Of a DNA stretch of 64,000 nt, positions 1-64,000 are shown piece after piece (the stretch's first letter is position 1; the number at the start of each line of letters is the position of its first letter). The position numbers and the translations under genes are program-made. This DNA comes from Microterricola viridarii (GTDB taxonomy: Bacteria > Actinomycetota > Actinomycetes > Actinomycetales > Microbacteriaceae). The stretch is from positions 1,860,001 through 1,924,000 of the forward strand of contig NZ_LT629742.1 in NCBI RefSeq assembly GCF_900104895.1, written 5' to 3'. The notes under the pieces were generated by a model. That model did not search any database, had not been told where the DNA came from, and saw only the letters and a list, made by a program, of their open reading frames with translations.

Positions 1-642
1 AACCAGCGCTGGCTCGGTGGCCTGCTCACCAACTTCCAGACGGTCAGCAAGCGCCTCGCACGCATGAAGGAGCTCGAGGAGCTCGACTTCGACGACACGA
101 CCAAGGGTTTCACCAAGAAGGAACTCCTCATCAAGAAGCGCGAGCTCGACAAGCTTCACAAGTCGCTCGGCGGAATCCGCAACCTCACCAAGACGCCTTC
201 GGCTCTGTGGGTTGTCGACACCAAGAAGGAGCACCTCGCCATTGATGAGGCGCGCAAGCTCGGCATCCCCGTCATCGGCATCCTCGACACCAACTGCGAC
301 CCGGACGAAGTCCAGTACCCGATCCCGGGCAACGACGACGCCATCCGCTCCGTTGGCCTGCTCACGCGCATCATCGCCGACGCAGCAGCCGAGGGCCTGA
401 TCCAGCGCCACCAGAAGCCCGAAGAGGGTGCAGAGGTCGAGCCTCTCGCCGCGTGGGAAGCCGAGCTTCTCCAGGCTTCTGAGACCGCCGCTGACGAGAC
501 CGCTCCTGCGCAGTCCTCCGCCGAGACCGAGAAGGTTGCCGACGTCGCGCTTGCCGCCGTCGAGGCCGACTTCGTCGAGGGTGAAGTTGCTGCGGTTGTT
601 GCCGAGGTTGCTGCAGAAGACGCAGCCGCCGAGACCAAGTAA
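1..642 (+). CDS. rpsB: 30S ribosomal protein S2 (5' end outside window)
   Basis: Component of the 30S subunit head. The frame is open from the first base of the window; the residues encoded upstream of the first in-frame ATG ([14 protein letters not shown]) are the classic S2 segment, so the true start lies before the window. Further S2 signatures are [18 protein letters not shown] and the [13 protein letters not shown] loop. After the conserved core there is an Ala/Glu-rich acidic tail of about 75 residues, which is common in high-GC actinobacteria and absent from the short E. coli protein. It is followed after 11 bp by tsf, the usual rpsB-tsf pair. Identification is certain; only the N-terminus is missing. 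Confidence 0.97.
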
Positions 643-653
643 GGACCCCACGT

Positions 654-1481
654 ATGGCTAACTTCAACATTGCCGACCTGAAGGCGCTGCGCGAGCAGCT
701 TGGTACCGGCATGACCGACACCAAGAACGCTCTGGTCGAGGCTGAGGGCGACGTCGCGAAGGCGACCGAGATCCTGCGTCTCAAGGGTGCAAAGGGTAAC
801 GCCAAGCGTGCCGACCGCTCCACCAGCGAGGGCCTCGTCGCCGTCCAGGAGACCCCGGGCGCCGTCACGATGATCGAGCTCGCGTGCGAGACCGACTTCG
901 TTGCGAAGAACGAGAAGTTCATCGCCCTGTCGGAGAAGGTGCTCGAGGCTGTTGCAGCCGCGGGCGCCGGCACCGTCGAGGAGGGCCTCGCGGCCCCCGT
1001 CGACGGCGGCACCGTTGCAGACCTGATCGACCAGCAGGCCGCAACCCTCGGCGAGAAGGTGGAGCTGCGCCGCGTCGTGTCTCTGACCGGCGACGCCGTT
1101 GCCGTCTACCTGCACCGCACGTCCAAGGACCTGCCGCCGCAGATCGGTGTTGTCGTCTCCTACAGCGGTGACGACGCCGAGACCGCTCGTGCGATCGCTC
1201 AGCACATCGCGATGTTCGACCCGCAGTACCTGACTCGCGACGAGGTTCCGGCCGAGATCGTCGAGAAGGAGCGCGAGATCGTCACCGAGATCAGCCGCAA
1301 CGAGGGCAAGCCGGAAGCGGCTCTGCCCAAGATCGTCGAAGGCCGCCTCACCGCGTTCTTCAAGCAGGTTGCCCTGCTCGAGCAGGACTACGCTCGCGAC
1401 AGCAAGATTCAGGTCAAGAAGGTACTCGAAGACTCCGGTCTGAACGTCACGGGCTTCGCCCGCTTCAAGGCCGGCGCCTAG
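654..1481 (+). CDS. tsf: translation elongation factor Ts
   Basis: EF-Ts is the guanine nucleotide exchange factor that recycles EF-Tu in the cytoplasm. The 275-residue protein begins with the UBA-like N-terminal domain ([20 protein letters not shown]) and carries the diagnostic CETDFVAKN motif near residue 80 that contacts EF-Tu. The following core ends in the [12 protein letters not shown] segment. The length matches the family. The ATG is preceded by an AAGGA-type ribosome binding site in the 11-bp gap after rpsB, so both genes are almost certainly co-transcribed. A strong hairpin with a T-run follows the stop codon and separates this pair from pyrH. Confidence 0.98.
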
Positions 1482-1492
1482 TACGCCATGGA

Positions 1493-1530
1493 GGAGTCCG
1501 GATCACCTATGTGATCCGGACTCCTTTTCT
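1493..1530 (+). terminator. intrinsic terminator of rpsB-tsf
   Basis: A perfect 14-bp stem (1493-1506 with 1511-1524, GGAGTCCGGATCAC on the left arm) closes a four-base CTAT loop and is followed by TTTTCT. It begins 11 bp after the tsf stop codon. This is the clearest rho-independent terminator in the window. Confidence 0.93.
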
Positions 1531-1645
1531 GTGCCTGAACCGATTGGTTCGGGGGCCGCGGCCCGGGCTGAAGCCACGCCGCCCTGCCCAAAGCACAGCG
1601 CAACACACTAAGTTTTCAGATACGCACTCGGAAGGATCCACTCGC

Positions 1646-2362
1646 ATGACTACGACGGAAAAGAAGCGCAGGGTTCTCCTCAAGCTCTCGGGCGAGGCAT
1701 TCGGCGGCGGCTCGCTGGGCGTGAACCCGGATGTCGTCAGCAGCCTGGCCCGCGAGATCGCAGAAGCGGCGAAGACCGTTGAGGTCGCAATCGTCGTCGG
1801 CGGCGGCAACTTCTTCCGCGGCGCCGAGCTCTCCCAGCGCGGCATGGACCGCGGTCGGGCCGACTACATGGGCATGCTGGGCACCGTCATGAACGCCCTC
1901 GCCCTGCAGGACTTCCTCGAGCAGGCCGGCGCGGAGACCCGCGTGCAGTCCGCCATTTCGATGACCCAGGTCGCCGAGCAGTACATCCCGCGCCGTGCAG
2001 AGCGCCACCTGGAGAAGGGCCGCGTCGTCATCTTCGGCGCCGGCGCCGGGCTTCCCTACTTCTCCACCGACACCGTCGCCGCACAGCGCGCGCTGGAGAT
2101 CTATGCCGACGTCGTGCTCGTCGCCAAGAACGGCGTCGACGGCGTCTACTCCGACGACCCCCGCACCAACCCGGACGCGCACAAGATCGAGCACATCACC
2201 TACCAGGAGGCGCTGCAGAGCGGCCTCAAGGTCGTGGACTCGACCGCGTTCAGCCTGTGCATGGACAACGGCATGCCGATGCAGGTCTTCGGCATGGCCC
2301 CGCAGGGCAACGTGACGGCGGCGATCCTGGGCTCGGACCTCGGAACCATCGTCAGCAACTGA
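1646..2362 (+). CDS. pyrH: UMP kinase
   Basis: Phosphorylates UMP to UDP with ATP in pyrimidine nucleotide synthesis; a hexameric amino-acid-kinase-fold enzyme typical of bacteria. The 238-residue protein shows KLSGEAFGG near the N-terminus (phosphate-binding Lys), the GGGNFFRG glycine loop, the [18 protein letters not shown] helix and the [11 protein letters not shown] and [14 protein letters not shown] segments. I chose ATG 1646 because it has GGAAGGATCC upstream and starts directly with the conserved [16 protein letters not shown]; the frame also stays open about 45 codons further upstream, but that stretch lies in the terminator and leader. The gene precedes frr, the standard bacterial pyrH-frr order. 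Confidence 0.97.
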
Positions 2363-2403
2363 CAACAACTAAGCTTGAACCACCATTACCTGAAGGAGTC
2401 ACC

Positions 2404-2958
2404 GTGATCGCGGATGCCCTGTCCGATGCCGCCACCCGTATGAGCAAGGCTGTTGAGGTCGCCAAAGACGACTTCGCCAGCATCCGTACCGGCCGTGCCA
2501 ACCCTCAGCTCTTCCAGAAGATCATGGTCGACTACTACGGCACGCCCACCCCGCTGGCCCAGCTGGCGTCGTTGGCGAACCCCGAGGCGCGCACGCTCCT
2601 CGTCACGCCCTACGACAAGGGTGCGCTGCGCGACATCGAGCAGGCCCTGCGCAACGCCCCGAACCTCGGCGCCAACCCGTCCAACGACGGCAACGTCATC
2701 CGGGTGACCCTGCCCGAGCTGACAGAGGAGCGCCGCAAGGAGTTCGTCAAGATCGTGCGCACCAAGGCCGAGGACGCCAAGGTCGCCGTGCGCAACATCC
2801 GCCGCAAGGCCAAGGACGAGCTCGACGCGCTGAAGAGCGAGGTCGGCGACGACGAGGTGGCGCGCGGCGAGAAGGAGCTCGAAGCTGTGACGAAGACGCA
2901 CGTCGACGCCATCGACGAGGCGTTGAAGCGCAAGGAAGCCGAACTGCTCGAGGTCTAG
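2404..2958 (+). CDS. frr: ribosome recycling factor
   Basis: With EF-G, splits post-termination ribosomes. The 184-residue product has the family hallmarks: [14 protein letters not shown] near residue 25, the [14 protein letters not shown] turn, and the long C-terminal helix with [23 protein letters not shown]. The start is GTG 2404, preceded by GAAGGAG at a good distance; an in-frame upstream ATG would overlap pyrH and add non-family residues. It lies 41 bp after pyrH and 8 bp before cdsA and is probably co-transcribed with both. Confidence 0.97.
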
Positions 2959-2966
2959 GGCTTCCC

Positions 2967-3986
2967 ATGCAGAGTGTTCCGGATGCCGACCCATCGCCGC
3001 CCAGCGCGCCGAACGGTCGAGGGGCGAAAGCCGAGTTGCGGGCGCAGGTGAAGGCCAGGAAGGCCGAGCTGCGCGCGCAGGCGCAAGCCACCAAAGCCGA
3101 TATTGAGCGTGGGCTCGATGGGGCCAGGGCGCATCTGGACGCCACCAACGAGCGGATCAAGGCCCGCACCGGGCGCAACCTCATCCTGGCGATCCTGATC
3201 GGGCTCGCGCTCGGCACGGTGACGCTGTTCAGCCTCATCGTCGTCAAAGAGATCTTCATGATCTTCGCGATCGTCCTCGTGCTGTTCGCCAGCTACGAGT
3301 TCGCCTCCGCGCTGCGTGCGGGCGGGCGGCAGGTGCCGCGCATCCCCACGGTGATCGCGGCCATGGCCGTGGTGCCCGCCGCGTTCTACGGGGGAGCGGC
3401 CGGCCAGTGGGTGTCCATCCTGCTCGGCACGCTCTTCGTCGTGCTCTGGCGGCTCGTCGAGCAGGCGGTGCCGTCCCGGCGCACGCCGGGCCCGGCGCTG
3501 CTGCCCGACCTCGGCGCCTCCGTCTTCGTGCAGATCTACGTCACCTTCCTCGCCAGCTTCGCCGTCGTGCTCGTCGGCCAGGACGGCGGCGAGTGGTGGA
3601 CGCTCGCGTTCCTGATCGTCGTGATCGCGGCGGACACCGGTGCGTACGCCAGCGGGCTGATGTTCGGCAAGCACCCGATGGCGCCCGTGATCAGCCCGAA
3701 GAAGACGTGGGAGGGCTTCGCGGGCGGCGCCGTGGCGACCATCATCGCCGGTGTGCTGCTCGGCCTGTTCATGCTCGGCCAGCCCTGGTGGTTCGGCCTG
3801 ATCTTCGGCGTCGCCATGCTGCTGAGCGCGACGCTCGGCGACCTCGCCGAGTCGCTGATCAAACGCGACCTCGGCATCAAAGACATGAGCTCGTGGCTGC
3901 CCGGCCACGGCGGCTTCCTCGACCGGCTGGACTCGATCCTGCCGTCGGCGGCTGTCGCCTTCGTGCTCTACCTGATTTTCGTGTGA
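2967..3986 (+). CDS. cdsA: phosphatidate cytidylyltransferase (CDP-diglyceride synthase)
   Basis: Integral membrane enzyme that converts phosphatidic acid and CTP to CDP-diacylglycerol, the precursor of all phospholipids here. The 339-residue protein carries the family signature close to the C-terminus (GDLAESLIKRD, then KDMSSWLPGHGGFLDRLDS), with its Mg-binding Asp residues. About seven or eight hydrophobic segments are visible from residue 70 onward. The first 70 residues are an unusual cytosolic extension with tandem KAELRAQ-type repeats that look coiled-coil. The gene sits eight bases after frr, an order common in bacteria, and its stop codon abuts the next gene. Confidence 0.95.
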   Translation: MQSVPDADPSPPSAPNGRGAKAELRAQVKARKAELRAQAQATKADIERGLDGARAHLDATNERIKARTGRNLILAILIGLALGTVTLFSLIVVKEIFMIFAIVLVLFASYEFASALRAGGRQVPRIPTVIAAMAVVPAAFYGGAAGQWVSILLGTLFVVLWRLVEQAVPSRRTPGPALLPDLGASVFVQIYVTFLASFAVVLVGQDGGEWWTLAFLIVVIAADTGAYASGLMFGKHPMAPVISPKKTWEGFAGGAVATIIAGVLLGLFMLGQPWWFGLIFGVAMLLSATLGDLAESLIKRDLGIKDMSSWLPGHGGFLDRLDSILPSAAVAFVLYLIFV

Positions 3987-4024
3987 TGACCGCGAAGCGC
4001 AACGACACAGAGGAGAAAAGTTCG

Positions 4025-4576
4025 GTGAGTACGACCTTTCCCCGGGCCCGCCGCCCCAAACTCGGCTACAAGGTCGAGCAGGTTGAGGAGTTCCTGCGGC
4101 TCGCCCGCGCCGTCTACGACGGCACGGCCCCGGCCGACACCACGCTGAGCGCCGACGGCATCCGCCGCACCGCCTTCGCCATGGCGAAGAATGGCTATTC
4201 GACCGCGCACGTGGATGCCGCCCTGGAACGCCTCGAGGACGCCTTCGCCGCCCGCGAGCGCGAGCAGGCCGCGCAGGCGATGGGTGACGCCGCCTGGTTC
4301 CAGGAGGCCCGCAGCAGCGCGCAGGAGATCCTGAACCGGATCGCGCGCCCCGCGAAGCACCGCTTCCAGCGGGTGAGCTTCCTGACCATCGGCTACAGCG
4401 TCGAGGACGTCGACAAGTTCGCCACGCGCCTGGCCTCGTACTTCGAGAAGGGCACGCCGATCACGGTCGACGATGTGCGCACCGTGGTGTTCCGCCCGCA
4501 GCGCGGCGGCTACCGCGAGGTCCAGGTCGACATCGTGCTGGACGCCGTTGTCGACGTCATGCTGGCCGTGCGTTGA
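4025..4576 (+). CDS. DivIVA-domain repeat protein
   Basis: A 183-residue protein with repeated DivIVA-like motifs. Two versions of an aromatic-GY-x3-QVEEFL/EDVDKF unit occur at the start (KLGYKVEQVEEFLRLA) and after residue 115 (TIGYSVEDVDKFATRL). Each is followed by a weaker GYxxxxVDxxLE companion (NGYSTAHVDAALERLED and RGGYREVQVDIVLDAVVD). DivIVA motifs usually target proteins to curved or polar membrane in actinobacteria; a role in growth or division is inference. I prefer GTG 4025, which follows GAGGAG. An ATG at 3986 overlapping the cdsA stop by one base is in frame and possible, adding 13 residues. Confidence 0.8.
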   Translation: MSTTFPRARRPKLGYKVEQVEEFLRLARAVYDGTAPADTTLSADGIRRTAFAMAKNGYSTAHVDAALERLEDAFAAREREQAAQAMGDAAWFQEARSSAQEILNRIARPAKHRFQRVSFLTIGYSVEDVDKFATRLASYFEKGTPITVDDVRTVVFRPQRGGYREVQVDIVLDAVVDVMLAVR

Positions 4577-4615
4577 TGGACTCCCGTCGCGATTCTCCGC
4601 TAGCATCGGGGGATC

Positions 4616-5278
4616 GTGGGTAGACACACCGGAATCCTCCAGCCCGTCCACAGCGGCATCGCGCCCAGGGCCCGCTACCAGAGACCCCGAACCCGCGGCC
4701 GTGCGGCACTGTTCAGCTTCGCGTTCACCGCCGCCGTCGCCTTCGTCCTGGTCAGCATCGTCGACCCGTACTCCGGCGCCGTCGCGTCCCCGTACTTCCA
4801 GCTCGGCGACCGCTTCGGCGGGCAGCCGGCGCAGGCCGTCGCCATCTCCGGCGACTTCACGAACACCGTCGTGCACGACAGCTATGACGCGGAGGCGCCC
4901 GCGCCGCCGCCGCCCGCCGCCGTCGAGACCGCATCCAGCTCGTCAGGCTGGGCGCCTCCCGCCGTCAGCCCGGACCCCGGCTCGGCGCAGGCCTACGCCC
5001 AGGGCGCCGTTGCCGCCCGCGGCTGGGGCTCCGGCGAGTTCGACTGCCTGGTCGCCCTGTGGAGCCGCGAGTCCGGTTGGCGGGTCAACGCCTACAACGC
5101 GTCCAGTGGCGCCTACGGCATCCCGCAGTCGCTGCCCGGCTCCAAGATGAGCTCGGCCGGCTCGGACTGGGAGACCAACGCCGGAACGCAGATCGAGTGG
5201 GGCCTCGGCTACATCAGCGGGCGCTACAGCTCGCCGTGCGGCGCGTGGGCCCATTCGGAAGAGTCCGGCTGGTACTAG
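4616..5278 (+). CDS. exported transglycosylase SLT-like protein
   Basis: A 220-residue protein with an N-terminal membrane/signal segment (ALFSFAFTAAVAFVLVSIV, about residues 31-49), a Pro/Ala linker, and a C-terminal lysozyme-like domain. In that domain FDCLVALWSRESGWRVNAYN supplies the expected catalytic Glu in an RESGW context, and SGAYGIPQSLPGSKM is the typical substrate-groove motif. Family members cleave peptidoglycan glycan strands in the wall. It ends at an ESGWY terminus, as many small actinobacterial transglycosylases do. The GTG start lies nine bases after a TAGCAT -10-like box (4601-4606), so the mRNA leader would be only a few bases long. Confidence 0.83.
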   Translation: MGRHTGILQPVHSGIAPRARYQRPRTRGRAALFSFAFTAAVAFVLVSIVDPYSGAVASPYFQLGDRFGGQPAQAVAISGDFTNTVVHDSYDAEAPAPPPPAAVETASSSSGWAPPAVSPDPGSAQAYAQGAVAARGWGSGEFDCLVALWSRESGWRVNAYNASSGAYGIPQSLPGSKMSSAGSDWETNAGTQIEWGLGYISGRYSSPCGAWAHSEESGWY

Positions 5279-5297
5279 GCCGGGCCCGCCCGCTGCC

Positions 5298-5303
5298 TAG
5301 AAT
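5298..5303 (+). promoter_or_regulatory. -10 box, leaderless start of 5310
   Basis: TAGAAT followed by exactly six bases and the ATG at 5310. With transcription starting about seven bases after the hexamer, the mRNA would begin at the start codon. Confidence 0.6.
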
Positions 5304-5309
5304 GGGTGC

Positions 5310-5609
5310 ATGCCCCGCAACAACCGCCCCTCCCGCCGTGCCTCAGGGCAGCCGGACGACGAGCAGAACGGCCTCGGCCGGCTGCTGTCGGGGTGGAAGC
5401 GCGTCGAGCAGAAGCGCGACGGCGAGTGGTGGGTGCAGCCCGTCGGCGGCTCTCAGGCCGGCAAGGTCTATCTCTGCCCCGGATGCCGGCTCGACATCAC
5501 CCCCGGCGTCGCCCATGTGGTCGCCTGGCGCGCAGACGGCCTGATGGGCGACGACGCATCGCTGGCTGACCGCCGGCACTGGCACAGCCACTGTTGGAGG
5601 CTCAAATGA
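5310..5609 (+). CDS. conserved small Cys/His protein
   Basis: A 99-residue soluble basic protein of unknown function. The visible pattern is LCPGC in the middle and HWHSHCW near the C-terminus, a Cys-x2-Cys plus His-x3-His-Cys arrangement that could bind zinc. The surrounding VAWRADG and ADRRHWHSHCW segments look strongly conserved. Similar short proteins in actinobacteria are often labelled 'ATP/GTP-binding protein', but no nucleotide-binding motif is visible here. Its ATGA overlap with the next gene (5606-5609) indicates translational coupling to the alpha/beta hydrolase. Confidence 0.75.
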   Translation: MPRNNRPSRRASGQPDDEQNGLGRLLSGWKRVEQKRDGEWWVQPVGGSQAGKVYLCPGCRLDITPGVAHVVAWRADGLMGDDASLADRRHWHSHCWRLK

Positions 5610-6355
5610 CGCACACCGCCGAGATCGCACCGGGCTCGCCCATCCGCGGCGCCATCGAACTGCCCGCGCTCCGCGAGGAGATCGAGCTGCACACCAGCGA
5701 CGGTCTGACGCTCGTCGGCGAGCTGGCGCTGCCGGTCGACCGCCCGCCCGTCGCCACCCTGGTCACGCTGCACCCGCTGCCAACGGCCGGCGGCTTCATG
5801 GACTCCCACATCCTGCGCAAGGCCGCCGCCCGGCTGCCCGCGCTGGCCGACCTCGCGGTGCTGCGCTTCAACACCCGCGGCACCTCGTCGCCGCGCGGCA
5901 CCAGCGACGGCCACTTCGGCGAGGGCCTGAGCGAGCAGGCGGATGTCGCGGCGGCGATGGCCTTCGTGGCCGAGCGCGGCCTGCCGAACCCGTGGCTGCT
6001 CGGCTGGTCGTTCGGCACAGAACTGGCCATCAAGTACGGCCTGGAGCACCCCATCGCCGGGGCCATCCTGCTCTCACCGCCGCTGCACCGCGCCAGCAGC
6101 GAGGAGATCGGCGCCTGGGCGTCTGCCAGCGTTCCGCTGATCGCGCTGATCCCCGAGTTCGACGACTACCTCCGCCCGGTCGAAGCCGCCGAGCGGTTCG
6201 CCGTCGCCCCGGCCACCCGGGTGATCCCGGTCGAGGGCGGCAAGCACCTCTGGGTGGGGGAGAAGCAGACCGCGCGGGTGCTCAACGAGATCGTCGAGGC
6301 CGTCAACCCCGCCGCGGGCCCGCTGCCGGAGGTCTGGCCCGGCTACGCAGCCTGA
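5606..6355 (+). CDS. alpha/beta hydrolase
   Basis: A 249-residue alpha/beta-hydrolase-fold protein. The nucleophile elbow is GWSFG (Ser about residue 135). An HPLPTAGG motif sits in the oxyanion-loop region, a candidate acid lies in PEFDDYLRP, and a candidate His in GGKHLWVGE near the C-terminus. The N-terminal order resembles dienelactone hydrolase and YtfL-like esterases of the KANL/DLH type; the substrate is unknown. The start ATG 5606 overlaps the preceding stop codon by four bases. No signal peptide is visible, so it should be cytosolic. It converges with the next gene across a 12-bp gap. Confidence 0.85.
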   Translation: MTHTAEIAPGSPIRGAIELPALREEIELHTSDGLTLVGELALPVDRPPVATLVTLHPLPTAGGFMDSHILRKAAARLPALADLAVLRFNTRGTSSPRGTSDGHFGEGLSEQADVAAAMAFVAERGLPNPWLLGWSFGTELAIKYGLEHPIAGAILLSPPLHRASSEEIGAWASASVPLIALIPEFDDYLRPVEAAERFAVAPATRVIPVEGGKHLWVGEKQTARVLNEIVEAVNPAAGPLPEVWPGYAA

Positions 6356-6367
6356 GCGGAATGCCGC

Positions 6368-7444
6368 CTAGAGCGCATTCTGCCGAGGGATGACCACCTG
6401 CTTGATGATGAGCAGGATGGCGGCCGCGGTGGGGATCGCGATCAGCGCGCCGAGCAGGCCGAGCAGTGAGCCGCCGGCCAGCGCCGCGATGACGACGACC
6501 GAGGCGGGCACCGCCACGGCCTTGTTCATGATGCGCGGGCTCAGCACGTATGCCTCGACCTGCATGTAGATGATGTAGTAGATGGCCGCGACGAGCGCCG
6601 TCAGCGGCGAGCCGAGCCCGGGGATCAGGCAGACCAGCACGATGATCACCGAGCCGGTGATGGTGCCGACCAGTGGCACGAGCGAGAACGTGAACGCCAG
6701 CAGGGCCAGGACCGCCGGGAACGGCGCCTGGATGATGCTGAGGAAGATGAAGCTCAGCGCCCCGTTGACGAAGGCGAGTGTGACCTGGCCGACGACGTAG
6801 CGGCCGACGGACTGCGTGATCTGCTCGCTGAGGTCGGAGAAGCGCTCCCGCTTGCTCGCCGGGACGAGCTGGTAGAGGCCCCGCTTCATCGACGGCAGGC
6901 TGCCGGCGAAGTACAGCGTGAGGATGAGCACGATCACGACGCCGAACACGCCGGAACCGAGCACGGCGGCGAACTGGAGCACGCCGCCGAACAGGCCGGC
7001 AAGCTGGTCCGGGTTCGTGACAAAGTCGTTGACGGCCTTGGTGACCGCCGCGACGATCTCCTCGACCTGCAGGTTGGGGAACGTCTCCTGCAGCGCCGTC
7101 ACCAGCTCACCCGAGAGGAAGCGTCGGGTGAGCTCCGGCACGAACTGGATCAGCTGGTCGACCTGCTGGCTGATGATCGGGATGACGGCGAAGACCACGC
7201 CCGTGAGGGCCGCCACCACGGCGCCCAGCACGCTGAGGATGGCCGCCCACCGCGGGAAGCGGTGCCGCTCCAGGAATGCGATCGCCGGGTCGAGGCCGAG
7301 CGAGAGGAACAGCGCGGCCCCGACATAGGTGAGGATCGTGGAGAGGGAGGCGATCGAAGAGAGGATCAGGATGCCGAGGCCGACGCCGAGCGTCGCCACC
7401 AGCCCCAGCCGAAAAGCGTTCTGGATCCTCATCGGCTCCGCCAT
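6368..7444 (-). CDS. AI-2E family transporter-like membrane protein
   Basis: A polytopic membrane protein of the UPF0118/AI-2E family (PerM/TqsA-like). There are paired N-terminal hydrophobic segments, then an amphipathic periplasmic-type stretch (QQVDQLIQFVPELTRRF), then about five further membrane segments. The family hallmarks near the C-terminus are PLVGTITGSVIIVLVCL and the GSLLGLLGALIAIPTAAAI ending. Family members export small molecules or act as Na+/H+ antiporters, so the AI-2 label should not be over-read. The start is uncertain: ATG 7444 is chosen, while 7459 and 7432 are in frame; the last has GGAG four bases upstream. It probably forms a unit with the coiled-coil gene upstream. 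Confidence 0.87.
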   Translation of the reverse strand: MAEPMRIQNAFRLGLVATLGVGLGILILSSIASLSTILTYVGAALFLSLGLDPAIAFLERHRFPRWAAILSVLGAVVAALTGVVFAVIPIISQQVDQLIQFVPELTRRFLSGELVTALQETFPNLQVEEIVAAVTKAVNDFVTNPDQLAGLFGGVLQFAAVLGSGVFGVVIVLILTLYFAGSLPSMKRGLYQLVPASKRERFSDLSEQITQSVGRYVVGQVTLAFVNGALSFIFLSIIQAPFPAVLALLAFTFSLVPLVGTITGSVIIVLVCLIPGLGSPLTALVAAIYYIIYMQVEAYVLSPRIMNKAVAVPASVVVIAALAGGSLLGLLGALIAIPTAAAILLIIKQVVIPRQNAL

Positions 7445-7479
7445 CACCCGCACCCCCATCGATGGCGGCGAGCCGGAGG

Positions 7480-9093
7480 TTACTCCGTGTCTGACGCCAC
7501 CTGCTCAGCCTGCTTCAGCACACCGCGCAGGCTCTCGAAGTAACCGGCGACGGCGTCGCGCTCAATCCTAATCTGGGAGAGGCGGTCCTCGGCGTCCGCC
7601 ACGAGCGCCTTGGTGCGCTCGGTGGTCTCGGCCAGGCGCGCCGCGGCGGTCGCCTCGGCGTTGCTGATGCTGCGGGCGGCCGTCTCCTCGGCGTCCTCCA
7701 GGATGGCGCGGGCCTCGTCGCGGGCGCCGTTGCTCAGCCTGTTGGCCTCCGCCCGGTTCTCCGTCGCCCGGCTGATCGCCTCGGCGAGCTGGGCGTTGGC
7801 GTCGTCCAGGAACTTCTGGGTCTGGGCGACGGCCTCCTGGTGGCGCTGCAGGTGATCCTGCTCCGCCTCGTCCCGGCGGGCCTTCAGCTCGACGTCGAGG
7901 TCAATGCGGGCCTGCTCGATCTCGCGGCGCATCTTCTGCACCTCGTGGCCGGTCTTCTTGCGGCTGGCGGTCAGCTGGTTCTCCAGGTCGATGCGGGCCT
8001 GCTCGGCATCCGCTTCGAAGTCGGCACGGGCCTGCTCCTGCTCGAGGGCCAGGTCGGCGCGGGCCTGCTCGGTGTCACCGTCGTGGCGGGCGCGGGTGCG
8101 CTCCAGCTCGTGGCTGAGCTTGAGGCGGGCGGTCTCGATCTCGCGGGCGAGGTCGGTCTTCTCCTGCTCACGCGTCTGCGCGATGTCGGCGCGGCTCTGC
8201 TCCAGCTCGCGGGCGAGATCGGTGCGACCCTGCTCCAGCTCGATCGCCAGTCCGGCACGGGCCTCGGTGATCTCGGCGGCGAGGGCCTGCCGGGATTCCG
8301 CGCTCTCGCGCTCCAGGTCCAGGCGGGCCTGCTCGTTGTCGCGGGCCAGGTCCAGGCGGGCCTGCTCGGTCTCGCGGGCGAGATCTGCGCGGGCCTGGTC
8401 GAGTTCGAGGGCGACCTCCGAACGGGTCTGCTCCGTCTCCTGGGCGAGCCCGGCGGCGGCGGCGCGGGCCTCGGAGGCCTCCCGGTTGGCGACGACGACG
8501 ACCTCGGCGGCCTCGCGCTCCGCCTCGGCGCGGATGGCGGCGGTCTCGCGCTTGGCGGTGGCGCGGAGCTCGGCGGCCTCGGTGGCGACGGCGCCGCGGA
8601 TGGCGGCGGCATCCCGCAGCGCCTCCTGGGTGATGAGCTCCTGCTCGTCGTGCACGCGGGCGACGATGTCGTCGGCCTCGAGCCGGGCGGCCTCGAGCAG
8701 GCGCGCGGCCTTGGCCCTGGCGTCGCTCACGGTGCGCTCGGCCAGCGATGCGGCCTCCGTGCGCAGCTTCTCCACCTCGCCGGCAGCGGAGCTGCGCAGC
8801 TTCTCGGCGTCGATGTCGGCCTGGGCGATGAGGCGGGTGGACTGCTCCTCCGCCACGCGCAGGGTGTTCTCCAGCTTGGTGCCGAGGCCGGAGAACGTCG
8901 GGCTGCCGACCTCTTCCAGCTCGGCGGAGAGCTCGTCGATGCGGATGCCGAGGCGCTTGATCTCCTTGGCGGCATCCACGCCGTGCGCATTCGACTTGAT
9001 CAGGTCACGGCGCAGGCCTTGGATGGCCTTGTCGACCTCGTCCTTGTCGTAGCCCCGGAATACCTGGGTGAACTCGGTCTCGTCGGTTGCCAC
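7480..9093 (-). CDS. DivIVA-domain long coiled-coil protein
   Basis: A 537-residue protein that is almost entirely charged coiled coil. The N-terminus (TEFTQVFRGYDKDEVDKAI) is a DivIVA-like membrane-targeting motif. After an Ala/Glu-rich region come about thirteen consecutive 11-residue repeats of the type EQARxDLARE (roughly residues 230-374), then further coiled coil to a short C-terminus. Such hendecad proteins recall the Scy/FilP cytoskeletal proteins of polar-growing actinobacteria, so a scaffold role is plausible but inferred. The start is GTG 9093 with AAGGAG upstream; an in-frame ATG 36 bases upstream adds atypical residues. Confidence 0.85.
   Translation of the reverse strand: MATDETEFTQVFRGYDKDEVDKAIQGLRRDLIKSNAHGVDAAKEIKRLGIRIDELSAELEEVGSPTFSGLGTKLENTLRVAEEQSTRLIAQADIDAEKLRSSAAGEVEKLRTEAASLAERTVSDARAKAARLLEAARLEADDIVARVHDEQELITQEALRDAAAIRGAVATEAAELRATAKRETAAIRAEAEREAAEVVVVANREASEARAAAAGLAQETEQTRSEVALELDQARADLARETEQARLDLARDNEQARLDLERESAESRQALAAEITEARAGLAIELEQGRTDLARELEQSRADIAQTREQEKTDLAREIETARLKLSHELERTRARHDGDTEQARADLALEQEQARADFEADAEQARIDLENQLTASRKKTGHEVQKMRREIEQARIDLDVELKARRDEAEQDHLQRHQEAVAQTQKFLDDANAQLAEAISRATENRAEANRLSNGARDEARAILEDAEETAARSISNAEATAAARLAETTERTKALVADAEDRLSQIRIERDAVAGYFESLRGVLKQAEQVASDTE
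7970..8402 (-). repeat. 33-bp coding tandem repeats (hendecad array)
   Basis: About thirteen tandem 33-bp units, each encoding one 11-residue EQARxDLAREx repeat. Units such as CGGGCCTGCTCGGTCTCGCG recur on the plus strand with substitutions and no visible frame-breaking indels. Confidence 0.8.
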
Positions 9094-9356
9094 GATCGCT
9101 CTCCTTATAAGTCGGTCAGAGCAGCGCAATGAGGATCACGCTGCGAGCCTCACTGATTTTAGCGGCATTTTCTGGGGGTTGCCGACGGCCACACAGCACT
9201 ATTGGATGGCTGGTTGGGGTTGCTTTCAGCTAGTACCGATAGTCTCAAATGTCTTTGGCTGTTGCCATTTCGACCTGTGAGCGGCGCATTCGCGCTGTTG
9301 CACGGCGCCCCCGCGCCTGTGCGGTCGTGGTTTCAGGCAACAGAAAAGGAGAGTTC

Positions 9357-11192
9357 GTGCGCTTTGTTCTTGCGATTGTGGCGTTTGTCGCCGCGGCCTG
9401 CATGATTGCGCTGGGCATTGCCCAGCGCACCGTTTTTCTTGAGCCGGCGAGCGTCTCTGTTGGCACGACCGTGGAGGGCAATGGCCCGTTCACCGTCATC
9501 GACAGCGACGCGCTGCTGGCACACGAGGGTGCCCAGACGGTCTCGATCCGCGGTTCCGGCGACACCTTCATGTCGTACGGGCGCACCGCCGACATCGAGG
9601 CGTGGCTCGGCGACATCGACTTCACCCGGGTGAGCTACGACGAGGACGCCAAGGAGCTCGCCACCACGGTCGTGCGCGGGCAGACGGTCAACCCGATGGA
9701 CCAGGCCCGCGTGCCAGAGGTGAACTCGAACGGCCTCCCGGCCACCGCGCCCAACCCCAACCCGCGCGGCTCTGACCTCTGGCTGGAGGAGTGGTCGGGG
9801 GAGAACTCGATCTCCGCCACCGTCAACGTGCCGGACGGCATCTCGGTGCTGGTCGCCACCGACGGCACCGCGCCCGCCCCGAAGAACATCCGCCTCTCCT
9901 GGCCGCTCGACAACTCCACGCCGTGGGCCGGACCGCTGATCGCCGGCGGCGCCCTGCTGCTGCTGGTCGGCCTGGTTCTCTACCTGTTGGCGCTGCTGCA
10001 CCTGCGCCGTTCCCGCGGCCCGCGCCGCAACCTGCCGAAGGGCCCCAGGATGCCGAAGCTGCCCCGCGCGCCCAAGCCGAAGATGATCAAGGCCAACCAG
10101 ATCACCGGTGCCCAGCGCAAGTCGATCGGGCGGTCCTCCCGCATCGCCGTCCTGCCCGTTCTGCTGATCTCCGGCCTCGCGCTCTCCGGTTGCTCCGCCT
10201 CGTTCTGGCCGGACATGTCGGCCCCGTCCACCGCGTCGGCGACGCCGACACCGGACGTGACCGCTGCGCAGGAGGAGTTCGACGAACTGCCGCCGCCCGC
10301 CGTCACCGTGCCGCAGCTGGAGCGGATCGTGCGCAACGTCGCCGTCACCGCCAACGAGGCGGACAGCACGATGAACGCCGAGCTGTTGCCCGCGCGCTTC
10401 ACCGGTCCCGCACTGCTCGAGCGCCAGATGAATTACCAGATCCGGGCGGGCTTCCCCGAGCAGGCGCTGCCGGCCCCGATCCCGGCGTCGCCGCTGGAGA
10501 TCATCCTGCCGCAGCAGAACTCGAGCTGGCCGCGCACGGTGCTGACCGTCATCCTGAACGAGGAAGACCCGACCATCGCGCCGATGACGCTGGTGCTCAC
10601 GCAGAACAGCCCGCGGGAGAACTACCAGGTCGAGTACGCGATCACCCTGGCCGCCGACGCCGTCTTCCCGGAGGTCGCGCCGGCCAGCATCGGCGCCCCG
10701 CCGGTGGCACCGGACACCAAGTTCCTGGTGATGGAGCCGGACAAGCTCGCTGCCGCCTATGGCGACGTGATCCTCAAGGACACGGAGAGCGAGTACTACA
10801 CGCTCTTCGACATCGAGCACGACAGCTTCGTGCCGCAGGTGGGCGTCGCGGCCACGGCCGAGCGCCGTGCCGCGCTGCCCGCGACGACCGACCTGACCCT
10901 GACGAATGAGCCGGGACCGGGCAACACCGTCGCGCTCGGCACCATCGATTCCGGCGCCGTCGTGGCCGTCAACCTGTACCAGATGGAGAGCGCCACCCCG
11001 AACGACAACGGCACGGTCGAGTTCAAGGCCAGCCCGACGAAGTCGCTCTCCGGGGTGGAGAAGACCACGAAGGGTCTCACCTCGACCCGCAGCGACCAGT
11101 TGTTGTTCTATGTTCCCGCCCAGGGCTCCGACGAGAAGATTCGCCTCCTCGGCTTCGCCCACAGCCTCATTGCCGCATCGGAGATCCCGTGA
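9357..11192 (+). CDS. three-pass membrane protein with internal lipobox
   Basis: A 611-residue protein I do not recognise. Segment 1 is an N-terminal membrane helix (about residues 3-24). An extracytoplasmic domain of about 165 residues follows, then a second helix (about 193-216), then a very basic Pro/Lys-rich cytosolic linker. A third hydrophobic segment (about 263-279) ends in LALSGC, which looks like a lipoprotein lipobox with Cys279. The final 330 residues, rich in Pro/Thr and beta-like, would again be outside the cell. GTG 9357 is the start because AAAAGGAGAG precedes it. The stop overlaps the GTG of the YbbN-like gene by four bases, so the two are coupled. Confidence 0.75.
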   Translation: MRFVLAIVAFVAAACMIALGIAQRTVFLEPASVSVGTTVEGNGPFTVIDSDALLAHEGAQTVSIRGSGDTFMSYGRTADIEAWLGDIDFTRVSYDEDAKELATTVVRGQTVNPMDQARVPEVNSNGLPATAPNPNPRGSDLWLEEWSGENSISATVNVPDGISVLVATDGTAPAPKNIRLSWPLDNSTPWAGPLIAGGALLLLVGLVLYLLALLHLRRSRGPRRNLPKGPRMPKLPRAPKPKMIKANQITGAQRKSIGRSSRIAVLPVLLISGLALSGCSASFWPDMSAPSTASATPTPDVTAAQEEFDELPPPAVTVPQLERIVRNVAVTANEADSTMNAELLPARFTGPALLERQMNYQIRAGFPEQALPAPIPASPLEIILPQQNSSWPRTVLTVILNEEDPTIAPMTLVLTQNSPRENYQVEYAITLAADAVFPEVAPASIGAPPVAPDTKFLVMEPDKLAAAYGDVILKDTESEYYTLFDIEHDSFVPQVGVAATAERRAALPATTDLTLTNEPGPGNTVALGTIDSGAVVAVNLYQMESATPNDNGTVEFKASPTKSLSGVEKTTKGLTSTRSDQLLFYVPAQGSDEKIRLLGFAHSLIAASEIP

Positions 11193-12175
11193 CCAACGTT
11201 CCCCCCTCAGCAGCCAGCCTCCGCGGAGCCGTCGACCTGAGCTCGCTCGTGCAGCGGGCCAACGCCCCGACACCGGCGCCCGGCCAGGCGGCCGGCGCGC
11301 CCGGCCAGCCGGGTGCGCCCGTGCAGATTCCGAGCCTCGTGCTGGAGGCCGGCGACGCCAACTTCGGCGAGGTGCTCGAGCTCTCGCAGCACGTGCCCGT
11401 GCTCGTGGACCTCTACGCCGACTGGGCGGAGCAGAGCACGGCGCTCAGCGACGTGCTGCGCCGCGTCGTCGCGGGCCTCCGCGGCCGGCTGGTGCTGGTG
11501 CGGGTCGCCGTCGAGGCGAACCCGCAGCTGGCGCAGGCCTTCCAGGCCCAGTCGGTGCCGACCGTCGCCGCCGTGATCGCCGGCCAGCCGGTTCCGCTGT
11601 TCGCCGGCTCCATCCCGGAGGCGCAGCTGCTGGACATCGTCGAGCAGCTGCTCGAGCTGGCCGCCCAGAACGGCGTGACCGGCAGTGCCGTCGCCGCCGA
11701 CGCGGGCGCCGAGGGCGTCGACGGGGCAGCGGCTGAGCCCGCGGAACCCGTCGAGGAGCCCCTGCCGCCGCTGCACGCCGAGGCGTACGAGGCCATCGAG
11801 CGCGCCGACTACCCGGCCGCCATCGCCGCGTACAAGACGGCGATCGCGCAGGATCCGCGCGACGAGCTGGCCGTGGCCGGCCTGGCCCAGGTCAGCCTGC
11901 TGCACCGCCTGACCGGGAAGACCGTGCAGCAGATCCGCACGGCCGCCGGCGCCGCACCGGACGACCTGGACGCCCAGCTCGACGTCGCCGACCTCGACCT
12001 CTCCGGCGGCCACGTCGCCGACGCGTTCGACCGGCTGCTGACGCTGTTCCCGAAGCTCGACGCCGACGGCAAGAACCGGGTGCGCGAGCGGATGCTGGAG
12101 CTGTTCGAGGTTGTCGGCACGACCGACCCGCTCGTCATCGCCGCCCGCCAGCGCCTGGCGATGCTGCTCTACTAG
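11189..12175 (+). CDS. YbbN-like thioredoxin-fold/TPR protein
   Basis: A 328-residue protein with a thioredoxin-like domain (about residues 45-150) followed by TPR-like helices. VPVLVDLYADWAEQSTALSDVL aligns with the thioredoxin active-site strand, but the CxxC is absent (AEQS in its place), so it is not an oxidoreductase; the QSVPTVAAV cis-Pro segment is retained. The C-terminal half (YEAIERADYPAAIAAYKTAIAQDP onward) is a TPR region as in co-chaperone CnoX/YbbN. That family binds folding intermediates and hands them to GroEL or DnaK; this role is inferred. It is translationally coupled to the membrane protein upstream (GTGA overlap). Confidence 0.85.
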   Translation: MTNVPPSAASLRGAVDLSSLVQRANAPTPAPGQAAGAPGQPGAPVQIPSLVLEAGDANFGEVLELSQHVPVLVDLYADWAEQSTALSDVLRRVVAGLRGRLVLVRVAVEANPQLAQAFQAQSVPTVAAVIAGQPVPLFAGSIPEAQLLDIVEQLLELAAQNGVTGSAVAADAGAEGVDGAAAEPAEPVEEPLPPLHAEAYEAIERADYPAAIAAYKTAIAQDPRDELAVAGLAQVSLLHRLTGKTVQQIRTAAGAAPDDLDAQLDVADLDLSGGHVADAFDRLLTLFPKLDADGKNRVRERMLELFEVVGTTDPLVIAARQRLAMLLY

Positions 12176-12196
12176 GCCGCTCCGGCGACCAGCCGT

Positions 12197-12299
12197 CGAA
12201 GCCCCGGATCCTGTTGGCTCCGGGGCTTCGCTCGTTCCTCGCTCAGCCGACGTGGGGATTCACGTTGGCTCGAGGGAGCGCCAGCGACCGAAGCCAACA
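12197..12299. repeat. nested hairpins / palindromic repeat copy A
   Basis: The 141-bp gap between convergent genes holds two overlapping structures. First, a perfect 12-bp stem (12197-12208 with 12219-12230, CGAAGCCCCGGA) with a 10-base loop. Second, a long imperfect inverted repeat with arms 12212-12253 and 12260-12299 (outer ends TGTTGGCT and AGCCAACA). The second is a full copy of the intergenic repeat family also seen at 21861, 43839, 45464 and 45637. No T-run follows, but a bidirectional terminator role for the YbbN-like gene and glgB is likely. Confidence 0.75.
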
Positions 12300-12316
12300 G
12301 CACCGTCAGCGGGACG

Positions 12317-14545
12317 CTAGCCCTCGTGCAGCAGCCAGATCGCGCCGAGCGGCGGCAGGGCGATGCTGGCGGATGCCGGCCGGCCCGCCCACGGGGTGTC
12401 CACCGCTGTGACGCCGCCGAGGTTGCCCACCCCGGACCCGCCGTACTCGGCGGCATCCGTGTTGAGCAGCTCGCGCCAGCGCCCGGCCAGCGGCAGGCCG
12501 ACCCGGTAGTCGCCGTGCGGCACCCCGGCGAAGTTCACCAGGCAGGCGATCGTCTGCCCGGCCCCGTCGCGGCGGAGGAACGAGACGACGTTCTCTGCGG
12601 CCGCGCCGCCGTCCAGCCACTCGAACCCGGCCGAGTCGTGGTCGAGCGCCCAGAGCGCCGGGTGTGCCAGGTAGGCCCGGTTGAGCTCCGCGACGAGGTC
12701 GAACACGCCGCGGTGGCTCGGCTGGTCCAGCACCCACCAGTCCAGCCCGCGCTCCTCGCTCCATTCCGACGGCTGGGCGAACTCCTGCCCCATGAACAAG
12801 AGCTGCTTTCCCGGGTGGCACCACATGAAGGCCAGGTAGGCTCGCACGTTCGCCAGCTTCTGCCAGTGGTCGCCGGGCATCTTGCCGAGCAGCGAGCCCT
12901 TGCCGTGCACGACCTCGTCGTGGCTGATCGGGAGCAGGAAGTTCTCGCTGAACGCGTACAGGAACGAGAAGGTGATCTCGCCGTGGTGGTGTGAGCGGTA
13001 CATCGGGTCGACCTGCATGTACTGCAGCGAGTCGTGCATCCAGCCCATGTTCCACTTCAGCCCGAAGCCGAGCCCGCCGCTGACGGTGGGGGCGGTGACC
13101 CCGCCCCAGCTGGTGGACTCCTCGGCGACCATGACGATGCCGGGGTTGCGCTTGTAGGCGGTGGCGGTGACCTCCTGCAGGAAGGCGATGGCCTCCAGGT
13201 TCTCGTTGCCGCCGTGGACGTTCGGCTCCCACTCGCCGGCCTCACGCGAGTAGTCCAGGTAGAGCATGGAGGCCACGGCGTCCACCCGCAGGCCGTCGAC
13301 GTGGAACTCCTCCAGCCAGAACAGGGCGTTCGCGACGAGGAAGTTGCGCACCTGGCGCTGCCCGAAGTCGAACACCAGCGTGCCCCAGTCCTTCTGCTCG
13401 CCGCGGCGCGGGTCCGGGTGCTCGTACAGCGGCTCGCCGTCGAAGTTCGCCAGCGCCCACTCGTCCTTCGGGAAGTGGCCGGGCACCCAGTCCATCAGCA
13501 CGCCGATGCCGGCCTGGTGCAGCCGGTCGATCAGGTAGCGGAGGTCGTCGGGGGAGCCGAAGCGGCTGGTCGGCGCGTAGTAGCCGGTCACCTGGTACCC
13601 CCAGGAGCCGCCGAAGGGGTGCTCGGCCAGTGGCATGAACTCGACGTGGCTGAAGCCGAGCTCGTGCACGTACTCGATCAGCTGGTCGGCGGCCTCCCGG
13701 TAGCCGAGGCCCGGCCGCCAGGATCCGAGGTGCAGCTCGTAGACGCTCATCGGCCCGCTGTGCGGGTCGGTGGCGGCGCGGCGTCCCATCCAGTCGCCGT
13801 CGGCCCAGATGTGGTGGCTGCTGGCGACGACGGATGCCGTCTGCGGCGGCTGCTCGGCGGCCGCCGCCATCGGGTCGGCGCGCGTCACCCAGTGGCCGGC
13901 CGGGGTGAGGATCTCGTACTTGTACACGCTGCCGGGCTCCACCGCGGGCACGAACAGCTCCCAGACGCCGACGGCGCCGAGCCGGCGCATCGCGTGGCCG
14001 ATCCCGTTCCAGCCGTTGAAGTCGCCGACCACTCGCACCGCGTGCGCGTGTGGGGCCCAGACGGCGAAGGCGGTGCCGTGAGCGCGGCCGGTCACCCCGG
14101 CGTGCTCGCGGCAATGCGCGCCGAGCACCCGCCAGAGCTCCTCGTGCCGGCCCTCGGCGATCAGGTGCAGGTCGAGCTCGCCGATCGTCGGCTGGTAGCG
14201 GTACGGGTCGTCGCTCCGCCACTCGGAGCCGTCGGAGTAGCGGGCCTCGATCTCGTAGTCGTGCGGTCCGATGATGCTGAGCCCCTGCCACACCCCGTGC
14301 CCGATGTGGTGCAGCTCGATCCGGGCGTCAGTGGAGAGCACCGCCTGCACCTCGGCGGCGAGCGGGCGGAGCGCGCGGATCACGGTGACCGGGTCGGCGA
14401 TCCCGTCCGCCACGAGGTGCTGGCCGAGCACGGTGTGCGGGTCGGGGTGGCTGCCGGATGCCACGCGCTCCAGGGTCTCCTCCGGCAGGGCGGGGAGGTC
14501 GATGCCGGGGCCGGCACCGTCGGGGGACTGCTCGCGCGCGCTCAT
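12317..14545 (-). CDS. glgB: 1,4-alpha-glucan branching enzyme
   Basis: GH13 enzyme that makes alpha-1,6 branches in glycogen or glycogen-like glucan. The 742-residue protein has an N-terminal CBM48 region (FAVWAPHAHAVRVVGDFNGW), the catalytic barrel with DGLRVDAVASM (nucleophile Asp about residue 422), VMVAEEST (acid/base Glu) and ISHDEVVHGKGS, then a beta C-terminal domain. The start ATG 14545 lies one base beyond the glgE stop; a longer upstream reading is in frame but lies inside glgE. The tight glgE-glgB arrangement is the core of the GlgE pathway, in which GlgE extends linear maltosyl chains and GlgB branches them. Confidence 0.97.
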   Translation of the reverse strand: MSAREQSPDGAGPGIDLPALPEETLERVASGSHPDPHTVLGQHLVADGIADPVTVIRALRPLAAEVQAVLSTDARIELHHIGHGVWQGLSIIGPHDYEIEARYSDGSEWRSDDPYRYQPTIGELDLHLIAEGRHEELWRVLGAHCREHAGVTGRAHGTAFAVWAPHAHAVRVVGDFNGWNGIGHAMRRLGAVGVWELFVPAVEPGSVYKYEILTPAGHWVTRADPMAAAAEQPPQTASVVASSHHIWADGDWMGRRAATDPHSGPMSVYELHLGSWRPGLGYREAADQLIEYVHELGFSHVEFMPLAEHPFGGSWGYQVTGYYAPTSRFGSPDDLRYLIDRLHQAGIGVLMDWVPGHFPKDEWALANFDGEPLYEHPDPRRGEQKDWGTLVFDFGQRQVRNFLVANALFWLEEFHVDGLRVDAVASMLYLDYSREAGEWEPNVHGGNENLEAIAFLQEVTATAYKRNPGIVMVAEESTSWGGVTAPTVSGGLGFGLKWNMGWMHDSLQYMQVDPMYRSHHHGEITFSFLYAFSENFLLPISHDEVVHGKGSLLGKMPGDHWQKLANVRAYLAFMWCHPGKQLLFMGQEFAQPSEWSEERGLDWWVLDQPSHRGVFDLVAELNRAYLAHPALWALDHDSAGFEWLDGGAAAENVVSFLRRDGAGQTIACLVNFAGVPHGDYRVGLPLAGRWRELLNTDAAEYGGSGVGNLGGVTAVDTPWAGRPASASIALPPLGAIWLLHEG

Positions 14546-14546
14546 G

Positions 14547-16682
14547 TCAGGATCCGTTCTGGCTCGGTCGTCGCGGGGCCCGGCGCGCCTTCGGTGCCGG
14601 CGCTGCGGCATCCGCCGGCGCCTGCTGCGCCCGCACCGCCAGGATGTGCACGGGCTCGGTGAAGGCGTCCAGCCGCACGTAGTTGTGCTCGCCCCAGTTC
14701 CACAGCTCCCCGGTGACGAGGTTCTCCACCTGGAAGGCGGCGCCGGCGCTCAGGCCGAACAGTTCGGGGTCGAGGTGCACCGTGGTCTCGCGCACCGAGT
14801 GCGGGTCGAGGTTCGCCACGACGATGACGGCGTCCTCCCGCCCGTCCGGGCTGTGCGCGGCCGCCAGGTGCTTGCTGTACACGAGCACGGCGTCGTCCTC
14901 GCTGGAGTGGAAGCGGATGTTGCGCAGCTGCCGGAGCGCGGGGTGCTCCGCCCTGATCCGGTTCAGGATGCCGAGGTAGAGCGCCAGAGAGCGGTCTGCT
15001 GCGGCGGCCCCGGCGAAGTCGCGCGGCTTGTACTCGTACTTCTCGTTGTCGATGGCCTCCTCCGCGCCCGGCCGGGCGACGGACTCGAACAGCTCGAACC
15101 CGGAGTACACGCCCCAGCTGGGCGCGGCCGTCGCGGCGATCGAGGCGCGGATGGCGAACGCGGCCGGCCCGCCGAACTGCAGGTACTCGGTGAGGATGTC
15201 CGGGGTGTTCACCCAGAGGTTCGGCCGGAGGTAGTCGGCCGTGTCGGTGGCGAGGCCGCCCAGGAACTCCTCCAGCTCCGACTTCGTGTTGCGCCAGGCG
15301 AAGTACGTGTACGACTGCTGGAAGCCGACCCGGGCGAGGGCCTTCAGCGGGGCGGGGCGGGTGAACGCCTCGGCGAGGAAGACGACATCCGGGTGCTCGG
15401 CGTTGACGACGCCGAGCAGCCACTCCCAGAGCGCCAGCGGCTTGGTGTGCGGGTTGTCCACGCGGAAGATTCGGATGCCCTGGTCGATCCAGTGCCGCAC
15501 GACGCGCAGCACCTCGGCCCGGATGCCGCTTGGGTCGTTGTCGAAGTTGATCGGGTAGATGTCCTGGTACTTCTTCGGCGGGTTCTCGGCGAAGGCGATG
15601 CTGCCGTCCGGCAGCGTCGTGAACCACTCCGGGTGCTCGGCCACCCACGGGTGGTCGGGGGAGGCCTGCAGCGCGAGGTCGAGGGCGACCTCGATGCCAA
15701 GCTCCCCGGCGCGCGCCGTGAAGGCGCGGAAATCTTCCAGCGTGCCGAGGTCCGGGTGCACGGCGTCGTGCCCGCCGGCGGCCGAGCCGATCGCCCAGGG
15801 CGAGCCGGGGTCGTGCGGGCCGGCCTGCAGCGTGTTGTTCGGCCCCTTGCGGAAGGACTCCCCGATCGGGTGGATGGGCGGCAGGTAGAGCACGTCGAAG
15901 CCCATCGCGGCCACCGCGTCGAGCCGGAGCGCGGCGGTGCGGAAGGTGCCGCTCTGCCAAGAGCCGTCCGGGCGGCGCAGCGCGCCCTCCGAGCGGGGGA
16001 AGAACTCGTACCAGGAGCCGACGCCGGCCCGCTCCCGCTCGACCCGCACGGTGCGCGGCTCTGTGCGGCTCTCCAGACCGGCCGGCGGCTGCGCGGTGAG
16101 CAGCGCGGCGACGGGGCCGCTCGCCCCGCGCTCCAGCCGCACGTCCACATTGACGCCGGTGTCCAGGAGGTCGGCGGCGGCGCTCTGCAACAGATCCTGA
16201 TCGGATGCCGGCCGCCCCGGCTCCGCGGCGGCACGCTCCAGCAGTGCCGCGCCGGCGGCGAGCATCAGTTCCTCGTCGACGCCCGCGGCGATCTTGACGG
16301 CGGCGTTGTGCCGCCAGGTGGCGTAGTCGTCGGCGTAGGCGCGCACCACGTAGCTCCACGCGCCGGGCGCGTCCAGCACCAGCTCCACCTGCCAGCGGTC
16401 GGTGCCGGGGGAGACCTCGCGCATCGGATGCCGGCTCTCCGCGCCGCCCGGCCGCCGCAGCAGCAGCTCGACGCCGATCAGGTCGTGCCCCTCGCGGAAC
16501 GCCGTCGCGGCGAAGGGGACCACCTCGCCGACGTACGCCTTGGCCGGCCAGAGCTCGCCCGGTTGCACCGGCGACGGGTCGAGGACGGGGATCCGGCCCA
16601 CGCGTGTCGGGGCGGCGGGATCCGCGGACGGCTCTGCCGTCCTCCGGGCCGCGCTGTCGGTGGGCACGCTGTTCTTGGGCAC
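14547..16682 (-). CDS. glgE: alpha-1,4-glucan:maltose-1-phosphate maltosyltransferase
   Basis: GH13_3 enzyme that transfers maltosyl units from maltose 1-phosphate onto alpha-1,4-glucan. The 711-residue protein has the GlgE-specific N-terminal domain (VGRIPVLDPSPVQPGELWPAKA). The catalytic regions are VALDLALQASPDHPW, FRVDNPHTKP (nucleophile about Asp409), VVFLAEAFTRP (acid Glu) and LWVNTPDIL. This combination separates it from ordinary amylases. No treS or pep2 gene is in the window, so the source of maltose 1-phosphate is not shown here. The GTG start lies six bases after a TACGGT box on the minus strand, suggesting a leaderless mRNA for glgE-glgB. Confidence 0.97.
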   Translation of the reverse strand: MPKNSVPTDSAARRTAEPSADPAAPTRVGRIPVLDPSPVQPGELWPAKAYVGEVVPFAATAFREGHDLIGVELLLRRPGGAESRHPMREVSPGTDRWQVELVLDAPGAWSYVVRAYADDYATWRHNAAVKIAAGVDEELMLAAGAALLERAAAEPGRPASDQDLLQSAAADLLDTGVNVDVRLERGASGPVAALLTAQPPAGLESRTEPRTVRVERERAGVGSWYEFFPRSEGALRRPDGSWQSGTFRTAALRLDAVAAMGFDVLYLPPIHPIGESFRKGPNNTLQAGPHDPGSPWAIGSAAGGHDAVHPDLGTLEDFRAFTARAGELGIEVALDLALQASPDHPWVAEHPEWFTTLPDGSIAFAENPPKKYQDIYPINFDNDPSGIRAEVLRVVRHWIDQGIRIFRVDNPHTKPLALWEWLLGVVNAEHPDVVFLAEAFTRPAPLKALARVGFQQSYTYFAWRNTKSELEEFLGGLATDTADYLRPNLWVNTPDILTEYLQFGGPAAFAIRASIAATAAPSWGVYSGFELFESVARPGAEEAIDNEKYEYKPRDFAGAAAADRSLALYLGILNRIRAEHPALRQLRNIRFHSSEDDAVLVYSKHLAAAHSPDGREDAVIVVANLDPHSVRETTVHLDPELFGLSAGAAFQVENLVTGELWNWGEHNYVRLDAFTEPVHILAVRAQQAPADAAAPAPKARRAPRRPSQNGS

Positions 16683-16688
16683 AGTGCG

Positions 16689-16694
16689 ACCGTA
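16689..16694 (-). promoter_or_regulatory. -10 box, leaderless start of glgE
   Basis: Read on the minus strand: TACGGT, six bases, then GTG at 16682. This places transcription start at or next to the start codon. Confidence 0.55.
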
Positions 16695-16743
16695 GCGCGA
16701 ATCAGCCCCCGCGTGCGGAAGAAAATGTCACAATCGCGACCGG

Positions 16744-17241
16744 CTAGGGCCGCCCGATCGGGGCGAAGCTGCCGGAGGTGACGGTGGCCAGATCGTCCGG
16801 GCTGAGCTCGATGTCGAAGCCGCGCCGCCCGCCGGAGACGAACACGGTGTCGAACAGGATCGCGCTCTCGTCGATGACCGTCGGGTGGGCGTTCTTCTGG
16901 CCGATCGGGCTGATGCCGCCGACGACGTAGCCGGTCTTGCGCTCGGCCAGCTTCGGGTCGGCCATGACGGCCTTCTTGGCGCCGAGCGCGAGGGCGAGCG
17001 CCTTGAGGTCGAGGGTGCCGGTGACGGGCACGATGCCGACGACGAGCTGGCCGTCGGCATCCGCCAACAGCGTCTTGAACACGCGGTCCGGGTCGAGCTC
17101 GAGCTTCTCAGCGGCCTCCAGGCCGAAGTTCGTCGCGGCGGCGTCGTGCTGGTAAAGGTGCGGGGTGAAGTGGATGCCGGCCTGGCCGAGTGCCACGGTG
17201 GCCGGGGTGCCCGCCCCGCTCTCGCTCGTCTTCTTCGCCAC
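16744..17241 (-). CDS. ybaK: Cys-tRNA(Pro)/Cys-tRNA(Cys) deacylase, YbaK type
   Basis: A 165-residue YbaK/EbsC-family trans-editing protein that hydrolyses mischarged aminoacyl-tRNA. Family features are the N-terminal ATVALGQAGIHFTPHLYQHD, VFKTLLAD with the invariant Lys, VGIVPVTGTLDLKALA, and GGISPIGQKNAHPTVID with the conserved GxxSPxG loop. GTG 17241 has AAGGAG upstream. It lies 28 bp downstream of glgX on the same strand and may be read from the glgX promoter, although no functional link is known. The 61-bp gap to glgE holds the glgE promoter. Confidence 0.93.
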   Translation of the reverse strand: MAKKTSESGAGTPATVALGQAGIHFTPHLYQHDAAATNFGLEAAEKLELDPDRVFKTLLADADGQLVVGIVPVTGTLDLKALALALGAKKAVMADPKLAERKTGYVVGGISPIGQKNAHPTVIDESAILFDTVFVSGGRRGFDIELSPDDLATVTSGSFAPIGRP

Positions 17242-17269
17242 GAATGAAACTCCTTGTCGGTGTGTGTTC

Positions 17270-19333
17270 TCAGTGTGCGCGCAGCAGGCGCATGGAGGTG
17301 CCGGCCATGCGCAGCACGGCGCCGGGGGCGTGGTTCTCCAGCCGGGTCGCCCCCAGGCTGTCGTCGGCGGAGTCCCAGAGCGTCTCGTACCAGCCGACGC
17401 CCTCGTGGATGGGCAGGGCGACGTCCCGCTCCGACTCGGTGGCGTGCACGACGAGCAGGATGCGGTTGAACTCCTCCTCCACCGGAGTGCTCGCCGCGAG
17501 GTACTGCAGGGTGCGCTGTTCTGGCGCGTTCCAGTCCTCCTCACTCATCGGCAGGCCGTCGGCGTCGAACCAGTCCATCTGCGAGGCGCCCGGCACGTGC
17601 TCGCCCAGCCGGGCGTAACGCTGGGGGCGGAGGGCCGGGTTCGCGCGGCGCAGGGCGATCAGCCGGGCGGTGACGGAGCGCAGCTGCTCCTGCCAGGGCT
17701 CGCGCACCCAGCCCAGCCAGCCGAGCTCGGTGTCGTGGCAGTAGGCGTTGTTGTTGCCGTGCTGGCTGCGGCCGAACTCGTCGCCGGCGGTGAGCATGGG
17801 CACCCCGGCGGAGAACAGCAGCGTGCCGAGCAGGTTGCGCATCGCCTTGCGCCGGTCTGCGAGCACCGCCGGGTCTTCGGAGGGGCCCTCCTGGCCGTGG
17901 TTGAAGGAGTTGTTGTTGTCGCTGCCGTCGCGGTTGCCCTCGCCGTTGCCGAGGTTGTGCTTCTCGTTGTACGCGGTCAGGTCGGCCAGGGTGAAGCCGT
18001 CGTGCGCGGTCACGAAGTTGAGCGAGGCGAGCGGCCCGCGCTCGCCGGAGAAGGTGTTCGAGGATCCCGCCAGCCGGGTCGCGAAGCGGCCGATGCCGCT
18101 GCCGGCCGAGCCGCTGCCGCGCTCCCTGGCGATGTCGGTGAGCCAGAAGTCGCGCATGCGGTCGCGGTAGCGGTCGTTCCACTCCGTCCAGCCGTCGGCG
18201 AAGTTGCCCGTCTGCCAGCCGTTGATGCCGACATCCCACGGCTCGGCGATCATCTTGACGCCCTGCAGGGCCGGGTCGTCGAGGATCGCCTCGAGCAGCG
18301 GGTGCTGCCGGTCGTACGCCACGTTGGCGTCGCGGCCGAGGGTGGCCGCCAGGTCGAAGCGGAAGCCGTCGATCTGCACCTCGTTCGCCCAGTAGCGCAG
18401 AGAGTCCAGCACCAGGCGCGCCGGGCCGCCGGCGTCGGAGGGGGCCGTGTTGCCGAAGTCGACCGTGTTGCCGCAGCCGGTCGTGTCGATGTACGCCCCG
18501 TGTGCGTCGACCCGGTAGTAGTTCGCGTTGTCCAGGCCGCGGAAGCTCGTGGTGGGGCCGTGCGGGCCCTCCTCGGCGGTGTGGTTGTAGACGACGTCGA
18601 GGATCACCTCGATCCCGGCTTCGTGAAGGAGCTTCACCATTCCCTTGAACTCGCGCAGCACGGCATCCGGGCCGGCCGCCTGCGCCGCCGCGGTCGCGTA
18701 GCCCGCGTGCGGGGCGAAGAAGTTCAGCGTGTTGTAGCCCCAGTAGTTGCGGAGGCCCTGCTCCAGCAGGCGCTGCTCGCTGAGCAGGGCGTGCACGGGC
18801 AGCAGTTCGACGGCCGTCACCCCGAGCTCGCGCAGGGCCGCGATGGATGCCTCGTGCGCCAGGCCGGCGTAGCTGCCGCGCAGCTCGGCCGGCACCGCCG
18901 GGTTCAGCTTGCTGAAGCCGCGCACGTGCATCTCGTAGATGACGGACTCGTCCAGCGGGGTGGCCGGCTTGACCGCGCCGTTCCAGTCGAAGCCGTCGTC
19001 GACGATGACGCTCTGCCAGAGCCCGTCCGTGCGGGAGAGCCCGCGGGCGTACGGGTCGACGAGCAGCCGGTCCCGGTCGAAGGCGTGCGGCGCTGCGCCC
19101 GGCCCGTCCGCGCGCAGGGCGTAGCGGCGCCCGGGGACGAGGCTCCGGCTGCGGCCGTGCCAGATGTCGTGGCCGCCCCTGACCATCGGGATCGACTTCA
19201 GCACCCGGCCGGGCTCAGCCTCGTCGAAGACCACGATCTCCATCGCGGTCGCGCTGGCCGACCAAACCCGCAGCTCGCCGCCGCCACTCGTGGCGCGGAA
19301 GCCCGGGCCTGCGGCGATTCTCCCGGGACTCAT
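17270..19333 (-). CDS. glgX: glycogen debranching enzyme
   Basis: GH13_11 isoamylase-type enzyme that hydrolyses alpha-1,6 branches of limit glucan. The 687-residue protein opens with a CBM48-like domain (ELRVWSASATAMEIVVFDE). The catalytic regions are VILDVVYNHTAEEG, FRFDLAATLGR (nucleophile about Asp327), MIAEPWD (acid Glu) and VTAHDGFTLADL, with the GlgX/TreX-specific GLDNANYYR and DEFGRSQHGNNNAYC motifs. It completes the local set of branching, elongating and debranching enzymes. The ATG lies seven bases after a minus-strand TACTGT that overlaps the -10 box of the divergent cysteine desulfurase gene. Confidence 0.95.
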   Translation of the reverse strand: MSPGRIAAGPGFRATSGGGELRVWSASATAMEIVVFDEAEPGRVLKSIPMVRGGHDIWHGRSRSLVPGRRYALRADGPGAAPHAFDRDRLLVDPYARGLSRTDGLWQSVIVDDGFDWNGAVKPATPLDESVIYEMHVRGFSKLNPAVPAELRGSYAGLAHEASIAALRELGVTAVELLPVHALLSEQRLLEQGLRNYWGYNTLNFFAPHAGYATAAAQAAGPDAVLREFKGMVKLLHEAGIEVILDVVYNHTAEEGPHGPTTSFRGLDNANYYRVDAHGAYIDTTGCGNTVDFGNTAPSDAGGPARLVLDSLRYWANEVQIDGFRFDLAATLGRDANVAYDRQHPLLEAILDDPALQGVKMIAEPWDVGINGWQTGNFADGWTEWNDRYRDRMRDFWLTDIARERGSGSAGSGIGRFATRLAGSSNTFSGERGPLASLNFVTAHDGFTLADLTAYNEKHNLGNGEGNRDGSDNNNSFNHGQEGPSEDPAVLADRRKAMRNLLGTLLFSAGVPMLTAGDEFGRSQHGNNNAYCHDTELGWLGWVREPWQEQLRSVTARLIALRRANPALRPQRYARLGEHVPGASQMDWFDADGLPMSEEDWNAPEQRTLQYLAASTPVEEEFNRILLVVHATESERDVALPIHEGVGWYETLWDSADDSLGATRLENHAPGAVLRMAGTSMRLLRAH

Positions 19334-19339
19334 GCGATC

Positions 19340-19346
19340 TACAGTA
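19340..19346. promoter_or_regulatory. shared bidirectional -10 element TACAGTA
   Basis: On the plus strand TACAGT (19340-19345) is followed by seven bases and ATG 19353. On the minus strand TACTGT (19346-19341) is followed by seven bases and the glgX ATG at 19333. The whole divergent intergenic gap is 19 bp, so both genes would be leaderless. Confidence 0.6.
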
Positions 19347-19352
19347 GTGAGT

Positions 19353-20570
19353 ATGGCTGTGTATCTGGATCACGCGGCGACGACACCCATGCTGCCGCTC
19401 GCCATCGACGCGTACGCCCATGCCATGGCACTCGTCGGCAACCCGGCGTCCATCCACTCGATCGGGCAGAACGCCAAACGGGTGCTGGAGGAGGCGCGCG
19501 AGCAGGTGGCCGCGACCCTCGGCTGCGAGAGCATCGAGGTGGTCTTCACCGGTGGGGGCACGGAGGCCGTGAACCTGGCCATCAAGGGCCTGTTCTGGGC
19601 GCGGCCCGGCACCCGAATCCTCGTCGCGGCGGGGGAGCACCACGCCACCATCGACACGGTGGAGTGGCTGGCCGCCCGGGAGGGCGCGACGATCCAGTGG
19701 CTGCCGCTGGACGAGGCCGGGCGGCTCAGCCTGCCCGATCTGGAGGCGGCGCTCGCCGAGGACCCGGAGGACATCGCCCTCGTCAGCGTGCTCTGGGCCA
19801 ACAACGAGGTCGGCACCGTGCAGCCGATCACCGAGATCTCCGCCCTCGCCGCGCGGGCCGGGGTGCCGCTGCACGTGGACGCCATCGCCGCCTACGGCCA
19901 GCTGCCCATCGACGTCAGCGCCGTGCGCGCCGACTCCGGGGCGGGTGCGGGCACCGGGCTCGTGGCGCTCAGCGTCTCCGCGCACAAGATCGGCGGCCCC
20001 GTTGGCATCGGCGCGCTCGTGCTCAGCCGGAGCGCCACCATTGAGGCCCTCATCCACGGCGGCGGCCAGCAGCGCCAGGTGCGCTCCGGCACGCAGGACG
20101 CGGCCGCCGCCGTCTCCTTCGCCGCCGCGGCATCCGCCGTGCACGCCGCCCTGCCGGCCGAGTCCGTGCGCCTGGCCGCGCTCCGGGACCGGCTGGTCGC
20201 GGGGGCGCTGACGGCGGTGCCGCAGGCGGTGCTGAACGGCGCCGGCGGCGACGCCACCGTGCGGCTGCCCGGCAACGCGCACTTCAGCTTCCCGGGCTGC
20301 GAGGGCGACTCGCTGCTGTTCCTGCTCGACATGGCCGGGGTCGCCGTGTCGACCGGCTCGGCCTGCCAGGCCGGCATCCCGGAGCCCTCCCACGTGCTGA
20401 TCGCGATGGGGCGGAGCGTGGAGGAGGCCAGGGGTGCCCTGCGGGTCACCCTCGGGCACACCTCGACGGATGCCGACGTCGACGCCTTCCTCGCGGCGCT
20501 GCCCGCCGCATACGCCCAGGCGGCCACCGCCGGCCACGCCGACCGGCAGACCTCCTTCGACCTGCGCTGA
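19353..20570 (+). CDS. cysteine desulfurase (IscS/NifS class)
   Basis: PLP enzyme that converts cysteine to alanine and delivers persulfide sulfur, here probably to MnmA encoded next door. The 405-residue protein has YLDHAATTP at the N-terminus, [12 protein letters not shown], the PLP-Lys in SAHKIGG (about Lys212) and the catalytic Cys in STGSACQAG (about Cys338). The Asp of HVDA is present, but the Gln usually three residues later in IscS is Ala. ATG 19353 fits the leaderless -10 spacing; GTG 19347 is also in frame. It is followed 61 bp later by mnmA, matching the sulfur-relay pairing seen in many Gram-positive bacteria. Confidence 0.93.
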
Positions 20571-20619
20571 GCCCCGCCTGCCCGCATCCGGCCGAGGCGT
20601 TCGCCCAGAGAGCCGCGTT

Positions 20620-20625
20620 TACACT
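20620..20625 (+). promoter_or_regulatory. -10 box, leaderless start of mnmA
   Basis: TACACT, six bases, then ATG 20632. Confidence 0.6.
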
Positions 20626-20631
20626 GGGACC

Positions 20632-21741
20632 ATGAAGGTTTTGGCAGCAATGAGCGGCGGCGTTGACTCGGCAGTGGCGGCGGCCCGCGCCGTCGAGGCG
20701 GGGCACGAGGTCGTCGGCGTGCACCTGGCGCTCAGCCGGATGCCCGGCACCCTCCGCACCGGCGCCCGCGGCTGCTGCACCATCGAGGACTCGATGGACG
20801 CCCAGCGGGCCGCGAACATGATCGGCATCCCGTACTACGTCTGGGACTTCTCCGAGCGCTTCAAGGCCGACGTCGTCGACGACTTCGTCGCCGAGTACCA
20901 GGCAGGCCGCACCCCGAACCCGTGCATGCGCTGCAACGAGCGGATCAAGTTCGCCGCGCTGCTGGAGAAGGCGATCGCCCTCGGCTTCGACGCCGTCTGC
21001 ACCGGCCACTACGCCAGCATTGTGCTGGACAAGGACGGCAACAAGGAGCTGCACCGGGCCAGCGCCTGGGCCAAGGACCAGAGCTACGTGCTCGGCGTCC
21101 TCACCGCCGAGCAGCTCGAGCACGCCTACTTCCCGCTCGGCGACACCCCGTCCAAGGCGGAGGTCCGCGCGGAGGCCGCCGAGCGCGGCTTCAGCGTCGC
21201 CAGCAAGCCGGACAGCCACGACATCTGCTTCATCCCCGACGGCGACACCCGCGGCTGGCTCGCCGACCGCGTCGGTGCCGAGACCGGCGACATCCTCGAC
21301 CGCACCGGCGCCGTCATCGGCAGCCACGAGGGCGCGGCCGCCTTCACCGTCGGCCAGCGCCGGGGCCTCCGCCTCGGCATGCCCGCGGATGACGGAAAGC
21401 CCCGCTTCGTGCTCGAGGTGCGCCCCAAGGACAACACGGTCGTCGTCGGCCCGAAGGAGGCGCTGGCGATCGCCGAGATCGCCGGAAACCGTTTCACCTG
21501 GGCGGGCGTCCCGCAGCAGAGCCCCGAGACGCCGTTCGACATCGAGGTGCAGATCCGCGCCCACGCCGACCCGGTCCCGGCCGTGGCCGTTGTGCGTGAC
21601 GGCGAGCTCATCGTCACCCCGGAGACGCCGCTGGACGGCGTCGCCCCCGGCCAGACGGCCGTGATCTACGTCGGCACGCGCGTGCTGGGCCAGTTCACCA
21701 TCGACCGCACGGTGAGTGCCGTGCCGGTCGGCGCCGCCTAG
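20632..21741 (+). CDS. mnmA: tRNA-specific 2-thiouridylase
   Basis: Installs the 2-thio group on the wobble uridine (U34) of tRNA Lys, Glu and Gln, using ATP and persulfide sulfur. The 369-residue enzyme has the PP-loop [12 protein letters not shown] at the N-terminus, the catalytic Cys pair in NPCMRCNE (about Cys98) and [11 protein letters not shown] (about Cys199), the GHYA motif and GQRRGL. The upstream cysteine desulfurase is the likely sulfur donor. The start sits six bases after a TACACT box, so the mRNA is probably leaderless. Downstream lies a 231-bp repeat-bearing gap before ligA. Confidence 0.96.
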
Positions 21742-21768
21742 GACGCTCGAGACCTCCCCGTCCGGAGC

Positions 21769-21906
21769 GGATCGGGAGGCCGACGGCGGATCGGGAGGCG
21801 ACTTCTGGTCGAAAGTTGCCGCCCGATCTCCCGATTGCCGCCGCATCCGGCGTCTCTGCCGCTGGCTGGAGGGAGCGCCAGCGACCGAAGTCCTGACACG
21901 GCGTGA
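21769..21906. repeat. intergenic repeats between mnmA and ligA (copy B)
   Basis: The 231-bp gap holds a direct repeat of CGGATCGGGAGGC at 21769 and 21787, an opposed partner around ATCTCCCGAT (about 21826), and at 21861-21906 a right-half copy of the dispersed palindromic repeat (GGAGGGAGCGCCAGCGACCG, then CTGACACGGCGTGA). No coding sequence is evident. Confidence 0.7.
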
Positions 21907-21960
21907 AAGTGGGAGGCTTTCGACGGCCTCGACTCGCTGGGCTGTGTCTGCGGGTACTCC

Positions 21961-24294
<2,334 letters not shown>

Positions 24295-24295
24295 T

Positions 24296-24314
24296 CACCC
24301 CCGTTCAGGGGGTG
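24296..24314 (+). terminator. hairpin after ligA
   Basis: CACCCCC (24296-24302), loop GTTCA, GGGGGTG (24308-24314), starting two bases after the ligA stop. There is no T-run, so termination is inferred from position and a 7-bp GC stem. Confidence 0.55.
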
Positions 24315-24412
24315 TACTGGCAGGATCAGTTCGGCCCGTCGTCGCCTACGATGATGGATAGCGTTTGCCGGAACAAGCGTCTGATTCTGAGCGCTGAGGG
24401 GACTTGCCGGGC

Positions 24413-25786
24413 ATGCTCGCCGTCGTCATGTTCATAGCCTCGGCCAACGCTGCATTGAGCGGCGTGGCCGAGGGCTTTGTCATGCACGAACCCGTGAATG
24501 TCATTCAGAATGTTGTTTCCTCCGAGCCCGCCACCCCCCTCGATGCCGGGCTCGACCGCCGCGGGCCCGCCGCCGAGTCCCCGCGCATGGTGGCCTTCGA
24601 CGAGGCGGCGCTGAACCGCATCGGCGGCATGAGCCTGCTGCGCGGTGTCTCCCAACTCAGCCCCCGCGAGATCATCCGCTATGCGGAGCGAAACCCAACC
24701 GAACTGGATGCCGTGCGCGACGCGCGCATCGCGCCGAGTGAGGTCGGGGCCTGGTGGCTCAGTACCCCGGGGCAGGCGCAGGCGGCGCTGGCCGAGGCCG
24801 CCCCACAGTTACTCGGCTCCCTGGACGGGGTCCCGGCCGCAGTCCGCGGCCCGGCCAACGAGCGCGCGCTGCAGCGGGCGATCGTCGACACCAGGGAGCG
24901 GGCGGCATCCGGCATCGGCAAGGGCGAGCGTCGAAGACTGGGCCAGCAGCAGCGCATGCTCGAGGCCATCTCCGGGGCGCTGGAGAGCAAACCGGGGGAG
25001 CCGGAGCGAACACTGCTGGAGTTCGACGAGCGGGAGTCGGGCCGTGCCGTCATCGTGATCGGCGATCTCGACACGGCCGACTACATCAGCTACCTCGTCC
25101 CCGGCATGTACTTCTCGGTCCAGCAGCAGATCCGCGACTGGACGGACACGGCCGCCTCCCTCGCCGTCGAGCAGCTGCACTGGCTGCAGGATCAGCCCCA
25201 GGGCGATGGGCCGCCCCGGGTCGCCACCGTCGCCTGGCTCGGCTACCAAACCCCAGACCTGCTGACCATCGGCAGCCTCGAGCTCGCGGAGCACGGCGCC
25301 GATGCGCTGGAATCCTCCTGGCAGGGCATCCGGGCCACCCGCGGCGAGCGGCAGCCCTACCTCACCGTCCTCGCCCACTCGTACGGCTCCACCGCCGCGC
25401 TCATCGCGCTCGAGCGGCACAGCGAGCAGATCGACGCCCTGGCCCTGATCGGCTCGCCCGGCAGCGCCACCCAGAACGCCCGCGACCTCGGCGTCGCCGG
25501 CGACAACGTCTTCGTCGGGGAGGCTCGCTGGGACCCGATCGTCGACACCGCCTTCTACGGCAGCGACCCGGGGTCGCCCTCCTACGGCGCGGTGCGGATC
25601 GGCGTCGGCGGGGGCGTCGACCCGCTCACCCAGAAAGAGCTCGCCGGGTCCGTCGGTCACAACGCCTACTTCGCCCCCGGCAGCGAGTCCCAGCGCAATC
25701 TCGCGCTGATCGGCATCGGCCGTGGCGACTGGGTCACGGATGGCGGAACGCTGCCTCCCGGCACCATGCTGGCGACGGCGCGCTAG
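24413..25786 (+). CDS. DUF1023-type alpha/beta hydrolase, probably exported
   Basis: A 457-residue protein with the actinobacterial DUF1023 signature: GDLDTADYISYLVPGM, then VATVAWLGYQTPDLLT, then the nucleophile elbow AHSYGSTAA (Ser about 323) and GSPGSATQNA. The N-terminus (MLAVVMFIASANAALSGVAEG) is hydrophobic and could be a signal or anchor. The substrate is unknown; relatives are often called esterases without proof. ATG 24413 is chosen, with GAGGGG upstream; an in-frame TTG at 24404 sits too close to that site. Its TAG stop codon forms the first half of the -10 box of the next gene. Confidence 0.8.
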   Translation: MLAVVMFIASANAALSGVAEGFVMHEPVNVIQNVVSSEPATPLDAGLDRRGPAAESPRMVAFDEAALNRIGGMSLLRGVSQLSPREIIRYAERNPTELDAVRDARIAPSEVGAWWLSTPGQAQAALAEAAPQLLGSLDGVPAAVRGPANERALQRAIVDTRERAASGIGKGERRRLGQQQRMLEAISGALESKPGEPERTLLEFDERESGRAVIVIGDLDTADYISYLVPGMYFSVQQQIRDWTDTAASLAVEQLHWLQDQPQGDGPPRVATVAWLGYQTPDLLTIGSLELAEHGADALESSWQGIRATRGERQPYLTVLAHSYGSTAALIALERHSEQIDALALIGSPGSATQNARDLGVAGDNVFVGEARWDPIVDTAFYGSDPGSPSYGAVRIGVGGGVDPLTQKELAGSVGHNAYFAPGSESQRNLALIGIGRGDWVTDGGTLPPGTMLATAR

Positions 25787-25789
25787 CCT
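25784..25789 (+). promoter_or_regulatory. -10 box overlapping a stop codon
   Basis: TAGCCT, whose TAG is the stop of the preceding gene, then six bases and ATG 25796. Confidence 0.55.
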
Positions 25790-25795
25790 GTCCGC

Positions 25796-27565
25796 ATGAG
25801 CGACAAAGCTCCGAAGAAGCCGGCCCGCGACACCGCGGGGCAGGAGACGACCGGCCCGTCACGCCGGCGGTTCCTGCAGGCGACGGGCATCGCGGCCGCC
25901 GGATTCGCCGTCGGCGGTGCGACGGGCGGCGCGATCGGCGCCTCCATCGGTCTGGCCGCCGGCGCTGAGCGCGACAGCGACGATTTCACGCCGCTCGACG
26001 CCCGCAGCGCGCCCGGCTTCGACCACCTCGTGGTGGTGATGGGGGAGAATCGCTCCTTCGACAACCTGCTCGGCTTCCTCTACACGCCGGGCACCCTGCC
26101 GCAGGGCCAGACCTTCGACGGGCTCGCCTTCGGCGACTACTCGAACACGGCGCCAGGCGGCACGGTCATTCCCGCGCACGTCTACACGGGCAGCACCGAC
26201 GAGATCATGGGCTCGCCGTCGCCGGACCCTGGCGAGGAATACCCGCATGTGAACACGCAGCTGTTCAACCGCATCGACCCGGCGGGCAACGCCGAGAAGC
26301 CGGTCGGCGACATGCAGGCGCCCTACAACGCACCGGCCTCCACCGCGAAGCCAAGCATGGACGGCTTCGTCACCGACTACGACGTGAACTACCGCCGGCT
26401 GCAGAAGGGCAAGGCGCCGTCGGCAGACGAGCTCGGCACGATCATGGGCTCGTTCAGCCCCGAGATGCTGCCCGTGCTCAGCACGCTCGCCCAGGGCTTC
26501 GCCGTCTACGACAACTGGTTCTGCGCCGTGCCGTCGCAGACCTTCTGCAACCGCTCCTTCTTCCACGCCTCCACCTCGCACGGCTTCGTCACCAACAAGG
26601 AGGGCGGCGGCTACAAGAAGTGGCTGGACGCCCCGCCGACGCCGACCATCTTCAACCGGCTGCAGGATGCCGGGGTCGACTGGCGGGTCTACTTCGACGC
26701 CCTGCAGATGGTGTCCTTCACCGGCGTGCTGCACGCCCCCGCGCTGCAGAAGTACTGGGCCACCGGTCACTTCGCGACCATGGACGCCTTCTACGCGGAT
26801 GCCGCAGCCGGCACGCTGCCCGCCTACTCCTTCATCGAGCCGCGCATGGTCTACAACCACAACGACTTCCACCCGCCGTTCGGCACGCTCAAGGAAAGCG
26901 ACGTCGACGGCCAGGAGGTCATCGACAGTGCCGTCTCCGACGTGCGCGCCGGCGAGGCGCTCATCCACCAGATCTACTCGGCGGTCAGGACCAGCGCCAG
27001 CGCCCACGGCTCCAACGCGCTGAACACGCTGCTCCTGATCACCTTCGACGAGCACGGCGGGACCTACGACCACGTCGCCCCGCCTGCCGCGATCAAGCCG
27101 GACGACGGCGGGGCGGGCGAGATGGGCTTCGAGTTCGACCGGCTCGGCTGCCGCGTGCCCGCCATCGCGATCTCCGCCTACACGCGGGCGGGAACCGTGC
27201 TCAACGACGAGATGCACCACGGCGCGCTCAGCGCCACCCTCGCCAGGGTGCACGGGCTCAAGCCGCTGACCGCGCGGGACGCCGGCGCGAACACCCTGTT
27301 CAACGCCATCAACCTGCAGACGCCCCGGCAGCCGGTCAACTGGCCGACCACCAGCCCGCAGTTCCTGCCGCCGAACCCGCAGGCGGAGGCGCCGCATCCG
27401 GGCAACAGCCACAAGGACAAGCCGCTCAGCCCGCCAGCGCAAGGCCTGCTCGGCCTGCTGATCGCCAAGTACGCGCCGGCCGGCACCCCGGTGCCGAAGA
27501 CATACGGGGAGGCCTACGAGAACTTGGAGAAGTACGGCAACTCCTTGTTCGGCGTGCCCAAGTAA
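25796..27565 (+). CDS. Tat-exported phospholipase C-like phosphoesterase
   Basis: A 589-residue phosphoesterase of the bacterial phospholipase C/acid phosphatase family. The N-terminus has a twin-arginine signal (SRRRFLQATGIAAAGFAVGG), so it should be exported folded. The catalytic domain opens with HLVVVMGENRSFDNLLGFLY, the family's nucleophile region, and continues with YDNWFCAVPSQTFCNRSFFHA and the metal-binding TFDEHGGTYDHVAPP. These enzymes cleave phosphate esters of phospholipids or other organophosphates; the exact substrate cannot be read from sequence. Its TAA stop lies in a TAAGAT box that may start the gatCAB message. Confidence 0.9.
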   Translation: MSDKAPKKPARDTAGQETTGPSRRRFLQATGIAAAGFAVGGATGGAIGASIGLAAGAERDSDDFTPLDARSAPGFDHLVVVMGENRSFDNLLGFLYTPGTLPQGQTFDGLAFGDYSNTAPGGTVIPAHVYTGSTDEIMGSPSPDPGEEYPHVNTQLFNRIDPAGNAEKPVGDMQAPYNAPASTAKPSMDGFVTDYDVNYRRLQKGKAPSADELGTIMGSFSPEMLPVLSTLAQGFAVYDNWFCAVPSQTFCNRSFFHASTSHGFVTNKEGGGYKKWLDAPPTPTIFNRLQDAGVDWRVYFDALQMVSFTGVLHAPALQKYWATGHFATMDAFYADAAAGTLPAYSFIEPRMVYNHNDFHPPFGTLKESDVDGQEVIDSAVSDVRAGEALIHQIYSAVRTSASAHGSNALNTLLLITFDEHGGTYDHVAPPAAIKPDDGGAGEMGFEFDRLGCRVPAIAISAYTRAGTVLNDEMHHGALSATLARVHGLKPLTARDAGANTLFNAINLQTPRQPVNWPTTSPQFLPPNPQAEAPHPGNSHKDKPLSPPAQGLLGLLIAKYAPAGTPVPKTYGEAYENLEKYGNSLFGVPK

Positions 27566-27568
27566 GAT
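27563..27568 (+). promoter_or_regulatory. putative -10 of gatCAB
   Basis: TAAGAT, whose TAA is the stop of the phosphoesterase gene. It is about 90 bases upstream of gatC, so this mRNA would have a leader. No clear -35 is seen. Confidence 0.35.
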
Positions 27569-27590
27569 TGTCCGGAGCGCTCTCACCACC

Positions 27591-27642
27591 GAGCGACCCC
27601 TATGAGCGAACCCCATGAGCGAAGCCCATGAGCGAACCCCAC
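27591..27642 (+). repeat. 13-bp tandem repeat in gatC leader
   Basis: Four consecutive 13-bp units of the form GAGCGAACCCCAT (27591, 27604, 27617, 27630) with one or two substitutions each, plus a degenerate fifth. Each repeat junction creates an ATGAGCGA with no long reading frame. Confidence 0.8.
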
Positions 27643-27661
27643 GATCGACACACGGAGACCC

Positions 27662-27961
27662 ATGTCCGGAATCAGCGCAGAGCAGGTTGCACACCTCGCT
27701 CAGCTCGCCCGCATCGACCTGAGCCCAGAAGAGATTCTGAGCCTCACCACCGAACTCGACCAGATCGTTGACTCGGTCGCCAAGGTGACCGCCGTCGCCA
27801 CGCCCGACGTCCCAGCGACGAGCCACCCCATCCCGCTGCAGAACGTCTTCCGCCCCGACGTGGTCGGCGAGACGCTCACCCTCGAGCAGGCCCTGCAGAA
27901 CGCGCCGGCCCACGACGGTTCGCGGTTCAAGGTTTCGGCAATTTTGGGAGAAGAGCAGTGA
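27662..27961 (+). CDS. gatC: Asp-tRNA(Asn)/Glu-tRNA(Gln) amidotransferase subunit C
   Basis: Small structural subunit that stabilises the GatA-GatB interface in the transamidation route to Gln-tRNA(Gln) or Asn-tRNA(Asn). The 99-residue protein has the typical [15 protein letters not shown] opening and the [17 protein letters not shown]-terminal motif. The ATG has CGGAGACC upstream. Its last codons overlap the GTG of gatA by four bases (27958-27961). The gatCAB order is the canonical bacterial operon. Confidence 0.95.
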
Positions 27962-29502
27962 GCGACAACGCCCGCGACATCATTCGGCTGAGCGCCGCAG
28001 ACCTCGGCGCCCAGATCGCCTCAGGCGCCGTCACCTCGGTGCAGGCCACCCAGGCCCACCTCGACCGCATCGACGCGGTCGACGGCGCCGTCCACGCGTA
28101 CCTGCACGTCGCCCCGGAGCTGGCCCTCGCCGCCGCGGCTCGCGTCGACGCCCAGATCGCCGCCGGCGAGAAGCTCGGCCCGCTGGCCGGTGTGCCCATC
28201 GCCGTCAAGGACGTGCTCGTCACCACCGACATGCCCTCGACCAGCGGATCCAAGATCCTCGAGGGCTACCTCTCGCCCTTCGACGCCACCGTCGTGAAGA
28301 AGGTGCGCGAAGCCGGCCTGATCCCGCTCGGCAAGACCAACATGGACGAGTTCGCCATGGGCTCCTCCACCGAGCACTCGGCCTACGGCCCCACCCACAA
28401 CCCGTGGGCGCTCGACCGCATCCCCGGCGGCTCCGGCGGCGGCTCCGCCGCGGCGGTGGCCGGCTACGAGGCATCCATCGCCCTCGGCAGCGACACCGGC
28501 GGATCCATCCGCCAGCCCGCGCACGTCACCGGAACGGTCGGCGTCAAGCCCACCTACGGCGCCGTGAGCCGCTACGGCGCGATCGCCCTGGCGTCCTCGC
28601 TCGACCAGATCGGCCCGGTCAGCCGCACCGTCCTGGACTCGGCCATGCTGCAGGACATCATCGGCGGCCACGACCCGCGCGACTCCACCTCGCTCCGCAC
28701 CGAGTGGCCCTCCATGGCGGATGCCGTGCGCGGCGCGAACGTGCAGGGGCTGAAAATCGGCGTCATCAAGCAGCTGCAGGGCGACGGCTTCCAGGCCGGC
28801 GTGCTGAACCGCTTCACCGAGGCCCTCGAGCTGCTCGTCGCCAACGGCGCAGAGATCGTCGAGCTCGACGCCCCCAGCTTCGAGCACGCGATCGCCGCGT
28901 ACTACCTGATCCTGCCCGCCGAGGCATCCAGCAACCTGGCCAAGTTCGACTCCGTGCGCTTCGGCCTGCGGGTGAACCCGCAGGGCGGCGGCACCGTCGA
29001 AGACGTGATGAGCGCCACCCGCGACGCCGGCTTCGGCCCGGAGGTCAAGCGCCGCATCATCCTCGGCACCTACGCGCTGAGCGCCGGCTACTACGACGCC
29101 TACTACGGCAGCGCCCAGAAGGTGCGCACGCTCGTGCAGCGCGACTTCGCGGCCGCGTTCAGCCAGGTCGACGTCATCGCCTCGCCCACCGCGCCGACCA
29201 CGGCGTTCAAGCTCGGCGAGAAGCTCAACGACCCGCTGGCCATGTACCTCAATGACATCGCCACCATCCCGGCCAACCTGGCCGGCATCCCCGGCATCAC
29301 GCTGCCGGCCGGCCTGGCAGATGAGGACGGGCTGCCCGTCGGCATCCAGTTCCTCGCCCCGGCCCACGAGGACGCCCGCCTCTACAACGTCGGCGGCGCA
29401 CTCGAGCAGTTGCTCGTCGCCCAGTGGGGAGGCCACCTGCTGGAGCAGGCGCCCGACCTGCTCGAACTCATCGCGGCCGCGGCCGAGGAAGGTGCCCGCT
29501 AA
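27958..29502 (+). CDS. gatA: Asp-tRNA(Asn)/Glu-tRNA(Gln) amidotransferase subunit A
   Basis: Amidase-signature glutaminase subunit that releases ammonia from glutamine for GatB. The 514-residue enzyme carries the Ser-cisSer-Lys triad: Lys in VPIAVKDVL, and the Ser residues in [32 protein letters not shown] (split here: the Gly/Ser loop, then SDTGGS). Further family motifs are [18 protein letters not shown] and [13 protein letters not shown]. Length and motif order match GatA rather than other amidases, and the flanking gatC and gatB confirm it. The GTG start overlaps gatC; the TAA stop overlaps the ATG of gatB by one base. Confidence 0.97.
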
Positions 29503-31016
29503 TGGCCCGCGCAGAATTGATGGACTTCGACAAGGCGCTCGAGCTGTTCGAGCCGGTGATGGGCTTCGAGGTCCACGTCGAGCTGAACACCAAGACCAAG
29601 ATGTTCTCCGAGGCCCCGAACGTGTTCGGCGCGGAGCCCAACACCGGCCTGACCCCGCTCTGCCTCGGCCTGCCCGGCACCCTGCCCGTCGTCAACGAGC
29701 AGGCCGTGCGCTACTCGATCAGCCTGGGCCTCGCGCTCGGCTGCTCGATCGCCGAGTCGAGCAGCTTCGCCCGGAAGAACTACTTCTACCCGGACACCCC
29801 CAAGAACTACCAGATCTCGCAGTTCGACGAGCCGATCGCGTTCGAGGGCTCCGTGCAGATCGAGCTCGCCGACGGCACCCTCATCGACATCCCCGTCGAG
29901 CGCGCCCACATGGAGGAGGATGCCGGCAAGCTGACGCACGTCGGTGGCTCCAGCGGTCGCATCCAGGGCGCGGACTACTCGCTGGTCGACTACAACCGCG
30001 CCGGCGTCCCGCTCGTCGAGATCGTCACCAAGCCGATCTACGGCGGCGAGCACCGCTCGCCCGAGATCGCCAAGGCCTACGTGTCGGCGATCCGCGACAT
30101 CGTCGTGTCGCTCGGCATCTCCGACGCCAAGATGGAGCGCGGCAACCTGCGCTGCGACGCCAACGTGTCCCTGCGCCCGCGCGTTGCAGAGGGCGTGGAG
30201 ACGCCGCCGCTCGGCACCCGCACCGAGACGAAGAACGTCAACTCGCTGCGCTCGGTCGAGCGCGCGGTGCGCTACGAGATCCAGCGCCAGGCCGCCATCC
30301 TCGCCAAGGGCGGCAGCATCACCCAGGAGACGCGCCACTGGCACGAGGACACGGGCGAGACGAGCGCCGGACGCCCCAAGAGCGACGCCGACGACTACCG
30401 CTACTTCCCGGAGCCCGACCTGCTCCCCGTCGTGCCCTCGGCCGAGCTGATCGCGGAGCTGCGCGCAGCCCTGCCAGAGCAGCCGGCCGTGCGCCGCCGC
30501 CGTCTGAAGGCCGAGTGGGGCTTCACCGACCTCGAGTTCCAGGACATCCAGAACTCCGGCCTCCTCACCGAGGTCTCCGAGACGGTCGCCGCCGGTGCGA
30601 CGCCGGCCGCCGCCCGCAAGTGGTGGACGGGCGAGATCGCCCGCCTGGCGAACGCGGCAGACGCCGACGCCGCCAGCCTGATCTCGGCTGCGGATGTCGC
30701 AGCGCTGGCCGTCCTCGTCGAGGCCGGCACCCTCACCGACCGCCTGGCCCGCCAGGTGCTCGAGGGCGTCATCGCCGGCGAGGGCACGCCGCAGCAGGTC
30801 GTCGACGCCCGCGGCCTCGCCGTGGTCTCCGACGACGGTGCCCTGATCGCCGCCATCGACGAGGCCCTGGCCGCCCAGCCGGACGTGCTCGAGAAGATCC
30901 GCGACGGCAAGGTGCAGGCCGCCGGCGCCGTTATCGGTGCCGTCATGAAGGCGATGAAGGGGCAGGCCGACGCCGCCCGCGTGCGCGAACTCGTCCTGGA
31001 GCGCGCCAGCGCCTAG
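29502..31016 (+). CDS. gatB: Asp-tRNA(Asn)/Glu-tRNA(Gln) amidotransferase subunit B
   Basis: Kinase/amidotransferase subunit that activates the tRNA-bound Glu or Asp and accepts ammonia from GatA. The 504-residue protein has the [16 protein letters not shown] opening, [12 protein letters not shown], the metal/nucleotide region [33 protein letters not shown] and the YatY-like C-terminal tail domain that binds tRNA. ATG 29502 overlaps the gatA stop (TAATG). A GC-rich hairpin with a short T-run follows 18 bp downstream. Confidence 0.97.
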
Positions 31017-31034
31017 ACCCTCTGCGCGAAACCC

Positions 31035-31067
31035 CGGCCCCCTCACTTTCCGGTGAGGGGGCCGTTT
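31035..31067 (+). terminator. terminator after gatCAB
   Basis: A perfect 12-bp stem CGGCCCCCTCAC (31035-31046) with GTGAGGGGGCCG (31053-31064) around a TTTCCG loop, followed by TTT. It lies shortly after the gatB stop. Confidence 0.85.
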
Positions 31068-31154
31068 CGCGTCCTGCGTGTGCACGGCCCGTGTACAGAA
31101 AACCGAAAGCATCGCCGCTTAGGCTGTGCAGCACCACACGACAGGGAGAACACC

Positions 31155-31778
31155 ATGGGATTCATGGACTGGCTTTTCGGCTCGCAGACCCCGGCTGACG
31201 CAGCGCAATCGGAGCAGCAGCGCCGGGCCGCGATCCCGCGCGAGCGGCACCCCGACGAGGTGGCGGTCGAGCGCTACCGGTACCTGCTTCGCACCGCACC
31301 GCCAGAGACGATCGAGCAGGCGCACGCCGAGGCGTTCGCCCAGCTCACCCCCGAGCAGCGCGCCCTGGTCTTCCAAGAACTGAGCGCCGGAGCCTCCCCA
31401 GGGGAGCAGCCCCGCGCCGACGACCCGCGCTCGCTCGCCCAGGCGGCCACGCGGCGCGAGCTGCAGGCGCCGGGAACCCTTGAGCGCTCCTTCTCGCCGC
31501 AGCGTGGGGCGGGCGGCCTGGGCTTCGGCGGCATGCTCGGCAGCTCGATGCTCGGCTCCATCGCCGGCGTTGTGATCGGCTCCGCCATCGCCCAGTCATT
31601 CATCCCGTCCGGGATCGGCGAGGCGACCGGCGCTGAGGGCACGGATGCCGGCACAGATGCGGGCACAGATGCGGGCACAGACGCCGGCGCGGACGGCAGC
31701 GTCGAGGCCGGCGGCGGCGGGTTCTTCGACGGTGGCGACAGCTTCGGTAGCGACAGCTTCGGCGACTTCGGCTTCTGA
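31155..31778 (+). CDS. hypothetical protein with Gly-rich hydrophobic core and TDAG repeats
   Basis: A 207-residue protein of unknown function. The first 90 residues are helical and charged (PETIEQAHAEAFAQLTPEQR). A Gly/Ser-rich hydrophobic stretch (LGSSMLGSIAGVVIGSAIA, about residues 130-150) could insert in a membrane. Next come four tandem TDAG units encoded by 12-bp DNA repeats and a Gly/Phe/Asp-rich tail. Similar actinobacterial proteins are sometimes labelled cation-transporting ATPase, which nothing here supports. AGGGAG precedes the ATG; a TAGGCT -10-like box lies about 35 bases upstream. Confidence 0.7.
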   Translation: MGFMDWLFGSQTPADAAQSEQQRRAAIPRERHPDEVAVERYRYLLRTAPPETIEQAHAEAFAQLTPEQRALVFQELSAGASPGEQPRADDPRSLAQAATRRELQAPGTLERSFSPQRGAGGLGFGGMLGSSMLGSIAGVVIGSAIAQSFIPSGIGEATGAEGTDAGTDAGTDAGTDAGADGSVEAGGGGFFDGGDSFGSDSFGDFGF

Positions 31779-31804
31779 GCCACGCCGGCTCATTGTCGGG
31801 CGCG

Positions 31805-32578
31805 CTAGTCCGGGCTCATCCCGCACGTCAGGTTCAGCACCGCGCCGTTCATCGAGCGCGCACCGCCCTCGGCCAGGAACACCGCCATCTCGGCCACCTC
31901 GTCGAGCGAGGGGAGCGAACGGCTCGTGGTGAGGGATTCGAGGAACCCGGCGAACTCCTCCAGCGGCATCGGCAGGTCGGGGATGTCGCCGATCGTCTCC
32001 AGGATGCGCTGCATCCGGAGGCAGACCACCCGCACGCCGGACGGGCCGAGCTCGGCGGCGAAGGTGCGGGTGAGCGCCTCGACGGCGGAGCAGGCCGCGG
32101 CGAAGCCGCCGACTCCTGCGATCGCCACCCGGGCCGGCGAGGCTGACAACGTCAGGATCGTCCCGCCTCCCCGCTCCGCCATGTGCCTCCCCGCGGCCTG
32201 AGACGTGATGAACTGGGTGCGCAGCCAGCTGGTGGCGGGGGCGAGCGCGTCCTCGAGGCCGAGCTCGAGCAGCGGGACGCCCTGAACCAACGGGATGCTC
32301 ACGGCGTTGAGCATCACGTCGATCCGGCCGGCGGCCTCGAACACGGCGTCGGCGTGGGCGTTGACGGCTGCCGGGTCGAAGGCGTCGACCTCGGCGACGT
32401 GCACGCGCGCCGGCGACTCCGCGCGAATGCGCTCCGCCGTCGCCTCGACGCTCTGCCCGCGGTGGCCGGCCAGGAACAACTCGGCGCCGTGGCGCGCGAA
32501 CTGCCGGGCGACAGCCGACCCGATCGCACCGCCGGCGCCGTGCACGATGACGCTCTGCTGCTCTGTCTCCCTCGACAT
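31805..32578 (-). CDS. SDR-family protein lacking the YxxxK pair
   Basis: A 257-residue Rossmann protein of the short-chain dehydrogenase/reductase family. The cofactor loop is GAGGAIGSAVARQF, DVMLNAVS replaces the usual NNAG segment, and TLSASPA could supply the catalytic Ser. At the position of the catalytic Tyr-x3-Lys the sequence reads FAAAC (Phe159, Cys163), so classical SDR chemistry is unlikely. It ends with the SMNGAVLNLTCGM tail typical of the family. The gene is divergent from the polyamine-type transporter; AGGGAG precedes the ATG. A binding or regulatory role is possible but not shown. Confidence 0.8.
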   Translation of the reverse strand: MSRETEQQSVIVHGAGGAIGSAVARQFARHGAELFLAGHRGQSVEATAERIRAESPARVHVAEVDAFDPAAVNAHADAVFEAAGRIDVMLNAVSIPLVQGVPLLELGLEDALAPATSWLRTQFITSQAAGRHMAERGGGTILTLSASPARVAIAGVGGFAAACSAVEALTRTFAAELGPSGVRVVCLRMQRILETIGDIPDLPMPLEEFAGFLESLTTSRSLPSLDEVAEMAVFLAEGGARSMNGAVLNLTCGMSPD

Positions 32579-32672
32579 TCGGTTCTCCCTTTCGATGTGT
32601 GGCCGGGTGGTCGATGGCGCAAGTTGTGACTGGACCGTAACATCGCACGCCCACGGCCGGCATCCGTGACCC

Positions 32673-32710
32673 TATGATTTTCCTCAGAGCGGGATTCTGA
32701 GCTTTCCTCA
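32673..32710 (+). promoter_or_regulatory. promoter/operator region of the ABC transporter operon
   Basis: TATGAT (32673-32678) is a good -10 box. Immediately downstream are two direct TTTCCTCA copies (32679 and 32703, 24 bp apart) and a dyad CTCAGA-7 nt-TCTGAG (32683-32701). This arrangement suits a regulator site between the divergent SDR and transporter genes. Confidence 0.45.
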
Positions 32711-32767
32711 TGCGGGGCGCATCGGATCGTGCGCCTCGGCGCAGCCGCCGTGTGAGAGGGAGCGAGA

Positions 32768-33853
32768 GTGTCCACAGAAGCGCCGGCTATTCGCCTCAGT
32801 GAGGTGACGAAGACCTTCGGCGCGGTGAACGCCGTCGACGGGCTCAACCTGGACATCGCGGCCGGCGAGTTCTTCTCCATGCTCGGGCCCTCCGGCTCCG
32901 GCAAGACGACGGTGCTGCGCCTGATCGCCGGCTTCGAGCTGCCGACCGCCGGCACGATCGAGCTGTTCGGGCGTGACGTCACCGGCACGGCGCCGTTCGA
33001 CCGGGACGTCAACACCGTCTTCCAGGACTACGCGCTGTTCCCGCACATGAGCGTGCTGGACAACGTGGCCTACGGGCTGCGGGTGCGCGGCATGGGCAAG
33101 GCCGAGCGCCGGGAGCGCGCCAGAGCGGCGCTGGAGAAGGTGCGGCTCGGGTCCTTCGGCGACCGCCGGCCGGCCCAGCTCTCCGGCGGCCAGCGGCAGC
33201 GCGTCGCGCTGGCCCGGGCCACCGTCGTCGAGCCGAAGGCGCTGCTGCTGGACGAACCGCTCGGCGCCCTCGACCTGAAGCTCCGCGAGCAGATGCAGGT
33301 CGAGCTCAAGGAGATCCAACGCGACCTCGGCATCACCTTCATCTTCGTCACCCACGACCAGGAGGAGGCGCTGACCCTCAGCGACCGGATCGCCGTGTTC
33401 AGCGACGGCAGGATCGAACAGCTCGGCACCCCGGCCGAGATCTACGAACGGCCCCGCTCGCCCTTCGTCGCCGCCTTCGTCGGCACCTCCAACATCTTCG
33501 ACGACGCCCTCTCGCGCCGCCTGCTCGGGCGGCCCGGCGCGCACTCGCTGCGCCCGGAGAAGCTCTCGCTCGCGGCGGGGGAGCCGCCGGCATCCGCCGG
33601 TGGGCCGGCCACCGGGGAGCACGTCGCCGCGGGAACCATCGCCGAGCTCGTCTACGTCGGCAGCGTCACGCGCATCTTCGTCGACCTGGACGCCGGCATG
33701 AGGGTCGTGGTGGTGGAGCAGAACGACCGCCACCGCGGCATTCCAGAGGAACGCGGGCGCCGGGTGAGCGTGACCTGGCGCGACAGCGACCTGGTCGCCC
33801 TGGGACGAGCGAATGCGGCGGCACCGAACGACACCACAACCATGACGCACTGA
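32768..33853 (+). CDS. spermidine/putrescine-type ABC transporter ATPase
   Basis: A 361-residue ATPase of the PotA type. It has Walker A GPSGSGKTTVLRL, Q-loop VFQDYALFPHM, signature LSGGQRQRVALARA, Walker B LLLDEPLGALD, the switch His in VTHDQEEAL and a C-terminal TOBE-like domain (about residues 255-345). It powers the two permeases encoded downstream. Substrate preference follows the PotABCD gene set, but other small cationic or organic solutes are possible. The GTG start has AGGGAGCGAGA upstream. It begins a four-gene operon; the lipoprotein gene follows after 17 bp. Confidence 0.92.
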   Translation: MSTEAPAIRLSEVTKTFGAVNAVDGLNLDIAAGEFFSMLGPSGSGKTTVLRLIAGFELPTAGTIELFGRDVTGTAPFDRDVNTVFQDYALFPHMSVLDNVAYGLRVRGMGKAERRERARAALEKVRLGSFGDRRPAQLSGGQRQRVALARATVVEPKALLLDEPLGALDLKLREQMQVELKEIQRDLGITFIFVTHDQEEALTLSDRIAVFSDGRIEQLGTPAEIYERPRSPFVAAFVGTSNIFDDALSRRLLGRPGAHSLRPEKLSLAAGEPPASAGGPATGEHVAAGTIAELVYVGSVTRIFVDLDAGMRVVVVEQNDRHRGIPEERGRRVSVTWRDSDLVALGRANAAAPNDTTTMTH

Positions 33854-33870
33854 AACGGATGGAGACGGCA

Positions 33871-35055
33871 ATGAAGCACACCATGCCACCAACGCGGCGA
33901 CGGGCGGCGCTTGCGCTGCTCGCGGCTGCCTCCCTCGCGGCGCTCACCGCGTGCGGAACGAGCGGGGGTTCCTCCGGCGGGGAGACCGCCGCGACCGAGC
34001 TCGGCGAGATGGAGGGGGCCGTGTCGATCCTCGCCTGGCCCGGATACGTCGAGGACGGCAGCAACGACCCCGCCGTCGACTGGGTCACCCCCTTCGAGGA
34101 GCAGACCGGTTGTCAGGTGACGAGCAAGACCTACGGCACCTCGGACGAGGCGTTCAGCCTGATGAAGACCGGGGACTACGACGTCGTCGCCGCCTCCGGC
34201 GATGCCTCGCTGCGCCTGGTCGCGGCCGGAACCGTCGCCCCGGTGAACACCGACCTGATCCCCAACTACGCCGGCGTCTACGACTTCCTCAAGATGCAGT
34301 CCTGGAACAGCGTCGACGGTGTCTCCTACGGGGTGCCGCACGGCTACGGCGCCAACCTGCTCATGTACAACACCGACGTCGTCACCCCGGCGCCGACCTC
34401 GTGGGACGTGGTCTTCGACAAGGGCAGCGAGTTCCAGGGCAAGGTCACCGCCTATGACTCGCCGATCTACATCGCGGATGCCGCCATGTACCTGATGACG
34501 CACCAGCCCGACCTCGGCATCGAGAACCCGTACGCTCTCGACGAGGAGCAGCTGGCGGCATCCGTCGCCCTGCTCAAGGAGCAGCGCGCGAACATCGGCG
34601 AGTACTGGTCCGACTACCTGAAGACCATCCAGTCCTTCGAATCGGGGGACACCGTCGTCGGCACCACCTGGCAGGTGATCGCGAACTCGCTGGCCGAGGG
34701 CACCCCGGCGGCGGTGACCGTGCCGTCGGAGGGCGTGACCGGTTGGTCGGACACCTGGATGATCGCGTCCGCGGCGAAGAGCCCGAACTGCGCCTACGCC
34801 TGGCTGGACTACATCGCCAGCCCGGAGGCCAACGGGCAGGCGACAGAGTACTTCGGCGAGGCGCCGTCCAACCAGGCCGCCTGCGAGTTCCGCTCAGAGG
34901 GCTCCTGTGAGGCCTACCACGCCGGCGACGCCGACTACGCGTCGAAGATCTGGTACTGGTCGACGCCGATCGCGGAGTGCCTGGACGGGCGCACCGACGT
35001 GCAGTGCACCGACTACGCCGCCTGGACGACGGCGTGGCAGGAGATCAAGGGCTGA
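33871..35055 (+). CDS. ABC transporter substrate-binding lipoprotein (PotD-like)
   Basis: A 394-residue extracytoplasmic binding protein. The N-terminus is a lipoprotein signal: Arg-rich start, LALLAAASLAALTAC lipobox with Cys about residue 27, then a Gly/Ser linker. The mature part has the PotD/PotF-like features ILAWPGYVEDG, FEEQTGCQVTSKTYGTSDEAF, DVVAASGDASLRLV and PNYAGVYDF. ATG 33871 is chosen for the GGAG six bases upstream; an ATG at 33859 is in frame. Cys residues near the C-terminus (NQAACEFRSEGSC, IAECLDGRTDVQC) suggest disulfides. It captures ligand for the downstream permeases. Confidence 0.9.
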   Translation: MKHTMPPTRRRAALALLAAASLAALTACGTSGGSSGGETAATELGEMEGAVSILAWPGYVEDGSNDPAVDWVTPFEEQTGCQVTSKTYGTSDEAFSLMKTGDYDVVAASGDASLRLVAAGTVAPVNTDLIPNYAGVYDFLKMQSWNSVDGVSYGVPHGYGANLLMYNTDVVTPAPTSWDVVFDKGSEFQGKVTAYDSPIYIADAAMYLMTHQPDLGIENPYALDEEQLAASVALLKEQRANIGEYWSDYLKTIQSFESGDTVVGTTWQVIANSLAEGTPAAVTVPSEGVTGWSDTWMIASAAKSPNCAYAWLDYIASPEANGQATEYFGEAPSNQAACEFRSEGSCEAYHAGDADYASKIWYWSTPIAECLDGRTDVQCTDYAAWTTAWQEIKG

Positions 35056-35130
35056 TCCACCCTCGCGCGGCGGCCGACCGGCTGCCGCGCGAGGAGCCCG
35101 ACCGCACCCGTTCCGAGCGAGAGCAGCCAG

Positions 35131-36054
35131 ATGAGTAGTGCAGCCGCCCCGACGCAACAGCGTTCGGGCGTGCCCGCGCCCCGGCACGGGCTGGCGCGGC
35201 GCGGCTCGGCCTTCTTCAGCCGGCACCCGCGGCTGCGGCTCGGCTTTCTGATCGCCGCCCCGCTGCTCTGGCTGGGCATCGTCTACGTCGTGGCCCTGGC
35301 CGCGCTGCTCGTGACCGCGTTCTGGAGCGTCGACAGCTTCACCGGCGAGATCACGCAGAGCTGGACGCTGGACAACATCATCACGGTGCTCACCGGTTCG
35401 CTCTACCAGGTCGTGACGCTGCGCACCGTGGGCGTCGCGCTGCTCGTGACGGTGATCGACGTGCTCATCGCCCTGCCGATCGCCTTCTTCATGGCGAAGG
35501 TGGCCGGCCCGCGGATGCAGCGCATCCTCGTGATCGCCGTGCTCATGCCGCTCTGGGCCAGCTACCTGGTCAAGGCGTACGCCTGGCGCAGCGTGCTCTC
35601 CCAGGACGGCATCCTGCAGTGGCTGCTCACCCCCTTCGGCGGGAGCACCCCCGGCTACGGGCTGACGGCCACCATCATCACGCTCAGCTACCTCTGGCTG
35701 CCCTACGTCATCCTGCCCATCTACGCGGGGCTCGAGCGGGTGCCGGACTCGCTGCTGGAGGCGTCCGGCGACCTCGGCGGCAGGACGTGGATGACGCTCA
35801 GGCTGGTCACGCTGCCGCTGATCTGGCCGGCGATCATCGCCGGCTCGATCTTCAGCTTCTCGCTCTCCCTCGGCGACTACCTGACGGTCAACATCGTCGG
35901 CGGCGCCAACCAGATGCTCGGCAACCTCGTCTTCACCAACGTCGGCGCGGCGAACAACCTGCCGCTGGCGGCGGCCATCGCCCTCATCCCGATCGCGATC
36001 ATCTTCGGCTACCTGGCCCTCGTGCGGCGCACGGGCGCCCTGGACAACCTCTAG
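35131..36054 (+). CDS. ABC transporter permease (PotB-like)
   Basis: A 307-residue inner-membrane permease with about six membrane helices after a basic N-terminal tail. The EAA loop that docks with the ATPase is visible as EASGDLGGRTWMTLRLVTLP. The RNTLxxA-type central region and GDYLTVNIVGGANQMLGN loop match the spermidine/putrescine PotB class. It follows the binding-protein gene by 75 bp and precedes its partner permease by eight bases, so both should be co-translated. Confidence 0.91.
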   Translation: MSSAAAPTQQRSGVPAPRHGLARRGSAFFSRHPRLRLGFLIAAPLLWLGIVYVVALAALLVTAFWSVDSFTGEITQSWTLDNIITVLTGSLYQVVTLRTVGVALLVTVIDVLIALPIAFFMAKVAGPRMQRILVIAVLMPLWASYLVKAYAWRSVLSQDGILQWLLTPFGGSTPGYGLTATIITLSYLWLPYVILPIYAGLERVPDSLLEASGDLGGRTWMTLRLVTLPLIWPAIIAGSIFSFSLSLGDYLTVNIVGGANQMLGNLVFTNVGAANNLPLAAAIALIPIAIIFGYLALVRRTGALDNL

Positions 36055-36062
36055 GAGCCCGG

Positions 36063-36863
36063 ATGCGACTCAGCCGCCTCTCCCGCACGGTGCTCGGCGT
36101 CGTCACCGTCCTCATCCTGCTCGCCATCTACCTGCCGCTCGGAGTCGTCTTCATCAACTCCTTCAGCACGAGCCAGAGCCTGAGCTGGCCGCCGCCCGGC
36201 TTCACCCTGGAATGGTGGGGCAAGGCGTTCCAGAGCGCGGGCGCCATCGACGCCGTGCTGACCAGCGTGCAGCTCGCCATCATCGCCACGATCGTCTCGC
36301 TCGTGCTCGGCACCCTGATCTCGTTCGCGCTGCAGCGCTTCGCGTTCTTCGGCCGCGACACGGTCAGCCTGCTCGTCATCCTGCCCATCGCGCTGCCCGG
36401 CATCATCACGGGCATCGCCCTGAACAACTTCTTCCGCACCATCCTCGGCGTGCCGCTCTCCATCTGGACGGTCGTCATCGCCCACGCCACCTTCTGCATC
36501 GTGACGGTCTTCAACAACGTGATCGCGCGGCTCCGCCGGCTGGGCACCAACTTCGAGGAGGCCTCGGCCGACCTCGGCGCCGGCATCTGGACGACATTCC
36601 GGCTGATCACCTTCCCGCAGCTGCGCTCGGCCCTCTTCGCCGGCGGGCTGCTGGCCTTCGCGCTCAGCTTCGACGAGATCATCGTGACGACGTTCACCGC
36701 CGGCTCCGGGGTGACCACCCTGCCCATCTTCATCCTGAACAACATGTTCCGGCCGAACCAGGCGCCCATCGTCAGCGTGATCGCCGTCGTGCTGGTGCTC
36801 GTCTCCATCGTCCCCATCTACATCGCGCAGCGGATCGCGGGGGCGGAGCGGGACGACCGCTGA
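36063..36863 (+). CDS. ABC transporter permease (PotC-like)
   Basis: A 266-residue second permease of the same transporter. It shows FINSFSTSQSLSWPPPGFTLEWW, typical of PotC, and the EAA loop EASADLGAGIWTTFRLITFP, with about six helices in all. ATG 36063 follows TAGGAGCCCGG eight bases after the potB-like gene; longer readings in this frame run inside that gene. It ends the operon: dinB starts 43 bp later with its own promoter. Confidence 0.91.
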   Translation: MRLSRLSRTVLGVVTVLILLAIYLPLGVVFINSFSTSQSLSWPPPGFTLEWWGKAFQSAGAIDAVLTSVQLAIIATIVSLVLGTLISFALQRFAFFGRDTVSLLVILPIALPGIITGIALNNFFRTILGVPLSIWTVVIAHATFCIVTVFNNVIARLRRLGTNFEEASADLGAGIWTTFRLITFPQLRSALFAGGLLAFALSFDEIIVTTFTAGSGVTTLPIFILNNMFRPNQAPIVSVIAVVLVLVSIVPIYIAQRIAGAERDDR

Positions 36864-36894
36864 GCGCGCCGGGCCGGGTGTCAGCGGCGGGCGG

Positions 36895-36900
36895 TACCCT
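36895..36900 (+). promoter_or_regulatory. -10 box, leaderless start of dinB
   Basis: TACCCT, six bases, then GTG 36907. Confidence 0.55.
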
Positions 36901-36906
36901 CGAGAG

Positions 36907-38127
36907 GTGAGCAAACAAGACGGTTCGACGCGGCAGGTGAGCGCCGCCGACGCCGACGACTCGCGCACCCCGTTCCTGCACGTCGATCTCGACGCCTTCT
37001 TCGCCTCCGTCGAGCTGCTGGACAACCCGGCGCTCGCCGGCAAGCCCGTCGTCGTGGGCGGGCTGGGCCCGCGCTCCGTGGTCTCCGCCGCCAACTACGA
37101 GGCCCGCCGCTACGGCGTGAACTCGGCGATGCCGATGGCGCTCGCGCTGCGCCGCTGCCCGAACGCCGTCGTCGTGCCGGTGCGGATGGCCCGCTATGCC
37201 GAGCTCTCCCGGCAGGTCATGAGCATCTTCGACGACATGACGCCGCTGGTGGAGCGCCTCGGCATCGATGAGGCCTTCCTCGACGTCTCCGGCGCCACCA
37301 AACTGCTCGGCTCGCCGCGCACCGTCGCCCAGCTGCTCCGCGCCCGGGTGCTGACCGAGACGGGGCTCACCTGCTCGGTGGGCGTGGCCTCGACGAAGTT
37401 CGTCGCCAAGCTGGCCTCCGGCCGCTCCAAGCCCAACGGCCTGCTGGTGGTTCCGGCCGACGAGACGCTGGAGTTCCTACATCCGCTGCCCATCAGTGCG
37501 CTCTGGGGCGTCGGCCCCGCCACGGAGGCGCAGCTGAAGCGGCTGGGCCTGAACCGGGTCGCCGACGTCGCCCAGACGCCGCTCGACGTGCTGCAGGGAG
37601 CTCTCGGCCCGGCGCTCGCCCTCAAACTGCACAGCCTGGCCAACGGCATTGACCCGCGCAGCATCAGCCTCGAGCGCGAGGAGAAGAGCATCGGCCACGA
37701 GACGACGTTCAGCTTCGACGTCACCGACCAGCTCGAGATCCGGCGGGCGCTGCTGCGCCAGGCGGATGACGTCGCCGCGCGCCTGCGCCGGGCGGATGTC
37801 GTCGCGCGGACGGTCGTGCTGAAGCTGCGGTACAGCGACTTCAGCACCGTGACCAAGTCGCGCACCCTGGCCGAGCCCACCAATGTGGGCCGGCGCATCT
37901 ACGAGGAGGCCCTCGCCGCCTTCGACGCGCTCGGCGCCGCCGGCAAACGGGTGCGATTGATCGGGGTGCGTGCGGAGCAGCTCGGCGCGGGCGGCGGCAG
38001 CCTCGGGCTGTGGGACCCGGACGAGGAGTGGCGGGAGGCCGAGCTCGCCGTCGACGAGGTGACCGCACGCTTCGGCAAGGGCATGCTGCGCCCGGCCGCT
38101 CTAGTCAAGCCGCCGACTGCGGGGTAG
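36907..38127 (+). CDS. dinB: DNA polymerase IV
   Basis: Y-family translesion polymerase of 406 residues. Catalytic motifs are HVDLDAFFASVE (Asp pair), the YEARRYGVNSAMPM finger region and RLGIDEAFLDVSG (Asp-Glu). The HhH/thumb region has GVGPATEAQLKRLGL and is followed by the little-finger domain (HETTFSFDVTDQLEI). The C-terminus ends in VKPPTAG and shows no clear beta-clamp-binding QxxL(F/L) motif by eye. I see no LexA box; the GTG start matches a leaderless box. Its TAG stop forms the start of the next gene's -10 element. Confidence 0.95.
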   Translation: MSKQDGSTRQVSAADADDSRTPFLHVDLDAFFASVELLDNPALAGKPVVVGGLGPRSVVSAANYEARRYGVNSAMPMALALRRCPNAVVVPVRMARYAELSRQVMSIFDDMTPLVERLGIDEAFLDVSGATKLLGSPRTVAQLLRARVLTETGLTCSVGVASTKFVAKLASGRSKPNGLLVVPADETLEFLHPLPISALWGVGPATEAQLKRLGLNRVADVAQTPLDVLQGALGPALALKLHSLANGIDPRSISLEREEKSIGHETTFSFDVTDQLEIRRALLRQADDVAARLRRADVVARTVVLKLRYSDFSTVTKSRTLAEPTNVGRRIYEEALAAFDALGAAGKRVRLIGVRAEQLGAGGGSLGLWDPDEEWREAELAVDEVTARFGKGMLRPAALVKPPTAG

Positions 38128-38130
38128 CGT
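38125..38130 (+). promoter_or_regulatory. -10 box overlapping the dinB stop
   Basis: TAGCGT, whose TAG is the dinB stop codon, then six bases and ATG 38137. Confidence 0.55.
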
Positions 38131-38136
38131 ATCCGC

Positions 38137-38493
38137 ATGAGCAATATTGCTGTGCAACTTGCCGAATCTGTCCGAAATGCCGGAGCCTCCACGGTCTACG
38201 GCGACCCCGTCGAGGTCGACGGGCAGGAGATGGTGCCGGTCGCGCTGGCTTGGTACGGCTTCGGCGGCGGCGGTGGCGAGATGCAGTCGAAGAACTCTGT
38301 CGCGCCCGGGCCAGGGGACGAGGCCGGCGGCGGTGGTGGCGGCGGCGTCTCGATCCCGATCGGGGCCTACATCAAGCGCGACGGCGTGCTCCGCTTCGAA
38401 CCGAACGTGATTGCCCTTCTGGCGGTGGCGACACCGTTCGTCGGCGTCTTCGGTTGGGCGGTGTCGCGGTTCATCAAGGTGCTCAAGCACTAA
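38137..38493 (+). CDS. GerW/YtfJ-family protein
   Basis: A 118-residue protein resembling the GerW/YtfJ family. It has an N-terminal amphipathic region with TVYGDPVEVDGQEMVPVA, a glycine-rich YGFGGGGGE and GGGGGGGVSIPIGAYI core, and a C-terminal hydrophobic segment (NVIALLAVATPFVGVFGWAV) ending in basic residues. The family was named for Bacillus spore germination but is widespread in non-sporulating actinobacteria, where its role is unknown. The C-terminal hydrophobic helix suggests membrane association. Confidence 0.8.
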   Translation: MSNIAVQLAESVRNAGASTVYGDPVEVDGQEMVPVALAWYGFGGGGGEMQSKNSVAPGPGDEAGGGGGGGVSIPIGAYIKRDGVLRFEPNVIALLAVATPFVGVFGWAVSRFIKVLKH

Positions 38494-38546
38494 GACCCGG
38501 CGACACTCCGCTCTGCGCCCCTCCCCGCATCATCTCGATGCGGGCG

Positions 38547-38702
38547 CTAGCGGCGGCGCCACAGCTGCCACAGCGCGCTGAGCCGATCCGAGAGGGGCAC
38601 GCGCACCGGGAGCCCAGCCGCGAGGCGGCGGCGCCGGCGGAGCGAGAGCCAGAGCAGCACGAGCATCAGCGCCGCCAGCGGCAGCAGAATCAGAATGCCC
38701 AT
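38547..38702 (-). CDS. 51-residue single-pass membrane miniprotein
   Basis: A short gene read on the minus strand. The product starts MGILILLPLAALMLVLLW, a clean hydrophobic helix, followed by five consecutive Arg and an amphipathic basic tail ending WQLWRRR. The positive-inside rule predicts the tail in the cytosol. Support for expression is a TAGCAT box exactly six bases before the ATG, the same leaderless spacing seen at other starts in the window. It lies divergent from the TPP riboswitch promoter, convergent with the GerW-like gene. Function unknown. Confidence 0.6.
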   Translation of the reverse strand: MGILILLPLAALMLVLLWLSLRRRRRLAAGLPVRVPLSDRLSALWQLWRRR

Positions 38703-38708
38703 GCTCTG

Positions 38709-38714
38709 ATGCTA
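38709..38714 (-). promoter_or_regulatory. -10 box, leaderless start of miniprotein
   Basis: On the minus strand TAGCAT, six bases, ATG at 38702. Confidence 0.5.
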
Positions 38715-38743
38715 GCGGCGGTACCGGCCACGCCCGCTCGGGC

Positions 38744-38749
38744 TATACT
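38744..38749 (+). promoter_or_regulatory. -10 box of ykoEDC
   Basis: TATACT just upstream of the TPP riboswitch; transcription would start near 38756. No convincing -35 hexamer is seen. Confidence 0.55.
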
Positions 38750-38754
38750 CGGTG

Positions 38755-38853
38755 ACGAACACGGGAGTCCGGTGAGCCGGGCTGAGAGGAAGCTGATCAA
38801 GCTTCGACCGTCGAACCTGATCTGGATCATGCCAGCGCAGGGAGGCCGAAACA
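38755..38853 (+). ncRNA. TPP (THI-box) riboswitch
   Basis: Contains the two conserved blocks of the thiamine pyrophosphate aptamer: GGGCTGAGAGGA (about 38779-38790) and the ACCTGATCTGGATCATGCCAGCGCAGGGA region (about 38815-38842; contiguous in the genome). A GAAGCTGATCAAGCTTC hairpin between them forms the variable stem. It precedes the YkoE gene by about 45 bases; AAAGGG upstream of that GTG is the likely ribosome binding site to be masked when TPP binds. Translational control is the expected mode in high-GC actinobacteria because no T-run terminator is seen. Confidence 0.95.
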
Positions 38854-38899
38854 ATCTCATACCCGTGCCCTCTTTTCACCGATCGAAAGGGCACGAACA

Positions 38900-39541
38900 G
38901 TGCATGCAACACTCGCACCACAGAACACCTCCAACACGAGCGGAACGGCGCCGGCGCGCATCGGCAACTGGCGCGTCGTCGACATCGTCGTCGCCAGTGT
39001 GCTCGGCGTCGCCGCCGGCGTCGTCTTCTGGGCCTGGGGGCTCGCCTGGGAGACCGTCAGCTCCCCGCTGAAGGCCGCCCTGCCCGGCGTGCAGGCCGGC
39101 CTCGCCGCCGTCTGGCTGTTCGCCGGCGTGCTCGGCGGCCTCGTCATCCGCAAGCCGGGCGCGGCGATCTACACCTCCACCCTCGCCGCCGTCGTCTCGG
39201 CCCTCGTCGGGACCCAGTGGGGCGGCTTCCTCACCATCGAGGCCGGCCTGGTGCAGGGCCTCGGCGCCGAGCTGATCTTCCTGCTCTTCCTCTACCGCCG
39301 CTGGACCCTGCCCGTCGCGATCCTGGCGGGGGCGAGCGCCGGCCTCGGCATGGCGATCAACGACCTGCTGCTCTGGTACCCGGGCGCGGCCACCCAGTTC
39401 CTGCTCATCTACACGGTCTCCGCCATCATCGGCGGCGCGGTCATCGCCGGCGCGCTGTCCTGGTTCGCCGTGCGCGGGCTTGCCGCCACCGGCGCGCTCA
39501 GCCGCTTCGCCTCCGGCCGCCAGGCCCGGATCGCCGCGTAG
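38900..39541 (+). CDS. ykoE: thiamine/HMP ECF transporter S component (YkoE)
   Basis: Substrate-capture membrane subunit of the YkoEDC energy-coupling-factor transporter for thiamine or its hydroxymethylpyrimidine precursor. The 213-residue protein has about five to six helices with WAWGLAWETVSSPLKA, GVLGGLVIRKPGAAIYTSTLAA and GAELIFLLFLYRRW, typical of YkoE. Direct placement behind a TPP riboswitch supports the substrate. The start is GTG 38900; an ATG four bases on is out of frame. The ATPase and T-component genes follow on the same strand. Confidence 0.92.
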   Translation: MHATLAPQNTSNTSGTAPARIGNWRVVDIVVASVLGVAAGVVFWAWGLAWETVSSPLKAALPGVQAGLAAVWLFAGVLGGLVIRKPGAAIYTSTLAAVVSALVGTQWGGFLTIEAGLVQGLGAELIFLLFLYRRWTLPVAILAGASAGLGMAINDLLLWYPGAATQFLLIYTVSAIIGGAVIAGALSWFAVRGLAATGALSRFASGRQARIAA

Positions 39542-39570
39542 GGCGTGGGACGCAGGGCGTAGGCACAAAC

Positions 39571-41043
39571 ATGGCAGTGCAACAGGGCGCGGCGCGCGTC
39601 GACGTGCAGGGCTGGGGCTGGCGGCATGCCGGGCGCAGCTCCTGGGCGGTCAGCGACGCCGAGTTCACGATCGAGCCGGGGGAGCGGGTGCTGCTGCTCG
39701 GCGCGTCCGGCGCCGGCAAGTCGACCCTGCTGCACGGCCTCGCCGGCGTCCTCGGCGGCGACGAGGAGGGCGAGCACCGCGGCTCCCTGTCGATCGACGG
39801 GATGCCGGCCGCCGCTGCGCGCGGCCGCAGCGGGCTCGTCCTGCAAGACCCCGACTCGCAGGTGATCCTCTCCCGCGTCGGCGACGACGTCGCCTTCGGC
39901 TGTGAGAACCTGGGCCTCGCCCGGGAGGAGATCTGGCGGCGCGTGGCCGAGTCCCTGGATGCGGTCGGCCTCGACGTGCCTCTGGATCGCAGCACCTCCG
40001 CCCTCTCCGGCGGGCAGAAGCAGCGCCTCGCCCTCGCAGGCGTGCTGGCGATGCGCCCCGGCCTGCTGCTGCTGGACGAGCCGACCGCGAACCTCGACCC
40101 GCACGGCGTTGCCGAGGTGCAGCACGCCGTCACCCGTGTGCTCGCCGACCGCGGGGCGACGCTCGTCGTCGTCGAGCACCGGGTCGAGGTGTGGCTGCCG
40201 CTCGTCGACCGGGTGATCGTGCTCGCCGCCGACGGCGGCGTGCTGGCCGACGGCGAACCGGGCCGGGTGCTCCGCGAGCAGGGCGCGAGCCTCGCCGCCG
40301 CCGGGGTGTGGGTGCCCGGGCACCCGCCGGCCGTGCCGGAACGGCGTCGCCCCGCCGGGGCCGAGGTGCTGCTTGAGGCGCGCGACCTCTCCGTGGCGCG
40401 GATGCCGCGGCATCCGGTCGCCACCGGCATCGAGCTGGACGTGCGCGCCGGCCGGGCCCTGGCCCTCACCGGGCCGAACGGCGCAGGCAAATCCACGCTC
40501 GCGCTCACCCTGGCCGGGCTGCTGCCGCCGGCCGGCGGCACGCTGCAGGCCAGCGCCGGCCTCGCCGCCGGCGCCGGCCCGTCCCCCATCCGCTGGAAGT
40601 CGCGGCAGCTGCTCGGCCGCATCGGCACCGTCTTCCAGGATCCAGAGCACCAGTTCCTGACCGCCCGGGTGCGCGACGAGCTCGCCGTCGGGCCGAAGGC
40701 CCTCGGCCGGAGCGCCGCCGAGATCGCGGCCGTCACCGAGGAGCTGCTGCAGCGGCTGCGCCTCAGCCGCCTCGTCGACGCCAACCCCTTCACCCTCTCC
40801 GGCGGCGAGAAGCGCCGGCTCTCGGTCGCCACCATGCTGGCCGCGAAACCCTGCCTGCTGGTGCTGGACGAGCCGACCTTCGGCCAGGACGCCCGCACCT
40901 GGGCGGAGATGCTCGCCCTGCTCTCCGAGCTCGTCGAGGAGGGCCACTCGGCGCTTGCCGTCACCCACGACGCCGCCTTCGTGCACGCCCTCGCCGACGA
41001 GGAGTACGCGCTCACCGCCGCGGAACAGGCGGTGCCGCGATGA
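39571..41043 (+). CDS. ykoD: ECF transporter double ATPase (YkoD)
   Basis: A 490-residue protein made of two fused ABC ATPase domains that energise the transporter. Domain 1 has GASGAGKSTLLHG, LSGGQKQRLALAGVLAMRP and LLLDEPTANLDP. Domain 2 has GPNGAGKSTLALT, LSGGEKRRLSVATML and LVLDEPTFGQD. The fused layout is typical of YkoD in the YkoEDC system. ATG 39571 is 29 bp after ykoE; an in-frame reading upstream lies within ykoE. The end overlaps ykoC by four bases (ATGA). Confidence 0.92.
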   Translation: MAVQQGAARVDVQGWGWRHAGRSSWAVSDAEFTIEPGERVLLLGASGAGKSTLLHGLAGVLGGDEEGEHRGSLSIDGMPAAAARGRSGLVLQDPDSQVILSRVGDDVAFGCENLGLAREEIWRRVAESLDAVGLDVPLDRSTSALSGGQKQRLALAGVLAMRPGLLLLDEPTANLDPHGVAEVQHAVTRVLADRGATLVVVEHRVEVWLPLVDRVIVLAADGGVLADGEPGRVLREQGASLAAAGVWVPGHPPAVPERRRPAGAEVLLEARDLSVARMPRHPVATGIELDVRAGRALALTGPNGAGKSTLALTLAGLLPPAGGTLQASAGLAAGAGPSPIRWKSRQLLGRIGTVFQDPEHQFLTARVRDELAVGPKALGRSAAEIAAVTEELLQRLRLSRLVDANPFTLSGGEKRRLSVATMLAAKPCLLVLDEPTFGQDARTWAEMLALLSELVEEGHSALAVTHDAAFVHALADEEYALTAAEQAVPR

Positions 41044-41822
41044 GCGTGCTCGCCCCCGTCGCCACCGGCAGCGCGCTCGGCCGGCTCAACCCCGTCGCGA
41101 AGATCGCCGCGACCATCCCGATCACGCTCGCCCTCGTGCTCACCCTGGACTGGGTGTCCGCCACCGTCGCCCTGCTGCTGGAGATCGCGCTGCTCACCGC
41201 CGGCGGCCTCGGCCGCGTCGTCTTCAGCGCCCGCACCCTCCCGGTCTGGCTGGCCGCCCCGCTCACCGGCTTCAGCATGGTGCTCTACGGGCAGGCGTCC
41301 GGCGAGACCTACTTCCAGTTCTGGCTGATCCACGTGACAGAGGGTTCGCTCGAGATCGGCTTGGCCACCTGCATGCGGGTGCTGGCGATCGCCCTGCCCG
41401 CAGTGGTGCTGTTCATCACCATCGATCCCACCGAGCTCGCCGACGGGCTCGCCCAGGTGGCGCGGCTGCCCAGCCGCTTCGTGCTCGGCGCCCTGGCCGC
41501 GCTCCGCCTGGTCGGCCTGTTCATCGACGACTGGCGCAGCCTGCAGTTGGCCCGGCGCGCCCGCGGGGTGGCCGACCGCGGCCTGCTGCGGCGGCTGCTC
41601 GGCCAGGCCTTCGCGCTGCTCGTGCTCTCCATCCGGCGCGGCAGCAAGCTGGCCACCGCCATGGAGGCGCGCGGCTTCGGTGGCGACACCCCGCGCAGCT
41701 GGGCCCGTCCCTCTGTGTTCGGCGGCGCCGAATGGGTGGCCATCGCCCTGGGCTGCGCCGTCGCGGCGGTCTCCGTCGCCGTGGCCGTCGCGACCGGAAG
41801 CTGGAACTTTGTGCTGCGCTGA
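41040..41822 (+). CDS. ykoC: ECF transporter T component (YkoC)
   Basis: A 260-residue transmembrane coupling protein (EcfT/CbiQ family). It begins LGRLNPVAKIAATIPITL and has the two Ala-Arg-containing coupling motifs QLARRARGVADRG and TAMEARGFGGDTPRSWAR, which contact the ATPase domains. About five helices are visible. ATG 41040 overlaps the ykoD stop. With YkoE and YkoD it forms the complete TPP-regulated importer. The kinase gene follows four bases after its stop, so that gene probably belongs to the same mRNA. Confidence 0.92.
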   Translation: MSVLAPVATGSALGRLNPVAKIAATIPITLALVLTLDWVSATVALLLEIALLTAGGLGRVVFSARTLPVWLAAPLTGFSMVLYGQASGETYFQFWLIHVTEGSLEIGLATCMRVLAIALPAVVLFITIDPTELADGLAQVARLPSRFVLGALAALRLVGLFIDDWRSLQLARRARGVADRGLLRRLLGQAFALLVLSIRRGSKLATAMEARGFGGDTPRSWARPSVFGGAEWVAIALGCAVAAVSVAVAVATGSWNFVLR

Positions 41823-41826
41823 GGCC

Positions 41827-42390
41827 GTGCCCGCCGAGCCCGTGCCCGCCGAGCCCGACATCACGGCGGTGCTCGCGGCCATCGCCGACGCCCCGCGCAA
41901 CGCCGTCGTGCTGATCGACGGGCCGAGCGGCTCCGGCAAGAGCACCTTGGCCGACCGGCTGCTGGCGGCTTGGCCGACGGAGGCCGCCCCACAGTTGCTC
42001 CGGTTGGACGACGTGTACCCCGGCTGGGGCGGGCTCGCCGCCGGGGCGGAGCAGATGCGCACCGGGCTGCTGGAGGCGCGCGCGGCCGGCCGCCCGGCCG
42101 GGTGGCGGCGCTGGGACTGGGCCAGCCTCGCCCCCGCCGAATGGCACGAGGTGGCCACGGACCGGCCCGTGATCGTGGAGGGCTGCGGCGCCCTGGCCGG
42201 CGACGCGGCGGCGCACGCCGACGTGACGGTCTGGGTGAGCGCCGACGACACCGTGCGCAAGCGCCGGGCGCTGGAGCGGGACGCGGGCGGCTTCGACGCC
42301 CACTGGGACGAGTGGCAGGCGCAGTGGGAGCGCTACGAGGCCGCCGAACACCCGCGGGGCCGCGCCCAGTTCGTGCTCGAGGCGGCCTGA
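41827..42390 (+). CDS. uridine-kinase-like P-loop protein
   Basis: A 187-residue P-loop kinase-like protein. It has Walker A IDGPSGSGKSTLADRLL, a DDxYPGWxGL motif (LRLDDVYPGWGGL) resembling uridine kinase and related nucleoside kinases, the WRRWDW segment and a VIVEGCGAL Walker B-like strand, with a C-terminal RRALERDAGGF helix. The substrate is not evident. Two in-frame GTG codons (41827, 41842) lie in a direct repeat of GTGCCCGCCGAGCCC; the first is chosen. It starts four bases after ykoC and is probably under the TPP riboswitch, so a link to thiamine salvage is conceivable but unproven. Confidence 0.75.
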   Translation: MPAEPVPAEPDITAVLAAIADAPRNAVVLIDGPSGSGKSTLADRLLAAWPTEAAPQLLRLDDVYPGWGGLAAGAEQMRTGLLEARAAGRPAGWRRWDWASLAPAEWHEVATDRPVIVEGCGALAGDAAAHADVTVWVSADDTVRKRRALERDAGGFDAHWDEWQAQWERYEAAEHPRGRAQFVLEAA

Positions 42391-42405
42391 GCCCCCGAGT
42401 CCGCG

Positions 42406-43659
42406 CTAGGAGCCCTGCACCTCGGCGAGCAGCGCGGTGATCATCGGCACCGGGTTGAGCAGGCGCCAGGCCGGCCCCGGGTCGGTGATGGCCCGGTCCA
42501 GCTCCAGTCGGGAGCGGTGCTCGCCGCCCGGAGTGCTCACGCTGACGCTGCCGACGATGCGGCCCAGCTGGGCGGTGCTGAGCTCGTCCAGCTCGACCAG
42601 CAGGCTGGCATCCTGAGCTGCCCAGGCCCGCCGGCTCTGCGCCGTGATCGCGACGGCGGATGCCGTGGCGCCCCACGGCGCGGTGAACTCGCCGTATCGC
42701 TCGCCCTGCGCGATCAGCGGCACCGTGCCCGCGCCCGCGACGGCGCTCTCCATCAGCGCGCGCACATCGGACTCGAGGGTGTCGTAGCCCGGTGAGCCGA
42801 GGAACACGGCCGAGAAGGCGAGCGGCTCGCCGCCTGGCTCCGGCGCCGGCACGCTCGCGGTGAACAGCAGGCAGACGCCCGCCTCATCCGTGTAGCTGCG
42901 CGAAATTCCGGTGATGCCCTCCTCCGCCAGGTAGGCGGTGGTGTTGCTGACGCCGCGGTTGTTCACGAGCGCCGACGGCGGGTTCGCCAGGATCTCGGCG
43001 ATCGCCGGCTCGGCCTGCACCAGCGCGGCCAGGCGGGTGACGTCGGCGGCGGTGCCGCGGCTGTCGGGGGAGAGGCCGGTGGCGTCGGCGACGGTGATGC
43101 CGTCCAGGCCCTGCTTCTTGAGCCAGGCGGATGCCGCGGCGAGGTAATCGTCGACGCTGCCGTAGGCCCAGCGGGCGAGCGTGTCGGCGTGGTTGTTGCT
43201 GGAGCCGAGGATCAGGGCCTGCAGCATCTCCCGCTGCGTCCACTGCTCCTTCGGGAACACGACGACGGTGCGGGCCCCGCCGCCGCTGTAGTCGATGTAG
43301 TCCTGGTAGTCCGGGGTGCCGATGGTGTGCGCCTCGCCGCTCTCGCCGGCGGCCAGCGGCTTCGCGTCGAGCACGACGAGGGCGGTGACCAGCTTGGCGA
43401 TCGAGGCCAGCGGCAGTGCCTCGGTGCTGCCGCCCTGGGCGAACGGCGCGGTGTCGCCGGCCAGGATGACGGCGCTGGCGCCGTCCGCGGCGAGCACGGG
43501 TGCCGCGGCATCCGTCTGGCCCGGCAGCTCGCTCACCGTGGTCGCACTGGCGGCGGGCAGCGGCCCGAGCAGCGTGGCCGGGGCGTACACACCCACCGCG
43601 AGGATCGCCACCGTTCCCGCCAGCACCCCGAGGAACCGCCCCACCCTGAATTTCGCCAT
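42406..43659 (-). CDS. D-alanyl-D-alanine carboxypeptidase-like protein without KTG
   Basis: A 417-residue exported penicillin-binding-like protein (peptidase S11 fold). A signal/anchor helix covers residues 8-35. LASIAKLVTALV supplies the SxxK nucleophile motif and GSSNNHADTLA the SxN motif. At the third motif, where the family has KTG just before YTxEAG, this protein reads SRS (residues 253-255, in GISRSYTDEAG). That substitution should weaken or abolish classical carboxypeptidase activity. Its ATG lies six bases after TAGCCT, another leaderless start. It converges with the TPP operon's kinase gene. Confidence 0.82.
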   Translation of the reverse strand: MAKFRVGRFLGVLAGTVAILAVGVYAPATLLGPLPAASATTVSELPGQTDAAAPVLAADGASAVILAGDTAPFAQGGSTEALPLASIAKLVTALVVLDAKPLAAGESGEAHTIGTPDYQDYIDYSGGGARTVVVFPKEQWTQREMLQALILGSSNNHADTLARWAYGSVDDYLAAASAWLKKQGLDGITVADATGLSPDSRGTAADVTRLAALVQAEPAIAEILANPPSALVNNRGVSNTTAYLAEEGITGISRSYTDEAGVCLLFTASVPAPEPGGEPLAFSAVFLGSPGYDTLESDVRALMESAVAGAGTVPLIAQGERYGEFTAPWGATASAVAITAQSRRAWAAQDASLLVELDELSTAQLGRIVGSVSVSTPGGEHRSRLELDRAITDPGPAWRLLNPVPMITALLAEVQGS

Positions 43660-43665
43660 GTCCTC

Positions 43666-43671
43666 AGGCTA
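43666..43671 (-). promoter_or_regulatory. -10 box, leaderless start of 43659
   Basis: On the minus strand TAGCCT, six bases, ATG at 43659. Confidence 0.55.
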
Positions 43672-43838
43672 TGCGCCGCCCGGCGGATGCCGCGGAGCGC
43701 GCGCCGTGGCATCCGCCAAACGGGCTGCAGTGGCGGCAGTCGGGCGGGGTTTCCGGGTGTGCGCGGATGTTGAGACGGGCCGCCGCGCAGTCAGCGCTGT
43801 GGCTACACGCTGCCTCGCGGTTAGCGTGGCGCGCCACC

Positions 43839-43880
43839 TCACGTTGGCTAGAGGGAGCGCCAGCGACCGAAGCCCTGAGC
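43839..43880. repeat. dispersed palindromic repeat, half copy C
   Basis: A right-arm copy (CACGTTGGCTAGAGGGAGCG, then CCAGCGACCGAAGCCCTGAG) in the 265-bp gap between the carboxypeptidase-like and DUF222/HNH genes. Nothing else is recognisable in this gap. Confidence 0.7.
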
Positions 43881-43924
43881 GTGTGCCTGATCGGTTTGGA
43901 CGGGTTTCGTTCTGGCCGAAGCTC

Positions 43925-45355
43925 CTACTCGACGAGCACGGGCTGGCGCTCGCGCTGCCGTTCGAGGAGGTCGGCGAGCTGGGTGCGGGACTTCGTGGAT
44001 CTTCGCCACGGCGTCTCGGCGTCGGTGCGTCCGTTCCGGAGCCAGGGTGGCGGTTTCACGTGTGGGACGCCGTCGATCATCAGGATCCGCCAGCCGCTCG
44101 TCTCAATCGTGCGGTGGTGGAACCAGCAGAGGAGGACCCCGTTGCAGACCTCGGTCTCTCCGCCGTCTCGGTACGCGATCACGTGGTGGATCTCCGACCA
44201 GGCCGCCGGGATGGAGCAGCCGGGGATGATGCAGCCGCCGTCGCGGAGGCTGATCGCCCGCCGCTGCTGGGCGTTGAACACCCGGTCGGTGCTGCTCAGG
44301 CTGACCAGGCGCCCGTCGCCGTCGATCAGCACGTGCTGCTGCCCGCCCGCACACACGAACTGCTCGACCGCCCGCAGGGAGATCGGGGCCTCGCAGCCCT
44401 CGATGAAGCCGGCGCCGCTGCCGGCGGCGAGGTCGGCCTGCCGCACGGAGACGAGCACGGTCGGGGCGGCCCCGCCCATCGTCGGGGCCGCGGCACTGCG
44501 GGCGGCGCCGTCGATCAGGCTGGCGAAGACGTCGTGGCGGGCCTGCGCGGTCGCCCGCGGATCCTTCGGCTGGTCCGGGTCGGCATCGTTGAAGGTGGGC
44601 TTCGAGCGCGGGCTCAGGTAGGCGTTCAGCAGGGTCTCGAACTTCGCGTCGACCTCCGGCAGCAGCGCCATCTTGCGGTGCACGAGGCCGTCCCGGGTGA
44701 GCCCGCCGCTGATGCCGCGGGCGGCCATGGCCCGCTCCTCGGCCGGGATGCTGCCGTCCTCGTCGAGGACGTTCTCCCAGACGCGGGCCTGGCCGCGGAC
44801 CTCGTCGGCCGCGAACGGCAGCGCGGACTCGAGGGTGGGGCCGGTGGCGGCGGCGACGAGGGCGGTCTCGGCGAGCTCGACGTTGAGGTCGCCGACCCGG
44901 CCCCGGATCGGGTCCAGGGTGTCGACGATGGCCAGGGCGCTGTCGTAGCCGAGCGAACCGGCACGGAGGCCCTCGGCGACCTGCTCGAAGCGGGCGGGCA
45001 TCGTGTCGCCGGTGAGTGCGACCCGTGCGCGGGTCGCCGCCCCGAGCCGCATCCGCTGGGTGATCGTCCGCTCGGACGCGAGCGTGGTCCGGGCGAGGAG
45101 TTCGACCCCGTTGCGGCAGCCCTTCTTGGCCGAGAGGCGGTCGTCGCCGAGCTCGCGGCGGGAGCGGGCGCCGACCTCGCCGGCCAGGCGCACCCGCCAG
45201 GAATCGACCAGCATGCCGACCCTCTCTATGGCAGCCGTCAGCTGCAGGAGCGGGTCGTCGTGCAGCAGCCGTTCGTCCACCCCGGCCAGCGCCTCGGCCA
45301 GCCCGAGGTGGGCGGCGGCGACCTCTTCTGTGGCTTCCGGGATGGCTGTTCGCAT
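43925..45355 (-). CDS. DUF222/HNH endonuclease-domain protein
   Basis: A 476-residue protein of the actinobacterial DUF222 (13E12-type) group. The N-terminal DUF222 region covers most of the length (VDSWRVRLAGEVGARSRRELG, then AKKGCRNGVELLARTT). The C-terminal HNH nuclease motif reads RDGGCIIPGC, then WSEIHHVIAYRDGG, then CNGVLLCWFHH, with the zinc-ribbon Cys and catalytic His present. Such genes occur in many copies in Microbacteriaceae genomes; their biological role is unsettled, and some are linked to mobile elements. The ATG lies six bases after TAGAAT. Confidence 0.88.
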   Translation of the reverse strand: MRTAIPEATEEVAAAHLGLAEALAGVDERLLHDDPLLQLTAAIERVGMLVDSWRVRLAGEVGARSRRELGDDRLSAKKGCRNGVELLARTTLASERTITQRMRLGAATRARVALTGDTMPARFEQVAEGLRAGSLGYDSALAIVDTLDPIRGRVGDLNVELAETALVAAATGPTLESALPFAADEVRGQARVWENVLDEDGSIPAEERAMAARGISGGLTRDGLVHRKMALLPEVDAKFETLLNAYLSPRSKPTFNDADPDQPKDPRATAQARHDVFASLIDGAARSAAAPTMGGAAPTVLVSVRQADLAAGSGAGFIEGCEAPISLRAVEQFVCAGGQQHVLIDGDGRLVSLSSTDRVFNAQQRRAISLRDGGCIIPGCSIPAAWSEIHHVIAYRDGGETEVCNGVLLCWFHHRTIETSGWRILMIDGVPHVKPPPWLRNGRTDAETPWRRSTKSRTQLADLLERQRERQPVLVE

Positions 45356-45361
45356 ACCACA

Positions 45362-45367
45362 ATTCTA
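45362..45367 (-). promoter_or_regulatory. -10 box, leaderless start of the DUF222/HNH gene
   Basis: On the minus strand TAGAAT, six bases, ATG at 45355. Confidence 0.6.
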
Positions 45368-45463
45368 CGGAAGAATGGGTGCCCCAAACGGATTAAATCC
45401 CTGATGTGGATAACTTTTCGGCGTGTCAGTGGGGTGCGGTAGCGTCGGAAGTGGCACCGTGTT

Positions 45464-45587
45464 CGGGCTGGAAACCGGGCTTCGGTCGCTCGTACCTCGC
45501 TCCCTCAGCCGACGTGGGGAGAGGTGCGCGGGAGATGCACGCTGGCTGGAGGGAGTGCCAGCGACCGAAGCCCTGACACGGCGTGAG
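45464..45587. repeat. dispersed palindromic repeat, full copy D
   Basis: Left arm GGGCTGGAAACCGGGCTTCG, then TCGCTCGTACCTCGCTCCC and TCAGCCGACGTGGGG. The right arm from about 45539 has GCTGGCTGGAGGGAGTGCCA and GCGACCGAAGCCCTGACACG. The arms are imperfect reverse complements. It sits in the 492-bp gene-free stretch 45356-45847. Confidence 0.75.
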
Positions 45588-45636
45588 GCTGGCGACGGTC
45601 GCGGAAGACTCAACCAGCGGTGTTCATCCGGGTGGT

Positions 45637-45700
45637 CGGGCTGGAAACCGGGCTTCGGTCGCTCGTTCCTCGCTCCCTCAGCCGACGTGGAGAGAGGGGC
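45637..45700. repeat. dispersed palindromic repeat, left-half copy E
   Basis: Repeats the left arm of copy D almost base for base (GGGCTGGAAACCGGGCTTCG onward to GCCGACGTGGAGAG) about 170 bp later in the same gap, without its right arm. Confidence 0.75.
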
Positions 45701-45776
45701 CCGGCGCGACGTGGGCCGAGGCGCCTGTCGGCGTGGGCGCGGGGAGGGGAGCTCGGTAGGCGTGGGCGCGGGGGTG

Positions 45777-45866
45777 GGCCGCGCCGGCAACGGGGCCCGG
45801 CCGGCGGGCCGCGCCGGCTACGTGGCCCGGCCGACGGGCCGCGCCGGCTAGGCGGCCCGAACGGCG
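45777..45866. repeat. 30-bp tandem repeat overlapping the end of the ABC-F gene
   Basis: Three 30-bp units beginning GGGCCGCGCCGGC at 45777, 45807 and 45837. The last unit contains the stop codon and final codons of the minus-strand ABC-F gene (stop at 45848-45850), so the gene's 3' end appears to have been copied outward. Confidence 0.75.
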
Positions 45867-47440
45867 ACCGCGCTGGGAGCGGCGGCATCCGCCCCGAACA
45901 CCAGGTAGCGGTTGGCGATCTTCTCGCTGAAGAAGCGGTCGTGGCTGACGGTGACGATGGCGCCGGGGAAGTGCACGAGGGCGCGCTCCATCACCTGGGT
46001 GCTGGACATGTCGAGGTGGTTCGTCGGCTCGTCCAGCAACAGCACGGAGGCGCCGGAGAGCAGGCACTGCGCCATCGCGACGCGGGCCCGCTGGCCGCCG
46101 GAGAGGGCGCCGATCTTCTGCTTGAGGTCGGCCTCGGAGAACTGGAACATGGCGAGGAACCGATTGACCGACTTGCGGGTGGCGGAGAAGGCGAGGCTGC
46201 CGGGCAGGGCGTTCACGGCGTGGCTGACGGTGTCCTCCGGGTCGAGCTCGTCGAGCATCTGGTTGTAGGAGACGATGCTGACGCCGCCGGCCCAGTTGAC
46301 CTTGCCGGCATCCGCCCTCTCCTCGCCGGTGAGCACCTTGAGCAGGGTGGACTTGCCGCTGCCGTTCGCGCCCAGCACGACGTAGCGGTTGCCGCGGCGG
46401 ATCTCGAAGCTCAGGTCCTCGAACAGGGTGCGGTCGCCGTAGGACTTGCCGATGCCCTCCACCCGGCAGAGCACGTCCTTCACATGCAGGGCGCGGTAGA
46501 TCTCGGTGATGATCTCGTCGACGGGGCGCGGGGCGCGCGACTTCTTGACGGATGCCAGCTTCCGATCGAGCCCCTTGCTGCCTGCCTTCGCGGCCTCCCG
46601 CCGGTCGGCGATGCCCTCGGACTCGAAGGCGAGCAGCTCGGATTCGTGGACGAACTGGGACTGCAGGTTCTTCAGGCGGAACTGCTTCTGCACGACGTAC
46701 TCGCCGAAGTTACCCGGGTACTCGTGCAGGTGGAAGTTCTCCAGCTCGATGATGCGGGTGACCACCGAGTCCAGGAACTTGCGGTCGTGCGAGACGATGA
46801 TCGCCGCGCCGCGGAAGTCGCGGAACCAGGATTCCAGCCACTCCACGCCGGCGACGTCGAGGAAGTTCGTCGGCTCGTCCAGCAGCAGCACGTCGGGGCG
46901 CTCGAGCAAGATCTTGGCCAGCGCAGCGCGGTTGCGCCAGCCGCCGGAGAGCTGGTCGATCGGGCTGGTGCGGTGTGCCTCGTTGAAGCCGAGGGTGGTG
47001 AGCGCAGTGTCGATGTGGCGCTTGTAGTCCCAGCCGTCGACGTGGTCCATCTGCTCGAACAGCGCGGCCTGCCGGTGGATCAGGCGATCGAGCTCCGCGG
47101 CATCCGGCCCGGCGGCGATGGCGGCGTCGATCTCGGCCAGCTCGGCCTCGATCTCGGCCACGTGCGCGAACAGGCCGTCCAGAACCTCGAGGATGGTGGC
47201 GCTGCCGTCCAGCTCGGAGAACTGCGAGAAGTAGCCGATCTTCACGCCCTGCTCGAGCGTGACGGTGCCGGTGTCCGGGGTCACCTGCTCGAGGATGAGC
47301 TTGAGGATGGTGGACTTGCCGGAGCCGTTCTTGCCGATCAGGCCGATTCGCTCCCCGGTGTCCAGGCGGAGGAAGGCCTCGCGCAGGATCTGGGTGTTCT
47401 CCAAGCGGACGGCAACATCGTGCAGCCTGATCAGGCTCAT
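45848..47440 (-). CDS. ABC-F family ATPase
   Basis: A 530-residue soluble protein with two ABC domains and no membrane segments. Domain 1 has GKNGSGKSTILKL, LSGGWRNRAALAKILL and LLLDEPTNFLD; domain 2 has GANGSGKSTLLKV, LSGGQRARVAMAQCLL and LLLDEPTNHLD. The interdomain linker is basic and helical, as in ABC-F proteins that bind the ribosomal E site. The Uup/EttA/Vga-type subgroup cannot be settled by eye, so antibiotic resistance should not be assumed. Its 3' end lies in the 30-bp tandem repeat. GGAG lies eight bases before the ATG. Confidence 0.88.
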   Translation of the reverse strand: MSLIRLHDVAVRLENTQILREAFLRLDTGERIGLIGKNGSGKSTILKLILEQVTPDTGTVTLEQGVKIGYFSQFSELDGSATILEVLDGLFAHVAEIEAELAEIDAAIAAGPDAAELDRLIHRQAALFEQMDHVDGWDYKRHIDTALTTLGFNEAHRTSPIDQLSGGWRNRAALAKILLERPDVLLLDEPTNFLDVAGVEWLESWFRDFRGAAIIVSHDRKFLDSVVTRIIELENFHLHEYPGNFGEYVVQKQFRLKNLQSQFVHESELLAFESEGIADRREAAKAGSKGLDRKLASVKKSRAPRPVDEIITEIYRALHVKDVLCRVEGIGKSYGDRTLFEDLSFEIRRGNRYVVLGANGSGKSTLLKVLTGEERADAGKVNWAGGVSIVSYNQMLDELDPEDTVSHAVNALPGSLAFSATRKSVNRFLAMFQFSEADLKQKIGALSGGQRARVAMAQCLLSGASVLLLDEPTNHLDMSSTQVMERALVHFPGAIVTVSHDRFFSEKIANRYLVFGADAAAPSAVAVRAA

Positions 47441-47532
47441 GCGGGGGCTCCAGCAGTTGGGGCGCGCGGTCTGGCCGCGCAGAAAAGGTCGCCTTCGACT
47501 CTAGACGCGCGAGACAGCCCCGTTCGCCAGTC

Positions 47533-48237
47533 CTAGCCCTCCGCGCCAGCGCCGAGTCCCCAGAAGGAGCCGCTCAGGCCGACACTGCGGAAGTAGTCGG
47601 CGGCCTGTGTGGGCTCCCGGCGCTCGTACGGCGTGTCCAGGCGCCCGTCGTACCAGTGGGCGGCGAGGCGCCAGAGAGTGGTCAGCGAGAGCACGGAGCC
47701 GCGGGTGTTGCCGGTGCGCTCCAGCCAGTGGGCGATGCACTGCTCGGAGCAGAAGATCTGCTGGTTGGCGCAGGCGTGGGCGGCATCCGGCCAGATCCGG
47801 TCGACCGGCACGAGGAAGTGGGCGAGCTGATCGCCGACCGGCGGGGCCTCGTTCGTGACCGTCCAGGCGTGGGCGGTGGAACAGGCCGGGCAGGTGGTGG
47901 CGACGAGCACCGCGGGGGAGCCGGGAACCAGGTTCGGGATCGCGAAGGCGTCCCAGGCGCAGCCGCCCCACCAGAGGGTGCGCGGTCCCATCACCGAGAA
48001 GCGGAAGGAGCGGGTGGCGAAGGGGTGTGCCAGCACGACCTCGCCGCCGTCCAGCACGACGTGGTGGGCATCGGCGAGCTCGGCCAGTGCCCCCTCGTAC
48101 TCGGCCGGGGTCAGGCCGAATTCGGCGGCGAGCGCGTCGCGGGTCTGCAGGGTGCCGTGTTCGGCGAGCTGCATGTAGATCGCGTGGCGGAGGCGTTCGG
48201 CGCGGGGGCTGATCGGCATGGCGGTCTCCTTCGGCAT
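47533..48237 (-). CDS. organomercurial lyase (MerB)-like protein
   Basis: A 234-residue MerB-fold protein. An N-terminal winged-helix-like region (LRHAIYMQLAEHGTLQTRDALAAEFG) precedes WWGGCAWDAFAIP, which provides the Cys and the Asp three residues later that MerB uses. FCSEQCIAHWLE supplies the second catalytic Cys, and TTCPACS adds another Cys pair. No merA, merR or merT gene is nearby, so a mercury function is not assured; MerB-like paralogues exist outside mer operons. Two in-frame ATGs (48237, 48219) each have their own AAGGAG because of an 18-bp duplication. Confidence 0.8.
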   Translation of the reverse strand: MPKETAMPISPRAERLRHAIYMQLAEHGTLQTRDALAAEFGLTPAEYEGALAELADAHHVVLDGGEVVLAHPFATRSFRFSVMGPRTLWWGGCAWDAFAIPNLVPGSPAVLVATTCPACSTAHAWTVTNEAPPVGDQLAHFLVPVDRIWPDAAHACANQQIFCSEQCIAHWLERTGNTRGSVLSLTTLWRLAAHWYDGRLDTPYERREPTQAADYFRSVGLSGSFWGLGAGAEG

Positions 48238-48251
48238 GGCGGTCTCCTTCG
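48216..48251 (-). repeat. 18-bp duplication of ribosome binding site and start codon
   Basis: On the minus strand CGAAGGAGACCGCCATGC occurs twice back to back (48251-48234 and 48233-48216). Each copy carries AAGGAG and an in-frame ATG of the MerB-like gene. Confidence 0.9.
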
Positions 48252-48264
48252 TGTGGGGGTGTGC

Positions 48265-49197
48265 TCAGCGCCGCAGCCGGGCGCGCTCGGCAAGGCGGTC
48301 GGTCGCCGCGTCCTCGATGACGGCGGCGATGCGACGGATGCCGGGTTCGGCGGCGGAGGGGGCGCGGACGGCAATGGCGATGCTGCGCTCGATTGCGGCA
48401 TCCGGGCGGACCAGCTCGACGCCGTCCGGCACCCGGTCGACGGTGAGGTCCGGGACGAGCGCGACGCCCATGCCGGCGGCGACCATCTCGAGCTGCACGC
48501 CGAAGTCCAGGGACTCGGCGACGACGCGCGGGCGAAAGCCGGCCAGCCCGCAGGCCCGTTCGACCATGTCGGCGCAGGTGTAGCCGGCGGCGGGGACAAC
48601 CCACGGGTGCGCGGCGTAGTCCTCCAGCCGCGTCGAGGGCGGTGCGGCATCCGGACCCCCGGAGCGGCGCACCGCGAGCCAGACGGGCTCCCGCCCGATG
48701 GTGCGGGTCGTCACCCCGCGCGGCAGCTCGCGCGGCACATTCGAGTAGGCGTGGATGAGGGCGAGGTCGACCGCGCCCGTGTGCAGCGCGGCGAGTGCCT
48801 CGTCGGGCTCGTCGGTGCGGACCCGGAGGTCGAGCGCCGAATCCCCCTCGGTGATGAGCCTGCGGCAGGCGTCGGCGAGGATCGTGCGGGCGGCGGAGGG
48901 GAAGGCGCACAGGGTGTAGCGGCCAACCGTGCCGCTGCGGAGGGCGTCCAGCTCCAGCTCGGCGAGGGTGATCCGGTCGAGGATCTCGTGCCCGTGCGCC
49001 GCCAGCGCCCGGCCGGCCGCGGTGAGGGCGACGCGGCGGCCCTGGCGCTCGGTCAGCTGCATGCCGAGTTCGCGCTCGAGCGCGCTCAGCTGCATCGAGA
49101 CGCCGGGGGCGGTGAGGCTGAGTTCCTCCGCGACGGCCGCGATAGTGCCCAGCCGCTCGAGGGCGGAGAGCATCCGGAGCTTGCGGACGTCGATCAC
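48265..49197 (-). CDS. LysR-type transcriptional regulator
   Basis: A 310-residue LTTR. The N-terminal winged helix reads RKLRMLSALERLGTIAAVAEELSLTAPGVSMQLSALERELG (split at the turn: TIAAVAEEL, then SAPG-type recognition helix), followed by a periplasmic-binding-protein-like effector domain (about residues 90-300). The gene is divergent from an EamA-type exporter gene; the 84-bp gap is AT-rich with a dyad, the usual LysR arrangement, so that exporter is the probable target. GTG 49197 has GGGAGGGG upstream. The effector molecule is unknown. Confidence 0.9.
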   Translation of the reverse strand: MIDVRKLRMLSALERLGTIAAVAEELSLTAPGVSMQLSALERELGMQLTERQGRRVALTAAGRALAAHGHEILDRITLAELELDALRSGTVGRYTLCAFPSAARTILADACRRLITEGDSALDLRVRTDEPDEALAALHTGAVDLALIHAYSNVPRELPRGVTTRTIGREPVWLAVRRSGGPDAAPPSTRLEDYAAHPWVVPAAGYTCADMVERACGLAGFRPRVVAESLDFGVQLEMVAAGMGVALVPDLTVDRVPDGVELVRPDAAIERSIAIAVRAPSAAEPGIRRIAAVIEDAATDRLAERARLRR

Positions 49198-49237
49198 GGC
49201 ACCCCTCCCATAAGCATTGCTGAGGTATTAAGTCAGA

Positions 49238-49250
49238 ACAATTCAATTGT
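49238..49250. promoter_or_regulatory. dyad in the LysR/EamA divergent promoter
   Basis: ACAAT-TCA-ATTGT inside an unusually AT-rich stretch of the divergent gap. It may be part of the LysR operator. Confidence 0.4.
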
Positions 49251-49281
49251 GCTGCCGTGTTCAGTTTGCCAGCATGGGGCC

Positions 49282-50229
49282 ATGAAGGTCAACGCCCCCG
49301 GGGGTCATCGCGCACTGTTCGCCGGTCTGCTCGTCGTCGTGCTCTGGGCAAGCGCCTTCCCGGCGATCCGGGTGGCCGCGCCGGAGCTCGGCGTGATCGG
49401 GTTGTCCTTCGCCCGCCTGCTGGTCGCCACGCTCGCCCTGCTCGTGTTCGCCGCGCTCGCCCGGGCCCGGATGCCGCGCGCCCGCGACCTCGGCTGGATC
49501 GCCGCCTGCGGCTTCTTCGGGATGACGGCGTACCAGCTGCTGCTCAACTGGGGCGAGCTGCACGTCCCGGCCGGCACGGCGAGCATCATCGTCGCGGCGG
49601 CGCCCCTCGTCTCGGTCGCGGTCGCCCGGCTGCTCTTCAGCGAGCGGATCAGCGCGGTGACGATCGTGGGCAGCGCCATCGCGCTCGCCGGGGTCGCCTT
49701 CGTCTGCCTGGCCCGGGCGGGCGTCTCGCTGTCGGCATCCGTCTGGATCGTCGTCGCCGCCATGGTGGTGCAGGGCGTGTACCACCCGCTGCAACGGCCG
49801 TTGCTGCAGCGGTACACGAGTGTGGAGGTCGCCTGTTACGCCATGGTGGCGGGAACCGTCATGACGCTGCCGTTCGTGCCGCTCGGCTGGGAGGAGATGC
49901 TCGGTGCGGGGGCCGGGCCGTGGCTGGCCGCTGTGTACCTCGGCCTGCTGCCTTCCGCGCTCGGCTTCGTGCTCTGGGCGTACGCCGTCGCCCGCATGCC
50001 GGTGGCGGTCTCCACCTCGCTGCTCTACCTGGTGCCGCCCGTCGCGGTGCTGATCGCGTGGCTGTGGCTCGGCGAGCTGCCGATCCCCGCCGAGCTGCTG
50101 GGCGGCGCCGTGGTCATCCTGGGCGTGCTGATCATCGCCCGGGCGCCGAGGCCGGCGCCGAGGCCGGCCGCCGCAGCCCCGGCCGCTAGCGGGTCGACAA
50201 CGAGTACTCGCCCCCGGCGCAGCCCGTGA
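49282..50229 (+). CDS. EamA/DMT-family transporter
   Basis: A 315-residue drug/metabolite transporter with two EamA repeats and about ten helices: LLVVVLWASAFPAIRVAAPEL at the start, WGELHVPAGTASIIVAAAPL in the first repeat and PPVAVLIAWLWLGE in the second. The C-terminus is a Pro/Ala/Arg-rich tail. Family members export amino acids or other metabolites; control by the divergent LysR regulator is inferred. ATG 49282 is used; the frame stays open far upstream but only as a shadow of the minus-strand genes. The last 44 bases overlap the convergent GH5 gene. Confidence 0.9.
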   Translation: MKVNAPGGHRALFAGLLVVVLWASAFPAIRVAAPELGVIGLSFARLLVATLALLVFAALARARMPRARDLGWIAACGFFGMTAYQLLLNWGELHVPAGTASIIVAAAPLVSVAVARLLFSERISAVTIVGSAIALAGVAFVCLARAGVSLSASVWIVVAAMVVQGVYHPLQRPLLQRYTSVEVACYAMVAGTVMTLPFVPLGWEEMLGAGAGPWLAAVYLGLLPSALGFVLWAYAVARMPVAVSTSLLYLVPPVAVLIAWLWLGELPIPAELLGGAVVILGVLIIARAPRPAPRPAAAAPAASGSTTSTRPRRSP

Positions 50230-52516
50230 CAATCCAACCGCCGGGCACCGCGGTCGCCTCGATATCCGTGATGCCCGTCGCCTCGACCGCGGGCTCGGCC
50301 GTGCCAGGCACCCAGACGCGCAGGCCGCAGCTGCGCGCGTCGGTGCGGCCGGCCAGTTGGACGGCCGCACCCTCCGCCTCAAGCGCGGTGAGCGTGCCGG
50401 GCGCCTGCTGCGGGTAGGCCCGGCTCAAGACCTCGAGCAGGTCCGCCTTGGGCGGCGCATCCCCGCCGGTCGCGCAGTCCTGCATCATCAGGGCGTTGCC
50501 GAACTCCTGGATGCCGTTCTGCGGGTCGCCGCAGGCCTGCTTCCACACCCAGTAGGCGCTGCCGAGCAGGTGGGCGTCCTCGGCATCCGCATAGCGGGTC
50601 AGCCGGGCCAGCACGTCGGCGTCCTCGCCCCAGTAGCCGTACTCGCCCGACCAGAGCGGGGCGTCGTACTCGGCGGCGACGCGCTGGGCCAGGTCGAACT
50701 GGCGCTCCAGGCCGACGATCGGGGGGATGCCGAGGCTGCGGTCCATGGTGATCGACTCGGCGTACAGGTGTGGGGAGAAGACGATGTTGCGGTCTGTCGT
50801 GAAGCCGGCGGACGGGCCGGTGTCGAAGCCGAGGCCTGACCAGAAGATGCTCGGCTCGACGAACACGATCTGCGGGGCGCCGGCCGCGCGGATCTGCTCG
50901 ATCGCCTTCCCGTAGAAGGCGCCGAGCATGTGCGAGGTCGTCACGGGCGCCGTCTCGCCGAACCCCGGCTCGTTGAGCAGATCGAAGCCGGCCACCATCG
51001 GCTCGTCGCGGAACTCTGCGGCCAGCGTGCCCCACGTCTCGGCGAGGGCGCTCTGCACGCCGTCGGTGTCGAAATAGAAGTTCTGGAACGCCCGGTTGCC
51101 GGCGGGGGAGATATCGCGGCCGGTGAACTGGCAGCGCGGTGCGGCATCCGTGATCGTCGCCCACTCCGGTGCGCCGTCATAGCCCCACATGGTCTCGGTG
51201 CCCGGCCGGCACGCGGTGCCCTCTGCGGTGGCGCCGTTCCACCAGCCGTCCTGGTGCATGTCGAGCACGGTGTAGATGCCGTTGTCGGCCGCCCAGCCCA
51301 CCGCGTCACGGATCTGCGCGAGGTACGCGGGGTCGAGGGTGCCGCGCTCGGGCTCGAGAGCCGACCAGGAGATGTTCAAGCGGGACACGGTGAAGCCGTA
51401 CTCCGCCATCCCGGCGAAGTCGGCCTCCGTCAGCGGGGTGGTCGCCGGCACCTCGGGGCGCGGTTGGTAGAAGTCGACGAGGTTGTTCACGTTCACCCCG
51501 CGCAGCAAGACCTGGTTGCCGGCTCCGTCAGCGATGGCGGATGCCTCGGCACGCAGCATCCCGGCCGGCGGTGTCGCCTCGGCGCTCGCCGCAGACGCTG
51601 TGCCCACGCTCGGCAGCACCAGCGATGCGGCCAGTGCGAGCACAGCGACCGAGGCGGCGGCGATCAGCGGGACCCGGGACGAGCGCGCCGCGCCGACCCG
51701 GTCGGTGACGACGGCGCCGATGCCCACCGCCCAGCCGGCGCAGGCGCCGAAGGCGAGCCCGTCGGCGACCGCGATGTAGGCGGCCATCAGCGGCCACATG
51801 TCTCCGGCGAAGCCGCCGTCCGCGATCAGCCCGATCGTGGCCTGCACGACGCCGACCAGCCCGCCGGCGAGGAGCGCGGCCAGCCAGCCGCCCAGCACGC
51901 CGGGCACCCGCGTGCGCATCCAGCGCAGGCAGAGGGCCGTGGCGGCGGCGATGAGCAGCATGGCGACGATCACCGAGAGGATGCCGCGGTCGGGGCGCGC
52001 CGCGGGGATGCCGGGGGCGTACACGGCACCGGTCCACCACAGCCCGGCCAGCAGCGGGGCGAGCGCGGCGAACAGCACAGCGGGCGGCCAGACCAGGCCG
52101 GGCGCGAGGGTGCGGGGCTTGCGCGGGCCGCCGAACAGACGGGTGAGCGCGGCGACGATGAGCGCCGCGGGGATCGCCTTGCCGGCGACGAAGCCGGCCG
52201 CGTAGCCGGCGGCGGCCAGGTCCCCGGTCATGACGAGCGTCGTGGCGGCCTGGGCCAGGAGCACCGCCAGCACGATGCCGGCGGTGTGCGTCCAGAAGCG
52301 CTCACCGGCGCGCGCGGTGGCCCACCAGAGCACGCCGAGCAGCACCGGCACGAACACCAGGTATGGCGCGAACGTCCACGCGCCGGCGGCGAGCGAGGGG
52401 AGCGCCCCCGACCAGCCCACCAGCGCGAGCAGGCCCGTCGGATCGGCGGCGGCCTGGAGCGCCACCAGTGCCAGCATGGTTGACAGGGCGACTACGGGAC
52501 GTCGAACCGATTTCAT
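50186..52516 (-). CDS. membrane-anchored GH5 endoglycoceramidase-like glycosidase
   Basis: A 776-residue protein with two parts. Residues 1 to about 310 form roughly nine or ten membrane helices with short loops. From about residue 325 a GH5 glycosidase domain follows: LLRGVNVNNLVDF, YTVLDMHQDGWW, DLLNEPGFGE (acid/base Glu516) and WSGEYGYWG (nucleophile Glu625), then a small beta C-terminal domain. DMHQD plus NEPG resembles endoglycoceramidase and steryl-glucosidase relatives, which act on glycolipids; plant-type cellulase activity is an alternative. ATG 52516 has GGAG five bases upstream. The active domain should face outward. Confidence 0.85.
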   Translation of the reverse strand: MKSVRRPVVALSTMLALVALQAAADPTGLLALVGWSGALPSLAAGAWTFAPYLVFVPVLLGVLWWATARAGERFWTHTAGIVLAVLLAQAATTLVMTGDLAAAGYAAGFVAGKAIPAALIVAALTRLFGGPRKPRTLAPGLVWPPAVLFAALAPLLAGLWWTGAVYAPGIPAARPDRGILSVIVAMLLIAAATALCLRWMRTRVPGVLGGWLAALLAGGLVGVVQATIGLIADGGFAGDMWPLMAAYIAVADGLAFGACAGWAVGIGAVVTDRVGAARSSRVPLIAAASVAVLALAASLVLPSVGTASAASAEATPPAGMLRAEASAIADGAGNQVLLRGVNVNNLVDFYQPRPEVPATTPLTEADFAGMAEYGFTVSRLNISWSALEPERGTLDPAYLAQIRDAVGWAADNGIYTVLDMHQDGWWNGATAEGTACRPGTETMWGYDGAPEWATITDAAPRCQFTGRDISPAGNRAFQNFYFDTDGVQSALAETWGTLAAEFRDEPMVAGFDLLNEPGFGETAPVTTSHMLGAFYGKAIEQIRAAGAPQIVFVEPSIFWSGLGFDTGPSAGFTTDRNIVFSPHLYAESITMDRSLGIPPIVGLERQFDLAQRVAAEYDAPLWSGEYGYWGEDADVLARLTRYADAEDAHLLGSAYWVWKQACGDPQNGIQEFGNALMMQDCATGGDAPPKADLLEVLSRAYPQQAPGTLTALEAEGAAVQLAGRTDARSCGLRVWVPGTAEPAVEATGITDIEATAVPGGWIVTGCAGGEYSLSTR

Positions 52517-52631
52517 GACACTCCATCGTGACAAGCTTCTGGTGGCGGGACAGCCCGTTCAGCATCAGCCACACGCTCGCGCGTGTCAAATCCAAGCGGT
52601 GCTCGGGTTTATCGGGCGGATGCCCGTTGGA

Positions 52632-53189
52632 TCAGACGCCGTACTCCTCGCGCACCGTCTCGCGCAGCTGCTCGCTGCACGCGGCCACGGTGGCGCGCCA
52701 ATCCGTGATGGCGCCGTCCTTCGCGCGGTCGGAGACGGACTTGAGCACGCGGATCGGCACGCCGAACTGATTGGCCACCCAGATGTACGCGTACGTCTCC
52801 ATGTCGACGAGCCCGGCGCCGAGCGGGAGGATGACGCCGACGGCCTCCTCGTCGTCGACGAAGTGGTCGCCGGTCGCGATCGTGATGCCCTCGCGGCCGG
52901 TCTCGACGCGGGCCGGCAGGGACACGTGCTGCCCCACGATCCCGTCGACATCGGTGACGTCGTGCTGGATGGCGGCATCCACGTCGTACACCCTGGACGT
53001 GAGGAGGGGGTTGATCGCGCCCGCGGTGCCGACCACGAGGATCTCGTCGTAGTCGCCGGCGTCCAGCGCACGGGTCAGCGCGAAGGTCGCCTGCAGCTTG
53101 CCCGGGCCGGTGACCAAGCGGTCGAAGCCCGGGAGCTCGGCGGGGAATGCGGTCAGTTCGGCCTCGAGGGCGGCAACAAGAAGTTTCAC
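52632..53189 (-). CDS. MTA/SAH nucleosidase-like protein
   Basis: A 185-residue member of the nucleoside phosphorylase/nucleosidase fold. Motifs are VVGTAGAIN (early glycine turn), HVSLPARVETG, GLVDMETYAYIWVANQFGVP (the family's VDME that binds the ribose hydroxyls) and LKSVSDRAKDG (SD loop whose Asp protonates the base). It is shorter than classical MTA/SAH nucleosidases (about 230), so the substrate may differ, for example futalosine or another nucleoside. The GTG 53189 start has GACAAT six bases upstream, a possible weak leaderless box. Its upstream neighbour is the tRNA-Arg repeat array. Confidence 0.82.
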   Translation of the reverse strand: MKLLVAALEAELTAFPAELPGFDRLVTGPGKLQATFALTRALDAGDYDEILVVGTAGAINPLLTSRVYDVDAAIQHDVTDVDGIVGQHVSLPARVETGREGITIATGDHFVDDEEAVGVILPLGAGLVDMETYAYIWVANQFGVPIRVLKSVSDRAKDGAITDWRATVAACSEQLRETVREEYGV

Positions 53190-53248
53190 GCTTCCATTGT
53201 CGCCTGACTGAGTGAAGTGCCACCGCGAAAGGGTTTCAGAGGCGTGCC

Positions 53249-53581
53249 CCCCCCGGCAGGATTCGAACCTGCGACCAAGAGATGAGAAGCACCGCGGGTG
53301 GGCGGTTCAGAGGGTGCCCCCGGCAGGATTCGAACCTGCGACCAAGAGATGAGAAGCACCGCGGGTAGGCGGTTCAGAGGGTGCCCCCGGCAGGATTCGA
53401 ACCTGCGACCAAGAGATGAGAAGCGCCGCGGGTAGGTGGTGTCAGTGGTGCCCCGGCAGGATTCGAACCTGCGACCAAGAGATGAGAAGCACCGCGGGTA
53501 GGTGGTGTCAGTGGTGCCCCCGGCAGGATTCGAACCTGCGACCAAGAGATGAGAAGCACCGCGTGTGGGGGTTGTGAGGGG
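53249..53581 (-). repeat. tandem array of five tRNA-Arg 3'-half repeats
   Basis: Five 66-67-bp units (conserved CCGGCAGG starts at 53253, 53320, 53387, 53453 and 53520 on the plus strand) follow the intact tRNA-Arg gene at the same period. Each unit contains about 41 bp identical or nearly identical to the tRNA from the anticodon loop through the T-arm to the 3' acceptor strand. A 26-27-bp linker (with ACCGCGGGTAGG) replaces the 5' half. In each unit GGTGC before the T-arm can pair with GCACC at its end. A degraded linker follows the last unit. No integrase is nearby. Confidence 0.9.
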
Positions 53582-53654
53582 TGCCCCCGGCAGGATTCGA
53601 ACCTGCGACCAAGAGATTAGAAGGCTCCTGCTCTATCCCCTGAGCTACGGAGGC
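53582..53654 (-). tRNA. tRNA-Arg(UCU)
   Basis: A 73-nt cloverleaf on the minus strand: acceptor GCCTCCG/CGGGGGC, D-arm GCTC/GAGC, anticodon loop CTTCTAA (anticodon TCT) and T-arm GCAGG-TTCGAAT-CCTGC. The CCA end is not encoded. The anticodon stem GGAGC/TCTCT has a C31-U39 mismatch at the closing pair. It is the 5'-most element of the tandem 3'-half array and is divergent from orn. Confidence 0.9.
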
Positions 53655-53724
53655 GCACCATGACTACGATACCGCAGCAGCCTCGGCGCAATTGCAAGCG
53701 GGGGAGGGTGTCGGTTCGCCTCGG

Positions 53725-53730
53725 TAGACT
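53725..53730 (+). promoter_or_regulatory. -10 box, leaderless start of orn
   Basis: TAGACT, seven bases, then ATG 53738. Confidence 0.55.
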
Positions 53731-53737
53731 CAAGCCC

Positions 53738-54358
53738 ATGACGAATGCGAGCGACCGTCTGGTCTGGATCGACTGTGAAATGACGGGCCTCGATCTCGAG
53801 GTCGACGAACTGGTAGAGATTGCGGTGGTGATCACCGACTACGACCTGAAGGCCGTGGACGAGGGTTTCAGTATCGTGATCAAGCCCGACGACTCTGCGA
53901 TGGAGTCGATGAACGATTTCGTGCGCAACATGCACACCACCTCGGGGTTGATTGAGGAGATTCCGCAGGGCGTGAGCGTCGCGGAGGCCGAGTATCAGGT
54001 GCTGGAGTACGTGCTCAAGCACGTTCCCACCGAGCAGAAGGCTCCGCTGGCCGGCAACACCATCGGCACCGACCGGGCGTTCTTGGCCAAATTCATGCCG
54101 CGCCTGGATGGACACCTCCACTACCGCAACGTCGACGTCTCCTCAATCAAGGAACTTTCGCGCCGTTGGTTCCCCCGGGTGTACTTCAACGCGCCGAAAA
54201 AGGACGGTGGACACCGGGCTTTGGCAGATATTTTGGAATCAATTCGAGAGCTGGAATATTACCGACGCGCCGTGTTTGTCGCGGATCCTGGGCCCACGAC
54301 GGAGCAGGTGCAGGCGGTGTCGGCGAGCGTTGTGTCCGATTTCGCTCCGCGGATGTAA
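53738..54358 (+). CDS. orn: oligoribonuclease
   Basis: A 206-residue DEDDh 3'-5' exoribonuclease that degrades 2-5-nt RNAs and pGpG. Catalytic motifs are WIDCEMTGLD (Asp-Glu), GNTIGTDRAFLAKFM (Asp) and GGHRALADILESI (His-Asp). Length and motif order match Orn. The position between tRNA-Arg and tRNA-His resembles other actinobacteria, where orn adjoins hisT. A longer in-frame reading upstream overlaps the tRNA-Arg promoter and is not family-like. Confidence 0.96.
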   Translation: MTNASDRLVWIDCEMTGLDLEVDELVEIAVVITDYDLKAVDEGFSIVIKPDDSAMESMNDFVRNMHTTSGLIEEIPQGVSVAEAEYQVLEYVLKHVPTEQKAPLAGNTIGTDRAFLAKFMPRLDGHLHYRNVDVSSIKELSRRWFPRVYFNAPKKDGGHRALADILESIRELEYYRRAVFVADPGPTTEQVQAVSASVVSDFAPRM

Positions 54359-54406
54359 TACACTCATTGAGTTGCCTTCTTCGAGTTCGCGAGAAGCAGG
54401 CGCATG

Positions 54407-54479
54407 GTGGGTATAGCTCAGCTGGTAGAGCGCCTGGTTGTGGTCCAGGAGGTCGCGGGTTCAAGCCCCGTTACTCACC
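54407..54479 (+). tRNA. tRNA-His(GUG)
   Basis: Cloverleaf with acceptor GTGGGTA/TACTCAC, D-arm GCTC/GAGC, anticodon stem CCTGG/CCAGG around TTGTGGT (anticodon GTG) and T-arm GCGGG-TTCAAGC-CCCGT. A G at 54406 can serve as the G-1 that pairs with discriminator C73, the tRNA-His identity element. Confidence 0.95.
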
Positions 54480-54504
54480 CCAAGTTGTTTCAGAAGGGCA
54501 TCCG

Positions 54505-54858
54505 ATGCCAGTCGAGATGAGCGAAGAGGACTTCGAAGCCCTCGTCGCAGATGAACTCGATCTGCTCCCGGATGACATGATGGCCGGCCTGGAGAACGTG
54601 CAGTTCTCGGTCGAGGATCGCGCAGAAGACGGCTCGATGAGCCTGTTCGGCCTGTACCACGGCATCGCTTTGACGCACCGTGGAAACTACGGATTCGGCG
54701 AGCTGCCGGACCTCATCACGATCTACCGTGACGCCCACCTCGCCCACTGCAACGACATCGACGAGTTGCGAGACCAGATCCACGTGACTTTGGTGCACGA
54801 GATCGGCCACTTCTACGGCATGGACGACGACCAGCTGCACGAGCTCGGCTGGGGTTAG
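54505..54858 (+). CDS. zincin-like metallopeptidase family protein
   Basis: A 117-residue cytosolic protein with the HExxH zinc motif (VTLVHEIGHFYGMDDDQLHELGWG) at the C-terminus, matching the small actinobacterial metallopeptidase family that ends just after this motif. The N-terminal part (SEEDFEALVADELDLLPDDM) is acidic and the middle has LFGLYHGIALTHRG. Function is unknown; the fold suggests a peptidase. AAGGG lies before ATG 54505; ATG 54517 is an in-frame alternative. It starts 26 bp after tRNA-His. Confidence 0.82.
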   Translation: MPVEMSEEDFEALVADELDLLPDDMMAGLENVQFSVEDRAEDGSMSLFGLYHGIALTHRGNYGFGELPDLITIYRDAHLAHCNDIDELRDQIHVTLVHEIGHFYGMDDDQLHELGWG

Positions 54859-54865
54859 GCACCGG

Positions 54866-55519
54866 ATGCCGGACCTCACGCTGCGCGGCGGAGTCGGTGC
54901 CCGCATCGACACCGAGATCGAGATCAAACGCTCGCGCTTCCTCTGTCGGCTGGTCCGCGTCGAGGATGAGGCGGCCGCGCGCGCCGAGATCGACGCGGCC
55001 CGCCGCGAGGAGTGGAACGCCAGGCACCACTGCTCGGCCTTCGTGCTGGGCCCGGCATCCGCCCCCGACCAGGTGCGCCGCTCGAACGACGACGGCGAGC
55101 CGTCCGGCACAGCGGGCCGTCCCATGCTGGAGGCGCTCAGCGGCCGCGAGTTCATCGACACCGTCGCGGTGGTCAGTCGGTACTTCGGCGGCGTCCTGCT
55201 GGGCGCTGGCGGCCTCGTGCGCGCCTATTCGGATGCCGTGCTCGCCGCCGTCGACGCGGCGCATGCCGAGGACGCCGTGGTCGCGCGTGAGCGGCGCGAG
55301 CTCTACACGCTGGCACTCGCGCACGCCGACGCCGGCCGGATCGAGGCCGAGCTGCGCCAGCGGGGCGTGAACATTCTCGGAACCGAATATGGCAGCCGCG
55401 CCGTCGTGAAGCTGAGTGGCCCGGACGAGGCCGCGCTGCGCGCTATCGTTGCCGGTGTCACCGCCGGTGGAGGCCTACTCGAGTCCGCCGGGTACGAGCT
55501 GATCGACGTCGAGCTCTAG
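54866..55519 (+). CDS. YigZ/IMPACT-family protein
   Basis: A 217-residue member of the YigZ/IMPACT family. The N-terminal domain has IEIKRSRFLCRL and the hallmark SNDDGEPSGTAGRPMLEAL; the middle has VVSRYFGGVLLGAGGLVRAYSDA; the C-terminal ferredoxin-like domain ends in YELIDVEL. Eukaryotic IMPACT regulates GCN2; bacterial members bind nucleic acid or ribosome-associated factors, with unclear roles. It starts seven bases after the metallopeptidase stop and is probably co-transcribed. Confidence 0.88.
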   Translation: MPDLTLRGGVGARIDTEIEIKRSRFLCRLVRVEDEAAARAEIDAARREEWNARHHCSAFVLGPASAPDQVRRSNDDGEPSGTAGRPMLEALSGREFIDTVAVVSRYFGGVLLGAGGLVRAYSDAVLAAVDAAHAEDAVVARERRELYTLALAHADAGRIEAELRQRGVNILGTEYGSRAVVKLSGPDEAALRAIVAGVTAGGGLLESAGYELIDVEL

Positions 55520-55619
55520 CCCGCCCCATCCGCGGCGCGGCCCCCTCCAGCCGGCGGGATCCTCCGATGGCCGCCCGGCGGCCGGAGCACACGACTACTC
55601 CGCCCAGCAGTCAGCGGCC

Positions 55620-56837
55620 CTACGCTTCCTCCGCCACGGCCTCCTCGTCCGACGGGCGGGCCGTGTAGTCGCGGGAGCGCTTGCGCAGCGCGAGACCGGT
55701 GAGCGGGAACAGCAGCACCGAGAACATCCCGGCGGCGACGAGGGCAGCCGCCGTGCCGGAGTCCAGCGCACCCGTGTCGATGCCGATCGCGGTGACCGCA
55801 ACGATGATCGGCAGGCCGGTCGCCCCGAACAGCAGCAACGCGCCTCGATCGGCGAGGGTGCTGCCGCGCGGGGCGGCGAGCGTGCTCGGCAGGCCGCGGA
55901 CGACGAGCAGCGCCAGCACGAAGATCGGCAGCAGCAGAAGCGCCTGCGGATCACCGATGAGGCCGTCCAGATCGAAGGTGACCCCCGTGTTGATGAAGAA
56001 GATCGGCACCAGGAAGCCGAAGCCGATGGCCTCGATCTTGGCCTCGACCAGTGTGGCGTCCGCTTCCGGCGCCCCGGTGAGCAACACCCGGTAGAGCACC
56101 CCGGCCGCGAACGCGCCGAGCAGCATGTCGATGCCGAGCGCCACGCTCAGCCCCACGAGTGAGACGAGCACCAAGATCACGAGGCGCACCGCGAACTGGC
56201 CGCTGGTGTGCAGCGTCGCAGTGATCAGGGCGTGCATGCTCCGGCCGGCACCGATCGCCGCCAGCCAGATCGCGGCCCCCGTGATGAGCGCGAAACCGAT
56301 GAGCACGATGGTGGCGTGCAGAGGAGTGGTTCCGGAGAGGAACAGCGTGATCGCGAGCAAGGGGCCGAACTCGCCGACGGCCCCGACCGCGGTCGTCGCG
56401 ATCCCGAACGGGGTGCGCAGCTCACCGGCATCCCGCAGCACCGGCATGATCGTGCCGAGCGCCGTCGACGTCAGCGCGATGCCGATGAACACGCCCGCAC
56501 CGACGGTGGGCGAGAACAGGATGCCGGCGGCGACCCCGACGGCGAGCGAGAGCAGCCAGCCGAGCCCAGCCCGCATCATGGGGCGGCCGGCGATGCGGGC
56601 GAAGTCGATCTCGTTGCCCGCGAGGAAGAACAGCATGGCCAGGCCGAAGTCGGCCAGCGTCTCGGTGAAGGGGCCCGGCTGCACCCAGCCGAGCAGCGAC
56701 GGCCCGAGCAGGATGCCGAGGACGATCTCGAACACCACCAGGGGGATCTTGACGAATCGCCCGAGGCCCCGGCCGAGCAGAGGTGCGGCGACGGCGATCG
56801 CGGCAATCAGGATCAGCGAGGGGATTGAGATGTCCAT
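55620..56837 (-). CDS. CPA2-family cation:proton antiporter (KefB-like)
   Basis: A 405-residue membrane protein with about twelve helices, of the Na+/H+ or K+/H+ exchanger CPA2 class. Features include VVFEIVLGILLGPSLLGW, FFLAGNEIDFARI (the membrane Asp of the exchange site region) and GVFIGIALTSTALGTIMPVLRDAGE, a typical discontinuous-helix segment. The C-terminus is a short charged tail with no TrkA-N domain, unlike E. coli KefB/KefC. The ion is unknown. AGGAG precedes the ATG. It is divergent from nadE. Confidence 0.87.
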   Translation of the reverse strand: MDISIPSLILIAAIAVAAPLLGRGLGRFVKIPLVVFEIVLGILLGPSLLGWVQPGPFTETLADFGLAMLFFLAGNEIDFARIAGRPMMRAGLGWLLSLAVGVAAGILFSPTVGAGVFIGIALTSTALGTIMPVLRDAGELRTPFGIATTAVGAVGEFGPLLAITLFLSGTTPLHATIVLIGFALITGAAIWLAAIGAGRSMHALITATLHTSGQFAVRLVILVLVSLVGLSVALGIDMLLGAFAAGVLYRVLLTGAPEADATLVEAKIEAIGFGFLVPIFFINTGVTFDLDGLIGDPQALLLLPIFVLALLVVRGLPSTLAAPRGSTLADRGALLLFGATGLPIIVAVTAIGIDTGALDSGTAAALVAAGMFSVLLFPLTGLALRKRSRDYTARPSDEEAVAEEA

Positions 56838-56929
56838 TCGGCTCCTGCCTGCAGCGCTCGCACGGCGCGTTCTGCAGGCGATGATAGCGAAGCGCGCCTT
56901 CCGTGCGCAGCCCCGCGCGGCTCGCGCGG

Positions 56930-56935
56930 TAGATT
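56930..56935 (+). promoter_or_regulatory. -10 box, leaderless start of nadE
   Basis: TAGATT, six bases, then ATG 56942. Confidence 0.55.
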
Positions 56936-56941
56936 CGACGC

Positions 56942-57766
56942 ATGCACGCGCTTCAGTCTCAGATCATCGCCGAGCTCCACGTGAGCCCGAGCATCGACGC
57001 CGCCGCCGAGATCCGCCGGCGCATCGAATTCCTCACCGCATACCTGCGCCGCACCGGCGCGCGCGGTCTGGTGCTCGGCATCAGCGGCGGTCAGGACTCC
57101 ACGCTCGCCGGCCGGCTGTGCCAGCTCGCCGTGGACGAGATGGCCGCGGATGGCGGGGACGCCCCGGTGTTCGTCGCCGTGCGCCTGCCCTACGGCGTGC
57201 AGCGCGACGAGGACGACGCCCAACTGGCGCTGGAGTTCATCCAGCCGGCGCAGACCGTCACCTTCAACATCAAGGGCGGCGTCGACGGTATCCAGGACGA
57301 GTACGCCCGCGCCCTCGGCGAGCCGATCAGCGATTTCAACAAGGGCAACGTCAAGGCCCGCATGCGCATGATCGCGCAGTACGCGATCGCCGGAGGGCAC
57401 GGCTACCTGGTGGTCGGCACCGACCACGCCGCCGAGGCCGTCACCGGCTTCTTCACGAAGTACGGCGACGGCGGCACCGACCTGCTGCCGCTGGCCGGGC
57501 TGACCAAGCGGCAGGGGCGTGCGCTGCTCGAGCACCTCGGCGCGGCGGAGCGGCTCTACCTCAAGCCGCCGACGGCCGACCTGCTCGATGAGACCCCCGG
57601 CCAGACCGACGAGGCCAACCTCGGGCTCAGCTACACCGAGATCGATGACTATCTCGAGGGCAAGCAGGTGTCGGATGCCGCGGCGGCCGCGATCGAGGGC
57701 CGCTACCTGGCCAGCGAGCACAAGCGCCGCACGCCGGCATCCCTGTTCGACGAATGGTGGCGCTAA
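56942..57766 (+). CDS. nadE: NH3-dependent NAD+ synthetase
   Basis: Amidates nicotinic acid adenine dinucleotide to NAD+ with ammonia and ATP. The 274-residue enzyme has the PP-loop [56 protein letters not shown] and [20 protein letters not shown], all typical of the short, ammonia-dependent form. It lacks the glutaminase domain found in many actinobacterial NadE proteins. The start fits a leaderless box. It converges with the next gene across 28 bp containing a 6-bp GCGCCC/GGGCGC stem. Confidence 0.95.
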
Positions 57767-57794
57767 CGCCCCAGAGCGCCCCGCGCGGGCGCGG

Positions 57795-58637
57795 CTACGC
57801 CTCGGGCGTTGCCGGTGACGACGGCGCCGGCGGGAACAGCGCCGGCGCAGCGTGCGACGGTGCGGCCTGCGTCGGTGCGGCCGGTGTCGGTGCTGCCTGC
57901 GTCGGCGAGACAGGGGCCGGTGCGGCCTGAGCCAGCGGGAACAGCGACGCGCTCTGCTGCGCGGGCATCGGCTCGGCCGCGGCGGGCTGGCGCAGCGCGT
58001 CCACGTCGGCGAGCAGTTTCTGGGTGTCGACGGGCTCGTTCGGCACCGGCGGCTGAGCGAACAGGGGCGAGTTGTACTGGGCCCGGTGCTGCTGGGCGAC
58101 CCAGGCGTCCTGGTCGGCGAGCAGTGTGCGATCGCTCTCGGTGGTGGTGCTCTTCCACTGCTCGAGGTCGCTGGCGAAGGCCTTGCGGGCGCGGCTCGGC
58201 TTGGCCTGCCACTCGATCAGACGGTCGCGGAACTCGGTGACCGCCGGCTCCGACTGGTAGCCGAAGGTGGCCGACGCGCGCTTGAGCTCGTGCAGGCGGT
58301 GCGCCGCCCAGTCTGCTGCAACGCCCGAACCGCGGATCGGCAGCATCCGCACCTGGATGTCAGCCTGACCGACGGCCCGGTCCGAGAGCACCTGCTCCTG
58401 CGGGGTGAGCGAGTTCCACACCGAGGCCTCGACCGACGCGTCGACGAGGGCGGCGATCGCGGCGATTTTGATCTCGGTGTTGCGCTGGGCGATGACCCGC
58501 TTCATCGCGCCGCGGGCGATCCAGGCGGCGAGGAGGCCGGAGGCGAGGAGAGCGATCGCGATGACGGCGGCGGTGAAAAGCACCGGTTGCGCGTCCGCGG
58601 AGAAGAACCAGTCAGAGAAATCTGTCAACCACTGCAT
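57795..58637 (-). CDS. hypothetical single-pass membrane protein
   Basis: A 280-residue protein I do not recognise. An N-terminal helix (VLFTAAVIAIALLASGLLAAW, about residues 18-40) is followed by a basic patch and a long alpha-helical region (ITEIKIAAIAALVDASVEAS and later GYQSEPAVTEFRDRLIEWQ). The C-terminal 80 residues are Pro/Ala/Gln/Thr-rich and low complexity. The topology suggests a membrane anchor with a large cytosolic domain. ATG 58637 lies seven bases after TAGAGT; a GTG nine bases upstream is in frame but does not fit the spacing. Confidence 0.7.
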   Translation of the reverse strand: MQWLTDFSDWFFSADAQPVLFTAAVIAIALLASGLLAAWIARGAMKRVIAQRNTEIKIAAIAALVDASVEASVWNSLTPQEQVLSDRAVGQADIQVRMLPIRGSGVAADWAAHRLHELKRASATFGYQSEPAVTEFRDRLIEWQAKPSRARKAFASDLEQWKSTTTESDRTLLADQDAWVAQQHRAQYNSPLFAQPPVPNEPVDTQKLLADVDALRQPAAAEPMPAQQSASLFPLAQAAPAPVSPTQAAPTPAAPTQAAPSHAAPALFPPAPSSPATPEA

Positions 58638-58644
58638 GTGCGGC

Positions 58645-58650
58645 ACTCTA
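58645..58650 (-). promoter_or_regulatory. -10 box, leaderless start of 58637
   Basis: On the minus strand TAGAGT, seven bases, ATG at 58637. Confidence 0.5.
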
Positions 58651-58733
58651 CCGGCGTGCGGCGAGGCCGAGGGGGAGTCGTCCCGGCGCGCCTCAACTCG
58701 GGCTCCGGATGCGCCGATATCGAGCGTGGCCGG

Positions 58734-59003
58734 TCACCGGAAGCAGTCGGCGGCGGCCACCGCGGTGCCGAAATCGCCGAGTGTGCTGTGCCGCACACCG
58801 TCGGAGTGCAGCGCGCGTGCGGTGAAGCGTGGCTCGGCACCCGCATCCTGTGAACACAACTCGATCTGCCCGAGGATCGTGCCGCGCACGGATGCGACGC
58901 GCCAGAGGCCTCCGCGCACCGGGAGGAACTCCAGGCCGGCGACGCTGACGCCCAACGGTGTCGCGGGCGGACGAATCAGTGTGCTGGTGCTGTTGTGTGC
59001 CAT
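58734..59003 (-). CDS. small hypothetical protein
   Basis: An 89-residue soluble protein of unknown function. It reads as a compact beta-rich module: LEFLPVRGGLWRVASVRGTILGQIELC, then RFTARALHSDGVRHSTLGDFGTAVAAADCFR. The closing alternating pattern resembles small DUFs of Microbacteriaceae. There are two Cys and one His, with no clear metal motif. AAGGGG precedes the ATG, so unlike several neighbours it is not leaderless. Confidence 0.6.
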   Translation of the reverse strand: MAHNSTSTLIRPPATPLGVSVAGLEFLPVRGGLWRVASVRGTILGQIELCSQDAGAEPRFTARALHSDGVRHSTLGDFGTAVAAADCFR

Positions 59004-59080
59004 GGTGCCCCTTCGCCTTCTGCCGTCGGTGTGCCGCGTCTGCGGTGTGATTCACACGGTAGACGGCAGCACCGACACGG

Positions 59081-60037
59081 CTATCTGGCGTGCGGTGCGG
59101 GGGCCAGGAGTGCAGCGGCGGCCAGCTCGGGGTCGACGATCTTCTCGGCTCGCGCGGTCTGCGCCAGCACGATCCCGGCCGCCACGATCGCGACGCCGAT
59201 CAGCTGCGCCAGGTCCAGCGCCTCGCCGAGCCAGAGCCACGCAACGGCGAATGCGAACAGCACCTCGGCCGAGGAGGTGATGCCCGCCGCGGTGGCCGTC
59301 AGGTGCTTGAGCGCCAGGAAGGAGAGCAGGAACGCCACGAAGCTGCCGACGACGGCGGTGACCGCGAGTGGCATCCACACGGGAAGCACGATCGCCGCGA
59401 GCGCACCGCCCAAGGAGACGGGGGAGCCGAGCAGCGCGACATCCATCTCCCACCACCCGCTGAAGGCGAGCCAGAACAGGGTCGCGAAGCCCATGGCCCA
59501 GAATGCCACGGCCAGCGGGGAGCTGGCGGTCAGCTGTCGTTCGCCGACGAGGAAGTAGACGGTGAGGCTGGCGGCGGCCGCGAGGGCGAACAGCACGCCG
59601 GGCACGGACACGGTGCCGCTGCCGATCTGTGCCACCAGGGTCAGCCCGACCAGCACGAGGGCGATCGCCAGCCAGAGGCGCGCCTTCACCCGCTCCTTGA
59701 ACACGACCCGGGCGATCACAGCCACCGCGACGACGGCGAGGTACTCCAGCAAGAGGGTCAGCCCGACGGGGAGCATCGTCAGCGCCACGGCATAGAACCA
59801 CTGCAGCAGTGCGACGCCCACGACACCGAGGAAGGCCAGAACGCCCAGCTGGCGCCATCCGATGCGGAACGCCGAGCGGTCGCTGATGAGCAGCCAGACG
59901 CCGGCGATCACCGTCACGGTGAGCACGCGCACGAAGGTGAGCTGGGCCGGGGTCACCCCCGCCTCCAGCACAACCTTGGCGAGGGACCCGTTCGCTCCGA
60001 ACAGCAAGGCCGCGAGGAGCGCGTAGAGGTAGCCCAC
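59081..60037 (-). CDS. EamA/DMT-family transporter
   Basis: A 318-residue transporter with about ten helices and two EamA repeats: YLYALLAALLFGANGSLAKVV at the start, RVVFKERVKARLWLAIALVLVG in the first repeat and SSAEVLFAFAVAWLWLGEALD in the second. It is likely an exporter of small metabolites; the substrate is unknown. No ribosome binding site precedes GTG 60037, which lies five bases after the aldo/keto reductase stop, so expression probably depends on coupling to that gene; a CTG nine bases upstream is also in frame. Confidence 0.88.
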   Translation of the reverse strand: MGYLYALLAALLFGANGSLAKVVLEAGVTPAQLTFVRVLTVTVIAGVWLLISDRSAFRIGWRQLGVLAFLGVVGVALLQWFYAVALTMLPVGLTLLLEYLAVVAVAVIARVVFKERVKARLWLAIALVLVGLTLVAQIGSGTVSVPGVLFALAAAASLTVYFLVGERQLTASSPLAVAFWAMGFATLFWLAFSGWWEMDVALLGSPVSLGGALAAIVLPVWMPLAVTAVVGSFVAFLLSFLALKHLTATAAGITSSAEVLFAFAVAWLWLGEALDLAQLIGVAIVAAGIVLAQTARAEKIVDPELAAAALLAPAPHAR

Positions 60038-60042
60038 CGGGT

Positions 60043-61050
<1,008 letters not shown>

Positions 61051-61056
61051 GGCATC

Positions 61057-61062
61057 ACTCTA
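61057..61062 (-). promoter_or_regulatory. -10 box, leaderless start of the aldo/keto reductase
   Basis: On the minus strand TAGAGT, six bases, ATG at 61050. Confidence 0.6.
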
Positions 61063-61287
61063 GGGGCAGAGAACCCGCCGTTCGCGCTTCGTGTCGCCCT
61101 TGTTGTGCACAGCCGGTCCCGGCGGGGCCGCAGTGCACAGATTGCACGTCCCCGGCTGCCGGGGCGCGCCGGCGGCGCACACTCGATGCATGTGGTCACG
61201 GCCCGGATGACGGGCACGAGCGCCGGAGCCGTGGCCACAGCCCGCGCAGCGGCGACGGGCGGCACACGAACCGAGAGGACGATTCCC

Positions 61288-61794
61288 ATGCGTGAATCGA
61301 ATGACATCATCACCGTGCTGGGTGTGATCGGAAACGACCCGGAGGAGAAGGTCACGCCGAGCGGCGTGCCTCTGATCAAGTTCCGGATGGCGTCTACCCA
61401 GCGCAAGTACGACAAGAACACGAACACCTGGTCCGACGGCAACACCAACTGGTACACGGTGAGCGCGTTCCGCGGCCTCGCGAAGAACGCCATGGCGAGC
61501 CTGCACAGGGGCGATCCCGTCGTCGTGACCGGGCGGCTGCACCTGCGTGCCTGGGACACCGGCGAGCGGCGCGGCACGTCCATTGACCTGGAGGCAGACG
61601 TGATCGGGCTGGACCTGCAGTGGGGCACGGCCAGCTTCCGGCGCACAACCAGGGCCCTGCCCCTGGACCAGGGGCAGCCGAGTACCGGAGACAGCGACGG
61701 CTCCACGGCCGGCGAGGCGACAGAGCCTCCGGCTGAGCACTGGTCGGTTCCGGGTGCGGAGCGGGTGAGCGAACTGGAGGCGACCCCGTTCTAG
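61288..61794 (+). CDS. single-stranded DNA-binding protein (paralogue)
   Basis: A 168-residue SSB-family protein. The OB fold is clear: IITVLGVIGNDPEEKVTPSGVP, FRMASTQRKYDKNTNTWSDG and WYTVSAFRGLAKNAMASLHRGDPVVVTGRL. The tail is Ser/Thr/Glu-rich and ends ELEATPF rather than the strongly acidic DDDIPF of housekeeping SSB, so it is probably a secondary SSB used in recombination or competence-like processes. ATG 61288 has GAGAGGAC upstream. The 237-bp gap before it contains no other recognisable gene. Confidence 0.88.
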   Translation: MRESNDIITVLGVIGNDPEEKVTPSGVPLIKFRMASTQRKYDKNTNTWSDGNTNWYTVSAFRGLAKNAMASLHRGDPVVVTGRLHLRAWDTGERRGTSIDLEADVIGLDLQWGTASFRRTTRALPLDQGQPSTGDSDGSTAGEATEPPAEHWSVPGAERVSELEATPF

Positions 61795-61853
61795 CCGGTG
61801 TCGGCTCGCCCATAGACTCGTTCGCAGTAGTGAACCCGTCAGAGAGGCGAGAG

Positions 61854-62369
61854 ATGTCGAGCGAGAGTTCCGCCACCGGCCGAGCGATGCCGCGGAGGCC
61901 GCGGCTGTTGTTCGCGACACTGGCAGCGTCCATGATGCTCGCGCTCGCCGCATGCTCCTCTCCCGCGCCGGCCACCCCGGCCCCGACGCAGACGGCCAGT
62001 CCGGCGCCGAGCGCGACGGAGGAGCCGGTCGAGCCACTCGTCTTGCTCCCGGACGGCACAGCCCAGGACAACCTCGCCTACTTCGACTCGATCGCGGCCG
62101 CGGTGCTCGCCGCCAACCCCTCGGCGGGCGGGGAGGCGTTCATCAACGCCCTGGTCGCCGGTGGCTTTAGCAAGGCCGACATGGAGGTCGGCTTCGACCG
62201 GACCTCCGTCGACCTGGCCGCCGACTCCGTGCCGTGGGCCGTTCGGTTCAACGGGGAGTGCTTGCTCGGCCAGTTCGGCCCGTCCAGCGGCGGCTACCAG
62301 AGCGCGGTCACGGCGATGCTCTCCACGGGCAGTTGCCTGATCGGCTCCACCCGGGCCATCGACTGGTAG
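61854..62369 (+). CDS. secreted lipoprotein of unknown function
   Basis: A 171-residue lipoprotein. The signal peptide runs to a LALAAC lipobox (Cys about residue 34), followed by a Pro/Thr/Ala linker. The mature domain has LPDGTAQDNLAYFDSIAAAVL, then FSKADMEVGFDRTSVDLAADSV and VRFNGECLLGQFG, with two Cys that may pair (GECLLG and GSCLIG). This pattern recurs in Microbacteriaceae lipoproteins of unknown role. GAGAGGCGAG precedes ATG 61854; a TAGACT box lies about 40 bases upstream. Confidence 0.8.
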   Translation: MSSESSATGRAMPRRPRLLFATLAASMMLALAACSSPAPATPAPTQTASPAPSATEEPVEPLVLLPDGTAQDNLAYFDSIAAAVLAANPSAGGEAFINALVAGGFSKADMEVGFDRTSVDLAADSVPWAVRFNGECLLGQFGPSSGGYQSAVTAMLSTGSCLIGSTRAIDW

Positions 62370-62425
62370 CAATCGGGCAGGCCAGCCCATAGACCGGCGC
62401 GGCTCGCGGGACTAGCGTGAAATCC

Positions 62426-62485
62426 ATGCGAAGCAGAGCCCCCGGGGCGGACGGCCATGGCTGGCGAGCCTGCCGATCCGCCTGA
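62426..62485 (+). CDS. possible 19-residue leaderless leader peptide
   Basis: A short frame (MRSRAPGADGHGWRACRSA) that starts exactly seven bases after TAGCGT (62413-62418) and overlaps the next gene's start out of frame, ending 29 bases inside it. It may be a translated leader controlling the membrane protein gene or a chance fit. Confidence 0.3.
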   Translation: MRSRAPGADGHGWRACRSA

Positions 62486-63029
62486 GAAATCAGTCACGCC
62501 CGGCTCCGGCTGGCTCGATCGGGCCGCGCAGAGCAGCGTCCGATCGGTGGAAGCCGTCGCCGGCGTCTACGCGACCGAGTACGCCATCTACGGCACGGTG
62601 CTGGTCAGCGCGCTGATCGCGGTCGGATGGAACTACGACACCGATCTCGAAGTCTTCTTCTTCACCCTCGGCACCGTCGGCGTCTTCTGGCTGGCGCACA
62701 TCTACTCCGCCGTCGTCGCCGTGCACGGCTCGCCCGACGCCGCCCATCGGAAGCTGTGGGTGTTGGTGTTGGACTCCGCCCGCCACTCCATCGGCATGGT
62801 GCTCGCGATGCTGGTGCCGGCCGCCTTCCTGCTGCTGTCCGCGGCCGGGGTGCTCGACGAGTACGTCGGCTACTACATCGCCCTCTGGGCCGGCGTCCTG
62901 ACGCTTGCCGCACTGGGTTTCTGGAACTCGGTGAAAAGGCGCAGGGGATGGCCGCGGCGAATCCTCAACGCGGCAATCACGGCGTCGCTCGGCGTCGGCA
63001 TCATCTGGTTGAGCGCCATCGTGCACTGA
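62457..63029 (+). CDS. four-helix membrane protein
   Basis: A 190-residue membrane protein I do not recognise, with about four helices: TEYAIYGTVLVSALIAVGW, FFFTLGTVGVFWLAHIYSAVV, SIGMVLAMLVPAAFLLLSAAGVL and YYIALWAGVLTLAALGFWN, plus a last segment near the C-terminus (ITASLGVGIIWLSAIV). A conserved-looking HIYSAVVAVHG motif follows helix 2. The ribosome binding site is weak (GGGGCGGACG), which makes the overlapping upstream leader frame of interest. It is isolated between a lipoprotein gene and ettA. Confidence 0.75.
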   Translation: MAGEPADPPEKSVTPGSGWLDRAAQSSVRSVEAVAGVYATEYAIYGTVLVSALIAVGWNYDTDLEVFFFTLGTVGVFWLAHIYSAVVAVHGSPDAAHRKLWVLVLDSARHSIGMVLAMLVPAAFLLLSAAGVLDEYVGYYIALWAGVLTLAALGFWNSVKRRRGWPRRILNAAITASLGVGIIWLSAIVH

Positions 63030-63218
63030 CGATCAGCCTGGCACCGGTTTTGCCGGTATCCTCGACCGTAGCGTCGAATTGCCAGCCCTCACGCTCCGCG
63101 AGGGCGCAGAGGTCGGCATTCAGGCCCTCGAAGCACGTCGAGACTGCGCGTTATCGCGCGAACGATGAGCGTCGTGCACGGCGCGGGGCCCAGGCATACA
63201 GAGAATTTAGGAAAAATA

Positions 63219-64000
63219 GTGGCTGAATACATCTACTCCATGGTTCGCGCCCGCAAGGCGGTGGGCGAGAAGCTCATTCTCGACGACGTCACGATGTCGT
63301 TCCTGCCCGGCGCCAAGATCGGCGTCGTGGGCCCGAACGGTGCCGGAAAGTCCACCATCCTCAAGATCATGGCCGGGCTGGACACCCCGAGCAACGGAGA
63401 GGCCAAGCTGACGCCGGGCTACACCGTCGGCATCCTGATGCAGGAGCCGGTGCTGGATGAGACCAAGACCGTCCTGGAGAACGTGCAGGAGGGTGTCGGC
63501 CCGATCAAGGCCAAGCTCGACCGCTTCAACGAGATCTCGCTGGCCATGGGCGAGCCCGACGCCGACTTCGACACCCTGCTCGCCGAGATGGGTGTTCTGC
63601 AGGAAGAGATCGACCACGCCGACGCCTGGGACCTCGACTCCCAGCTCGAGCAGGCCATGGACGCGCTGCGCTGCCCGCCGGCCGACGAACTCGTCACCCA
63701 CCTCTCCGGCGGTGAGAAGCGCCGCGTCGCACTCTGCAAGCTCCTGCTGCAGAAGCCCGACCTGCTGCTGCTCGATGAGCCCACCAACCACCTCGACGCC
63801 GAGAGCGTCCTCTGGCTCGAGCAGCACCTCAGCCAGTACCACGGTGCCGTCCTCGCCGTCACCCACGACCGGTACTTCCTCGACCACGTGGCCGAGTGGA
63901 TCGCCGAGGTCGACCGCGGCCGCCTCTACCCCTACGAGGGCAACTACTCCACCTACCTGGAGAAGAAGCAGGCCCGCCTGGAGGTGCAGGGCAAGAAGGA
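63219..64000 (+). CDS. ettA: energy-dependent translational throttle protein EttA (3' end outside window)
   Basis: N-terminal 260 residues of an ABC-F ATPase that gates the ribosome in response to energy status. MVRARKAVGEKLILDDVTMSF opens the first domain; it has Walker A GPNGAGKSTILKI, the EttA-typical arm region (VQEGVGPIKAKLDRFNEIS), LSGGEKRRVALCKLL and LLLDEPTNHLDAESVLWLE. The sequence runs off the window before domain 2. GTG 63219 has AGGAAAAAT upstream. The 190-bp gap before it has a TATCCT box (63056-63061) just after an ACCGG/CCGGT stem. Confidence 0.93.
   Translation, partial: MAEYIYSMVRARKAVGEKLILDDVTMSFLPGAKIGVVGPNGAGKSTILKIMAGLDTPSNGEAKLTPGYTVGILMQEPVLDETKTVLENVQEGVGPIKAKLDRFNEISLAMGEPDADFDTLLAEMGVLQEEIDHADAWDLDSQLEQAMDALRCPPADELVTHLSGGEKRRVALCKLLLQKPDLLLLDEPTNHLDAESVLWLEQHLSQYHGAVLAVTHDRYFLDHVAEWIAEVDRGRLYPYEGNYSTYLEKKQARLEVQGKK

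Follow-up and report, generated by a model that had tools for sequence, protein, structure and literature searches.

The window, that is the whole stretch of 64,000 nucleotides of Microterricola viridarii which was analysed, carries an intact tRNA-Arg(UCU) gene on its reverse strand at 53580..53654 (-), with the anticodon loop CTTCTAA, and behind it a head-to-tail series of five truncated copies of this gene, each running from the anticodon loop to the 3' end. On the same strand (-), unit 1 lies at 53513..53556, unit 2 at 53447..53489 (its acceptor strand is one G short), unit 3 at 53380..53423, unit 4 at 53313..53356 and unit 5, the distal one, at 53244..53289 (its acceptor strand has three extra G). 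A linker of 23 bp, also on the minus strand, precedes each of them: linker 1 at 53557..53579 and linkers 2-5 at 53490-53512, 53424-53446, 53357-53379 and 53290-53312. The first part of the linkers is variable and their end is GCGGTG, except ahead of unit 3, where it is GCGGCG. At about 53221-53240 (-), a distal linker remnant deprived of any tRNA part can be recognised by eye; it resembles, again by eye, one linker type of M. pindariensis.

Tandem Repeats Finder calls the array, without strand, at 53250..53623, with a period of 67, 5.6 copies, 93% match and a score of 616, and the loop nucleotide C32 of units 1-5 falls at 53556, 53489, 53423, 53356 and 53289. Chance is excluded as the origin of such a series. 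The five truncated copies behind the intact gene and their spacing of 66-67 bp, both reported in the initial annotation, are thus confirmed, the spacing by the loop positions and by the repeat call. The array extends about 28 bp beyond the start proposed there. The GGTGC which it placed at the linker end is present before four of the five units, unit 3 having GGCGC in front, and the T-arm, said to be kept in every unit, is indeed represented by an identical 17-mer in 5/5. It overlooked the fact that all five units carry C in place of A at position 37 of the anticodon loop (CTTCTCATC in the units, CTTCTAATC in the tRNA).

Downstream lies a codirectional gene of the phosphorylase superfamily (PF01048; 52632..53189, -), and the divergent neighbour on the other side is an orn-like exonuclease gene (PF00929; 53738..54355, +), whose product matches its M. 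pindariensis counterpart at 100% identity. A DNA search of the genome found neither a second copy of the array nor a second tRNA-Arg(UCU); it returned two longer matches, which are the tRNA-Arg CCG and ACG, and one match of 21 bp. Among the five Microterricola genomes, arrays were found by pattern in three (G000, G002, G004), while G003 and G001 each have a single unit, that of G003 showing T39C and a broken T-stem and that of G001 being partly decayed. The array of M. pindariensis has seven units, against five in the window, with two linker types which largely alternate. Since unit numbers and linkers differ in this way, both are turned over within the genus, and what persists is GGTGCTTCTCA and the 3' half.

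Recurrence of the arrays and the nucleotide at position 37

Relatives of the locus were found with the orn-like gene as anchor, which gave 80 orn-linked loci of Microbacteriaceae. The tRNA-Arg(UCU) lies upstream of orn in either orientation in these loci, and no tRNA-Arg(UCU) was called in the fetched stretches of Curtobacterium. Copies behind the tRNA-Arg are present in four loci (L004, L015, L028 and L030, the tRNA of the last being interrupted by a run of N), and the edge of L081 gives a weak match. A tRNA-Arg was called at 59 of the 80 loci; CTTCTCA or GGTGCTTCTC occurs at most 160 nt downstream of it only in three array loci, and no pre-duplication state was found within these 160 nt of the 59 loci.

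We also searched 398 genomes of the family with patterns, the sampled genomes being one per species; true arrays were told from false matches by eye, and some of the genomes counted below were not opened. A pattern tied to GCTTCTCATC has matches in 18 of the 398 genomes, belonging to 8 of 85 genera. Another pattern, which demands two T-loops nearer to each other than a whole tRNA gene, matches in 59 of the 398, including false matches such as ileS codons and ordinary tandem tRNA genes. By reading both lists, we count truncated-tRNA arrays in about 46 of the 398 genomes, or 48 with G001 and G003; arrays of tRNA-Arg(UCU) are present in 30 (28 by pattern, plus the same two genomes), from nine genera.

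Beyond the family, 296 genomes of the phylum, 396 of the order and 394 of the class were searched, in samples which overlap. By reading, arrays exist in Actinomycetota behind the tRNAs for Lys, Thr, Arg(CCU), Met, Val, Ser, His, Leu, Trp and Phe. The phylum, order and class samples contributed Arg(CCU), Leu, Met, Trp, Ser, Val, a distant Arg(UCU), another Arg(UCU) and Phe, as well as Thr(UGU) arrays in two further families, again by reading. The Thr (G379) and Lys (G995) arrays of the order sample belong to the window's own family, and most other matches of the order and class samples were false by reading. The longest array among the 43 loci analysed unit by unit is L132 (G239), with eight near-identical units of 70 bp behind a tRNA-Ser(GGA); its anticodon loop is not kept.

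The substitution at position 37 is not peculiar to the window. We considered the ten lineages in which the tRNA has U36-A37 and the units have a kept loop (at least 5 of its 7 bases), namely three groups of Arg-UCU, Arg-CCU, two genera for Lys, Met, and three families for Thr: in 10/10 of them, base 37 is changed from A to C in every such unit, and every other loop position is changed at most once among the ten representatives. For Met (L161), A37 was taken from the junction copy beside the unit and not from the resident gene, which was not seen. The first and last chain members of L159 have no kept loop, and L168, behind Ser(GCU), a U36-A37 tRNA, was not counted, its loop (4/7) not being kept. 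Assuming one random change each, an agreement on one position and one base over five tRNA identities has a probability of about 5e-6; lineages within one order may share descent, hence this figure is based on the five tRNA identities only.

Outside these lineages, the loop is not kept in the Ser and Leu arrays, Val(UAC) has A35->C instead, with A37 retained in its first unit, the Phe units retain A37, and in a His unit of G201 the loop is complete. The loop TA is changed to TC in 11/11 lineages when Val is included. In view of the Val, Phe and His cases, the rule can be read either as bearing on U36-A37 or as a change of UA to UC in the loop. Since the GCTTCTCATC pattern demands a C, the search made with it is blind to A37. 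TAA at the place of the loop, sought in the close T-loop pairs of all fetched loci, gave one match only, in L165, within what is apparently a whole second tRNA gene partly masked by a run of N, and no A37 unit was seen by eye in the matched strings without locus from the wider family, phylum, order and class patterns.

Transfer RNAs with U36-A37 typically carry t6A37. We would guess that an intact UAA loop puts a copy at a disadvantage, by making it a substrate either of integrases or of the t6A synthase; neither idea explains the choice of C over the other bases. Four other causes were considered. A reverse-transcribed tRNA misread at t6A37 is rejected, mainly on the grounds that the units are devoid of an added CCA (they have, for example, GCACTTT ends), that Phe has A37 and that a His loop is intact; the changes of A58, seen in 5 of 84 units, say little on this point, because most arrays were found with a pattern demanding A58. 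An avoidance of UA as an RNA-stability signal is not supported beyond the poverty of these genomes in TA: 37 linkers contain 5 TA, against 18.8 in base shuffles and 7.2 in random windows of the same loci (P 0.28). A role of C37 in a linker hairpin is rejected as a general cause, the change from C to A weakening the predicted fold in only 4 of 28 cases (L104, L030, L098, L178). Finally, selection on an open reading frame through TCA is rejected, the three frames being open in 41, 42 and 39 of 49 units. As for A58 itself, the tRNA-Thr arrays L209 and L212 have second units with A58->C in the T-loop.

That the same base is changed in separate lineages points to a selective force at tRNA 3' ends, for which integrase avoidance, titration of a modification enzyme or an RNA function are candidates that could be tested with a single base. 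Recurrence, together with one fixed base change, suggests an unrecognised class of repeats and not a one-off accident.

Decay of the units and fate of the paired stems

Chains of one to eight units were obtained at 41 of the 43 loci (not at L182 and L224), with steps mostly of 51-103 bp. L159 has two short steps between units, and a step of 121 bp in L226 was a miscall, the script having taken the wrong tRNA, so that L226 was dropped from the recount. Each unit keeps about 36-44 nt of the tRNA, anticodon loop included, and the linkers measure about 11-60 bp among those read. Where genera differ, the units track the resident tRNA, for example with GGCCGCAGG in L028 and GGTCACAGG in L110, and GGTGCTTCTCA is common to the units of eight genera of Microbacteriaceae. 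The T-arm of the downstream unit in L224 is paired and differs at several positions from that of the resident tRNA-Arg, as if the unit kept an older allele of the gene.

The initial annotation had suggested that the units may be transcribed and folded as small T-arm RNAs acting as decoys, closed by a stem between the GGTGC of the linker and the GCACC of the 3' end. The linker pentamer is GGTGC in 79 of 98 unit strings, which are redundant across overlapping loci and relatives, and the tRNA end is GCACN in nearly all of these. The pair does not covary across relatives: the linker pentamer does not follow the tRNA end. In distant Arg lineages whose tRNA ends in GCGC, the linker has GAGAC, CCGAC or CCAGC, which leaves 1-2 of 5 pairs, and in the genus g51 (and in L154 of g56) it has GACCC or GAGCC, again with 1-2 of 5 pairs; L109 retains 4-5 pairs via wobble, and in G274 GGTGC sits one base further out and was not counted by the script. 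A pair which is conserved without covariation is also what common descent produces, and the compensated minihelix was rejected.

The T-stem leads to the same reading. Over 40 loci and 84 units, 36 of 420 cells are changed, of which 28 break a pair and one is compensated on both sides; counted as distinct changes per locus, there are 25, namely 19 broken pairs, 5 kept by a one-sided change and one by changes on both sides. The broken set includes one Ser change which recurs in related loci, and indels (L137, L166). Moreover, in the 19 arrays with at least two units, the divergence of the last unit exceeds the median of the others in 13 cases, falls below it in one and equals it in 5 (P 0.002), the sole array with a less diverged last unit being L137, by reason of an indel. 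Several arrays terminate, by eye, in a bare copy of the linker, which is what one would expect of plain tandem duplication, and L099, L107, L137 and L152 have no such bare linker. The initial annotation had itself named mutated T-arm and linker stems as evidence against its decoy RNAs, and this is largely what the relatives show.

The absence of covariation, the broken T-stem pairs and the decay of the distal units are better accounted for by tandem duplication and homogenisation than by a structured RNA. Hence, we consider that the array is rather probably a tandem satellite made of truncated copies of the neighbouring tRNA, which were duplicated and homogenised by recombination and of which the distal one is decaying. 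A tandem duplication of the 3' part of the tRNA, from the anticodon loop to the 3' end, together with a short flank, would start the array; recombination among the copies, and with the 3' half of the tRNA itself, would then expand, shrink and homogenise it, and the copy farthest from the tRNA would escape homogenisation and decay. Such a distal decay matches unequal exchange in tandem arrays, the tRNA gene being the constrained proximal edge. Unit number and linker order vary between close relatives and the 3' halves are near-identical to the resident tRNA, both in favour of duplication; copy number is unequal among relatives, the repeats are homogenised and their edge decays, as in a satellite. 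Further points in its favour are the recurrence behind at least ten other tRNA isoacceptors, A37->C in all ten lineages considered and the elements located at the A37 copy in G004 and L244-L246. Against neutral duplication alone stand the same A37->C behind five tRNA identities and GGTGCTTCTCA in eight genera. By eye, the linker looks convincingly like a degenerate 5' half of the tRNA in L154 and L170; this was rejected by shuffles, as 28 alignments with 500 shuffles each gave one p below 0.05 (0.042) and one of 0.052.

Integrases and elements at the array loci

Bacterial mobile DNA commonly docks at the 3' ends of tRNAs. In G004, about 17 kb separate the array from the 5' part of the tRNA-Arg(UCU). 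The insertion between them (in L191:1-19301) contains a tyrosine integrase (P0001, PF00589, at 1473-2327) and its own tRNA-Arg(UCU) (L191:2343-2418), and is flanked by the 15-bp core TAATCTCTTGGTCGC (junctions in L183 and L189, core in L191), which means that the host tRNA was split and not rebuilt. The short core, the host tRNA left without reconstruction and an element tRNA of the same isotype are the marks of tRNA-dependent lysogeny, of which this insertion is, as judged from its sequence, a likely case in Microterricola. Similarly, in the viral contigs L244, L245 and L246, an open reading frame with a PF00589 integrase ends about 75 bp ahead of an A37 Lys 3' half, which is followed by C37 units. 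Thus in 4/4 opened loci bearing an integrase (G004, L244-L246) the element is at the A37 copy, with the units beyond it; it precedes the array and does not lie between units.

The suggestion, made in the initial annotation, that repeated integration and excision could leave such traces therefore stands in part: elements with tyrosine integrases do use the site in relatives (G004 and the Lys loci), and the left end of the array unit itself was found on no element. In its full form, each unit would be a former attR, left after an internal deletion had removed its element, C37 being the base of the element at the edge of the core. We regard this as unlikely, even though the arrays are at tRNA genes used by tyrosine recombinases, C37 could be the core-site base of one integrase family, and the blocks of identity are like the common cores of 30-45 bp described for mycobacteriophages in the part of PMC10865867 available to us. 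No full element with the end of a unit turned up: at the 18 loci that we opened, each from a different genome matched by the GCTTCTCATC pattern, the units are at most about 110 bp from a tRNA, another unit, an A37 junction (L113) or a contig end (L114). With patterns on viral contigs, an element ended by C37 was found in 0 contigs for Arg and in 0 for a Thr pattern; a wider pattern gave 11 contigs, which are the three Lys arrays and eight other tRNA-like sequences, none of the eight being a clear attP with C37. The attP of the Rhodococcus phage Mbo4 is without TTCTC, and in 21 array genomes exact copies of the linker end occur only at the arrays, among the matches listed. At the loci analysed unit by unit, neither an element nor its remains with an integrase was found between tRNA and copy, the units following the tRNA or one another at steps mostly of 51-103 bp, and no known element was found whose att core gives the sequence of the copy, C37 included. 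The four integrase-bearing insertions have A37 at the junction, and the linkers are all short, unlike what random deletion would leave. As no element was found with the left end of a unit, plain attachment-site remnants are not demonstrated.

Under the preferred reading, by duplication and homogenisation, the array would sit behind a tRNA gene targeted by integrases and be under their pressure, and the convergent A37->C would leave the copies seemingly unused by tyrosine-integrase elements.

Comparison with described systems

The closest described kind is that of the enterobacterial RtT or tyrT-tyrV repeats (Rfam RF00391, rttR, tpr), which are likewise tandem repeats right behind tRNA genes and include the tRNA 3' end. 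In E. coli MG1655, the repeats are 178 bp apart, when here the steps are mostly of 51-103 bp, and in E. coli they keep, by eye, about 19 nt of the tRNA 3' end, when the present arrays keep about 36-44 nt, the anticodon loop and C37. The covariance model of RF00391 has no match in 53150-53740 of the window at E values up to 1, and none at gathering score in L110, L132, L137, L212, L216, L170 and L151; the positive control L231, the tyrT-tyrV stretch of MG1655, gave four matches. The part of PMC9897764 which was available deals with fragments of tRNAs that mobile elements leave behind or that lie within a CRISPR array, and has the word "tandem" only in its reference list. The attR fragments described there share with our units a 3' part of a tRNA beside an integrase target site; they differ in that our units are head-to-tail, mostly 51-103 bp apart, with no element between them and with base 37 changed. 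The prophages of tRNA-dependent lysogeny, as presented in the accessible part of PMC10865867, use the same class of target, the anticodon region of the host tRNA, which the G004 insertion fits; they are the elements themselves and not arrays. By title or abstract opening, we found in the literature no description of arrays of such kind, nor of a selective force like those considered above, subscription papers being mostly outside the scope of this search.

A wider reading, to which we give a rather small probability, is that of a widespread unnamed tandem class derived from tRNAs, in which U36-A37 became U36-C37 repeatedly behind tRNAs for ANN codons, and which would act either as an RtT-like RNA without t6A site or as att-like decoys made of DNA.

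The first of these roles, taken by itself, would make the units a functional transcribed counterpart of RtT: small RNAs released by tRNA processing would serve as decoys or sponges, and C37 would block t6A or codon pairing. The units are codirectional with the tRNA, a simple scan, which may miss actinobacterial types, found no terminator-like site in 53100-53800, C37 is convergent across tRNA identities and the linker end is shared in Microbacteriaceae. There is also the precedent of RtT: PMC4986893, with reference to a paper of 1991, reports that its RNA is released and that it affects the stringent response. Against these points, GGTGC/GCACC does not covary, the T-stem is not maintained, the fold depends on C37 in only 4 of 28 linkers, the distal units decay and the distribution is patchy, with about 48 genomes out of 398 in the richest family sampled; we therefore hold such a function to be improbable, and the folded T-arm decoy of the initial annotation is not supported. 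The other role, in which the host would keep att-like 3' halves with a dead overlap base as decoys shielding its single-copy tRNA from integrases, is very improbable: the 15-bp core of the G004 insertion (TAATCTCTTGGTCGC) covers the place of C37, which also belongs to the region of the anticodon loop commonly occupied by the cores of mycobacteriophages (according to the part of PMC10865867 consulted), but the A37 copy is still entered by an element in at least four array-bearing loci and arrays exist also without a kept loop (Ser, Leu).

Finally we must note that these arrays are a trap for annotation, as the copies create spurious open reading frames and an apparent element junction can be called as a tRNA. 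In the window, a spurious-looking open reading frame of 119 aa crosses the array at 53186-53545 (-) in shifting frames (SSLGRRFESCRG, LLISWSQVRILPGA, HLLVAGSNPAGG), and in L161 ARAGORN calls a tRNA-Met at an apparent element junction with a foreign 5' part.
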